A stretch of DNA of 64,000 bases, from positions 62,001 to 126,000 of the forward strand of contig NW_025062286.1 of NCBI RefSeq assembly GCF_000002995.4, written 5' to 3'. The DNA comes from Brugia malayi (Eukaryota; Nematoda; Chromadorea; Rhabditida; Onchocercidae). Shown here piece by piece: positions 1-64,000 of the stretch. The notes beneath the pieces were generated by a model that saw only the letters and a list, made by a program, of their open reading frames with translations, was not told the origin of the DNA and ran no database searches. Position numbers and translations under genes: made by a program. Positions within the stretch are counted from its first letter, which is position 1; every line of letters starts with the position of its first letter.

Positions 1-604
1 TCATTCATATCAGCAAGTACGATCAACGTTGTTAGAATGATAATTTTGTAGAAATCGAGGAAAAAATATACAATAGAAGAAAAAAGTGAATAAATTATAA
101 ATACATGAAATTTGTAATTTTCTGATCTGTACAAAATTTATATTAAAAATATACAAAATTTGATAATTATTACATAATTAATATTTTGTTGCGTAAATGT
201 TATACTATTTAAAGTTATTTCATACTATGGTATATGTAAAGTAAGGTGTACTTAACAGTTCATATAATTGATATTTTTTGTTGCAGTGCAATTTAAACAG
301 TGTTATAATTTAAAAAAATAAAAAAATGTAGAAAAATAAATCATGAACATTGCATGAACTTAAAACTTTTCAAATTTATCTAAGTTATTTCTTTTTCACT
401 CTCTCGTTTAAAAGTTAGTGTGAAATTTCAATTATATATTTTATATCATCTTTTTCTGTTGAGAAATAATCACTTTATATTCGAAAATTTGTTTTAATTT
501 TTGAATCGCAAATTTGATTTTATATTATTCATTCTATATTTGATTAGTTAGTTTAATCAGTTAATGTTGGTAGCATAAAGGAAATATCACTGAAATTTAC
601 TAAG
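1..604. other. AT-rich non-coding, no gene seen
   Basis: No convincing exon is visible on either strand. This is presumably intron of the minus-strand gene whose exon lies at 1240-1450. It ends with the pentamer CTAAG (600-604), which is the left copy of the target duplication of the adjacent solo LTR. Confidence 0.5.
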
Positions 605-1040
605 TGTCGCGAATTATAATTTCGCGAAAAACTTCTAACTGTCACGAAATATTTAAATTATTATATCCAAAACTAACAAATTCCTCTTATCTAATTCCTA
701 AATCTAATTTACATTTACAAAATTCATCTCACACCAAATGATTCAATTTCCGAATATTTTTTGCATTTGTAATTCAGCTATGACTCATACTAATCTATTT
801 CCTCCTTTCATACAATAAAACTAATCTTGTTAAATAGCGATAAAATGTGATAAAAATAATTAACACCTGCAAAACTGTTTAGGGAAATCATTACATTGTT
901 AACAATCTTGTTTTTTCATCCATAGAAATTCTTCCATCTAATTTCCATTCATTAAATCAGTCTTATATATAAACCAACCAATCCTTCTATAACCATCATT
1001 TGCTCTATGTTTTGGGTGATATTAGCATGCGTCTAATACT

Positions 1041-1046
1041 TTATAA
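1041..1046 (+). promoter_or_regulatory. TATA-like box in the solo LTR
   Basis: TTATAA lies 31-36 bases upstream of the first G of the embedded SL1. This is close to the spacing expected if transcription began at the spliced-leader sequence. The identical box in the 3' LTR of the BEL element is at 12442-12447. The role is inferred from position only. Confidence 0.35.
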
Positions 1047-1076
1047 TTTCGTATTATTTGCCTCATGTTAAATAAA

Positions 1077-1098
1077 GGTTTAATTACCCAAGTTTGAG
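1077..1098 (+). other. Exact SL1 spliced-leader sequence inside the LTR
   Basis: Twenty-two bases, beginning GGTTTAATTACCC and ending AAGTTTGAG, match the canonical nematode SL1 exon end to end, in the sense orientation of the element. AATAAA precedes it directly and GTTTATTAATC follows. It is not an SL1 RNA gene, because the SL RNA intron, Sm site and hairpins do not follow it. Confidence 0.95.
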
Positions 1099-1239
1099 GT
1101 TTATTAATCTTCCTACTGTATTGCAACAATTCGAATATCAACCAACAGACAACCTTTCACGACACTAAGGCCTAATTTGAATTTTAAAACTGAATATTAG
1201 AATTATTGATGAAGTAATTGATAATGCAAAATATATAAC

Positions 1240-1450
1240 CCTGATAAGTAGTAATAATAATTCGATCAATCAGTTCCGTATGCCGGCCATCTTCAGCAGA
1301 CGTAATAATTGGTGCTATAACATCTTCCTGATCTTCTTCCATATCACCGGACCCCTCATTTTGACTACCTGAACCTTCACTGACTAAATCCTCAGACCAT
1401 TCTATCATACTATTGGTAATTCCTGATCCTTCTATATTATCCATCACTTC
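1240..1450 (-). CDS. Internal exon of a syndecan-like proteoglycan gene (partial)
   Basis: A minus-strand exon runs from an acceptor ending TTGTAATTACAG (just above 1450) to a probable donor CAGG|GTTATA (1239/1238). It encodes about 70 residues with three Ser-Gly motifs in acidic context (IEGSGI, SEGSGS, NEGSGDMEEDQED). Such motifs are typical heparan-sulphate attachment sites of syndecan ectodomains. No transmembrane segment or C-terminal EFYA-type motif is seen in the 1.2 kb that fall inside the window, and no signal-peptide exon was found upstream. Identification rests on the GAG-site pattern only; another acidic secreted or membrane protein is possible. The solo LTR at 605-1164 lies just downstream, presumably in the next intron. 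Confidence 0.5.
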
Positions 1451-3440
1451 CTGTAATTACAAAAAAAACCTCAATTATCATTTTCAATATAAGATGATAG
1501 TAAAAATATAACTTCTTATTACATAAATGAAACTAAATAATCTAAAATGTTATCATATGAAAATCTAAAGTAATTTGTTAGCAATATTTAAGCAACTAAT
1601 TACATTTGATTAGTTGTTATTAAATTAAGATTTAACTCCTCAACATCTTCAAGTACTTCACTTTTTTTTTCCGGAAAAGACTTATACTTTTACTTTCGGA
1701 GCACACACACTTTCATCCTAGAAAACGAATCCAAAAATTACGTGATAACACTTTTTTCCTACTACTTTTTTCTGTCATATCTGTTATTTTATTTTTACAT
1801 AATAGTGTATACTTCTTTTTTCTTTCTTTTTTAAAATAAACTGGGAAAAAAAGAGATACAAGCCAATATATTCAAATTAATCGTTGTTTGCTATTTCTTT
1901 TCTTTCCTTTTCACATGAAAAAAACATGAAATGGCTACAAATATGTATAACGCAAATTGAGGACAAATGTAGGAGAAAAAGAAGAAAAGATTATATATTA
2001 ACAGAAAATATTATGAGGATCAAAATTAATGGTATGTATTACCGCGGATAATTGATAAAACGGGACAATAATGATTCATCATTCGATATGTATATATAAA
2101 TGAAAGTTACCATAAAGTAATTTATAGTTGCCATAAAGTAATACGTACATATGCATTTTCAATATTTTATGAATTATTTCTTAATCATATAACTTTATTT
2201 CTAGTTCTTGATGATTGCAGCATAAATTGATTCGAAATAGGAAAAGATTTTAATTTAAGTTGAATTTTTGTACCGTCAAAATAATAAATAAATAATGCAT
2301 ATTGATAGATTATCATAAATTTTCTTATTTTTTTTTTCTTTTTTTTACAAATATTCATTCCGATGAAGATATACTAAAATTGGAACAACACAGAGACAAA
2401 CAAAGTGTAAGTTATAACATAGAAATGAATGAATAAAGTGTAATGATAATTTAAAATTTAAATAAAACTGTTTCTAAATTACAAAAAAAGCATTTTTTTC
2501 TCATTTATTTATTTATGTTATCTGACATACTAATTATCAAATTGTAAAAAAAGAGGAAAAAGAAAGAAAGAAACGAACTGGAATGATAATGAACCGCACC
2601 ACTTGTCAGTCAAATGCAACTTTCCAACCGCACCACTTGTCAGTCAAATGCAACTTTTAAAAATTTTAATGATAACCTTACTGCATAGCTAGTATTTTAA
2701 GGGGGAACTATCAAGGAAGGAAACCTACTTTGTTTCACAAGGAAACAGGGTAGTAAGAAAAGAAATTCTAAATTTTCTTTTACAGATATATGAGTGTATG
2801 TATGTGACATCATTTTGTTGTCTTTCCGTTTGTTAAAATAAATTACGAAAAGGGTTGTCTGTCAGACAGATGACACAAATGGAACATAGAAAAAAAAAAT
2901 TCGTTCATTATCGTTGCTTTGATTCTTTCAAAAGTTTTAATAATGATCCAAGAAAAAGAAAGAACTAATTGCTCTTTCAATGACATTACAAAACAGTACT
3001 TTGTTCTTTTCTTTCTCCCCTTGTTTCTTCCTCTCTCTCTTCTAATTCATCTCCACTAAAATACTATTATTTTTTTAATACTATTATTATTTTTAATAGT
3101 TTTTCTAAGAACCTCATAAAAATTCTCAAATAGCTGTTCAATCAAATAAATAAGAAATAAAGAGATGCACAATTAATTGGTTAATAATTAATTCTTATAA
3201 AATTTGAATTGAGGTTTGATTAATGCAAGATAATAAAGGACGTTTAATATTCGGCTATTTTTTATTAAGAAATACTCAGTAGTTATGATTAATTAATCAA
3301 AAATAAAATTTCATAATTTATGTGCATAGAATTATCTTATTTTTGTTTATTTAAAGTTATTTGTTAAAAATATTTACCAAATTTGCCAAATGAAAAATTC
3401 AATTTTTTCCTCTTTTTTTGCTAAGATCATCGATAGCATT
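1451..3440. other. AT-rich non-coding stretch
   Basis: No exon could be supported. Apart from the tandem duplication at 2592-2658 it holds only A/T homopolymers, pyrimidine runs and poly-T near 2330. It may be intron or upstream DNA of the syndecan-like gene. Confidence 0.5.
2592..2658 (+). repeat. 34-bp direct tandem duplication
   Basis: Two adjacent, nearly perfect copies of a 34-bp unit starting AACCGCACCACTTGTCAGTC lie at 2592-2625 and 2626-2658. The unit is clearly more GC-rich than its surroundings. Confidence 0.9.
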
Positions 3441-3448
3441 TATTTTGA

Positions 3449-4260
3449 TCAATAAAGACGAAAGAGGAAAAAGAAGTGTAATCTAAAAAAGACGGGAACT
3501 AATCTATTCGCTTTTTTTTTTGATAATTCTAATAATGTTTTTCTTGATCCCAAACATATACTACTATCAGCAAATAAGCCGAAACTACTATTACGAGTAA
3601 AGACGGGGATTGTATGTATATAGGATCTTATAGTTAGAAAAGAACAAAGGGAGGTCGCTAACAAAGAGTAACAAGCAATGAAGCGAAGAGAAAAGCCCAA
3701 TGAGATAATTGACGTACAAAGGACACGATCTGGATATTAAACCAGAACAAAGAAGAGTTGTCAGCGGTATAAGCAGAGCAATTTCTCATACGGATCATTA
3801 CATGGAGTAGATGAATTGATACAGTGGTGTTAGGGCGGGTTTAGGTCGATTAGAGGAAAACGGTTAAGAGGACGAATAAGAAGGTTTAATTCTTAGGACA
3901 ACAACGGGAGGTTTAATTACTCAATTTTGAGGTGTGAAAAACAATCGACGACAACAACGGAGTTTACTCATCCAAATTGAATATTAAACGACGTGAATTA
4001 CGAAAACGACAAAGAAATTCAATGGGTGCAAAAATACAACAGTAAGCACAATATTCTGGCAATAAACGACGACATACAAGCAAAACGACAGTTATAATAC
4101 TCAAGACAATTCAAGGATCAAGAAGAAAAGGGAAAGAAACAACAACAGTCAGCTCGACCAGTTCTACTGATAGTATAACGGAATCGAAGAGAAGAAACGT
4201 GATAAGAATATAAATTAAGTAGGAAACAATTATATAAAATTATATAAAAGGGATCGTCTC
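3449..4260. other. Purine-rich anomalous segment with SL1-like repeats
   Basis: The plus strand is strongly purine-rich for about 800 bp, unlike the neighbouring AT DNA. Many short direct repeats (ACAACAACGG, CGACGAC, AAACGAC) occur between 3895 and 4100. Two imperfect repeats each join ACAACAACGG to a spliced-leader-like sequence, at about 3900-3932 and 3951-3982. Open frames on the minus strand here look like a by-product of composition. This may be a worn-out transposon leader or gag region, but no protein homology was recognised. Confidence 0.4.
3910..3931 (+). other. SL1-like sequence, 20 of 22 positions
   Basis: GGTTTAATTACTCAATTTTG plus AG differs from SL1 at two positions (C to T and G to T). 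A shorter match, GGTTTAATTCTTAGG, lies about 27 bp upstream. There is no SL RNA body behind it. Confidence 0.6.
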
Positions 4261-5764
4261 GTATTAAAAAAAGGTTGAAATGTCCTTTTTTCCTACAACT
4301 ACAAGTTGATTTCATATTTTAAATAGTTGAATAAGTCCTTCAAAATCAGTAATTCCTTACTTTGCATTTTTTTCCTACCTTTTTCAACTTTCTTTTTTAT
4401 CATCCCTTTTTTCTTTTTAGTCATATTTAACATTTCTGCTAAATAGAATATTTTTGTTTTCCGCGTGTATAATCACTTCAACACTTTTCTTCAAGCCTGT
4501 TCAACATTTTTTTGTGAATTTCTACTAAATTTATTTGACCTCTCAAAAATTGCCTTTACAAACAAACAACAACGCATAAAAAGTTGGTAATTTAATTTAA
4601 CAGGCTTAAAGAGAAATGTTGGAGTGATTTATACAGGCGGAAAACAAAAATATTTTATTTAGCACAAAAAAGAAATGTTAAATATGACTAAAAAGAAAAA
4701 AGGATGATGGGAAAGAAAGTTAAAAAAGATAGGAAAAGAAAATACAAAATAAGGATTTACTGATTTATTCATTATTTTATTCGTTTCAAATCAGCAGAAA
4801 AAAAATATCATTCAAATTATTGATCGTAAATTACTTTGACATGAAAAAAAAAAAAAGATTTGTGGAAAAGTTTTTATTCATTTTATCGACATTAAATGAT
4901 TCGGAGTTATTATCTGATTGATAATTTACTCAATTACCATTTTTGTTTTAATTTACTCAACAAATTTGTGCCCATAATTCGCAAAATACGGCGATAAAAA
5001 ATGTATATGTTTAATTGAATCATCCTTTTTTTTCATTATACACGAGGAAGAGAGATAATAATCATATGACTAATAATAATAGATAATAATGATAGTAACA
5101 ATAAAGAATAAGGATAGTGTAATAAACATTCAAAAGAAAATTGGAAAAAAAAAATTCTACAAAAATAGGAGCGAAATTATTCTTAATGGTAAATTTTAGC
5201 GATCAAAAGTCATAAAATATACTACTGAAGAATTTCCTTAGATAAAAGCTTTTAGCTAGAAAAAATTTTTAATATTTCACAAACTGATCGCTTCATTTAT
5301 CATCAAATAAGGGGAAGACACTAAAGAAGGGAAAAGAAATTAAAGAAAAAAAATATATATGACTTATGTGAAATTGCATCCATGATGTAAGGGTTTTGAT
5401 TAATTATTATCGTAGTCATTCTAGTATTACGCCATTTACAAATTGCTTTTTAAACTTTAGAAAAAAGAAAAAAGCGATATTTTAAAAGGAAAAGAAAGAA
5501 AAGGAAAAAAGAAAGAAAGATATGGCGCTTAAAAAATAATTATGAATAAACAGAAAAAGACTTAAACATATAGTAGGAAATTATTAAAATAAAGAATTTG
5601 TTGAGAAAAAACCTAGTCTAGTCATTTTATTATATATATATATATATATAATTTTGTATAAATGATAACAACGAATTTTTTTGTTATTTGATTATTTATC
5701 CAATCAGTTTCATGAAATTGAAGATTGAAAAATCATTCCTCATTTATTCAAATGTTAGTTGGTA
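4261..5764. other. AT-rich non-coding stretch
   Basis: No gene is seen. It contains an (AT)n microsatellite at about 5630-5650 and purine-rich AAAG/GAAA tracts around 5460-5520. Confidence 0.5.
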
Positions 5765-5919
5765 TTAATTGTAGTTGTGAAGAAGAAAATAACAATCTGT
5801 TTTATCAATATTATTATTCTTCTCTTCCCTTCCTCTACCTAGAAAATTTTTTTCATCCAGTGTATTTCTAATAAAAGAAAAAAAATGCAAAAAAAGGATA
5901 AAATTATATTTATAATCTA

Positions 5920-5952
5920 TGTCGTGAAACCTCAAACTTGGGTAATTAAACC
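5920..5952 (-). mobile_element. Exact SL1 copy joined to a BEL LTR terminus
   Basis: On the minus strand, 5952-5931 is an exact 22-nt SL1. It is followed at once by GTTTCACGACA, whose last ten bases equal the terminal ten bases of the BEL LTRs (TTTCACGACA). In the intact LTRs about 55 bases separate these two parts. No LTR-like sequence is recognisable upstream of the SL1 here (5953 and above). It is probably a heavily deleted LTR, or a partial reverse-transcription product that starts at the spliced leader. Confidence 0.6.
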
Positions 5953-6028
5953 ACAAATAAATATTATAACAATGCGTAACGAAAGATATAATTATAAAAC
6001 ATTAAAATGATATCAAAACCACCCCAAA

Positions 6029-6217
6029 ATGCAGAAAGAACAACCGTATGGAGGACAATTGTTTATATGCAGAACTGAACTCCAGATATCTGGCAGAGGA
6101 TATTTAACTGATGTGAAACAAAGACTGCTAATTGCTAACAAAGGGTTTGCTAACGAAGGATTTTTACTAACGAATGTAAAAATAAGTAAATTATTATTGT
6201 TTGACCTGCCAAAATGA
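6029..6217 (+). CDS. Unrecognised 62-codon open frame before the DUSP exons
   Basis: An open frame starts MQKEQPYGGQLFICRTEL and contains two related segments, IANKGFANEGF. It is just upstream of, and in the same direction as, the broken DUSP exons and could be an upstream exon of that gene. No family was recognised and no good donor was found. A chance frame remains quite possible. Confidence 0.25.
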   Translation: MQKEQPYGGQLFICRTELQISGRGYLTDVKQRLLIANKGFANEGFLLTNVKISKLLLFDLPK

Positions 6218-6476
6218 ATTTCAAGGAATGAAACATAAACGGAAAATTTAGCTAAGGGCATTTTTAACATTGGAGGAACAGCTAAAGCGATTGAAAAATA
6301 ATATACCATTCCTTACCTATAGTTATTACATGCCACCGAATGTTATTGCGAAAGTTTGGATTGACAAATGGAGGGCATTTGTTGAAGAAAATGAATTTGG
6401 TAAGTTTAAGTTTTCCAGCATTACATTTCAAATTCCATCTCGACATAAAATTTTTACGAATGTAAAAATAAGTAAA
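6170..6476 (+). repeat. 21-bp direct repeat pair
   Basis: The sequence beginning ACGAATGTAAAAATAAGTAA occurs at 6170-6190 and again at 6456-6476, flanking the first DUSP-like exon. Confidence 0.7.
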
Positions 6477-6890
6477 AATAACCGCATAATACTGGCACTG
6501 GCTAAATCTGATTGAAATCCATTTTATGAATTGGTTTCGTACTGAAATCTCTCTAAATCGTTTATTATATTTTTAGAAACTACATTTTAGAATTACTATT
6601 ATTTCTGAATGCACTACTGTTATTTTTTGTTTCCAATCAAAGTTTCTGTAGTTTCAGAAATGTTCTTTCAGAGCCACCGGGATCTATTGATAACAACATC
6701 AGGTTTGTAGTAGTAATACGTGTGATGCAAAACTGCATTTACGGCCTTCACAATATGTGCAGTATCTCGTGAAGCTTGGTTATTTCTCCAATCAATATAC
6801 GGGGTGGACCTGAAGTAAATTTACTTTTCCAGTGGTTGAAGTCATCACTGAAACGAACCGATTATGCTCCGTGTACGACACTGCCACTGA
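6276..6890 (+). pseudogene. Broken DUSP-domain exons of a ubiquitin-specific protease-like gene
   Basis: The exon ending at 6399 (donor GTAAGT) encodes YYMPPNVIAKVWIDKWRAFV, typical of the start of a DUSP domain. It joins in phase to a small exon 6672-6702 encoding EPPGSIDNNI, matching the DUSP PGPIDN core. Downstream, CDAKLHLRPS, VSREAWLFLQSIYG and GPEVNLLFQWLK continue the domain but lie in three different frames; the YGGGPEV motif is split by what looks like one missing G in TACGGGGTGGACC (about 6800). DUSP domains accompany several USP deubiquitinases, but no catalytic Cys or His box is seen here. It is either a pseudogene fragment or a gene with assembly indels. Confidence 0.55.
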
Positions 6891-7091
6891 TTTTATGAAT
6901 CTTGCCGAATTTTGTTAATTTCCAAATGTTATATATGAAATTGGTTAAAATTTACTATTTTTAAAGGTTTAGAGAGACTTCAGGGTACGAAACCAATAAA
7001 TTTTAACTAATTAATTTTAACTAATTTCATATATAATCCATATATAAATTTTGCTTGAGGCGCTGTCTTTTTGTTTCATATTTAAGTTTTC

Positions 7092-7192
7092 CTTTGCGTT
7101 TTAGCTGCTATGCATTCCGGAGGATCATCCATCTTTGGAAAGTCTGCAAAAATTGATTGCAAAAGTTAACGAAAAGATTGTGGAAACTTTGT
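7092..7192 (+). pseudogene. Possible further exon of the DUSP gene remnant
   Basis: After an acceptor-like GCGTTTTAG the frame reads LLCIPEDHPSLESLQKLIAK and ends in VNEKIVETL and a stop. Composition and spacing suggest an old exon, but no family was recognised and the link to the DUSP exons is only by proximity and strand. Confidence 0.25.
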
Positions 7193-7199
7193 AAAGTTT

Positions 7200-8287
7200 G
7201 AAAAGAAGAAATGCAGGGGGTATGCCGTTGTCGTCACATTCATGAGTTATTGAAATAACTGAAACAAGTAACATTAATCCTACATCACTTTGCGAATGGC
7301 ATTATTTGTTCGTAAAAAAAGATTAATTTTCTGAAAATATTTGTAATTTGTGCATTTTGCTTTCTTGAAATTCACTTCTAAAATATTCAATGTCATATTA
7401 TAGTAGTGATTAGGCCTATTGAGGTCATTGAGAATTTGTTAAAGAAAAATTTTCGTTTTAATTTCTGCTTTATGGAAGATACTAGTTCCTTCTCATCCCT
7501 TTTCCGTACTTCTTAAGTGCTCATATTTTACTTCATCGTAGTCGGTAAGGGTCAGTTGATTTCTCTGTATATTTATACGTTTTTTAATTTTATGTTTGAT
7601 AAAAAAAAAAAAACTTTTCAATATTCAGATGTCTACTGAGGCAATCAAAAATGATACTGAGATAATTGCTAACATTACAGTAACTTTCTGAATATAAATT
7701 AGTACAGATTTACTGAGTAATTTAATCTATTATGGTATTTTTAATTTCCATCTTTTCGGGCAGAAAAAAGTACGGCTTCATGTTAGCAGTTCAGAAAGTT
7801 GACATTTTACTTATTAGCAAATACAAAGTGCAAGATTATGTGATAGCAATTATTTATGAATTTTTATTTCTCTTCCTTATTTGTAATTTCATTTATTCAT
7901 TCAAAACGATAAAAAATTGGCAGGCGTTTTTCTTACAAAATCAATAAAATTAGCTGTAAGTCATCCTTTCGTGTGACAATAGAACAAATGAACAACTGAA
8001 TAAGAAACTTAGTATTACTTGTTAAATCAAGTGTATATATCTTTAAAAAAAAAAAAAAAAATTTTCAAAAATTTTCACTGTTCTAAGAGCTTTTTGTAGG
8101 AATATGCTCAGAATACGGATAAATCGCCCACAGTATCTTCCAGCTCACACTAATACATTAAGCTGAAGAAAAAATATGCAAAAAGAACCAACAGATTATT
8201 TGATCCAGTCAGCATACCATATAGCATAATCATACGGCAATAAATTCGATACAAGAATTTATTACAACAACTATACAAATAAATCTG
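7200..8287. other. Non-coding stretch to the BEL truncation point
   Basis: No supported gene. A 71-codon open frame at 7732-7947 is compositionally ordinary and was not accepted. The left end of the BEL element must lie near 8290-8315, because upstream sequence shows no RT or protease similarity. Confidence 0.4.
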
Positions 8288-9067
8288 TTGGTTAATCATG
8301 GATATCAAAACACATATTCGAATTCATTTTTGATTTATGCTAAATCTCGAATTGCTCTAATTAAAGGTATGTCAATTCCTAGACTTGAATTATTATCTGT
8401 ACTAACTGGAGTAAGAGCAGCTCAGTTCGTATTGAAACAATTAAATCTTGAAAATAATCAAGTTACTTTGTGGACGGATTCAAAATGTGTTCTTTACTGG
8501 ATACAGAATTATACAAAGCTACTTCCCAGATTTATACAAAATCGCATCGAAGAAATAAGGAAATCTAACTTCGAATTAAATTACATACCAAGTGATCAAA
8601 ATCCAGCAGATATAGCCACCAAAGGAGTATCACCACTTAAACTCCAAAATTGTAAACAATGGTGGAAAGGACCTCGATGGTTGGAACTCAAGAAATCTGA
8701 ATGGCCAAAGTGCAAACTTCGCTATTCAGGAAACGATGAATTTGCAGAAGCAATTGCTTTGAATTTAACAAAGATGACTCAAACTTTTAAAAGGAATATA
8801 ATTGAATTTATTGACGTATGTCGCTTCAGCAGTTGGACAAAACTAGTTCGAGTAACTGTTTGGACTTTTAGATTTATTAGACAAACCTACAAAAAGAAAC
8901 TAGTGTGGCTAGAACCATTATCCGTAAAAAAGAAATATATGACTAAAGTTGATTACGATATAGCAGAGACTATGCTGATCAGACAGGCCCAATCACGATT
9001 GCTAACGGAAGACGAAAAGGAAAAATGGAATCTATATCTAGATGAAGTGATAACTTATGGAAATTAA
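8288..9067 (+). pseudogene. BEL/Pao pol: RNase H, truncated at N-terminus
   Basis: A 259-codon frame, of which the first residues may be junction sequence. It shows BEL/Pao RNase H features in order: AKSRIALIKGMSIPRLELL, GVRAAQFVLKQL, the catalytic-type LWTDSKCVLYW, NRIEEIRK, and IPSDQNPADIATKGV followed by WWKGPRWL. The first catalytic Asp segment and all reverse transcriptase are absent. After about residue 135 it continues into the linker leading to integrase. It ends at a stop 27 bases before the integrase frame, so RNase H and integrase are no longer one polyprotein. It cannot encode an active enzyme as it stands. Confidence 0.9.
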
Positions 9068-9093
9068 GGAGCCGACTGGAAAATTCAGAATTA

Positions 9094-9519
9094 ATGGACG
9101 AAAGCAAATATCCTATATATTTACCGGATCATAATTATACTACTGATCTTATTATTTTACACAAGCATAATGAATTATATCACGCAGGTATTGCACATAC
9201 GTTATCTGAATTAAGACGAAAATATTGGATACCGAAAGGAAGAGCTGCTGTAAAACGAATCATAAACCTATGCTGTTATTGCATTCGCTGGAAAGCTAAA
9301 CCATTTAAACTGCCAGCGATGCCAAGTTTACCACAAACACGAGTAAAACGATCCAGGACCTTCGAACAAGTCGGCCTTGATTATATGGGTCCTCTTTCAG
9401 TCAAATCTAATACTGGTCTAGTCAAAAGATGGATAGCACTTTTTACGTGCTTCACTACCAGAGCGGTGCATCTTGAAATGCGGAGAATTTATCTGCCGAG
9501 AATTTTTCACATGTTTTAA
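9094..9519 (+). pseudogene. BEL/Pao integrase: zinc-binding domain and first catalytic Asp
   Basis: The HHCC zinc-binding domain is visible: H in [11 protein letters not shown], then CCYC about 30 residues on, with [11 protein letters not shown] between. The catalytic core begins with [14 protein letters not shown], holding the first Asp of the DDE triad, and [10 protein letters not shown]. The frame ends early at 9519 because of an indel near 9490; the next part of the core is in another frame. This is an integrase of the retroviral superfamily that would join LTR DNA to the genome, and is not functional here. Confidence 0.9.
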
Positions 9520-9690
9520 GAAGATTTATCACTCGACGTGGATATCCAAAATTAATATTAAGCGATAATGCAAGCCAATTTCAACTGGTATTCAAAATCA
9601 TTATGGAAGAAAACGCTAACTTTTTGGCTACAAAGGGTATGATATGGAAAAATACTATACCAAGAGCACCATGGGGGGGAGGGGGTGGGT
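9500..9690 (+). pseudogene. Integrase core segment in a shifted frame
   Basis: The frame [20 protein letters not shown] holds the second catalytic Asp (SDN) and leads to NTIPRAPW. The run of G at 9671-9689, where related integrases encode a PWWGG-type motif before the third catalytic residue, looks expanded and creates the second frame change. This piece lies between the two longer open frames and belongs to neither. Confidence 0.8.
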
Positions 9691-11088
9691 GTATATGAAA
9701 GACTTATAGGACTCACAAAAAGGGCATTAAGAAGAGCAATAGGAAGAAAACTTCTAAAGGAAGGAGAATTAATAACATTAATAGTTGAAATAGAAGGAAT
9801 CCTTAATACCCGTCCATTAACTTATGTAGGGTTTGACGACTACAGAATCATTCGTCCAATTGATTTTATATCACCTATGGCTTCATTAGATCTACCAATA
9901 AATTATGATAGTCATCAAGATGAATATACCCCTTATACAATAAAGGCTAAAGATACACTAGTCAAATATTGGACTTCCACTCTTACCACATTAGATGTCT
10001 TTTGGAAGTTGTGGAAAGAAGAATATCTTACAAGTCTTAGAGAACGCACACAGAGAGAATTAAAATCACCTAGAATAGTAGAAAAAAGAGTACCACATGA
10101 AAATGAGATAGTATTACTAAATGAACCAGAAATACCTCGTAGTGTATGGAAATTGGCAAGGATAATAAAAATTAATCGAGGATGGGATGGAAAAATAAGG
10201 AGTGCAACAATACAATTACTGAGTGGAAAACAAATCGATCGATCAATAAATATGCTTTATCCTATGGAAATAGATGCTACTGAAGATAAAGAAGAAAAAG
10301 TGGAAGATGAACCAGAAGAACCCATTGCTCGACGAACCAGAAGTGCTAAAAAATCACAAACTACAGTCTATGCAAAGGACAAGTCTAATCTTTTGATAAA
10401 AACTTTATCATTAATAACGATGATGTCATTAATACCAAGACAGGTATTAGCCAACAATAGCTGTAATTGGATTACTGGAGTACCCTTTAATATTCCTGAA
10501 AAATGGAATTGTGAAGAAATTATTCACAAAAATGCTACATATCACAAAGTGGATGTGTACACACGCACCCATGTAAGAATACCAGCTATAAAATGTAACA
10601 ACATTACACGGACTGTATGCACGAAAGCTTTTCTCAGAATATCGCTATCGGTAGTATCAGACCATACGTCTACTATCGCAACTTCCTCACAATTCTGCAG
10701 ATATTTAAATGTTCGAAAACAAATGAACGGAATTGGACTAATTCAATCTTCTCCTAATCAATGGATAACGAATAAGGAAATACAATACTCCTATGGATGG
10801 TTAGGAGTTAACTGTCAATCAACGTCAAACTTCATATTAACTCAAGGAGAAATTCTCCTCTATGATGGAAGAGGGTTAGTCTCTAACCTTGAAGATATAA
10901 AAGACTGTTCGACACAAAAGGATGAATGCATAACGAATACTAGCATTATCATATGGAATAGCAATGATACGACCAATCATTGTTTATATCGAAAGATCGG
11001 AAGATTCAAGGCTACAAAGTATAACAACCACTTCATCATCGATGAGATACAAGTATCGCTTATAATTGATAAAAACCCCCTGTATTAA
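9685..11088 (+). pseudogene. Integrase C-terminus fused in frame to an env-like N-terminal part
   Basis: The 467-codon frame starts with VYERLIGLTKRALRRAIGR, which contains the third catalytic Glu (YER). It continues through ILNTRPLTYV and the BEL-specific C-terminal region (YWTSTLTTLDVFWKLWKEEY, VPHENEIVLL, MLYPMEI). After an acidic stretch and a basic RRTRSAKK comes a hydrophobic signal-like segment at about residues 233-252. A Cys-rich ectodomain-like part follows with several N-glycosylation sequons (NAT, NIT, NTS, NDT). The frame stops at 11088 and the rest is in another frame. Some BEL/Pao elements of nematodes carry env genes; I could not assign this one to a known glycoprotein family. 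Confidence 0.8.
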
Positions 11089-11123
11089 ACACCAAAATTT
11101 GTAGATTCACCTCTCCAATTTTA

Positions 11124-12020
11124 ATGCAAGGCGATATAGTTATTGAACTAGACGTTGAAGATGACTCGAACTCTATTACAAAATTCAAACGAAGAATAAC
11201 AAATAAACTATTAATGATGGAAAAGGCTCCGGATAGAAAGTACAATCCTGAAAATGTAAAACTTCAATACCTTTCTGATTCACTAAGGCAAGAATTCCTT
11301 CAACAACTCAAAGAAACACAGCAGAGAAGTTGCCAAAATAGAAATAACCTATTACTTTTGATCAAATGGCTATCAATCAGCAATCCTACCCTTGCCACGA
11401 AACTAATACTTCAAAGAAACGATGTGATAGCTAAAAGAATTAACGGAAATTTGATGGTGGCTCCTTGCAAATCAGAACAATCAGCAATCGAAAATATCGA
11501 ATTCAAAGGAGATTTAATAAGTAAGTTTGAAATTGAGAGAATTAATGCAGAATTGGAAATCCTAACTCAAACCCAAAAAACAATTAATTCAATACCACAT
11601 CAAATGAAGGATGAACTCTTTTGGCAAGAAATCTCTGAAGAAGGAGAAGAAATTATCAAACAAATGGAAAAGGAATTCGATGAAATTGTTCTACCGATAC
11701 AAGAAGAATTTGAAAACTTGATAACAAACTGGAAATTGATTTTTATCTGTATAATAATCGTGACATTATTAACTATTTTAATTATTATTAAGTGGAAATT
11801 TAAATTAGTTCAATCTCTCCTTTGTAATACTTCAAAACGAAATTCAAATCAAACTACCATCATTACTCTCCCTATAGAAGCACAACACACTCAATTTCTA
11901 ACTAAAGAGAAATCCCACCTATTAAACTTCATACATTTAACTATATACCTCAAAATCACTCTCTCAAAATTACTTCTTAAAACAATTTCTCTCCCCCTTT
12001 GGGAGTGTCGCGAATTATAA
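11124..12020 (+). pseudogene. Env-like C-terminal part with transmembrane anchor
   Basis: The 298-codon frame continues the env-like region after a frame break. It is rich in charged helical sequence (LRQEFLQQLKETQQ; EISEEGEEIIKQMEKEFDE) and has one strong transmembrane segment at about residues 205-228 (LIFICIIIVTLLTILIII) followed by a basic WKFK and a cytoplasmic tail. The last codons run into the LTR, which begins at 12006. The topology fits a type I membrane glycoprotein whose stalk precedes the anchor. It is disrupted relative to the upstream part and is described only as an old copy. Confidence 0.65.
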
Positions 12021-12565
12021 TTTCGCGAAAAACTTCTAACTGTCACGAAATATTTAAATTATTATATCCAAAACTAACAAATTCCTCTTATCTAATTCCT
12101 AAATCTAATTTACATTTACAAAATTCATCTCACACCAAATGATTCAATTTCCGAATATTTTTTGCATTTGTAATTCAGCTATGACTCATACTAATCTATT
12201 TCCTCCTTTCATACAATAAAACTAATCTTGTTAAATAGCGATAAAATGTGATAAAAATAATTAACACCTGCAAAACTGTTTAGGGAAATCATTACATTGT
12301 TAACAATCTTGTTTTTTCATCCATAGAAATTCTTCCATCTAATTTCCATTCATTAAATCAGTCTTATATATAAACCAACCAATCCTTCTATAACCATCAT
12401 TTGCTCTATGTTTTGGGTGATATTAGCATGCGTCTAATACTTTATAATTTCGTATTATTTGCCTCATGTTAAATAAAGGTTTAATTACCCAAGTTTGAGG
12501 TTTATTAATCTTCCTACTGTATTGCAACAATTCGAATATCAACCAACAGACAACCTTTCACGACA
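12006..12565 (+). mobile_element. 3' LTR of the BEL element, SL1-bearing
   Basis: 560 bp, with the same start and end as the solo LTR at 605-1164 and no difference found by eye, which suggests recent activity of the subfamily. A short pyrimidine/G tract (CTCCCCCTTTGGGAG) precedes it. It holds AATAAA and the exact SL1 at 12478-12499. Confidence 0.93.
12478..12499 (+). other. Exact SL1 spliced-leader sequence in the 3' LTR
   Basis: Second exact 22-nt sense copy of SL1, at the same LTR position as in the solo LTR (offset 472 from the LTR start), again between AATAAA and GTTTATTAATC. Confidence 0.95.
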
Positions 12566-13060
12566 TAGAAGGCATTTTGATTATTTCATTAACTCATACC
12601 ATTTCTCTGCAAATATAACAATATCACTAGAAGATATTTTGATTCTCTACAGATTAAACAATATCACTAGAAGACATTTCGATCAATTCATGCCACTTCT
12701 CTACTGATAAAACAATATCACTAGAAGACATTTTGATTAATTCACGCCATTTCTCTGCAAATATAACAATATCACTAGAAGGCATTTTTTATTCATTAAC
12801 TCATACCATTTCTCTACAGATATAACAATATCACTAGAAGACATTTTGATTAATTCATTAACTCATACCATTTCTCTACAGATCACTAGAAGGCATTTTT
12901 TATTCATTAACTCATACCATTTCTCTACAGATATAACAATATCACTAGAAGACATTTTGATTAATTCATGTCACTTCTCCACTGATATAACAATATCACT
13001 AAAAGATATTTTGATTATTTCATGCCACTTCTCTGTAAATATAACAAGATCACGAGACGA
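12566..13060 (+). repeat. Minisatellite block next to the BEL element
   Basis: Degenerate tandem units with the core ATATAACAATATCACTAGAA, of the same family as the array at 60.6-64 kb. The block starts in mid-unit directly at the LTR end. Units are more diverged and more variable in length than in the large array (for example GGCATTTTTTATTCATTAAC). Confidence 0.9.
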
Positions 13061-13193
13061 TTTTTTTTTTTTGATTTTTTTGATTAATAAGCATATGACT
13101 AATTGATTTCTTTTTCTTATGTTGGATTATCGCGATATTGAATTCACGACATTCCCAATGGGGTAGGAGAAACCTTGAATGAGAGGTTTACAC

Positions 13194-13724
13194 TGTCGCG
13201 AATTATAATTTCGCGAAAACTCCTATCTAAAAATATATATCATAAATTATCTCTACATAAATCTAATTTCTTATGATTTTGTCATGTGATTTTCATCATA
13301 GATACGTTCAGTTCTCACATTGTAAATTCTCAATTTTTTTACACTTCCGACTCTTCAGACATTATAAAACAATCTTACAGTATCTTAAATTATCTCTCTT
13401 TAAATCTAATTTTTTTGGTTTATTACACATGTAATCTCATATCATAATTTCTCAATTCTCATGAACATTTCCGATTCTTCACATTTTTATCTTAGACACG
13501 CTCAATTACCACTCATATAAAATTCAATCCTAAAAAATTACATTGGTTATTGTTTTTAAGGTCGATTACTACTCGATTTCAAATCCTCCAGTTTTCTTTT
13601 ATAAATTTCTTCTCTTTTTATTGCACGGTTTGTTAACATTACGTTCTAGAAAAAAAAATAAAACTTTATTAATCTTCCTACTGTATTGCAACTATTCAAT
13701 ATCAACCAAATAACTTTCACGACA
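13194..13724 (+). mobile_element. Diverged BEL LTR without SL1
   Basis: 531 bp beginning TGTCGCGAATTATAATTTCG and ending AACTTTCACGACA. The middle is considerably diverged from the 560-bp LTRs. At the SL1 site it reads AATAAAACTTTATTAATC, so SL1 is absent. The flanks (TACAC and CTATC) do not match, so this is not a clean solo LTR. It may be the 5' LTR of the element whose integrase remnant lies at 14043-14380. Confidence 0.85.
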
Positions 13725-13956
13725 CTATCCAGTTTAATTCATTCAAATATTGATTCTTATATTTTCTCTAATATTACATTTCAAAACTCGTTATGCACTT
13801 TCTTAAGCAAATAACGGCAGTGAAAGTGCATTCAACAGAATTTCACAGTTGTAATATTCTATGATGTATTATTGATTGATTTACGAATCTCTGAAAATTT
13901 TACTTTGATAGTTTGAATTTAATACATTATCATTTGATGTGAAAATGTGACAAGAA

Positions 13957-14019
13957 GTACATACCTGAATAGTTTGAGGGTACATACCTGATATGGAATG
14001 AGGGTACATACCTGAAGGA
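13957..14019 (+). repeat. Three copies of GTACATACCTGA
   Basis: Copies start at 13957, 13980 and 14004, spaced 23-24 bp, with related spacers (ATAGTTTGAGG, TATGGAATGAGG). Confidence 0.8.
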
Positions 14020-14042
14020 TAATTTGGTTTAAGAAAAGCTAA

Positions 14043-14400
14043 TTCAATACTGGACAAATACATTAAAAGCCCTTGATTCCTTCTGGGGAAAAGAGAATAT
14101 TTGAATAGTCTTAAAGAAAGGATACAAGGAGGACATTCTTCTCCGAGAGATGTAGTAAGAAGAGCTCCCCATGAAGGAGAGATTGTGTTAGTAAATGAAC
14201 CAGAAATTCCCGTGGCATGTGGAAATTAGCCAGGATAAAGGATAAAGGAAATTAAAAGAAGATAGGATAGAAAAGTAAGAAGTGTCTCAATAAAATTACC
14301 ACAAGGAAAAATTCTCAACAGACTGGTGAATATGCTGTACCCATTGGAAATCAAAGACGAGGAAACTTCAGATTCTCAATCAACAGTGTTCGCTATAAGA
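14043..14400 (+). pseudogene. Decayed BEL integrase C-terminal fragment
   Basis: Translated in pieces, this matches the integrase C-terminal region of the element at 9685 onward. Recognisable parts are YWTNTLKALDSFWGKREYL, PHEGEIVLVNEPEIP, WKLARI and the NMLYPLEI segment. Stops and indels occur throughout, and env and the 3' LTR are missing. It is older than the neighbouring element. Confidence 0.8.
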
Positions 14401-16660
14401 TATCGAATTGCTCATCGATAACGCTTCATCCACTAAGGCTTCTGTAATGCTCTTTAAAATTATAATAGTTTATAATAGAATGATAAGTATTGAAGAATTG
14501 AACACTCTCAAGAAATGTAATATTAATTGCAATTTAATTTAAAATTTGATTTGCATTGGTGTCAGATCAGTACTTTTTCAACTAAAAATTAATTCATTTA
14601 CTAATTTTTCTTTTAATAACATTAGGTTTTATGAAGTCATAATTTCACTATTATCCTAATAAAAAAAAGAAAATCATGATAGCTGAAATTATAATTTTTT
14701 TCGTTTTAATTTTTTAAAAAATGCTCGAAAATGTATATTAATAATTGGTCTATTAATACATATAAGAATGAAATTGACCCTTTCGAATATCCTTTCCAGC
14801 AATATTGATTTCTTTTGCTCATAAGTGAAAGTATGATAAGGTGAAATAAATCGAATACAGTGCGACAGCTGAGTAAAGGCTCAGCAATAATAATAGAAGC
14901 ATCAAGAAAGAATTAAGCTGTACACCTATGTAAATATTTAAATACATATTCTTATTATATAAATTTAAGTTTAATGTATTTTAAAAAAAGTGATAATTGT
15001 TGTGAGAGAATTTGATTGTTTAATTAATAATATTTGGAAAAATATTTGATCGCAGGGAGATTGTCTTGGATGTGAATGTAAATGCGTGAGGTAACAGAAA
15101 TATAATCCAAGTTCTTTATTAGCAAAATAATAGGATAAACGTTGATAGAGAACAATTGATATTCCAATCGTCGGTCCTTGGCGATAAATTACACATATAC
15201 TACATCTTTTAACAAGTGTGATCCATATATAGCAACTATCTTACATTATATGTGTTAAAATGTGGGAGTGGTTTATAATTAGACATTTTTGAACAAAGGA
15301 TGATATTAAGTAACTTTAATAATAGGTTTAAAAATGGATATTACGATGAACTGAATGGATATTACGAAAGAAAGTACAATGGTTATACATTATGATGAAT
15401 AGCTACTATGAGTTGCAATAGACATTACATGATAGATGCTCACAGTATGTGAATTGATATGAGATCAAAAGTCAATTAAACCATTAGATGAATTGAAAAA
15501 GACATCAATGGTTTGCTATATTAAGCATTGTTGACATTTATTTAGTGCTTCGCCATGTTAAAATCTGCGACAATAATAAAGTAAAAAAAACAACACAATT
15601 GTAATAATATTTTTAACTAAATGTGATTAAAATTGTGAGAAATATTGACTGAATTAACCAGTAATTATATGATAAGCTATTAATATGATAAGTAATACCG
15701 CTACAAATAGTAGAAATATGAAAAGATGAGGAAGCATCAGATATGGTATCATCTTCTGTACTGAATATACTATAGCAATAACGCTAATGAACCACGAAAG
15801 CCGCAAATAATTTTACATTTATGATATTGAAAATATATTTGATAAATTTTAATGAATTATTATTCGTATTAAAAGAGTTATTTTTACTTATTACGGGAGT
15901 TTTCTTTTTTCTTAATTGATATAATGAAAGATTACCTGTATAATGATAAGAGGTATGATATAATGAAAGATTACCTGTATAATGATAAGAGGTAACAGTC
16001 AAAATGTAAAGCATATTTCAAATTATCAATATTGTAGAATATATTTCTACATCTAAAAAGTTATTAATTCTGAGAAGTTAAAATGTGAATTAAGGATAAA
16101 TTCTTATTTCAATTAAATTTTACCTAATTTTTATCACTTATTTATCCATATATATACTATCCAATGATTTGCATTTTTCAGAAAAAAAGTTAAACCTTAA
16201 TAAGTGCTACTTTAATAACTTTTTTTTTCACACCTTGTAAATAACTAAAAAGAAGAAAAGCGGCAGCTTGTATAGCTAATACTGTAAAATGAACGGTAGA
16301 CAAACTTCCAAAACAACAACAATCCTTGCCGATCCAATAATTTCCCATCTGCAAAAATTTTAGCTTCATTTATCCAATCATCCATCCCTTCATTATTCAC
16401 TCATTTCATTTCCATGCAATGATTTTACCGCGTCTACCTTTTCTATTCATTCTTTTTCCGCTTTTTTAATACAATCTATTGACAAAAAAAAGAAAAATTT
16501 TAAATAAATTTGATTCAAAAATAAGAAGTAATATATTAGAAATTGATTAAAATTGAGATTTATTTATGTGTAACAATAATAATTTTATAATATAAAAAAT
16601 GATACCGAGAAATGCATAATAGCACTTTATGGATTGGCTTGAAAGCATGCTTTGTCATCC
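14401..16660. other. AT-rich non-coding stretch
   Basis: No exon was supported. It contains the 39-bp tandem duplication at 15918-15995; an open frame over that duplication on the minus strand is not accepted as a gene. Confidence 0.5.
15918..15995 (+). repeat. 39-bp perfect tandem duplication
   Basis: Two adjacent copies of a unit starting GATATAATGAAAGATTACCT lie at 15918-15956 and 15957-15995, identical except for the last base. Confidence 0.92.
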
Positions 16661-16818
16661 TATAATATTAGCTACCTGTCCCCAAAACAAATCTGATGCC
16701 ATTTTCTGGTCAAAAATTTTGTCGTAAAATACTTAAATAAAAGTGGAAATTTTGCAAAATGCTGTTTGCCATCTATGAAGTAAATAAAATGAGGGATGGT
16801 GAGAGTGAGATGGAATAC

Positions 16819-17969
16819 CTTTTGATTGTAATAAAAGTAAACATCGGATGTCTCTAAGGATTTGCAGAATTGTCCGCTATATGGCATCTCACATATACAA
16901 TTTTGTCCACTTTCATCCGATACATCATGAATGCACTGATTTGATCACAATTAATACCTTTCCAACCATCCGAGCAATCCACGCAACTGAAATTTTTCAC
17001 ATACACTTGTTGTGACTTTGTTTTCGCTGATTCTATTATTTAGTTTTAATTTATGAATCTCATATATGCAATAACAACTCCACATAATTCAATTAGTAAT
17101 GATTTTACGATCAAATCGAGAAAAATTTATTCTCTTCTATTTATTCCTAAAATCTAATTATTGTTTATTTATTCTATTAAATTTGCAGTGCTTACTATCC
17201 TTTTAATCATTGATTAAATGGAAAACTGAATAAAACGGATTTCAATGATATTTAACTAGTAGTCATCCATACTATAAGTATTGGTTTTATTTAGGAACGT
17301 CTTTATATTTTGTTAAGAAAAATCTTTTTCTTGTTAAATTATTTGTTATAATAAAAATAAATTCTTCTCAAATTGCAAATGAGAAACTGTAACCTTCCAT
17401 TCGATTGAAATTTATTAAACTTGCAGTGCATGACACGATTGCAATAAGTACCACTACAGCCGCTTATACATATACATCGACCACCATTGAACTACCATTG
17501 TTACAACTGAATTTAATTCCTTTTTCTTTCTTTAATTTTACTTGTAGAAACTTTTCGCATTTAATATGTTTCATTCATAAAATGTATCTTTCATAATTTA
17601 TACAAAAATGATAATAAAAAATGTAAAATTTTGTCTAAAATTTTGAATAATATAAAAAAGACGATTAAATGTTGTGAATATCTAAATTAATGAATGCGCA
17701 TACATGGAATGCATTCTTATTCGCTAAAAAACATCTAAAAACTTTGTCGTTAGCCTATTACGATTAATTTTAATCAAAAATTTAAAAAGTTAAACAAATG
17801 AATTAACTAATATTGATTTGACTTGAATATATTGACGGACATACTATTCATGATATTCATGAAAATGTCACATAATATTACGATGATGCTTTCATTGATT
17901 GCCACCAACGAGATCGATAACGCTTAATATAGCAATTGACAATAGTATCATCCTTGTATCCATCAACTT
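16819..17969 (-). pseudogene. Secreted EGF-repeat protein gene, frames disrupted or incompletely modelled
   Basis: Three minus-strand pieces fit together. A first exon (about 17906-17969) begins six bases after a TTTCAG acceptor, as in trans-spliced nematode genes, and encodes a signal peptide, MDTRMILLSIAILSVIDLVG. A piece at 17421-17506 encodes NGGRCICISGCSGTYCN, a typical EGF core. An exon at 16819-16986 encodes CVDCSDGWKGINCD and then, in a different frame, QCIHDVSDESGQ, NCICEMPYSGQFCKSL and a segment ending YYNQK before a donor. The second and third pieces each need a frame change. The true structure may use unseen splice sites, or this may be a decaying gene. It would act outside the cell. 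The family beyond EGF was not recognised. Confidence 0.45.
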
Positions 17970-18079
17970 CTGAAAATGCACATTTGAGAAATAATACAGG
18001 TAAGTGTATTTTCAATAGATACTCAGGTAGAAGAATGATGAATTTGAACGCCATATGAAAGCACAAAGTATTGATCATC

Positions 18080-19050
18080 TACAATTTTTAAAAAGTTGAA
18101 ATTTTTCAGCAAAAAAATTAATTACGAGAAAATTTTTAAAATGATATAATTAAGAGGAGAATCCGAAAAAAAGAAACGAAAGAGATGATAGTATAATCTA
18201 ATTAAACTTTAGATTATAAAGTAATTACGCATAAGTAAGCATGTGATTGTTTGTAAAGTTATAATGTCAAACAGAATACAATATTTTGAAAATAATTTCA
18301 AACATCATTTACTTCAATAATTGTCATAAAATTAACAGATAGAGTTTGTTTTTTTTGAAGCATTGAAATTTCAAAAATTTTCCAATTTCATTTCAATAAC
18401 TAAAACATTTTAATTTGAATGCACTTAATTACGAGTTAAATGATGTAATACTAATTTTTTAAATATTGAAATTTGAATAATTATTAATCAGTACCATACT
18501 AATTAATGTATATGATAAAATAAAAATGTTAATAGTACCATCAAGAAAACAGTTATCACTGTGTACTTTATTTTGCTGAAATGATTTAAGGAAATTGTTG
18601 AAATATTGAGAGGAATGGCATATATGTTACGGAAAGGAAAAAAAAATTAAATTAAATGTGAAGTGTTTGAGAAGTGGTGATCATTTGATGGGAACAGGTT
18701 CTGACCATCAAATAGCTGTTAGAATTGAAATAGAAAGAACATAATTAATTAAAAAGGACATAATTAATTATGACATATGCAATATACTTTAAGATATGAT
18801 TCTTAGCACTGATCGTTCCTTCAAAATATTGCAATTTCTTATTTTTAGAATTTAGAATCTACTCGTTGATAAATATTATCCAATTGAGGGAATTACTAAG
18901 GAATGTATGGAAAGTAAACAAATGTAAAATAAGTAAATAAAAAAGAAATACCTGAAATTATATAATAACAGAATGAGTGAATAACATGCATACCAAGCAC
19001 TAATTTCATTAAGTTTTACCATTTCTTGGATACAGTTTTTGCATTGCGAA
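18080..19050. other. AT-rich stretch between the EGF gene and the Mia40 gene
   Basis: The two genes are divergently arranged, so this stretch should hold both promoters. No distinct motif stood out. Confidence 0.4.
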
Positions 19051-19054
19051 CCAA

Positions 19055-20344
19055 ATGGATCGGTTAAAGTCGTTGGGAAGTGTGCTTTTTGGGATACCAT
19101 GGAAATCTCGGGAGATGGAAGATGATACCGATGAAGGAGATTTGGTATGTTTTTGAACTTTTCACTATCTACCAGGTGTTATATATTTTTTTTTATTTCG
19201 ATAACTAATTAATTTTTATTTCGTAGAAAGTTAATTTATCTTAGAGAATCTTTAGGAAATAGTTGTTACAAGATTTGATATTGCAAGACGGCTGTGATTC
19301 AGTTTGTAAGTTTAAGAAGGTAAAAATAGTTCATCGAGAAGCTTCAGAATTCTGAGGAACTTTCCATAATTTATGAGCTACTTTAAACTGATAGAATTTT
19401 TGATTTTCTCCTCTGCTACACTTTAAGTCACTTTTTCATTTGAGATTTCGTAGTTGCATATCAAAGTTCGGTCAGGAATGCATCTATCACTTTATTTACT
19501 TATTAATCGTAAACTATGAAAATTCAGTTTAGATATATAGCAAAATCCTTATGCTGAATATCACAAGTTAAATTTGCAATTAACGTTTGCTAGTCCCGCT
19601 TTTAACTTGCATATTATCAATTAATAATTCAAGTACATTTTATCAAAATGATTAGGTTCATAGAATAACACGAGAAGAATACGAGGAACCAATTCGGGAT
19701 GCCTACGTGGAGTCATTGGCACGTATGCCATATGCAGAACTTGATGACAAATACAACCCAGGTATTCAGGTTGGAGTTTAAACCTTTAGTCTCCGCAACT
19801 GAGAAAGTTCTGCAGGCTTTTTCCAAGTCCCTGATGGTTTTTTCAAAAATTATAAGAGAGTATTAGTGGATTCAGGTAGTTTTTCTCAGGTCCAACATTG
19901 CCAGATGGAAGTGTGAACTTTGAGTGTCACTGTGTTGGTCACTTAGTCGCCAGTCCATGCGGTCATGAATTTCGTGAAGCAATAAAGTGCCAGAAAAGTG
20001 CTGGGGAAGCAGCCTTAGAGGAAGGAGCTTGTGCCACAGAGTTCATGAATTTTATGGATTGTGTTATCCGAACGGGATGCTTTAAAAGTGAGTTCGTCAG
20101 TTTTTTTTTTGAATTTATTTGCTCTCGCATATCTTGATGAACATACATATATTATTAGGCTGTTCAGAATATATTTCATGTATGTTGAATATTATTGTGA
20201 AATAGCCGTTTGATTGCATTGAATGTCACTAGGAGGAAGGATGAAATTTGGATTGCAGGTACGCGTGATCTTAATGAAGATGAGGATAATGAAGAGCAGA
20301 AAAACGCTAAATTAGAGGATTCGGTGCACTCTGATCAAGCGTAA
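19055..20344 (+). CDS. Mia40/CHCHD4-like intermembrane-space import oxidoreductase
   Basis: Four exons join in phase: 19055-19144, 19656-19761, 19890-20087 and 20259-20344 (TAA at 20342), giving 159 residues. All introns are GT-AG with TTAG, TCTCAG and TTGCAG acceptors. Residues 67-131 align with the CHCHD4/Mia40 core: LPDGSVNFECHC (78-80), then C89-x9-C99 and C113-x9-C123, the twin CX9C helices; the eight-residue gap from CxC to the first CX9C equals that of human CHCHD4. Mia40 sits in the mitochondrial intermembrane space, oxidises cysteine proteins during import and is reoxidised by Erv1/ALR. The redox CPC is CHC here (His79), and another Cys (129) follows the second helix. The N-terminus is acidic and lacks a clear presequence; the start is the first in-frame ATG found, so an upstream exon is not excluded. 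Confidence 0.88.
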
Positions 20345-20622
20345 TGGTGCTAGTTCCATGTTTTTTTTTTATTGTTTTTATTGCGTGTATTTCTGAAATA
20401 CTGTTTCTTCTTTAAAGTTCTGTTTTGGACTTAAAGTGGGTTTATAATTATAAGTACATTATTGCTCTCCTTTTGTAATTCTTATTGTTTGTCTTTTATT
20501 TGAATTATTCAGATATTTACGCCAACAGTCTTAGTGCATTATTTATTCATTCGTACGTTTTTGTCATCATTTACTTTGATAAAATTTTACTAATTTGAAC
20601 AATTACGAATTTCCTAAAAAAT

Positions 20623-21027
20623 TTGATGAATTATGTAATTCCGATTTCGTACAGCAGGTGGTATTTAAGTAGTCATGAAACTGGATCTACGGAAAAGTTT
20701 GTCCTAGTGATACGCAATTTCTTTATTTTGACTAAAGGTTTTAAGGCTAATCTCCAAAAGCATGTATTAATTTTTCAAGGCTACGTTTCCTATATGAAAT
20801 ATTGCAATTGGAGTAAGACATTTAGAAGAGAAAGGATTTTTCTTCCCCTTTTTGTATTTTCTAGAAGTCTTATCCCTTTTATGAGACCTCTAATGACATC
20901 TATCAATGAACGAGGGAATCGCAAGCGTACCATTATATTTATTCCAAATCCTATATTTCTTTTGCAAAAGAAAATGAAAAAGTCTTACAGTGCTTTTCGG
21001 AATTGCAATGATATTTGCGGCAAATAA
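20623..21027 (+). CDS. Hypothetical 134-codon open frame
   Basis: It lies 280 bp downstream of the Mia40-like stop, on the same strand. The length is unusual for chance in such AT-rich DNA. The product would be basic with hydrophobic stretches, but no domain, signal peptide or splice signal supports it. It could be a chance frame in the 3' flank. Confidence 0.2.
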   Translation: MMNYVIPISYSRWYLSSHETGSTEKFVLVIRNFFILTKGFKANLQKHVLIFQGYVSYMKYCNWSKTFRRERIFLPLFVFSRSLIPFMRPLMTSINERGNRKRTIIFIPNPIFLLQKKMKKSYSAFRNCNDICGK

Positions 21028-21029
21028 AA

Positions 21030-24000
21030 TGCAAATATTTGCAATGAAATGTGCATTTTTACGTTTTATGGAAAACGTAGTCGGGAGAAGTCCCTTTGAC
21101 TATCATCTAGTAAAGGTTATTTAAAGCTATGCGAAAGATTGCGTAACGTGCATTTGCATCTGAACGAAGAAGCTTTCTTGAACAAATATTGACGATAAAT
21201 GGGTAAGGAAGAGTGAAAATGTTCGCTAAAAGTGATAGTATTAAGGTTGACAAATAAATAGTCACTTTTCACCTCTTATATTTTACTGGATCCATTTGTA
21301 TTATGTAACATATATTGCTCTAAGTCATCTTGAATTATTTTGAACTAAATTGACTTTGACTACATTGATTGGATTTGAGCAGTTAAATTTGCCCCAAATT
21401 GTCGTCTGGAAGTAAAGGCTTGCAGGAACAAGAATATCAGTAAATTGAAAGTGCAGTATAAGAATGTAAGCCATGAAGATTACTTTATATTACCTATAAA
21501 TTAAAAGAAATGATTTTTATGTCAGTAATGTTATGGTTTTTCTTTTTTTTTGCAGACTTTTTTTTTTTTTTGCAGATGTTATGGTTTTTCTTTTTTTTGC
21601 TGACAGTAACTGATTATACCAATCCTACTGATCAGTTTGATATTACAAACAATTCTCTTAATAATTTAAATTATTCAATTAGTTATTTGCATTTTCTGAA
21701 CTGCTTATTCATTTACTTACTATTTTATTCCTGTCTCATCCAGGTGTTAATATTTTAGATGAAACAATTTCCTTAAATAAATGATTTCACATTTTTTTTT
21801 TTCGGAAACAGATAGATTCTCGGGATTTATGAAATTAAGCAGATATCAGTTTTTTCCCTAATAAAGGGGCGGAAAGAAACGAATTAAAGGTATGATCTTT
21901 CATTCTAAGAAGACTTAACAGATTTTTTGGTTTTCTTCCCTTGAAATAGTCATATTGCTACAGTTCTTCAATATATCCATGCGTATTCATATTCTGAACA
22001 CGGATTAGCATAGCATTTTGTTATCATATATAAATGAGAAATAATTCAGCGCTAGATGAAATAAAAATGATTAATTTTATCTTTTCTAATCATTACACTA
22101 CTACTACTATCATTTTTATCATTTCTCGCTTTCTTTTTCTATTTCTTTTTTATCATATTGGAATAACTGATGTAAAATCAATGTTGTAAATATTGATTAA
22201 ACTAACAAAATTTTTAATCTGATATTTCCACACTTTTTTCATCCTTATAACTTATCAATTATTTTATTAAATTTATAAAATAGGTTGCCATAGATTTTTA
22301 TACCATCTCGAGTTCTATCATTCTTTATCATAAATTATCTCTTAATAAGCTAATATTATGATGTAATTATAGTAAATACTTTAACTCTTATGTCATGCGC
22401 ATTTGAACAATTAAACAACAAACAAACATTAATCTAAAATTCAAAAAAAAATGAACAAAATTGACATGCGTAGTTGTCATATTAACTGATAGTTTTTGCA
22501 TGAATATTTCATATTAATATTTTTATATTCAAATTTAAATTTACATTCTTTCTTCCTTATCTTATTCTTTTCGAGAATAAAATAAGCAATAAATCATTTT
22601 AGGAATATTTTATCAAATTTGATTGCTGCTCGATTAACATACAATAGTGCTAAGCACTTCATTTTATCGTACCAAGAAATCCAAATCCGCAATGTACACT
22701 AAAGCGGCTGCACCTTTTTATATGCAATCATTCCTGATTGATACCTCTAAACAGTCCTGTTCTGTCACTCTATCTCTGTACTAATAGAACAGACAAATTA
22801 TTACTATCATTTCTAAGTCTTTGTCGCCTTTCTCGATTTGATGACATTAAGACAAGAAATCAATCAAGATATCGCGAAATTTTCATGAAATTTCATTTTG
22901 TATAAATTATGTTATCAAAACGTACGGTATAGAATCATTCTCAATTTACTTCCCATATTTTATTTCAAGTTTAAAATATCTAAAACAAAAAAGAAAAAAG
23001 TAAACATAAGGGAAATGAATCATACATTTCGTACAAAACATTCTCGTTGAAGTTAATGCTTCAAATATTTGAATTTTTCTTTTTCTTCACTTTTTTTTTT
23101 AATTCTTAAGATTTATTAAATATAATAGTAAGAAATATGCTGATAGATACTAATATTAGATTTAATAAAATGTCAAATGCAATTATTCTGTAATTAACAA
23201 CAATGAATAGATTTATCGAAATTAAAGTTTGGGAGATATTAAGAGTAATAGGAAGGAGAAGAAAGTGAGTTTGAGATAAATTCCGGTTCAGTAGTAATTA
23301 ATTGGAAGGTGCGGGTATCCCTTACAAGAAGTTTAGTGAATGAAACACCTCCCATTGTGTCCAATTGTCACTGCGGTACTAATTCTGAAGAGTACCACTT
23401 GTCGGTTTCCTTTTTTCATTCTAACTACCAAAAAACCTTCTAAATCATACCGTATTAATGCAGAAAATGAGATTTAAGATGTAGATTGGTCCCTTCTCGT
23501 CTCTCAGATCTGCTGACATGAAATCATAATTAAAAGTTTTATTTAAAATTATCTTAAAAACTTAATTAAAAATTATTTTAAACTAATATGTTAACATTGA
23601 AAATGAAGACAAACACGCAGTTAAAGCAATGTTATGACCAAGTTCAGTAATTTGAAATAAACTCATTCGTAAATTTTTAATTTTATTTTTTACTTTACAA
23701 CTTTCAACACTTGCATCATCTATGTCATTAAATTGATAAGTAATTCACGAAGCAATTTTTTCTTTCAATCTTTTTTTTCATGATTCTGGAAATTTTTGAA
23801 AAAAAAAAAAAAAAAAAAAACGACTTTTATCCATTTAATTTAATTGATATGACCAGAAAATTATATAAATGAATCAATTAAAAGGATGAAACACATCAAA
23901 AGTTCTACTAATTATTGGCTCATCTTGTTCATTTGTTTAATTAATAGATTTCACTTTCATTTATCAATAATATCAATCATTCCTGAATTTTCCTTTTTAC

Positions 24001-26265
24001 CTTACCGTAAAATATAAATGATCAATTTTTGAAATCATAAATGATAATAAAAGAAGTGTGAAAATGAGGACACAAAAGAGTGTTATGAAGTAGGATGAAG
24101 TACCTTTGTATTATCACCTGTCCTTCTTACATTTTTCCACGTGCTTTCACATCAAATACTCTCTAATTTTAGGAGAACTATTCCAACAGGTTTATACCCT
24201 ACCCTAGATTGGTACCATATTTTCTATTTGTTTTACCTTATGTCGGCAACTTTCCCTTTTCTTTTTTTTTTTTCTCGCCAACTTCTTTTGCTTGTTGAAG
24301 TGTTTTCCATTGCACCATCATAGCTTCTTACTCTTTGCAAATTTCAAGTACCTTTCAAATGAATCAAACAAATATTCTTTTTAACCGCTTCTTTCTTCTT
24401 TGCTTCAATATGCAACCAAAAAAAAAAAATCTGTTAAGATAAGTAACGATCACGTCAAATTTCTTTTCTTCTTTTAAGCTTATCCTTTGAATATGCTATT
24501 GCTATGAGAATCGGTTATCTTTTGATATTAACATTGAGGTATTATTAATTCATGAAAGGTATATTTCAATAGTTAAAAGTTTCACAAAAAAAGATAAAAA
24601 AATTATTACAGAAGCAAATTGAAAAATAGGATAATTTCTGGTTTTTACTTCAAATAAAAATTTAAAAAAAAAAAAAAAAACGTTTCGGCAAAAATGAAAC
24701 GAAAGTGTAAATGTTGACCTTTTCAGTTACATATGTCAATAAATTTTTTTCTTGTTTACTTAAACGACAAAAAAACTATTGTCACCAAATATTTTGTTCA
24801 TTAAACAAAATGATAATGATGAAAGCGATAATTTTTCATAGTGAGAATTCGAGGTCAATGTGTTATTACTCTTGGTTGACCTCTTGGAATGAACTAATTC
24901 ACTTAAAGGAAATTATGTTATCCAGAACGGAATCTATTCATAAATCAATCATTACTATGATGTAACAATTATTACAACAACTTTAATATTGTTACTCTAT
25001 GTTTTTTTCAAAAATCTTGACAAACAATTTAAAATTCGAAATGATATTAGTTAAATGAGTTGTCACAGTTGTATGACATATTTTAGCATCTTTTGAAGTT
25101 TTGAATTCATTTAAAATATTGCTACTATGCTACTAAAACTGGTTGTCATTTCTTTTTCATCTGTTAATTTGTGCAGCTGAAATGGATAGAAGTAATTGCA
25201 CATCATATCGTCGCCAACCTGCTTAAATAGCATAATTATCAAATGGATTATTGATAGCACCAAAATAAGTAGTCAAATAAAGCAATCAATTCAAAAACAA
25301 TAACAACAACAAAAAATTCATACAAAATACAAAATGAATTTTCTTGTAGTAATGCAAAAAAAGCAACGAAAAACAAAATATTTATCAAATTGCATCATTG
25401 ATATCAAATGTAAACAATTATTAATATTAATAAAATCGGAAATTATTTAAATTAATTTGAATTTGAAAATTTTCACATTGAATGGCTTTTAATTCTAATA
25501 TAATTTAATAAATTATATTAGAATACAAAACATAAGTGTAAAATCAAACAAATACACATACACATACACACACATACATGCACACACATACACACACATA
25601 CGTACATACACATATATATACATTCATTTAAACGTGATCAAATTAATTAAACAAAAAGTGACAAAAATGCAAGAAAAGGAAATAAATAAATCCAAATTAG
25701 TAATAAAGAAATGAATTTAATAAATTCATAAATATTTTGTTTTAATGAAATATTTATAAAATTGAAAAAAAAAAAAAAAAAAAACAATTAGTAGTTGAAC
25801 AGAACTTGGTTGCTAGATGAACTAAATTAAACTGAGAAGTGATTTGAATTGCATTAAAATAAATTAATTCATTTAATGATTTCTTACAAAATCAGTAATG
25901 AAATTCAAGATCAAATTCAAGAATAATTTATTTAATTTATTGATTAATAAAAGAGAAACAAATTAATAGTTAAAATAAGACAATAACGGTAGTTCATATT
26001 TGGAAAGTCTTTTTCAAAAATAGTTTACATATGATAAAAAAATATTAACAAATATTTTTATCTTTAAAAGATTTTTGTAAATAATTTTTTGGTTAATAGT
26101 TTTTTCCTACAAATATTCTTTCTTTCTTTTTTTTCAGAGAATACAGTAAAACTATTAACTGATTTTTACGCAAACATAAAGCATTTCGAATTAATTTGAA
26201 AAACAATTATAATTTAAGTACTATTAATTACATATAAACAATTAGTAATATATGCCATACTGAAT
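21030..26265. other. Long AT-rich gene-poor stretch
   Basis: No gene could be supported in more than 5 kb. Items seen are a duplicated T-rich segment (ATGTTATGGTTTTTC at 21526 and 21576), a long poly-A run at about 23799-23820, and a somewhat GC-richer patch at 23270-23500 with a 37-codon minus-strand frame starting MGGVSFTKLLVRD. A (CACATA)-type microsatellite lies at 25556-25622 and a poly-A tract at about 25765-25783. Confidence 0.5.
25556..25622 (+). repeat. Microsatellite of CA/CATA type
   Basis: Imperfect ACACATA and ACACACATAC repeats run for about 65 bp and end in TATATATA. Confidence 0.9.
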
Positions 26266-26269
26266 TCAA

Positions 26270-27977
26270 CTAGCTAGGCCTTTGTAAATCATTACTGAGC
26301 GGATTGAACATTGGCGGATACGAATAGGTTGCCGCAGCGGCGCTACTTTGAGCATAAGGATTATAAATATCACTCTGGTATGGATAGTATGGAGGTGCGC
26401 TGGTACCACATAAACTAAATCCGCATGCAGTATGCGGATGACTTGCACCAGGTATATGTGCAGCCGCAGGTTGTGCACCTAATGAATACACCGACGACCA
26501 GCCTGAAATAAAAATGGTTTACAATCTCGTTTTATGCAAATTGATCACAATTTTTTAAATTTATTTTTCACTTGATTTATCTATCATTTCTTGCTACTTT
26601 AGATGGCCAACCAGTGAGAAAAAATATTTGTAAGTGATATTTGATTCAATCAATAAAATCAGTAAATTAATTGATCCAATTATAAAGCAAAAGGAAATCT
26701 TCTTGGTTTATCACCTGATAAACCAGTTTCTATTTAAACAATTATCAAATAAAAGTCTAATTCTTTCTCATTGTTATTGAAAATTCCTTAGCTATATTGA
26801 ATTTTTGTTAACTAAATTATTTCTCTCTTAAATATCTGGTATCAATCGATCAACAGTTCTGAATGAATAAGATCAAAAGGTTCAAAATCAAAAGACTATA
26901 ATGAATCGAAAAAAATAAATTTTTGAGTGTTAAAAATGCCTCTTTCTAACTAATTAAAATGCCAGAAATATGAAATATTCAATTTTTAAACAAAAATATA
27001 CCAGCTAAATTTGCAGTATGTGTTTGACATACCGCTCTCAATGGAAACTCTTCCTTCACTGTATTTCCTGAACTGCAAAATTAACTTTTAATAATTTCCA
27101 ATTTTAAAAATTTTTGAATCACACTCACAATGCCATCAGTTCAAAAAAACTTCACAAATGATACCTATGAGTAGAAAATTGCTGATTTGTATAACTTGTA
27201 GGAATTTTAAATGAAAATTAATTTTACCTATTTGCAGTTTTCAGATTAAATTCTGCAGTACCCGGGATTAAAGCGGTGAAATACTCTTCTGTGCACTCGA
27301 TTCACCTTTGTTAGGTTCTGGTGGAGGTGTATGACTGCTACATCGATCATGATTATGTCGCGCTTGCATCATCCGTTTCTGCTGTCGATCTTTTGCTCGG
27401 CGATTTTTAAACCATACCTTTTGTATGAAATAATATTACAAAGCTATAAAATAAATCGAAATTACATTACTTGTTTCCGGCAGGATGAAAAATTCCTGAA
27501 GTGAATTAAACTAAAATTGTAAAAAGAATTAAAATTTAACTTATATCCATGTTAACAACGAAAATTAAGCAAACAACCAAGAATCACTATACTTGAATTC
27601 GAGATTCTTGAAGTCCAATTTTTTCCGCAATTTGCTCACGATGATAAACATCCGGATAATGAGTTTGCTTAAACACTGATTCTAGATAAGAAAGTTGCAT
27701 AGGATTAAATGTTGTCCGTTCCCGTCGTCCAGTTGCTTTACGATTTTGATCACTAAATTTAAATTTTATATTTTAATAAGCAAAATGATCCAATTCTTCT
27801 TAGTTCTTACTTTTTCATCATTTTTTTTTTTTTTTTTTAGATATTACAAATGTGGAAAAATTACTTAGTTGTAGTATTGGCTGGTGGATTTAGATATCCC
27901 GGGAACACAGGTGTCGAAGAATATGCAAACGATGGTTGTGGTCCAAAAATATTGTATGGGTATGGACCATTAACCAT
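26270..27977 (-). CDS. OTX-class (K50 paired-like) homeobox transcription factor, downstream copy
   Basis: Five exons join in perfect phase on the minus strand: 27977-27865, 27752-27593, 27417-27306, 27067-27002 and 26502-26270, giving 227 residues. The homeodomain spans about residues 46-105 ([51 protein letters not shown]). Lys at homeodomain position 50 (residue 95) predicts binding to TAATCC-type sites. The intron between homeodomain positions 46 and 47 is the usual one of paired-like genes. The C-terminus is rich in Ala, Tyr and Pro. An acceptor TTTGTTTCAG about 40 bases upstream of the ATG could accept a spliced leader. The exon 4 acceptor must be TTCAG|GA at 27068/27067, because the TTGCAG five bases earlier gives a stop. 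OTX factors specify sensory neurons in nematodes (CEH-36, CEH-37, TTX-1). This copy is the more diverged of the tandem pair. Confidence 0.93.
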
Positions 27978-28015
27978 CGATTTACATTAATATTACTGTA
28001 TCTAAAATTTTCCTG

Positions 28016-31000
28016 AAACAAACATTTTGAAATATTTCAAAAATTTGGACGAATGAAAGTTTTATAATTTAAAAGTGAAATAATTCTTTTCTCTATTTTA
28101 AAATTCATTCTAGAATTCATTAATTGACAGTAACATAATCAGTAAATATTTCACTATTTACTAATGAAGAGAAAAAAAAGCAAAAAATTTATTTGCAAAA
28201 AAAAAGCAAAAAAAATTTATTATAAAAAAGCAAAAAAAGCTTTTTAAGAATATTTTTGTTTTAAAAATAAAAATCAAAAAAATAAAAAAAAAAATTGTGA
28301 TAGATCTTATGAGATAACCTCTGATCTATGCTTTTTTTTTCTATGAATAATTCACAAGCTAAAATAATTTTTTTGATTCATCAAATCCTACAATCAAAGC
28401 AGACATGCCCAGGATAAAATGATTGAGTGGGGCGCGTTTGTCGGCCACGCCCAAAGGTATATCGTACGACACCGTATGACAATGTACGACATCTAAGTTT
28501 TCGAGTAATTTAATATTCATATAAAGTCATCAAACTTCTAAATGATAGGTAATAGATGTTGAACGGTTAAATTTCCAAGGTTCCAGAGTCAGCAAATGAA
28601 TTCTGACAAAATGATAAATTAGAAAATATATTTTTAAGTGAAATATCACATATTATCAATTATTTAAAAAAAAATATGCATTCTTATAAATAATTATAAA
28701 TTTTACCACTTTCTTACGATATATGAAAGAAATATAAAGTAAATTAAATGAAGAAAAACCTGATATCATCCAATTCTTTTTTTTTTTTTTTTTTTGTAAT
28801 TTGGAATACTAATTAAAAGTTAATGCAACAAGAAATTATGCTATTGAAAGTTTTTCGTTTTTTTTTTCTTTTTTTTTTTTAATTCAAATAGAAGCTAACT
28901 GCAATATTATTAAAACGGAGAAAATATTAACAATTTTACAGTTCGAAAAGAAATTGCTAACTCTTTTTTCCCAATTAATCAATTTTTTAATGTCGAAATT
29001 GCAATATTTTGTAAAAATTTTAATACAGTAATTAAAGAAAAAACATTTTGTGATTGTATAGAATTATGTCGGTTTCATTACATTTACCTTACAATCAATT
29101 ATAAATTTATTTACGAATCATCATTACTTACGTAATACAGTAAATAAGGCTTATCTGATACGATGGTGATTGATGGTATACGAAAAGGAGATTAATACCT
29201 TAGTAGAATGACAGTAGGTACTAAGGTACTACTTATTAAATTTCTCTAACGAAATAGCTGTTAGTAGTAGATGATTACTGGTTTTTTTTCAACTATAACG
29301 AAACAATGGTTGTAGTAAGATACCCCTGCGATGCATATCAGCGGCATTCATATCCGTTTACACGTCACTGAACGCCGAATTGACCTTTGTTTATGACAAG
29401 ATTTTGAGTGGATAATACTACCCAGAAAATATAACTTCTATAAATTTACCTTGGTATTGTAGTTTGAGATGATGACCAGAAGAACATTCTTAATAGTTGT
29501 AAATATTTTCCAAATTTGATGTTCTGTTAAATCCATTTTCCATGTTTTAGATATACTGAAGATAAATGAATACATTTCAAACTAATTTTAAACTTGAAAC
29601 AACATTTAAAATTAGGCTAAGGAATTGTGAATTTATTTCAAATGTTCACATTTAAAAAAAAATTGCTAGAAGAGAGAAAAGTAAATTTACGGCAGCAAAG
29701 AAAAACCTAGAATTTAAATGTGCAATGGGAAAAAGAAAGAGAAGAGAAAGAAGAGATACGAGAATATAATAGTGAAAAAAAGTGAAATGTTTTAAATCAA
29801 AAAAAAAAAATACAAGTATACATGGCCGATTAAATTGGTCATCCGGAATTAGAGCTATGTAAAAAAAAGTCTTAAACTGTTTTTGAAATTGTAAATCTGA
29901 TTGAATCTCATAAAAAATATTGTCCACCCGCTTAAATAATCATTAAGCAATTGTCTTTTCATGAATTTCACTTATCAAAGTTAGTACCAATGTGTCAGAC
30001 ACGTTATCATTATTTCTGATCGTATCAAAGCAACATTCCTGAGTGACATGAAGAGGTTTTTCTCAAATTTCATGAACTCAAAAAATGGCTACAGGTGGTA
30101 TTCGTTATGAATTCGTTATGCAAGTCCGATACCGCTATAGACGGCATCGTACTTTTCGATGCAAATTATTAGGTTGGTGGAAAGTAAAATGACATAAAAT
30201 AAAAATCGAAGGATTGAGAGCACTATGATGATAGAAATCGACAAATAAATCTTTGGCATAGAAATAATACTCAAATATCATTAATTCAACTATTTCAGAT
30301 AATTATCAAAAATTTTAAGTCTGGAGAACACATTAGAATATAAAAATATAGCAATCAATTTAAATACAAATGCTAATTTGCTATTTTCATACTAATTTTA
30401 ATTTTTTAAAATTAAATTTTAACTGAGTTTTATCAGCAATTATATATCATATCGCTCTTCACACTGATGGAATTCTATTTAGAGAAGAAAAAAAAAGTTT
30501 TACAGTTGAATTAAAAAATTGCATAATTGAAAAATTGGAATATAATTTGCCATTCTATGACTAAAACTTAAATTTTGAAATACTATTTATTAATTATAGA
30601 AATCACGCAGTAGTAATGTAAATTGAGTATGAAATATAAAGAAAAAATGAGTGGAATATTTACAATGATGAAAGCATTAAATCAAATGAAAAAGTGTTTT
30701 GAAGTGATTGTGACTGGCTTCACTCTGATGAAAAGCAATATGGAAAATGTCTTTTACCTTTAGACATCTTTAAACAAAGAAGCGAAAATGACCGCATATT
30801 AGGTAATCCTGAGTGACGAGTGAATCAATTAGAAAAGTAATTCTCAGACTTGAAAAAAGAAATAATAATTTAATGTAAGATAGCCGTCGCCTTAATTAGA
30901 TTATCCATAATTAATCGCTGTGTGAAGTTGCCGATTACTGTAATGCACTCTGTGAAGTAATTTTCATTTTTGGAAATTTTTGGAATGATCAGGTGGAGGG

Positions 31001-33290
31001 AATAATCAGTGGCGTCAACATATGACCTTATTAACATTAATTAAACTAAAATAACTGTCATTCTAAATTGCGGGCATTCATTCTAACTTTGTTTGCAAAT
31101 GTTTATAATCTTTTTGTCAAAGCAATATCTCACGATAATATTTTTATACTTTTATTTTTTATTTTACTTAACGCTTTCTACGCTGTGACTTAAAACACTT
31201 CTAAAATTATTTCATATGAATAACTTTTGAAATAAAATAGACTGTAACAATAGAGTAATGTTGATTAATAATTTCGTTAAAATATAAACAATCACAATTT
31301 AAAATGTGTGAATAATAAAGGTATACAAATTGATATAAGGATTACTTCCGCAATTTGATGCAACGGCTACGATAGCAGAACCGATTCTGAGGATAATGTA
31401 CAGGAAATATGGCGTAATATTTTTATTTTATATCAGATCTCATGTAACTTCCCTCTTTCTACTTTCACTAAAATAACTAACCACTGTTTCATGTAGTAGT
31501 AAAGTAAACACTATATTTGCATTAGATCCTGAAAGTAAACAAATCTTCTTCCTTCCGATTTTCTTGAACTGTTTTTTGCTTTCTAAAAATCAGTCACGAA
31601 GAATTAGAATTCTTGAGCAGCATATTTTATGATGCCAGGAAATTTTAGATGATTGAATGAAATAATGGATATCATAAAAAGAATCGATGTGGAGCGAAGA
31701 GAGAGAGAGGGAGGGAAAAGAAAAGACGTTTCCGGAGAAAGGAACAATTGGTAAATAATGAATAAAATTTGTGAAGTGAATTTCCTGAAAATGAGTTTTC
31801 AGGAAATTGATTTGTTACTTTCACTGATTTGATTCGTCATGAAATTTAATTTACATCCAGTTAATGGTCTAACGACTTTTTTAATTTAAAAAAATCTGTT
31901 CTGAAGTAGAAATGACAGTCATACAGATCTTTACAACTTTAATTTCTGTATTCTTGGAACATATAACGAGATTAGTCAAGTTCTGCATATCAGTGTGCTT
32001 CAAAAAAAAAACAAAATAATTTTAAGATTTTCTTGTTTGCTACCACAGTTATCGCTGACTTAACAACTATTAATTATTTAAACGTGAACCTAAAATGAGT
32101 GAGACCTCCGTGTTCTCTGTGTTACTGGAACCTGAAATGCGTGAAATTGCATGTCTTCCATGCTGAAATGATTTTTCTAAAATAAATTCACTAATAGTTC
32201 GACTGGGATTTTTCATAGTATCTTTGTTGTGCCACTCATCTAGGAAATTAAACCTGAATCTCCGGAAGTAAGCAAGTTGGTGTATCTGATATTTCGAGTT
32301 GGGTAAGTTGCAGGGAAACTATGGAGAAGTGGTAGGTAAAGTGAAAGTAAGTGAATTGCGGAGATACTAGGCTGCTTTACTGGTTATTTAAGTAGTATGT
32401 AATGTGGAGTAGTTGAAATGAATTAAGAGTTGCTCGGTTGGAAGTATTTAGCTATCATATGTTTAAACATAATGCTTGCATTTAGTTGGAATTTTTCAAC
32501 GATGTAGGTAATTAATGTCAGTTAAATTTCAGTTTACATGTATCTTAATGGGAGTGATTAATGAGAACAAACAACAGACGGACATAAGCTGGGTGACAAG
32601 CCTGATGACCTGTGCTTATGCTGAAGGATTGTCATCAACTGAATTCGATGCTGTCTTGAAAAAGCGCATAATAACGTCTGGTTGCAATGAATAGCAATGC
32701 AGAGCCATCGCTGTAAATTTTTAATACTTAAGTTTTAATGTAGAATTAGTTATGTCAAAAAAAAAAAAAAAAATTGATCTGCTGAAATAGCCAGAAAAAC
32801 TGAAAACATAAATGTAAGCAAACAAGCATTCATGAATATGACCGTTTGTGCTATAGTTGAACCGACACGAAATGCAAAACAAAACGCAAAATTTCTTAAA
32901 AATATTTAATATTAATATATCCGACAACACTGGTATTGTTTTAAATAAAATAGCGTAAGATGGCAAAGAGTAAGGAATTTTTGTAATTTATTGTAACATG
33001 ATTTATTGTATTTGTTGTTCATGACAAATTTAGCAATGCTTTTTCGTTTTGCTATGGCATCAATGACCTAATCAATGAATGCTTTCCTGTCTCGAAACAT
33101 TGGTGAAAGCAGAGGTATACTGTTTTGTTTTTGATCTTTAAATCTTTTTCAGTTTTTCTGGCTATTTCAGTAAATCACTAAATTTGCTTCAGTGCGTTTT
33201 TGACTTCTTTCAGACCACTGAGATATAGTTAAACAAAATTTTTTTTTCAGATTAAATTTACTTCATTTGGCTTTTTCTCAAAATTTTCTA
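28016..33290. other. Intergenic stretch upstream of the homeobox gene
   Basis: No gene was supported between the first homeobox exon and the MED24-like exons. Near 28.43-28.50 kb lies a GC-rich patch with a three-fold 10-bp repeat (annotated separately). Poly-T runs occur near 28775 and 28860. A GA-rich tract lies at 31697-31720. A short frame MSETSVFSVLLEPEMREIAC at 32096-32166 and other fragments near 33.0-33.1 kb may be upstream exons of the MED24-like gene, but could not be modelled. Confidence 0.4.
28443..28490 (-). promoter_or_regulatory. Possible cis-regulatory patch: GC box and 10-bp phased repeat
   Basis: Three consecutive decamers, ATCGTACGAC, ACCGTATGAC and AATGTACGAC (28461-28490), share GTAYGAC with exactly 10-bp spacing. 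On the minus strand they are followed by GGGCGTGGCC (28452-28443), a KLF/Sp-like box. The patch is about 470 bp upstream of the homeobox gene start, in a very AT-rich setting. Function is inferred only. Confidence 0.35.
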
Positions 33291-33298
33291 ATTTCTAG

Positions 33299-36200
33299 GT
33301 GCTGCGATCAGCTGTTTTCATTGAAGTAATCGATGAGTTTCGGCAGTTTTCACGTGAATACTGCATTGAAGCTCTGGCAACGATTTTACGGAATTAAGTT
33401 CCATTACTGAAGTAATGTTTCAGATATTGCAATGTTGTTATAAGCTTTCAATTTCTGATGTCCCAATGAAAATGTAGCAGTGCATTTCTAATTCTATGAA
33501 TTAGGAATTATTTCCTAGGTGAAATTAATATCGGAGAAAGAATGTTTGGAATTGTCGGGTTCATTGATGAGTGTTCTAAATTGATGCTTATTGGCTCTGG
33601 AATACTCCTTAAAAAATGAAAATAAAAATGAAAGAAGCACTCAAGCCATTGTGCATGTGCATTTGCAAATGGCAAGTTTGTTCGTGCTTTGTTGTACATT
33701 CATGAACACATTGGCGCAAGTAAGTGCTGTGAATGATTTGATGAACTGAACTGTTTTTGGTTAATGAACTAAAGCCATTTAAAATAAATTTCTAGTCAAA
33801 AATTTTTCATTTATCTGTTCAGAAGTTTAGAATATAAATATCATGTACTTTTTATCGGGATCTCGTTTTAGTTGGGTCATTTTAATTTAGTTTATCTCAT
33901 CTAACACTGAATCTAAATATCTGTTTTCAGAAAGTGTAAATTATGTAGTCGAAGCTGCTGTTTCATTTGCGCAAGGTTATCCTGATTGCGAAGAGTTGAA
34001 AACGATGATTGAAGCTTTGCAGCAATTCGGTGCATCACCAGCAGAACGAATTGAAGACAATCTTGGTGGCTTAGTCAAGCAGGTAGCGCGCTTCTGAGTT
34101 ATTGAGGGTATCATTTATTCATGGTGTGTCGCGAATTATAATTTCGCTAAAACTTCTAACTAATTTCATACTATCATAAATCATCTCTTCTTTTCGTTGT
34201 AAACAATTCCAATTCTTTACACATATACTTTTTCTGTAAAATTGAAATTAGCTTTCATTTTAATCTTTTTGTTGTAAACCCTTTCAATTCTTTACACATA
34301 TGATTTTTATCCTAGACATGCCCAATCCTCACTCATATAAATTCAATTCTAACAAAAAAAAGAAAAATCATTATCATCATTGTCGACTACTACTCTGTTA
34401 ACCAATATCAATTTCTCCGATCTTCTTCTTTAATATAAATTTCGTCTCTCTTAATTTTATTGCTCTGTTTATTAATACTACGTTTGCAAAAAATAAAGGT
34501 TTATTAATCTTCCTACTATGTTGCAACTATTCGAATATCAACCGGACAAACCTTTCACGACATGGTGTGCTTACCATTGAGTCACTTTTAAATCATGTGC
34601 TTACCATTGAGTCACTTTTAAATCACAATTACTAAGCGAGATATTATTTGGCCAATAAGTTTAGAAGTTCTTAATATGCTAGATAAGCTAGATAGTTAAT
34701 CTATTGTTCATATCAAGCTTTCCAGAGAATTAATTTGTAGTTACACCCTGCAATCCTGACGTTGGTTTCGGTTTTCGAATGATTCAGAATGAAGAAAAAA
34801 GTAGATCCAATGGCGGATTTTTTTTCGAACTTGCTGAAATTCTTGAATTTTCATTTCGTTTGAGAATATGATACGGGCATTCTTGCTGATAATGATGCGG
34901 TTTGCATTTTTATTATTATTATGGTTGATTTATGCAGTTGCGCTAGAATGATATAATGCTTGTAATATATTAATATTAATATACATACAAATAAGTAAAC
35001 AATATAGAAATTTCAATTATTTTTCAGCTTTATGCTTAAGAATCATTAGGTGAAGAGCATCACAAGCATCTTATTATGTGAAACCTCCACAGAATGTCGA
35101 ACACTTGCTACTTCTTAGCGCTCCACTTGATGACTTGATCACTGCACTATTTGTGATAATAAACACTTTTGAATCAGGTAAATTCCAGTTTATATTAAAG
35201 GTAGTAAATTACATTAGTTTTGTTGCAGAAAATTAGTTGATATGCAGAAAATTGGCGAGTAAATTATTGCTATTTGCTGCTCGTAATAATGCTGTAGTGC
35301 CGGATATTTTTGAAATCTCTCAAGAAAAAAATTTGTGTATCTAGTAAAAAAATCGATAGTTACAGTAATACTTTTCAGGTAGATATGAAAATGAAAACAA
35401 ATACATTCCAACATCTACTAGAACAAATGACAGCAGCAGGTGATAAGATGAGAGCGTTTTGAAAAATTTACTCGAAAAAAGGTAATTAAAATAAAAATGA
35501 AATACAACACATGAATATTATAAATTTTATTAATTTAACCTGTATACTTTCATTTTCTGCTTAACTTTAACTACTTTCGAGCATTTTTTTTAAAAAGCTA
35601 TGGCTACATAGTGGGAAATTAAGAACTTTCATGATCGTGCCGAATGCTATATGTTTGTAAAGCATACTTTATTAGTATATTAGTACTTTAATGTAAACAG
35701 TAATCTCTGTTATTGTTATCGTCAATCAAAAATTAGCTATGGGCAATTATATATGCTTGAGATTTGAATTCTTTGCAGAGAAAGATTTCAATCTGGAGTT
35801 GAGTCATGTCTGTTCGTCTTGGATTTTAGAGATATTGGCCGGAGCTTTTCCAGATGCTTGCACAAACTTCCATCACACCTGTACATCAGCGAGCAAATTC
35901 AGCTAAAATGGCTGTAGATAAGATTTATTTTATGTCCTTATTTTTGTCTTTTTTGTAGTGTAGTATAAAAAAATTGTTAAAGGAATTCAATTTCAGGTAA
36001 TGCTGTAATAAATGCTCTTGAATGAGGTAACCTGATAATGCTGTAATAAATGTTGCTCTTGAAACTTGCCAGTGATTTTTAGCCGAGGACTTTTTACATT
36101 TGATTCTGTATGTGCATCATCATTGTGCTGAATTTGATTTATTTCAGTTCAAAACTTGCAACGTAAATTCTATTCTGTTTTTTTTTTTTTTTTTTTCGGC

Positions 36201-39106
36201 ATTACTTTTACTCTTTATTTAGTTTTGATCATTAACGGCCATGTCTAGGACAGTGCTTTATTTAGCAATAAATTTTTTTATACAATCTCATTTGATTTTT
36301 TATAGGATAAAAAGACAAAGTGAACGACCATGACGAACGTCAACGCGCTCTTGCTTTTAACCTTTCATTTATCTTACTAACCAGGATTCGATTCATATAT
36401 GATGACTTGGTCAATAATTTTCATTTTAAATTATTTGCAGTGTGTGTTTTGTTTATTTGATTGATATGTCTGTTGTTCAAAGTTATTGTAATAATTTAAA
36501 TTTTTTTTATTTTTCTTTATAGCGAGCTGGTCGAGCTGGTAAATGGGGCTGTTCGTGGAATGAACAATATCCAGTCATGCTTCTATAAATTTGCATCACA
36601 ATTCGTTGGACAGCAGCTGATAGTTGCAGTTTATCAAATGCTTACACTAATGAACAAAAGGCAACATTTATTGATCGTGTTAATATGTTGAAACGTGCAA
36701 AATCGTTCTAGAATTCAAGGACATGAATTGCACTTTAAATAAAGAACTATGCAAATTGCTTCAAAACAAAAATTTAATATCAATTTACACTTCTTTATTT
36801 TGCAGAGTGAATTATGCTGAATCGGTTGATTTTTTACCAGTTATTGGCCAGATTCTTTTGGACGACTTCAGGATGATGAAATTTGAAAACTATGAGCATC
36901 CTCACGAAAATATTAAGGTAACTACATTTATTATAATTAGAGGACTTTGGATGCTTTAAATAAGTGAAAGAGATGAACTATGACCCATATCACTTTCATG
37001 CTGTAATTCTTGATTTCAAAAAATTTTGATGGTTTTAACACACCAAATTAACATTAAATTTTAAAGCAAATATTCTAAATGTGTATTCATTCGGTAATTT
37101 ACATAATCAATATTAATTTAGGATCATGTATGATCTTTTGTCATTTTTGCTATGTAACTGAAAGAAATTGCAGAATGTATTGCACGCTTTTCGAGATGAT
37201 GCTAATTTTATGATCGTTTGCTTGGTCCAGTAGATGTGTTCACAATCTGTAACTAATCCGTGTCAGAGTCTGGTGAAATCTTTCATTCGAGCTCTCGAGT
37301 ATCCTCACCAGCTAAGTCATACGTAGCAACAATGGTATTTTTATATTATTAAATTCTATGTTAGTTCTATTTAATTCAGGTAAGTAGCATAGCATATTTT
37401 GACAATTTTAAATTCGATGAAAGTGCAAAATTTTTGTTTTAAAGCATGCTAATATCTAAGCATGGTGTTGACATCGGCTACTTGTTACACCTTAGTGATC
37501 TTTCCATTTGTGATTTACATGGATCAAATTGTGCGAAGAGAAAACTGCCAGCTGTACCCACTTCATAGAAATTGCTTACAATTTTCCTTTCACCTAAGCA
37601 CTCATTTACAGTCATCGGATGCAGAAATGTTGAAACAAGCATTTACTTACACACAAGCATGTGGATTTCCCAGTGTTTTGCAACTCGTCGACAGATGTAA
37701 CAAGGCTGGTGTTGTTGAGAATTGGTGCATGGTTGGTATTTTCATTTCAGTTGACCAAAAATTTAGAAAATAAACACAAAAATATATTCTTCGTTATTTC
37801 AAGCAGATAAAATTCATCCATTTTCAGCTGTTGTATTGTCGTCTTGTGTTCATATGTTAATGGCTGTAGTCATTTTTGTTACTTATGCAGTCATAGCAAA
37901 TATTACTGCAGTCCCGAAATCTAGTAATTGAACATGTAGCAGTTGTTATGATTTCTTTAATACAGTGATACAAAGGTTAACTTATTCAGGTTTGGTTAAA
38001 TGCGATGCTAAAGTTGTCGACAAGTGATGAAATGTTGTATGCTAGTGAATTGTCTTGCTGCTGGTATTATGTCACCGGTGCCTTGCATGCTGAGTTTTGC
38101 TCGAAGCATCAATGAATATATATTTGAACAAAACGTCGATTTTGGTGAAGGATTTTGCTAAAATTCTTATTTCTTCCCAAAATTTGCATTTATTTTTGTA
38201 ATTTTTAGATTGTGTAGAGCCAAAAGCATTAGTGTCTGCGCGATTCCTTGTTTACTGTTTGCAACTTGCTGTGCATGCACTGGAGGCAGCAGAAAGAACG
38301 ACAAACACGAATTGTAAGAGGCGATTGCGCAGAAAGGAAAAGAAGTGGTGCTTTTGTCATAAGACTTACATTCGGTTTTGTTCGACCATTATCTCTCGTA
38401 GATCTTCAGATTTTATCTCCAAACTTGCTTTAGGAGGTTAGGTATCATTTTTTTTAAGTGATGATCATGACGATGCCGAAACCGACCAGGCAAATCCTGT
38501 TAAGCGTTCTGTTTTAGTGATTTTTGAAAAATTTGTTCGGGAGACTAGAGTTGTACGTTTGAAGGTAAATTTAATATTTTTAAGCGGATCTAAAAAAGTC
38601 AAGAAGAGATTGCTGCACACTGATGGCCGAGAAATTGTAAAGGTTTTTGATGAATGTTTTGTTTTGGAAAAGATAAGAATTTACTGTTTAATCTTAAACT
38701 TTTCTGCAAATTTAACAAAATTCTTTACTCGCAACCGGAAACATAATATATATATCTTCTTTGAGGTTATGCTATGCATAATTTGACAAGGCGGAATTAT
38801 TCGTTATTTGTTATAGAGTCATATATATCACTTTGTAGTATCGCTTGCTACTGCACTACAGAATGCAGCCACTCGAAGAATAATTGAACTTCTACCGCAT
38901 GATCTGGTTGGTAAATTTAGATTTAAAGTAAAAGACTAGTTAGCAAATTCAAGCATGCTATCTTGAATTATTTCATTCCAGAGAGTTCTTTCATAAATCT
39001 TACTATATCAGAAATTTGCTCGTCTTGATCCGCAGACTTTCAATTTGGATCGTTGTGTGATGTTACCAGTACAAAGAGAGCACTCGAATTTACATGTCTT
39101 TTAAGA
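33299..39106 (+). pseudogene. Mediator subunit MED24 (LIN-25)-like gene with disrupted frames
   Basis: Many short exon-like pieces follow human MED24 order at both ends. 33299-33394 (VIDEFRQFSREYCIEALATI) resembles the KFDDFSRDLCVQALLDI segment. 33933-34081 (EELKTMIEALQQFGASPAER then IEDNLGGLVKQ) resembles LCRALLSALHWL...AERLREGL. Near the end, 38468-38564 (ANPVKRSVLVIFEKFVRETR) and 38840-38912 (ATALQNAATRRIIELLPHDL) resemble the C-terminal DPLNRVLANLF and SVLQFMPFTTVSELV parts, and 39013-39106 looks like the last exon. Other pieces: 36806-36916, 37600-37735, 37990-38125, 38208-38440. Several carry stops or frame changes without a donor (33393, about 36600, 37220). MED24 is a tail subunit linking activators to RNA polymerase II. 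A solo LTR sits in an intron. Confidence 0.55.
34127..34562 (+). mobile_element. Solo BEL LTR without SL1, perfect target duplication
   Basis: 436 bp, beginning TGTCGCGAATTATAATTTCG and ending CCTTTCACGACA, flanked by TGGTG at 34122-34126 and TGGTG at 34563-34567. It is a shorter, diverged relative of the 560-bp LTRs. At the SL1 site it reads AAATAAAGGTTTATTAATC (from 34491), lacking the spliced leader. It lies in an intron of the MED24-like gene, in the same orientation. Confidence 0.93.
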
Positions 39107-39129
39107 AAACTTGGTGGTTTTTAAAATAT

Positions 39130-39590
39130 GATTATTTTATTGTTAATTTGATTTTGAATTATTTTGTTTTTTGATTTTGGAAGCATTACTTGTTCGTTTT
39201 TGAGCCGCAATAAAATAGCAAACTCCACTTTGCTCCATCTGTTAAACTATTTCGTTTGAAGCCACTCCACAATCAGATTTGGTTCAAATTTTTTTTTTCG
39301 TGGGAGCCGCTATAAATTGCATATTATTCATACATTTAAAATTTATGTGTGCTACCCGTATATATTAAATTTATGAGCAGCGTTATTTATGCATTTCGGG
39401 ATTAGTACGATTCCCAACCGACATTTTCCACATTCCACACTTGTTTTCAAATCCTAATTCCAGAATTCTGATTTCTCGATGTCCAAAATGTTAAAGGACA
39501 TTGTTTTGGTTTACTAGAATTTCATGAAAGATAGAAAAACTTAGTAACATGAAGTTGGTTACATAAACCGCCTGCAAGGAAACGCTTCTC
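39130..39590. other. 3' flank of the MED24-like gene
   Basis: AT-rich sequence with no exon seen. It leads into the GC-rich island at about 39590. Confidence 0.5.
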
Positions 39591-40065
39591 ACGATGATTA
39601 CGTAAACTCGACCTCAACAAGACCAACGAGGCTGCAATGGTTTAAGAAGTGAATGATTCTCTCAGCGCCTCACTGGGTCACACCAAAACCAACACTCGCA
39701 ACCTGCGGCGGGGAACGGCACAACTGTCTGTCCCCAAACGCAAAAATTATGCTGTTGGCGAGTCCCAACTCGAGACTGCCACACGGGTCAGTCACTGCCC
39801 ACAAGTGCAATGGGCCGACCTCACCGTGGAGTACTCGCCTTCTTGATCGCGAGTCACCTCCCAGCCAAGTAAGTTTAATCGACAACCGCAAACTTGTCAT
39901 CATTTTTCCCTGCTCACCATTCCCGACGGGATACTCTCTTCGCAAATTGCTATTCCTCTTTGTTTCTCTGCTGGCATCAACGCCTGTTTACTCTTTTCTT
40001 CACTCTCTTTCTCTTTCTCCTCTCCCTTACATTACTCATCTCCAAATGACATTTTGCTGACTCGC
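39590..40065. other. GC-rich island of unknown nature
   Basis: Roughly 39590-39950 is far richer in G and C than anything else in the window. It is open in several frames at once: plus 39649-39846 and 39653-40060, and minus 39945-39670, as expected for GC-rich DNA with few stops. It contains CGAGT-rich short repeats (GGCGAGTCCC, ACTCGAG, GAGTACTCGCC, CGCGAGTCACC). After 39950 it grades into a CT-rich tract. No rRNA, tRNA or protein family was recognised. It could be a regulatory CpG-type island, a non-autonomous transposon or foreign DNA. Confidence 0.5.
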
Positions 40066-41935
40066 AAAGTTGTTGTAAATATGCGCTTTCTCGATTATCA
40101 GAAAAAAGTGGCCTATCTAGAAAGTAATCTATTTTGTGAAAAGAAAAAGATGCGACAATGGTGACAAACATGATTTGAGGACATTTATTAGTGTTTGTCA
40201 AGCTAACTTCCCTTTGTGACTGTCAACTTATTCCCTTAGTACATCTCATAAGTGTAAGTGTCAATAAAGGCTAATTTCTATCTTTGCTCTTATCGAATGT
40301 GTCAAATTCTTAAGTTGTATAGCAGTTGGTTATTTCTTTTGATGAAAAGGTCAAAAATTATTGTCAATTGCTACTGTCTTCAATTGACATTCTGCTAACC
40401 ATCAATTTTCGAACGATTTATTATTGTGTCACAAGTGGTACTTATTCAACAGTAATAGTAAATAAAAGCCCATAACCTTAACGAAAGTCTTTCTCATTTA
40501 AAATATAGCAAACAAAGAATTTTCGGATATGATTGTAAAATATGTGAAATACGTGTTATTCTATTGTAAGTGCAAGGAAATGATGCATGCAGTGATAAAG
40601 GATGCAATTTTTTCATATGTAGATTTTGCTCTTTTACTGCTCAATTAATTAAAAAATATTAATTATAAAATTAGTTTTAGCCATTTTGCTCATTCTCCTT
40701 TGATGGTGGTTAACCACGAGTAATTTAAAAGTGGAATAATTACAGTTAATTCACTCATTCATTCATTCATTCAATGGCTTGAGTTTACAGGAATAAATTT
40801 AAAATGTATGATCTTCATTTGCTTCTTTAACATTCTTCTTTGATCCTTTATTACCCTATTACCTTGTTCCTCTACTACCCTGTTATTGAACGCTCAATTT
40901 AGTCTTAAAGAAACACTGTCGGGAAATGATCATTCGGAAAATCCTCAGAATTTTGTTTTTTTTCATGCATAGATTTTGCTCTTTTACTGCTTAATATATT
41001 TGTTAAATTTCACTCTCTAATCAATTAGCAAATCAATCATAATATCAAATATTAATAAAATTGTTATGATTGAGCATAATTAGTGATCTTGATTATTTCT
41101 TTACTTTTGATTTAAATTAAATGCAATTTGACTAAAAAATATCACGAATGGAATGATTGATATTATTTGTGAAATAGATGTACAATAAGATTAGTGTTGA
41201 ATTAATGACAATAAAAACAATGGCTGATAAGAGTTACATACCTAACTTAACTCAAAAAAAAAAAAGAAAAAAACACAACATTGGATCCTGTTTAGTACCT
41301 AAACAAACTGTGTAATAATTAGCGAGCAAAATGATTTACAGACAAAATATTTCACAATTGAAATAAAAGTGTATTAGATGTATTCTTGAAAGCAATCAAA
41401 CTTCCACAAAGTATATCAAGTCTGCGCCTCTCCAACAGATGTTCATTTTACAGATGCCATTTAAATTTTGTTCAAAATGTCCTTGTCATATAATAATGAC
41501 AGATTTTAGTAGTTACTGAAGATTACTGAAGATAAATCGATCGCAAGTGAAAGATGGCAGAACGCATGGAGATAAAAGTTTTACTTTCATTAAAAAGCTT
41601 AAAAAGCTTTAAATTAGTTAAAAGATGATGCAATTGAATTGAAATGAGTCATTTTGAAAAGCATTCCAGAAAATAGCAAAGTGCATCGTTTTTTTTTTCT
41701 TTTTTTCTTTGCTTTTTCAGATTTCAATATAATTCATGACAGTTTGTAATAGAATAAATAGATTTGTAGTGAAATCAATGCAGAAAGATAAAAAAATCGA
41801 TAGGAATTGAAGAGAATTGTGAGTCATTAAAAAAAGAAAAGAAAAAAAATGAGACAGAAGATTTTCTAATATTTTTACATGTTGGAAAAGAAGAAAAAAA
41901 AAATGCCAGGCTTTCCGGATTTTCTTTCGGAATCA
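40066..41935. other. AT-rich intergenic stretch between the GC island and the second homeobox gene
   Basis: No gene was supported. It contains a CATT repeat at about 40756-40774 (four copies of CATT) and poly-A/T tracts. The phrase AGATTTTGCTCTTTTACTGC occurs twice (40621, 40971). Confidence 0.5.
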
Positions 41936-41937
41936 TT

Positions 41938-41943
41938 TTTATT
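41938..41943 (-). terminator. Poly(A) signal of the homeobox gene
   Basis: AATAAA on the minus strand lies about 27-32 bases past the TGA/TAA end of the upstream homeobox gene's last exon (41970), a normal distance for a short nematode 3' UTR. Confidence 0.6.
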
Positions 41944-41969
41944 CACCGACAATATTGGATGACATTGAG

Positions 41970-43985
41970 CTATCTTGGTCCAAAAAAATACTGCTGTGCA
42001 GAGTAAGTGGAAACTGGACAATTTTGATTGTAAGCAGTTGCTGCAGCAGTAGCCTGATAGCTATTATATGTATTGTTATATGCTACTGCAGCATTGCTAT
42101 CCAACATCTGTTGGTAATATTGATGACTGCTGTAGAAATATGAATTTAAATCCTGAGGATGTGGATAAGGCGGTGGTGGAAGTGTCATTTGATGTAACGA
42201 CAGTGATGTAGTTGAGGTGGTTGACAATGACGAAGCTGTCACTGATGCAGTCGGGAATGTCTGTAAATAGCAAAGATTAATTAATAAGTAGAAATTAAGA
42301 AGCTACTTTATGATTTCAATTAATTATTCAATATTAAATCTATAACTATTATTATTCAATCATTATAATACATTAATTGAGGTTGTTGTATTGATGAGCT
42401 ATCTGTGACATAATAATTTAACTTATACAATTTGCGCCACTATTTTGACATAATTTCTCAAACAAGAAATTAAATTTTTCATCTAAGCCGGGCATTGTGA
42501 CAGCAAAGCAATTGTAAATAAATGACCATGAAAATCTTATTATTTACCGAATTTTCTGACCATAAGTTTTCGGTCACCTCAGAACTCCTTGATAATGAAC
42601 CATTAGTGGAGCATGAAGCTTGTACTCTATCGTCTACGTTTTCCGTCTTTATTGAATTTCTTAAATTGACAAGCAAACTTTTTGAATTTTTCGAGCTGAA
42701 ATTACAAATGTTTTATTAATGAAAATGCGTGTCGAATTCTTAAGAAATAGGTAATACTCTGAAGAATTTAAAATCAACCAATAACAATCTCCTTAAAAAA
42801 TTATACTCCAACTACAAGTTGCTTACTTGGTCTCAAGTTCACTAGCAAATTGTCCTGTGGATTTTGACACTGCGTATTCTTTTGTTCCATCTGAAACTTC
42901 CTTCATTGGACTATCCATGGAATCTGCATAAACATTATTCAGATTAGCAGCATTTGTAGTACCACTTGAAGATGAGCTAGCATCCGTAATTACCTGTAGT
43001 CCTTTCGGCTTCTGTCTCTCCTGTTGTCGTTGCTTAGCACGTCGATTCTTAAACCACACCTGGTTTGCAATACAAAAGATAGCATATTGTTAGTCTATGA
43101 CATTAGCTTTGATTATTTTCCCATAAACATTATTTAATCAAGGCTTTTAATCAAAATTGAAATATCAAATTATTTTTCTCTTAACTTAACAGCCGAACAA
43201 GAAATCATGAAGGACTGAAATAGAATCTCCTATATGCGAATTTATTATGATCAAAATTTCAATACAGTATCTGCTACAGATGACAAACTGTAATATAATA
43301 TTTATTTGTGTGTCATACCCGCATCAGAAACTATTTTTGGTATGTCAAATTATTAGCTGTTGCCATATTTGACAAGGCTCACAAAAAGAATGATTGGCAA
43401 GTATGGCAAATGCTCGCCAGTAGTTATTTATTTCTTTTTTTTCGGTGTTTATTCCCGGTGACTTTTGAATAAGAGATATTATTTTGCTTTATTATTTTCA
43501 TAAAGATTTCGCTTTTTTATAAAGAAAAATATGCATCATTTTTTAGGGATTATTTTTGAGTAGTAATATAAGTAGAAATATTAGGTAAATCAAAACCTGA
43601 ATTCGACTTTCTTGCAATTGTATTTGCTCAGCAATTTTTTCTCTAGTAAATACATCCGGATAATGCGTTGTAGCAAACAAATTTTCTAAAATTTCCAATT
43701 GTTGCTTGTTAAACATTGTTCTTTCTCGTCGATTTTTTCTTGGAATCATTCCTGAAATGCAAAAAAAAAAAAAATAATTTATTATAAGCAACAAAATTTT
43801 TGAAAATGAATAAAATAATTTTTAAAAAAAATAATGAATGAACCATTTGAATAGCTATTAGTAAACATTCCCATTGGTGCTATTGTATGTATCGGTGAAT
43901 AGCCAAAGGCTGGTGTAGTGTTTGTGGTACCGGAAGGACATGATAAATGAGCATATGGATTAAATGGTACTGCACCATATATCAT
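41970..43985 (-). CDS. OTX-class (K50) homeobox transcription factor, ceh-36/ceh-37-like
   Basis: Five exons join in phase on the minus strand: 43985-43844, 43751-43597, 43059-42827, 42695-42548 and 42260-41970, giving 322 residues. The homeodomain is at about residues 54-113 ([60 protein letters not shown]), with Lys at position 50 (residue 103) as in OTX proteins. The 46/47 intron matches the neighbouring gene. After the homeodomain come a Ser-rich acidic region and a Ser/Thr, then Tyr/Gln/Ala-rich C-terminus, likely activation sequence. It resembles C. elegans CEH-36/CEH-37, which act in chemosensory neuron identity. That pair is also tandem on the C. elegans X, which supports an ancient duplication. 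The first intron uses a weak donor (G|GTTCAT). Confidence 0.94.
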
Positions 43986-43989
43986 TTGA

Positions 43990-46900
43990 TCTTTAGCAAT
44001 TTAATCTTAAATAAAACAAAACTTTTTATGTCTCAAAAACTTTTTGTGACATATTGAAAGCGTTCAAAAAGTCATAATTCAAAAAGTTCAAAAAGTCATA
44101 CATTTTATTAGACACTTTTATTCACACTATATTTTTTTATTTTAAGTTTTAATTTTTTAAAATTTTTAAAGCTATATCGATGCTATTTGTTCAATATTTG
44201 CTCACATCATTCACTCCTGTTTCAAAAACGTTCAGGTACGACTGTTACAATGTTCTACCATCTGATATGCTAAGCTTGCATTCTTACCTTATCGTGTCAT
44301 TTTTTTTTCTCCCTCCTTCTCTCTCTCTCTCTCTCTTTTTATCAATGCTTCTAAAGGGAAATTAATTTATTTACTTTATACGAACAGTTCCTCCTAATAC
44401 TCAATTATCATTGGTATTATCCAAAACAAACAATAGATAATTTCAGGAAAAACTGTGCAAAAGTGTGAAATGTATTCTTTCATTTGTGTGTCACAGATTT
44501 AGCCATGCAAATTTGCTAAGAAGACAGTACGGAACATAAATAATGCTTTCTGTGACTTTTCAAAAACTATTTTTATTATCAGATATAAAAATATTTGTGA
44601 ATTATCAGTACTGAAAAAATCCGGAGAAATTTCCGTTAAATTAAAGAAAATTCTGTCAAATTTTATATTAATTTAAGATAGAAATGACCAATTGGACAAT
44701 TTCATTTTATTCAAAAATTTAAAAAAACCTCTTGCTGAAATAATATTAAACTCAATGTCTATAAAAATTGAAATTGTAAATGGATAGGATGAAAAGTGAG
44801 AAGAAACTCGTTAACAATTACTATTCTATCTTTTGAAATTCACTTGAATTTTTAATTGCGATGACATTAATTATTTTTATCTCACATAAAGCTGATATTT
44901 ATCATTCATTCAATTTAAAAAAGTTACTTGATTTCAAACAAAAATCAATTGTTAAACCAAAATAGTAGCACATGATTGCATTTACTTTAAACCATAAAAA
45001 ATTGATTATCTGATCTCGTTTGTTTAAAATTAGATCAAAAAAGACAAACCACAAAATTGACAAATGAAAATAAAAGTGCAATAGCATCTCTCACAATGAA
45101 AAAAAAAAGAAAAGGATGTGATTAAGTTATTTCGTCTTTTTGAGACTATTTCAAATGTTGATGTGAGCTAAAATAGTGGCAGGTAAAATGGCAGGTAAAA
45201 TTATTGCATGCTAAATAGTGGCAGGGCAAATGGCAGGTAAAATTATTGCATGCTAAATAATATTGCAATATGCTCTATAACAAAATATGATATTGCAATA
45301 TGCCATGAAATATTAGAATGAATCAATATTCACATTAATTTGGATCAAACAGAAAAATATTTTGACTGAAAGAAAAATTTAAACTGAAAATAATTTTAAA
45401 GAAATTTGGAGAAAATTTTTATAATAGATTTTACTTTTTTAGAAAACATGCTCAAATTTTTTTCCTACAAATGAAATGTAATGTTATTCATTTTAAAATG
45501 ATAATTGAATAAAAATTGACGCAATCACTAAATATGATATATATATATATATACATTTCTGCCTAATAGTATCACAGATTTCTTTTATTCTTAGTACTAC
45601 TATACAGTATATATTATAAAACCATGAAGAAGAAATGAAATATTAGTTTTCATTAATGCTTTAACTAACCAATCTTCAAGGACAACAATTTAAAAAAAAA
45701 AAAAAAGGAAGAGAAAAAAGAAATGAAGAAATAAAGTGACAACTTATCTTAGGCAGTACAGTCATTAGGAAGTGATTTTGAAGGCGGAGCAATGCAATGA
45801 TCACTTACCTACAGCAACCAATAAACATTGAGATAGCAATACCGTATCACAGCTGTAAATTGTTGTCTTATTAGAATGAAAAAGCTTAAAGGAAGTTAAT
45901 TTTATTAATTTAGTTATAAATTGATAAAATATCACTAGAATGCATTTCAAAGAAGATTATTAGCTAAAAGAATTGTTAATATATAAGAAGCTTATCTTCT
46001 TTTTTTCCTCTCTCTCTCTTCCTTTTTCACATTGACTTTTTACTTCTTTCCCTGTTTTCTCTCTCTCTTCTCTCTTTTATTTGTTACCTGTAACTATGAG
46101 TAAATTATCCTAATAATAATTACTATTTAAAAGTAACGATAGATGTGCTATTTATACCTCTTCCTCTGGCTTGCATGCAAAAAAAATTTTAGAGACAATT
46201 TTACATTTTAAGTTTATTAAATTGTAATTTTCATTAATTAGAGTAATTTTCACTAATTGCAATTAGACTAATAATTATGATTTGAAAATTACTGAGAATA
46301 ATAGATAATAACATTTATTATTCTATCATCAAATGATGCAACGAGGAAATGAATAAGCGGTAACGTCACGAAGTTTCATCACCACGGAAATAGATCCAGT
46401 AACTCTATTGTGTTTTATTATTTGTTTTAGATTTTTAAGAAATAAAAGGAAAACGGAAGTATTGCTGAAATGATTCTTCGATTAGCTTAAATTAATGTTT
46501 ATGAATGAATGCCAACGACAAGTAATTTTGATTTTATATTTACAGACATTGACTAATAATAATAACCTCTTAGCATTTTCATCCTTTTTAATGTCATTAA
46601 ATCCATTATACCTTATTTTATAAGATAAATAATTTTTAAGTGTATTTATTCATTTAATAATAAATCAAAATGATGAGAATGGTATTACGATTAGTATTAG
46701 ATGATTGTACGAGTGATCCATCCTATATACTTACTATTTGTAATTCAAGATTATATTGTACAATGTAGATTTGTTTCAAATAAATAAATTTCATTTTTTT
46801 TGAAGATGTTTTTGAAATTAAATATTTTTGAAAATATCAAATGGTAGTACTTTAGGGACTTATAAGTAGATATTACTAGATAGAAGAAGTTATCGTTGAA

Positions 46901-49900
46901 TATTACCAGTTAATATAATTAGGTAATAATCGAAGAGAAAATGAAGGTGAAGGTAATACTTCGTAGAAAATGACCAATGTGCAAGAAATGATGTGCTTTG
47001 GTTTAAATTTTTAATTATAAATTTTGTAGGATTATAGACAAAATTGTATTTTAATTATTGGTGAAAACTGTTTTTGTTGAATTAGTGAAAATTAACATAA
47101 CTTTAAATTGAAATAAATTGCAGTATATGATTAACTATTATTATTGCTACCATGAAGTCATTATTGAAGAATAATTTGAAAAAGTAGGCAATAAATTGGC
47201 CATTCAAATGATAGTCATTTGGTTGATTTACAATTCAACAACCAATGCAAACATTACTTTATAGCTGACATCAATTGCCTAATAATTTGACTATTTTATA
47301 AAAGTCTGCAATTTTTATTTTGCAGAATATTTTTCTAGTGAGTTATACTAAAATCAAATGCTATGCAAAAATAATAATTCATAAATTGTGCAATTAAATT
47401 TATTTAATAAGTTGAGTGAAATAATCTAACCTAACATTGTAATATTTAAAAAATTTTGTTTCACCAAATGTATTTAATTCAAATAAGTTTCTTGAATAAT
47501 ATTACTTTTACTATTAGTATTAACTGTTCTAAATTACTCAGAGTTTTCCAAAAGTTATTTAATGATGGATGGTATGAAAAGTGAAGTATTAACTATCAAG
47601 TACTAAACAAACAGCAAGTAATTAGAATATCATAAACAGAGCTTAATTGAAGAGCATATGAGTGATCATCATTCAACCCTATTTTATGGACTATTAGAGA
47701 GAAGAGAGGGTGAAGGTTCAAGGAATTGTGCAATTTTGGCAAATATAAGAGAGCAAAACGAATAATCATTGACGGATAATTGCTACTTTATTGGGTTAAA
47801 GTTGATTGTAGAAATGAAACAGTTTCAAATTAATTTCATAGTATCGAAAATGAAAATGATTTTGCGTTAAAAATGAATGCTACTATCAAAATATTTATTT
47901 CTAGGAATTATTACTGTAGATAATTCGAAATTCTTATCCAAGATTTTCTTGAATAAAACTGATAAGCTAAGGAAAAAGACGAGAAGTAAGTATGATAATG
48001 GAAGTAACTTTATGGTACAGCAAATATTTCAATATAAAATTTTGAAAGATTACAAAATGTGTTTGAAATCAGTGAATTGATTATTTTCTTTATTGCTAAT
48101 TGCTTATTTACATATTTATCTATAGTTATTGCAAGGTGAGAAAAAAAAGTGAAAGAAAATAAGTGGGAAAAATTGCAATCAAATCATCTGCTGAAATTTT
48201 AGCTGCAATGAATACGTCACTCTGGATTTGGATTAAGAAAGTAACATTTATTTCTGCATGAGTAACTGCTATCTAAAGCCAATCTTAGACTACTTTTAAT
48301 ATTAGAATGTATTTAAATTATTAAATATTTTAACATCAGAACAATTGGTTACTTTTAGGTCTTTTTCAATTTTTTCTAGCAAGCTAATTTAAGTGATGAC
48401 AGTTCTTGATGTCATGAAATTCTGAAAGACAATACATTCTTTTTCAGTTCAATTCAAGAATTTAAGAATGATTAAAGCATAAAATATCATTTATATCAGA
48501 TTAATAAGTAATCAAGAATTTTACAGTTGTTAACTTGATTTGTAAAGTTTACCAAAAGGTAATACTTATGCAGTGTATTTGATAAGATAAACGAGTTTTC
48601 TCTCCTCAGTACCATTTTTAATGTAATTTCTAATTATGCCACTATATCGTAATAAAGTAAAGATTTTTTTTCAGGTAAATGTACCCTTACACATCTTTCT
48701 CTTTTCACTTTCCTCTCTGAGAAGGTTTATCAGTTTTTGATGGCTTATCTGTTTTTTTTAGCATTCTGGCGACAAGAAGACGGATTATCCGAATGAAAAA
48801 AAAAAAAACGAATAAAAAAATAATAAAACCTAAAAAAGCAGAACATATCCTTTTTATCACAAACGTTTTGCATGTCATTTTAATGCCTGTGACTAATCAA
48901 AAATAGCTCTCCTTTTTGGCCAATTATGAATCATTAAAAAAAATTTGCATGTTAATATCAATCATAATGAGCCATCAATTAACTTCAATAAATTATTAAG
49001 TAACTAGCAATTGCTATGATATCATATGATGTGATGTTTTAATGACTTTTGCTGATATATCCTTTAATAAAATATGCGTAGTAGCAATTTAAAACAAAAA
49101 AAAAATTTTATGCTAGTGGTGGGATACTGTGGTGATCAGTAATTAATCAGTTCTTTGGCACCTAGCAAAGAGTTGGTTAATTGTCATAAATAGTGATATC
49201 TTGACATTGGATTTCTAAAAATAAGTATGTTTGAGAGATTAACAATTATCATTTTAGGCGTAGATTAAAATTAGCTTTTAATATAAAATTGCTAATTTTA
49301 TTTAATAAGTATAACCAATTTTTGGAGGCTAGTTTATAATACTTTGACATAAGCAATCTTATTAAAAGTCTTATTAAAAAACTTTAAACTTTGTATGAAA
49401 CTTTTATAAGCCTTTAATAATTCTCAGAACTTTCCGAAATATGCATCAATTTTTATAAACAGGATAAAATTTATGTTTTCAGGAAGATTGAAAAGTGTGC
49501 AGAAGATGAATACTTTTTAAAGCTAAGAAATTTTAATAAATTTGATATTGGGAATTAGAAAATTTGGTCAAGTTAGAAAAGAGTATAGTGAATTGCGTCC
49601 TACTTCAAATTTAAAATTCTTTTGCATTCATTATAATAAAGAGCTTATCTCTGTAGATATTTGTAATGTGATACTTAAGATAAGGCTAAAAAGATAGAAG
49701 CAGAGATGCTTTCCTAGAAATATTTGCAGTAAATATGATCTGATCCTCTATTGAAAATTAAAATAACTTAGATTAAACCTATCTTCCAAAATTGAACAAT
49801 TTTAATGATTAGATACTATCAAACTTCTGAGAATATTTTATTATTATTATTATTAGTTTCAAAATAAAATAGTAACTTAGTAAAACAACAGGAACAATTA

Positions 49901-52900
49901 AATATTATTTTATATAGGTGATTGATTCACAATCATTACAATAATATCTGCTTTTTTAAAATCATTGCATTACTGTAATATTTAATGATTAGGATAAAAT
50001 AGACAGACAAAATTTGATTTTAAATATAGAAATAATTTAATAATTTTCTTTCTTAAATCATTTTGAAAAGAAATAAAAAGTGTTGCATTTGATGATATGT
50101 TTGAAACTTTCCTTCTCACAACTTTCTCAAATTTCTCCTTCAATATCGAAATGATAGGTATTACTAACAAACAGTGAGCAAAAAAAAAAGTGAAATGCTC
50201 TAATTGGCGGTATCGTTTCAAATTGAAGTGATGTGGAGCCCTCTGGCGTTCAGTTCATCAGATACGATATCACTTACATTTTGCAGTTATTCAGTAAACA
50301 CCGTATACTTTCTTGTTGCCTTTTGTCATCTCTCCCAGAATAATGATTAATTATCATTAATCAAATTTAGTAATACATGTGTACTTAAAAATATAAATGA
50401 AAAATTATTTTTGAATTAATAAATGAAATAATCAATGACAATCAATTTTCTTTTTTACTACTATATTTAACAAATTAACTTTTTAATCGCTTATTTAATG
50501 TAATAATTTTATGTTAGTGCTTTTTAACAGATCATTTCAAATTTTAAAATACTGCAAATTTTTATTCGTAGATTTGATTTTATAATTTTATAAAATTTTC
50601 CAATCTTAATTTTATTTTTTAAAATAGTTTGTACAGGAAATATTATAGAATTTATACAGCACAATTTGCTTCTTCTCCTTCTTCTTTTTTGTTTTTTCTT
50701 CTTATTTCCTAACCTATCCAATCATAGCTGTGCTAAGTTATCCTTCAGCATTTAATGCTTTTTATCCTATCGTTTCTGAATTAAGTAATATGAGAGTTGG
50801 CGCAAATTCTGAGTCTGTTACATTTTTGTCCAATGCTAAACTGTTGTCCTCAAATGATCACTTCAATCGAGCACCACTTCATATTACCCTCAACAAAATT
50901 CTTTATCACCTCATAACAAAAATATCAAAAGGCACTTAACGATGCTAATTCATTGCCAATGTTATTTGTCCGATGATCAAAATTTCAAAATTTCTTGAGT
51001 TAGGATCAAAATTTCTTGAGTTGTCGGATTAGCTGAAGGAATTCATGATGTTTTGCCCGACACAAATGCCCGTGAAACTTCACAATAGCATATAAAAGAT
51101 TTTTTGCAAAGAACGCTTTTGTTATACTCATGCTATTTAAGATGTTAATTGAACATGAAAAGAACTGAAATAATGAATATTATCCCTAAGATTAACAAAG
51201 AAATTGATTCTATATTCGAAAAGATTAAACGAATTATTCTTATAGAAAAAAAAAGAAAAAAATGGAAAAAAAAAAATATTTCCATATTAATTAAATTGGC
51301 AAAAGAATTTTTTCAGCTCAATGTGTTTTGTTCATTCTTACTTACAATTTATAAAAATTTTTTTCTTTTCCATTGTTAATATTTTATAATATCTTATTTA
51401 TTCAAAAAAACTCGTTTACTAAAGAAAAATTTACTTTAAAAAGTCAAAAAGCTCAACTTAGTAACATTAATATCTTTTGAAAATATTCATTCATAGATTA
51501 GACGAAATTTGAATTTCATATTTCCTTCATTTAAGATAATAGTGGGCAAAATATTATTTATTGTGAAAGCTATTTTCATGTTTGGTTACTTAAGATTTAA
51601 TCTTATGTTAAGTAAGCAAAAATGTAAATTGTTTAGAGGATATTCTCCATTCTAGCATATTTCATATTTACTTACATAAAATATATATATGTTTAATTAA
51701 GATATATTTCTTCTCACTTTCTGTCATATTTGTTACCTTCCACATTAAATAATATTTTGCTAGCTATTATCTACATAAGAAGGAAATATGAAATTCAATT
51801 TTTTGCCCAACCCAATTTATAAATGAATATTTTGAGATTCCAAATGCTATTGTGATGAACCTTTGATTTTTAAAGTAAACTTTTCTTTGGCATATTGAAG
51901 ATGGACCATTTAAATGCAGAAATATAGGTAGAGTTTAAAATATCAAATAATATCTATTATCAACTCTGAAATTTCACCAGTAATATTACTAAAATATTAA
52001 AATATTAACTTGTTAAATACCTGTTATTATTATTGTTTTGGAATAGTTAATCTTAATTTAAATAGAACTCGCATAATCATTACACTTATAGTACACACAC
52101 GACTAAGCGAAATAGTAATATAAAGTTAGACATCAATTTACAAATTATAGAAATATCCAGAACGATATATTACAGATATACTAGCTATGATATTAATAAA
52201 TGACTTTTCATTTCGAAAATAAATTTGTCTAAGACTGAATTTTGTTTAGAATAACAGTCATTCATTTGTTAAGATCGAATGAACTGAATTTGCTTAATCT
52301 AATATCATCTATTTTTTCCTTATTCTTTTAATTATTAAAATCTATTAATCCGATGCAGTGATAAGGAAAAATATATTCAATTTCTGTCACTAATCTACTA
52401 ATCAATTGCTTCAAAGATAATTAGAATAAATTAAGTATTAGATATTAGCATAAATAAAATATATACATTAATTTTATTTGAATCATTAATCCATTCAAAA
52501 GTTTGAGTATTACTAATTGTTACATCATTCTATGATTATCAGAATAAAATAATAATGATAAAGATAGCGTCATCATCTTCTAATTAATTTATTATCCATT
52601 CATGTAATAAACATTTCAAATTATAATCATAAGTTGATAGTATCCTATTTTTTGAACATAGCAAGTGTGCTTTGTAAATTTATCATTTATCAAAAGCAAA
52701 GCATAATTAGGTGTGCAAATTAATTTTAACATCTAATTGACAAAAAAAAAAAAAAAAAAGAAGAAAAAATTATGACTGAATAGAATTCATGTAAAGAAGA
52801 AAAAAAGAAGGAAGATGAAGATTTATATGTGCTTGTTAAGATGAATTTGATTGTAGAACGCATAGCAATGACTGTTATCATTAAATGATAACGACATCGA

Positions 52901-53640
52901 CAGACAATCCATCTCCTTCTTTCCTTGTTCAGCAAAATTATAGCTCAAACCTTATGTTTATTGTCATAAAACAAATAAAACAACGAATAGATTGTTTGAT
53001 TGCAGGTAAACTCATCATCATTATCATCTAAACAATTAAGAACGGATTATCTTCACCTATTAGATACACAATACTAAAATGCTTTATATACAATATTTTT
53101 TTTAAAAAGAAAGAAAGAGAAAAGAAATGAATATCAAATATCTTAATTAAAATAAACTTATTGAAATTTTAACATTTCAAGAAATTCATGTGTGGAGTGA
53201 AACAGGTGTTAATGATCGATCCTTGAAATGCATAAACAAATTGATACTGGACAAAAATAAATTCATAAGCATTCGGTAACATTTGATATGTGATAGCTTT
53301 TTATCCATACGTATACTCAAACGTAAGCTTTCTGATCATATCACAATTATAGGTCATAGTTCAATTAGTTTTTTTTTTCTTTTTCTCAAATTGCGCAAAT
53401 TTGATCTCAAGTTAACTTGTTTAGGCGCTTTGATAAGTATGATCTTTAGTACAAAGAAAGAAAGTGAAAGAGAGAAAGAGACAAAGTATATGATCTAATT
53501 AGTAAATATGAACTTAAGAAATTTTCCAGAAAAAAAACTACTTGGAATGAAATGGATTAATGCAAAATGACTCTGGTGTTCAATGAATGGTTTAGTAACT
53601 GCAATTCCATTGAGCAATTAAAGCATTGATGGATCGATTC
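43990..53640. other. Long AT-rich gene-poor stretch upstream of the homeobox gene
   Basis: No gene could be supported over almost 10 kb. It holds the 42-bp tandem duplication at 45171-45254, CT-rich tracts (44310-44340, 46000-46080) and an (AT)n tract at 45536-45552. A 69-codon plus-strand open frame at 50730-50939 (FNAFYPIVSELSNMRVGANS) has fairly gene-like composition but no recognised family or splice sites. The first few kb should contain the promoter of the homeobox gene at 43985. Confidence 0.45.
45171..45254 (+). repeat. 42-bp tandem duplication
   Basis: Two adjacent copies of a unit starting AAATAGTGGCAGG lie at 45171-45212 and 45213-45254, differing at two positions. Each contains two GGCAGGTAAAA or related elements. 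Confidence 0.92.
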
Positions 53641-53683
53641 CATAGCGCAAAGTTGAATCCCAGCGGTGACATAGCTGTTAAGA

Positions 53684-53728
53684 TGGAAGAAAAGCACAAA
53701 AAGAAATATGATGGTTGTTTTCCGTGCG
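53684..53728 (+). CDS. Possible first exon of the CxxC protein gene
   Basis: MEEKHKKKYDGCFPC is followed by GTGTAC, a possible donor in phase 0, which would fit the exon at 55337. A CxxC here would add to the Cys pairs of the later exons. This link is weak: the donor is poor and the intron would be 1.6 kb. Confidence 0.2.
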
Positions 53729-54201
53729 TGTACTGTGCAATTACTATCTAAGGTTCATTACCGCCCCGTAACTTCCATACAATTAATTAATTATCTACTT
53801 TTCCCTCCTTCATTTTGCAAAATCGAATCCGTCGATCATATTTTTCATCTGCGTCTAAATTTTTCTTTAGAAAATAGTCAATCATATCTCATCTACTAAT
53901 GCTTAATTATATTTTCATCTTCATTTTATTAATAATTTAAAATTATAAGTTCGTTTTCATAGCTTAAAAATAATTGTCTATTTGTTTACTTAACAAACTT
54001 CCAAAATAATCGATAAGATTTCTTTTTTTTTATCAATTTTTTTAAACATTATAAAACTTTCTTGAAAATGTTAATTGATAGCTGTTAAATTTATTAATGA
54101 TTATTAATTAGTTAAGTTTTTTTCATGAATAGTGAATGTTAATCGACTCATTTTATAATTTTGTGTGACAGTTTTAAATTTTGCATCAGTTAATGCTTAG
54201 T

Positions 54202-54233
54202 CTTTGCTAGGCTTAATGCTTAGCCTAGCAAAG
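54202..54233. repeat. 11-bp perfect inverted repeat
   Basis: CTTTGCTAGGC (54202-54212) and GCCTAGCAAAG (54223-54233) are separated by a 10-bp loop, TTAATGCTTA. It could form a hairpin in RNA or DNA; no following poly-U or gene end suggests a role. Confidence 0.8.
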
Positions 54234-55336
54234 GCATTTGGTTCTATTATTTTTGCATGCTGAATGTGACAAACAATCAATAATGACAACCGACGACAAT
54301 GAAAAATTAGTTTATCGATTGGTTTTTTTAGATTTGTTTTTGTCGAAAAGTATTTTTCTATGAATTTATCACTGAATAAATTGTATTCCTTTCAAAATGT
54401 TAATTGTTTTTTTTTTTGCATTCTTTTGAGAAGATTTTAATTACTTTTTTCGGAAAATTTTATGCATAAATTAGCATTTTCATTGTTTAATTTGAAAGTT
54501 TAATTTTAATTTTTAACCTTTCCATTTTCTAATAATCAATAATAATTTCAATTGGTTTTTTTCGAAAAATTTACAAACTGTAATAGTTTATATTTCTTAT
54601 CATTTGAACCTTAATCCTGATTATAAAAAAAAATATATTAAAAAATATATTACTTATTATAAAAACATGTTTCTGCTATTTCTTTTCTCATACTTATCAT
54701 TTTTCCAAAACTTCGATTTTTTAACACTAAATTTAGGAAATGCATATTGAATTTAATGATAATCCTATTTATAAGGATTACTCTGATTAATACACCTAAA
54801 GTTGTACTTTTCTCAATGAATGATCGAAAACTAATTCTAAACAGAAAATGTTAAATTACTGTTAAACTGTTGAAATGTGTCAGAGAGTGTCTTTTTCGAT
54901 TTTTCATTGAATTATTTCCTGTACTCTCATTCTAATTCCTGCATGAAACTGTTCCTCACTTTTTTTTTTCTTCGGGACAATTCCTCCTATTCCGTTTTCA
55001 TTTCATTTCATTTCCCTTCCTCATCTACCAGTATTCTATTTCATTTCTCTTCTTTTATCATCATGGATAGATTAAAATTTTTTCCTCCGTAAACTTTCAG
55101 TATGAGTGGGTGTAGGAATAAAGTTGACACGTTATTCATTCTTTTGATTTGAGCTATGAATTGGTTGTACTGAAATTGTTGAGAATTTATTCGGTTGAAA
55201 TTAATTTGGTTATCTGAATGATATTTTTAGTTTTAGGATATGAATATGTTTTCATGTACTTTTTTCATTATAAGCTTTTCATTTTTTAAATGCAATACAT
55301 TACTTTACTTATTTACTTACTTTTGTCATATTGAAG

Positions 55337-55830
55337 TGGGAACTGACGGAATCAAACAGTAGAATCCCAGAAAATCGAAACGAGCCTATCCAGATTAAAT
55401 GTCTTAGTTGTAATGTAAGTTCAGTTATATTGCTATTTTCATGTCATTAAGTTTTAAGTTAAATTCAAAATTTTCCTATCAATAAAATTTGACAAATTTG
55501 ATAGTTAATTTCAATAAAAAGAAAAAAAAAACTGAAAGAGCAAAAAATGTTTGTACTTTTATGATTTAATTATTTGTACTATTATTAAAATATTTAGTCC
55601 AATACAATGAAATGAATGAAATTAGCGCTCGAAATACTCAAATATCTAAAAATTGTAATTGACTGAGTTAATTTTAGGCTTGGATCATAAGGGATGTGCG
55701 AAATCGATGGCATTGTTTAAGCTGTATTTCTCGACGTTCATTTCATTTTTTTCCTGCATGCGGCAATGTCATCAGTGAACAATATCCAGCAGAAGTCATA
55801 AAGAAGAATTCTACATCATCGTCTACTTAA
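55337..55830 (+). CDS. Last two exons of a small CxxC-CxxC (zinc ribbon-like) protein gene
   Basis: Exon 55337-55414 (acceptor after TATTGAAG, donor AAT|GTAAGT) joins in phase 0 to exon 55678-55830 (acceptor AATTTTAG, stop TAA at 55828), giving at least 76 residues. It encodes IKCLSCNAWIIRDVRNRW followed by HCLSCISRRSFHFFPACGN. The two CLSC motifs are 13 residues apart, as in a small zinc ribbon, with a further Cys downstream. The tail is Lys/Ser/Thr-rich. I do not recognise the family. The 5' exons were not found with confidence. Confidence 0.5.
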
Positions 55831-55834
55831 AATT

Positions 55835-58800
55835 TCAATTTAATGCTACTAAATGAAAGGAAGAATCAAACTTTTATATTAATACTTTGAAATATGTCAA
55901 ATATTGCTTTAAAAATTCCCATTTAAATTATTCATTTGCATAATTTTAAACATTTTTGATAATTAATTTATCATACACTGAATGTGATGTTCTAAATATT
56001 ATTTATTTTTTTATAACTTATCTATAAGGAAAAGTATTTTTTCAATTCAATAAAAAATAATTCAATTGATATGAGAACACTTTAGATTTCTATAATTGTT
56101 ATTTCTATAGAATAATACCAGGATTATTTTTTTTTTCACTAACTTTCCTGATTCTAACAAAAATTATTTTTCAGAATTATAAATACTTAAATCTATGCTT
56201 CATCCTGTTTCCGTTACGATAGTAATTTTGAATGCTTTTTTGATGAAAAATGTGAAATGATTATACATATATCTAAATGAAATTTGAAATTGTACTTATA
56301 GTTCTGATGAATTTCACACTAAAAATCTTTTTATTTTACTATTCATTTTTGTTTTCATTGCTTTTATTTTATTTGAGATTGAGAAGAAGCGCTTTTTAAG
56401 ATTGTTTCATATATTACAAATTAAATTGTCTTTTAGCTCTGTGATGAATGATATAATTTCCATTGTCGCTAATCCTTTTCCTTCTCACACTTCATTTCAT
56501 TTCATTCATTATATCAACAAAGTACGAAACTTTTCAGTCGTTTCATTTGTTAATTTGAAAAAATTAGAGGCGCATATATGCTTATTTACTTTGATAATTA
56601 TTTAAATATCTAATCTTCTGCTTTTCCTAACAATTCCGTAATCTAATTAAAACACAATATTGCTTTTCGGAGTTTTGCTAATTTTATATTTATTTTCATA
56701 GATAACTTATTAATTATTCAGTTTTTCTTCCATTAATAAAATAATTTCTGAGAAAAAAAAACTAATATTATACCATAATTAATAATATTTATTGAATATT
56801 TTTCAGAAATAATTTTTATTATTATTTTTTTTTATGGAGCAAATATTTCTGGCAACTAACACTGTTGAATGATCGAATTTGCGCTCATGAAAATGAAATT
56901 GTATTGGCTATTTCATTTCCAATTATTCTTTCATTCTTTCTCATCACACTCACACACACGCACACACAACGCACATTCACAGACAGACACGTACACGTTT
57001 TTCTAATGTTTTTCTAATTTCAATGCCAATGATTTGTCACACAGATCGATGATTCATATTAATTAAATTCATCCTATTTTCAAGTTTTAACTGCTAATGC
57101 AGTTTTTATGTTTATCCGTTTTATTATTTCAAAATTTTTATCATAAATATTCAGTCAAAAAAATTGGTAAATTTAACTCTCTGAAAACTTTGAGAGAAAT
57201 CTGTTAAATAAATTTGAAGAAATTTCTCTTAATGTATGTTTCAATCTGATATGTATTTTCTATATTTGGTAATAGGTGAAATTTGCACCATTATTTTCTT
57301 TTTTTTTTTTTAATTTAAACTTGTTGTCACATTTAAACATTAGACATTTCTATTATTAAAAAATTTCTCATATTTAGATATGGTAAAAAAGTGTGTGCTA
57401 ATTGTTCTAGGTCAGAATTATTATAGCCCAGGATTATTATAGGCAAAATTATTCTAGGCCAGAATTTCTTTTTTTGATTTATGTATGTGTGTATGATGTA
57501 GAAAATTTTAATTTTTGGTCGTAATATAATTATTTTGAATATATGAATTGATCTCATAAAATATCACAAGTAGCTAAAATATTTTTTGATATGATTACAT
57601 TATTTTATGTTAACACTTTTACCTTTTCAGTTTAGGCTTTCAAATTTAATCCTTTGGCATTTTTATCTTTTTAATATAAATGCTTTAAAAATTTTTCACC
57701 ATTTATTAGATAGAATAGATGATTATTTCATAAATAAAAGAATTATGCTAAAAATTGAATGAAACATTCTATTATGGCTTCTTTTTTCTAATGAAAAAGT
57801 AAAGTTATTAATTCTATAACAGTTTTGTTTTGATTGATTCATATTAAACAAAATGAAATAAGTAAAAATTTTCAATTTATTTATAGCTTGCAGCTTGTTT
57901 ATAAAATATGTTTTTGTAAGAATTAAATCTGTTCGTTTCTTTCCATAAATTAGATTTTAAATGTCACATAAATGCATTCAGATTTTCTCTTTCATTTTAG
58001 AGTAATTTCGAATATGTGTTTGCATTTTTTTTTTTTGTCAACCTAAACTTAAAACTTTTAGGATACGCTTTTATCTGTTCAAAATTGGACAAATTATTTT
58101 AATTTAAAATCTTAATCATTTAATAGGAATAAATAAATTGAATAACACTAAGTTGATTGTATTGTGCATTGGTTAACTTTTATATTAAAATTCAATGACT
58201 TCGCTAAAATTTATGTTTACATAAAATTTTTCTCTTACTACAGTTAATTCTTAAAATATGAAAATAGCCAATGTGGAATGCCGAAGAATTCTTGAAAGAC
58301 TATTTATTCCCATTGATTGTCCATTGTCATCTTTGTGGTCATTTTCGCTTTTGAGTATGGATTTTGTCCCATTTCTATTCAATCTTCACTCATCCTTTTA
58401 TTTATTACTTTTCTAGGCTACTTTCTACTTATTGCCTCACTCATACATTGGTATTTTAAGAAATACAAAGACGCAAAAAATATTGTTTCAAATTATTTTA
58501 GAGTTAAATTCAAACTTTTTAAGCCATTTCAAATAATTTGTTAGTCTGTCATTCAACATAAAACTAATAATTGTAACATAGTTCATCGTTTCAATTCAAA
58601 ATTGCTATTATTATTACTTTCTTTGTCCTTTTTTCTTGATTTCCTCATCTTTGGCTGTGCAAAAAAAAAGAAAAACTTTGACGAATCTCATTAACATTAT
58701 AACCTTCGAAAGTTCCTTCCTCTATTCAAAATTAAAAAAAAAAATTCTATTTAAAATGGAAAAAGAAAATTTTTGTAAAGTATACAATTGAATAGACTTG

Positions 58801-60195
58801 GCTAAAGTTTTTTGTCTCTTTCATTGGATCTTTTTAAATTTTTGTCCTGAGCATTTTTTTTTGTCAACTAAGTCACTTTTCAATGCTTTTTTTATATGAA
58901 TATTATTTTTTTAAATCAAATTTTATTAAGTTGAATTTTAATTAAAATATTAGAATAGAATTAATAGAATAAATATTGAATAAGTTTTGATTTCAATTTG
59001 CTTATTACAGAAATGAGCATTTAGAATGTTATATTAATTAGTGAATTATCAATGAAACATTGCTTTTCATATTTGTGAAATAAATTTGATTTAATATTTA
59101 AAATCATTTTCTCTTTTCATACCGATCTATTTTTACACTCTATCATATAGCTTAATTTGATATTTATAGCTAACACGTATTTTTGAAACAATAAAAATCC
59201 ATTACGGATGAAAGCTTTTACAAGTAAAATTTATCTTACCATATTTTTAAATAATTATTTAGCTTGAAAAATTGTCTATTAAACATGAAGAAATATGCAA
59301 TAAACATTGTTTCTAATTAACACTTAAATCTAAAAAATTTAATTGAATTAAGATTTTCTTTGTAAGCTAAAAAAAAAAAAGAAAAAAAAATTACTAAAAG
59401 ACGCAATTGTACATAAACCATCAAATAAAAAGCATAAACATATGTGAAAATTATTTTGTCTATTTATGTTGACAAAAAAAAAAAAGTTTTTGTGACAAGT
59501 ATTAGTTATTGTAAATTAATCCATAAAATTTATTCTAATTAGGTAATACTTTAATAGAGGAAAAGAAAGAAAATATTAGAGCTAAAATGTGATAGAAATT
59601 AGGAAATTAGGAAAAAATAATCGTCGGCGATTCTTTTCTTTTTTTTTTTCTCTCTTTAATGATAATCAAAATGTGTTGCCCATATGTTGTAGTATGAATG
59701 ACAAATATTATTCGTTCATTTTTAACATATCAAAATTTTTGTATTCATTCTTAGCTTATACTTTTTCAAATTAAGATTTGATTGAAAAAAAAAAAAATGT
59801 TAAAAGATGAAAAAAAATGAATGACCTTTTGCAGCGGTGAAGAACGAATGGATGTAATAAATGAGTACAATCTTCATATTTGTTATCAATTTCATGGAAC
59901 TATTTCAAGGTAATCAATTCTTAATTACCTTAGAAGAGAGGAAATTAATATTGAAGGACATAAATAATTTGACACATTCAATTTCATTCATTCTTTTTGC
60001 AAATTACAAAAATGAATTTTTCATTTTTCAAATTTATCATTTTTTTTCTTCTCATCTCACAGGTATGATAAGTTATTACATTTTTAGAAATTTAGCAGTA
60101 GTATTTGATTAAATAAGTATTTAATAACTGGTAATAGCAAAAACATAATATTTGGTGTATCGAAGCGCTCATTTCATCTTGTTGAATTTTACATT
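55835..60195. other. AT-rich gene-poor stretch
   Basis: No gene was supported. Noted are a CA-rich tract at 56945-56990 (ACACTCACACACACGCACAC), many T runs, and at 59129-59166 a 38-bp sequence that reappears at the edge of the minisatellite (60767-60804). Confidence 0.5.
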
Positions 60196-60199
60196 ATAC

Positions 60200-60381
60200 A
60201 TGGACAATAGCGCCACGAGTTGTCCTTCACGTAGTAGCGCTGAATATCGAAATCGATCCTCAATTGAACTGTCATCGTCATTGAGTTCCACTGAAGATCG
60301 TTGTCAACATTTTCTCAAGAATAGTGACGAAGAAGAGATGAGATTTTCTCCTTCCTTTGGTAACGTTATGCTAGCTAGTGG
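60200..60381 (+). CDS. First exon of an unrecognised Ser-rich acidic protein gene
   Basis: ATG at 60200 is followed by 60 codons and a good donor, GG|GTATGT, at 60382. The protein begins MDNSATSCPSRSSAEYRNRS, then a run of Ser, then an acidic segment (KNSDEEEMRFSPSFGN). Codon use and the donor make this a convincing exon, but I recognise no family. No second exon is seen before the window ends: the intron enters the minisatellite within about 190 bp, so the rest of the gene should lie beyond the array. Confidence 0.55.
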
Positions 60382-60564
60382 GTATGTAAACCTTTCAATG
60401 TTTAAATTCAAATTTCAAAAAATTTCTTCTTTTTAGATTTTACCAATATGGTTGAATGAATTTTAAACATTTGCTAATATATTAGTTATTTCGAAGGATA
60501 TTTTTTTTTCTTCTTTTAATTTGTAGAATGATTAATCAGAAACAAAACTAATTTGAACATCTAA

Positions 60565-60766
60565 TTTTATATTGGTAGAGAAATGGTATAAGTTAAAGAA
60601 TTAATCAAAATGCCTTCTAGAGATATTATTATATCTGCAGAGAAATGATATGAGTTAATGAACTAATCAAGATATCTTCTAGTGATATTGTTATACTGGT
60701 AGAGAAACGGTATAAGTTAATGAAGTAATCAAAATATCTTCTAGTGATATTGTTATACTGGTAGAG
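60565..60766 (-). repeat. Inverted minisatellite units at the array edge
   Basis: About three units of the minisatellite in reverse orientation (TCTAGTGATATTGTTATACT on the plus strand). They are separated from the forward array by the 38-bp spacer 60767-60804. Confidence 0.88.
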
Positions 60767-60804
60767 ATTTTTACACTCTATCATATAACTAAATTTGATA
60801 TTTA
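60767..60804 (+). repeat. 38-bp spacer duplicated from 59129-59166
   Basis: ATTTTTACACTCTATCATAT followed by a TTGATATTTA end is nearly identical (two mismatches by eye) to 59129-59166, 1.6 kb upstream. It lies exactly between the inverted and forward parts of the satellite. Confidence 0.85.
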
Positions 60805-63800
60805 AACTCATACCATATCTCTACAGATATAACAAGATCACTAGAAGACATTTTGATTAATTCATGCCACTTTTCTGCAAATATAACAATATCACTAGAA
60901 GACGTTTTGATTACTTCATTAACTCATACCATATCTCTACAGATATAACAAGATCACTAGAAAACATTTTGATTAATTCATTCCCCTTCTCTGCAAATAT
61001 AACAATATCACTAGAAGACGTTTTGATTACTTCATTAACTCATACCATTTCTCTACAGATATAACAATATCACTAGAAGACGTTCTGATTACTTCATTAA
61101 CTCATACCATTTCTCTACAGATATAACAATATCACTAGAAGACATTTTGATTAATTCATTCCCCTTCTCTACAGATATAACAATATCAGTAGAAGAACAT
61201 TTTGATTAATTCATGCCACTTCTCTACAGATATAACAATATCACTAGAAGACGTTTTGATAACTTCATTAACTCATACCATTTCTCTACAGATATAACAT
61301 TATCACTAGAAGACATTTTGATTAATTCATTCCCTTCTCTACAGAATATACAATATCACTAGAAGACATATTGATTAATTCATTCCCCTTCTCTACAGAT
61401 ATAACAATATCACTAGAAGACATACTGATTAATTCATTCCCCTTCTCTACAGATATAACAATATCACTAGAAGACGTTTTGATTACTTCATTAACACATA
61501 CCATATCTCTACAGATATAACAAGATCACTAGAAACATTTTGATTAATTCATTCCCCTTCTCTGCAAATATAACAATATCACTAGAAGACGTTTTGATTA
61601 CTTCATTAACTCATACCTTTCTCTACAGATATAACATTATCACTAGAAGACATTTTGATTAATTCATTCCCTTCTCTACAGATATAACAATATCACTAGA
61701 AGACATTTTGATTAATTCATGCCACTTCTCTGCAAATATAACAATATCACTAGAAGACATATTGATTAATTCATCCCCTTCTCTGCAAAAATAACAATAT
61801 CACTAGAAAACATTTGATTAATTCATTCCCCTTCTCTACAGATATAACAATATCACTAGAAGACATTTTGATTAATTCATTCCCTTCTCTGCAAATATAA
61901 CAATATCACTAGAACACGTCTTGATTACTTCATTAACTCATACCATTTCACTACAGATATAACATTATCACTAGAAGACATTTTGATTAATTCATTCCCC
62001 ATCTCTACAGATATAACATTATCACTAGAAGACATTTTGATTAATTCATTCCCCTTCTCTACAGATATAACAATATCACTAGAAGCATATTGATAAATTC
62101 ATTCCCCTTCTCTACAGATATAACAATATCACTAGAAGACATACTGATTAATTCATTCCCCATCTCTACAGATATAACAATATCACTAGAAGACATTTTG
62201 ATTAATTCATGCCACTTCTCTGCAAATATAACAATATCACTAGAACACGTCTTGATTACTTCATTAACTCATACCATTTCTCTACAGATATAACATTATC
62301 ACTAGAAGACATTTTGATTAATTCATTCCCCTTCTCTACAGATATAACAATATCACTAGAAGACATATTGATTAATTCATTCCCCTTCTCTACAGATATA
62401 ACAATATCACTAGAAGACGTTTTGATTACATCATTAACTCATACCATATCTCTACAGATATAACAATATCACTAGAAAACATTTTGATTAATTCATTCCC
62501 CTTCTCTGCAAATATAACAATATCACTAGAAGACGTTTTGATTAATTCATTACCCATACTTCTACAGATATAACAATATCACTAGAAGACGTTTTGATTA
62601 CTTCATTAACTCATACCATTTCTCTACAGATATAACATTATCACTAGAAGACATTTGATTAATTCATTCCCCTTCTCTACAGATATAACAATATCACTAA
62701 AAACATATTGATTAATTCATTCCCCTTCTCTACAGATATAACAATATCACTAGAAGACATTTTGATTAATTCATGCCACTTCTCTACAGATATAACAATA
62801 TCACTAGAAGACGTTTTGATAACTTCATTAACTCATACCATTTCTCTACAGATATAACATTATCACTAGAAGACATTTTGATTAATTCATTCCCCTTCTC
62901 TACAGATATAACAATATCACTAGAAGACATATTGATTAATTCATTCCCCTTCTCTACAGATATAACAATATCACTAGAAGACATATTGATTAATTCATTC
63001 CCCTTCTCTACAGATATAACAATATCACTAGAAGACGTTTGATTACTTCATTAACTCATACCATTCTCTACAGATATAACATTATCACTAGAAGACATTT
63101 TGATTAATTCATCCCCTTCTCTACAGATATAACAATATCACTAGAAGACATTTGATTAATTCATTCCCCTTCTCTACAGATATAACAATATCACTAGAAG
63201 ACATATTGATTAATTCATCCCCTTCTCTGCAAATATAACAATATCACTAGAAGACATTTGATTAATTCATTCCCTTCTCTACAGATATAACAATATCACT
63301 AGAAGACATTTGATTAATTCATCCCCTTCTCTGCAAATATAACAATATCACTAGAACACGTCTTGATTACTTCATTAACTCATACCATTTCTCTACAGAT
63401 ATAACATTATCACTAGAAGACATTTTGATTAATTCATTCCCCTTCTCTACAGATATAACAATATCACTAGAAGACATTTTGATTAATTCATTCCCCTTCT
63501 CTACAGATATAACAATATCACTAGAAGACATTTTGATTAATTCATGCCACTTCTCTGCAAATATAACAATATCACTAGAAGACATATTGATTAATTCATT
63601 CCCCTTCTCTACAGATATAACAATATCACTAGAAGACGTTTGATTACTTCATTAACTCATACCATTCTCTACAAAATATAACAATATCACTAGAAGACGT
63701 TTTGATTACATCATTAACTCATACCATATCTCTACAGATATAACAATATCACTAGAAGACATTTTGATTAATTCATTCCCCTTCTCTGCAATATAACAAT

Positions 63801-64000
63801 ATCACTAGAAGACATATTGATTAATTCATTCCCCTTCTCTACAGATATAACAATATCACTAGAAGACGTTTTGATTACTTCATTAACTCATACCATTTCT
63901 CTACAGATATAACAATATCACTAGAAGACATTTTGATTAATTCATTCCCCTTCTCTACAGATATAACATTATCACTAGAAGACATTTTGATTAATTCATT
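60805..64000 (+). repeat. Minisatellite array of 54- and 62-bp units, open-ended
   Basis: More than 50 head-to-tail units share the core ATATAACAATATCACTAGAA. Main types are a 54-bp unit with TTCATTCCCCTTCTCTACAG, a 54-bp unit with TTCATGCCACTTCTCTGCAA, and a 62-bp unit with CATTAACTCATACCATTTCT. The types alternate in mixed order. Single-base length changes in CCCC and TTTT runs are common. The array continues beyond 64000. The same family occurs at 12566-13060. The 54-bp type is a multiple of three and open on both strands, which creates fake 18-residue repeat proteins. Confidence 0.97.

Follow-up and report, generated by a model that had tools for sequence, protein, structure and literature searches.

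Spliced leader SL1 in the long terminal repeats of BEL/Pao retrotransposons of Brugia malayi: a probable inherited module near the predicted RNA start

Introduction

A 64 000-nucleotide stretch of the Brugia malayi genome, referred to here as the window, carries SL1 inside long terminal repeats (LTRs). This 22-nt leader is normally trans-spliced to the 5' ends of worm mRNAs, and its location here raises the question of how a leader came to lie within a retrotransposon and what it may do there. Trans-splicing should be harmful to an LTR retrotransposon because the 5' copy of R is replaced, and a leader built into the LTR would offer a simple, testable escape from this difficulty. In the main text of their article, Foster et al. 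2020 (PMC7181701) counted 316 SL1 signatures in the B. malayi genome. Of these, 120 lie outside the SL-RNA arrays, and 60 of the 120 are no further than 1 kb from a PAO element, in some cases with same-sense SL1 on both sides of it. The authors inferred that expressed PAO RNA had received leaders and had then integrated. The core of the finding, SL1 beside PAO by trans-splicing followed by integration, has thus been known since 2020, and what is added here is mainly the anatomy of the LTRs, the inheritance of SL1 within them and a chimera between two LTR families.

Results

SL1-bearing LTRs in the window

A pattern search of the whole window located three exact copies of the SL1 22-mer (Table 1), and none was present in 100 rounds of shuffling the window. 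Two are the sense-strand sites from which a sequence-only reading of this DNA had set out, and both occupy nt 473-494 of their LTR. The third lies in an LTR of a different family (C) and had been missed by that reading. The first LTR (560 bp) runs from TGTCG to CGACA and is flanked on both sides by the 5-bp target duplication CTAAG, the TG..CA ends and short duplication being features looked for in assigning it to BEL/Pao. As this duplication is its own, the repeat is a solo LTR, and the idea that the two SL1-bearing sense-strand LTRs form the ends of one element was rejected. A matching target duplication was also looked for at the second LTR (L003), and none was found. The two copies had been described as independent; they are indeed separate insertions, but their LTR sequences are identical over 562 bp and so do not count as independent sequence evidence. 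One recent sequence has inserted twice.

The second LTR, which holds the SL1 copy at 12478, directly follows Pao coding remains that are pol- and env-like. Pfam recognised the end of a Peptidase_A17 domain (PF05380, E=1.4e-14), an integrase H2C2 domain (E=4.5e-10), DUF5641 (E=3.9e-15) and, weakly, an integrase core (rve, E=6.1e-5, below the curated cut-off), and the Pao peptidase and BEL-type domains place the remains in BEL/Pao. No Pfam match to a reverse transcriptase was obtained in the eight window frames tested, and the element looks 5'-truncated. The env-like ORF before the 3' LTR (11076-12017, +) gave a weak Pfam match (E=0.0069) to a herpesvirus glycoprotein B ectodomain, which falls short of the curated cut-off. 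A minisatellite of ~54-bp units (12566-13125) comes directly after the 3' LTR, and LTRs L009 and L011 are also followed by similar units. Elsewhere, the window contains A'-type LTR remains (34127-34562, +), a family D LTR fragment (2705-2784, +) and a U1 snRNA gene (39709-39876, -; RF00003, 108.7 bits). A separate repeat, found at 3910-3985 and at locus L128, carries an SL1-like 22-mer, and the window copy seems, by eye, to be followed ~50 nt later by another, degraded SL1-like stretch.

Table 1. Positions of SL1, LTR parts and element remains in the window
Feature	Position	Strand	Basis or remark
Solo chimeric LTR (605-1164) with CTAAG duplications (600-604, 1165-1169)	600..1169	+	
LTR 5' end, A' type, 33 nt	605..637	+	94% to SL1-less LTR at 13194
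U3 promoter part and SL1, from LTR family B	644..1102	+	L074 match in two pieces
TATAAT, starting 35 nt before SL1	1042..1047	+	
AATAAA (poly(A)-signal-like), abutting SL1	1071..1076	+	
Exact SL1 exon	1077..1098	+	exact 22-mer match
U5, A' type	1097..1164	+	68/68 nt to SL1-less LTR L091 (LTR nt 493-560)
SL1-like 22-mer, 2 mismatches, in repeat F (related to L128; no LTR status established)	3910..3931	+	
Partial family C LTR, end SL1-GTTTCACGACA	5920..6132	-	96% to L049 over 216 nt
Exact SL1 exon in family C LTR	5931..5952	-	exact 22-mer match
BEL/Pao coding remains, several frames	8228..12017	+	Pfam
Identical chimeric LTR, 3' LTR of the BEL/Pao coding remains	12006..12565	+	
Exact SL1 exon	12478..12499	+	exact 22-mer match
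A'-type LTR without SL1	13194..13727	+	

SL1 as an integral part of several LTR families

The 86.8-Mb assembly (139 contigs) holds 303 exact SL1 copies, against a chance expectation of ~1.6e-5 from base composition alone. These were split by the third base after SL1, which is A in the SL RNA genes read; 91 copies do not continue in this manner, and 85 of the 91 continue GTTT. Loci L001-L090 were chosen for SL1 followed by GTTT, allowing up to one mismatch across the 26-mer, among the 100 of 114 such sites listed. They provided 95 sites after duplicate reads of L022 were dropped; one more was read later (L134) and four listed sites were not included. Sorted by the sequence after SL1, the 95 sites all belong to one of three U5 types, with 61 short (S), 22 D and 7+5 others (labels: bS 60, ?S 1, cS 5, bA 7, dD 17, cD 2 and ?D 3). 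A search for SL1 in the viral_contigs and genome_contigs collections returned no matches.

A TGTCG start together with a perfect 5-bp target duplication was found in 27 of the 73 SL1 copies with a readable LTR end (22 of family B, three chimeric and two of family C), with 27 different 3' flanks; for L076 and L085, both among the 27, the duplication lies around a two-LTR structure. Many of the remaining 46 copies are joined to element interiors or partly covered by the fetched flank. Because of these starts and duplications SL1 is to be seen as an integral part of the LTR. It is present in many copies, in the sense orientation, and keeps a single position within each family, which supports the earlier reading's placing of it inside the LTR. 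The family B LTR has the layout TGTCGTGAAA...SL1-GTTTCACGACA, SL1 ending 11 nt from the LTR end. The family D LTR runs TGTC...TTTTACA, with SL1 ~265 nt in and ~190 nt before the end, and a target duplication was present in 5 of 22 copies. Relatives of family C and L129, found through the sequence upstream of SL1 (40 of 72 candidates scored), keep SL1, often in decayed form, between a U3 end of the GATTTGTY type and a U5 that mostly bears AATAAA; it was recognisable in 13 of 15 such relatives fetched (one exact; two of the 13 B-type) but not in L171 and L175. Six tandem SL1 copies at 2,031-bp spacing were observed on one strand of G000:C136:10316015-10326195 (L028-L032), with family B flanks in all five copies fetched.

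The linkage of SL1 to pol was analysed through Peptidase_A17, whose 137 genome matches merge into 114 loci, counting the 91 exact SL1 only and leaving out sites with mutated SL1. Same-strand exact SL1 lies within 6 kb of 19 loci, on both sides in six, and six loci have opposite-strand SL1 only. Where both sides carry it, SL1 precedes the domain by 2.9-3.1 kb and follows it at 2.4-2.6 kb (four loci) or 3.9 kb (two loci). The other 95 of 114 loci have no same-strand exact SL1 within this distance, and SL1 is thus an optional part of the element.

Position of SL1 relative to the predicted RNA start

Motif positions were counted leaving out L029-L031 of the tandem array. AATAAA abuts SL1 in 54 of 58 family B copies, of which 39 have a TATAAW starting at -35 and most others one at -33, -34, -36 or -37; the chimeric LTRs combine an abutting AATAAA with TATAAW at -35 in 7 of 7. 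TATAAW lies at -23 in 17 of 22 family D copies, with AATAAA at +31 in 20 of 22, and at -17 in four of five family C copies. As the usual TATA-to-start distance is ~30 nt, RNA starts are predicted at ~-5 to +13 relative to SL1 in the three LTR families. Given the A+T content of the genome (72%) and the non-independence of copies belonging to the same family, this spacing amounts in effect to three observations.

The window LTR as a chimera of two families

Nucleotides 40-455 and 448-498 of the window LTR, including promoter and SL1, match the family B copy L074 at 97% and 100%, respectively, ~80 nt of L074 being absent between the two pieces, and the family B part overlaps the A' U5 by AGGTTT. 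By these matches, the window LTR is a chimera, in which a family B promoter with SL1 sits between the ends of the mostly SL1-less A' family. Seven chimeric LTRs were read in total (L001, L003, L007, L012, L027, L063 and L064), of which L063 and L064 are probably one element. When the window U5 was searched genome-wide, with the best 40 of 91 candidates scored, these seven were the ones that carry SL1 and the other 33 lack it. AATAAAG directly precedes U5 in 32 of these 33 and the U5 start is GTTTATTAAT in 27. Given both these SL1-less LTRs and the Peptidase_A17 loci without a nearby exact copy, SL1 is dispensable here.

In L063, ~35 nt of A' type stand before the first base of the B LTR. The arrangement suggests that a B LTR inserted into an A' LTR and that a jump at AGGTTT came later; the 3' junction of the chimera could equally well be explained by first-strand transfer by way of SL1. 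The comparison of A' and chimeric LTRs was not accepted as proof of capture, since SL1 and the family B U3 came in jointly, and a B LTR inside an A' LTR with a later AGGTTT junction would yield the same product. The suggestion that the window's own element had been trans-spliced was not supported; its SL1 came with the family B promoter through the chimera.

An exon without the SL RNA body

SL1 sites could also be insertions of SL RNA genes, or artefacts of assembly, and the SL arrays are indeed large in this genome. The Rfam model of the SL1 RNA (RF00198) matched the SL arrays L176 and L177 and the isolated gene L130. However, it gave no match in the window, nor in the seven SL1-bearing repeat loci tested (L001, L025, L049, L054, L125, L128 and L129), and the ~100-nt RNA with an SL body that would mark an SL1 RNA gene was not found in any of them. 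The earlier reading had named an SL RNA gene insertion with its body attached as the result that would overturn it; such an origin was rejected, and together with the 27 different 3' flanks of the target-duplicated copies this makes the insertion or artefact explanation extremely improbable.

The repeat loci tested thus carry the 22-nt exon alone. Since the exon is present without its body, trans-spliced RNA would be the likeliest ultimate source of the SL1 in the LTRs. To this extent the proposal that a retrotransposon RNA was trans-spliced and reverse-transcribed into the LTR would be supported, with spliced RNA as the likeliest source. Among the LTRs examined, no unambiguous pre-capture LTR was found. 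L151, with a rearranged SL1, was not accepted as such a site, as it has the duplication AATGA and the 3' flank in common with L016, and L139, a family D copy without most of SL1, may represent either the ancestral site or a 15-nt deletion.

Inheritance and diversity of SL1

L131 and L132, which align only within the LTR (93% over 419 bp), have two SL1 substitutions in common. Three further pairs, L141/L142, L143/L144 and L088/L134, have one SL1 substitution in common each and likewise match over the LTR only; such single substitutions could be recurrent mutation. L135 and L136 also have an SL1 variant in common and were not counted as an independent pair, their match extending ~11 nt beyond the LTR end. 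As independent insertions carry the same SL1 variants, these alignments show that SL1 is handed down as part of the LTR instead of being renewed in each cycle, and strict renewal at each cycle was rejected for family D. The claim that the element encodes its own leader was thereby supported, because the variants are inherited and the TATA spacing predicts a start near SL1.

Searches anchored outside SL1 at the LTR end of families B and C, which exclude G before the 22-mer, gave 60 exact and four one-mismatch SL1 among the 100 of 102 rows listed, with three rows of rearranged SL1 (two LTRs), 33 others and 30 control matches. The corresponding search for family D (all 98 rows; G and C before the 22-mer excluded) gave 13 exact, 14 one-mismatch, nine two-mismatch and two four-mismatch SL1, two with a doubled TTTGAG, one deleted and 57 others, with 48 control matches. 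In L124 and in L137/L138 a second TTTGAG follows SL1, as if a leader had been spliced into an SL1-bearing LTR between CCCAAG and TTTGAG; slippage explains this as well.

Nucleotide diversity (pi) of SL1 was compared with that of the preceding 60 nt. Family D (39 copies reduced to 31 distinct sequences; L084, L086 and L137-L139 excluded) gave 0.098 for SL1 and 0.089 for the preceding stretch; its wider flanks were more diverse than SL1 (0.136 for the 150 columns upstream and 0.199 for the 50 downstream), and 104 of 201 windows along the alignment were equally or more conserved. The values for family C were 0.015 and 0.017 (n=6). Family B gave 0.0058 and 0.0298 (58 copies merged to n=47 by identical 30-nt 3' flank, L029-L031 excluded), in loci chosen for SL1 with at most one mismatch and with 16 of 155 alignment windows as low as SL1.

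Discussion

The SL1 exon is probably an inherited module of the LTRs of a BEL/Pao group, placed near the predicted RNA start, with R as its likeliest job. Its probable origin is one capture, or a few, from element RNA that had been trans-spliced and was then reverse-transcribed. Since then it has been passed on as LTR sequence, as the variants common to independent insertions show, and has been brought into another LTR family by recombination, as the A'/B chimera of the window shows. The positions of TATA and AATAAA suggest that SL1 lies near the expected RNA start and the expected R. If SL1 is R, an RNA with SL1 at its 5' end, whether transcribed or trans-spliced, would meet an identical 22-nt sequence close to its 3' end, and first strand transfer would therefore still work. 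Against this explanation count the diversity of SL1 within family D, which is about that of the 60 nt before it, the loci and LTRs that do without SL1, and the long (8-kb) RNA of the C. elegans element Cer1, which was not trans-spliced (PMC3315495). We put forward tentatively, and with more doubt than confidence, the stronger proposal that SL1 is the R region of a lineage of LTR retrotransposons tolerant of trans-splicing, to which trans-splicing would supply a universal R for the whole element group. Were this true, host leader and LTR having one 22-nt sequence in common, any element RNA, transcribed or trans-spliced, would complete first strand transfer, and element RNA could recombine with other families through SL1.

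Alternatively, SL1 might be re-written from host SL RNA in each cycle, every genomic RNA being trans-spliced and strong-stop cDNA copying a fresh leader into new LTRs. The near uniformity of SL1 in families B and C would fit such renewal, as would its low diversity in family B, though the loci were chosen for near-exact SL1, and the doubled TTTGAG of L124 and L137/L138, for which slippage is equally possible. However, independent insertions of family D carry the same SL1 variants, the two substitutions of L131/L132 among them, and the TATA positions leave scant space for an outron; we thus regard renewal as quite improbable. It is also unlikely that SL1 is kept as mimicry of trans-spliced host mRNA, serving translation or stability with any part in strand transfer incidental. 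The TATA-to-SL1 spacing would agree with mimicry, and so would the finding that families B, C and D, although their neighbouring sequence differs, all have canonical SL1 as the most frequent form. A transcribed copy of SL1, on the other hand, would be without the trimethyl cap.

The predominance of the canonical form, while the adjacent sequence was replaced or diverged, in turn argues against a passive fossil, that is, a chance capture which has since hitchhiked with the promoter and has no function. There is nevertheless little or no extra conservation of SL1 within families C and D, SL1 variants propagate, and SL1-less LTR families exist alongside, all of which would suit a fossil, and we see this as a possible reading without favouring it. 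An inherited LTR module near the RNA start remains the reading that we prefer, and it would mean that SL1-primed cDNA libraries and SL1-based annotation can catch element RNA that was never trans-spliced.

In comparison with known systems, the main text of Foster et al. 2020 describes SL1 flanking PAO, whereas here SL1 is placed inside the LTR near the predicted start region; nothing was found there, supplements aside, on target duplications, inherited variants or an LTR chimera. Neither a fixed, inherited SL1 in an LTR near the start region nor such a chimera was found in the literature searched, again with supplements aside. Tas and other nematode BEL/Pao elements (PMC3118150, PMC554778) likewise have BEL/Pao pol domains, with env reported for Tas and Cer7, and the word 'spliced' is absent from the main text of both articles. 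Cer1 of C. elegans (PMC3315495), another LTR element of a nematode, has a trans-splice acceptor for SL1; it differs in being Gypsy/Ty3-related and in having SL1 on a spliced 2.4-kb mRNA. In Hydra, a spliced leader was reported on ~30% of the long reads of transposable elements (PMC12220107). There, however, the leader is described on the RNA and is not placed in an LTR, whereas in B. malayi it lies inside the LTR itself.
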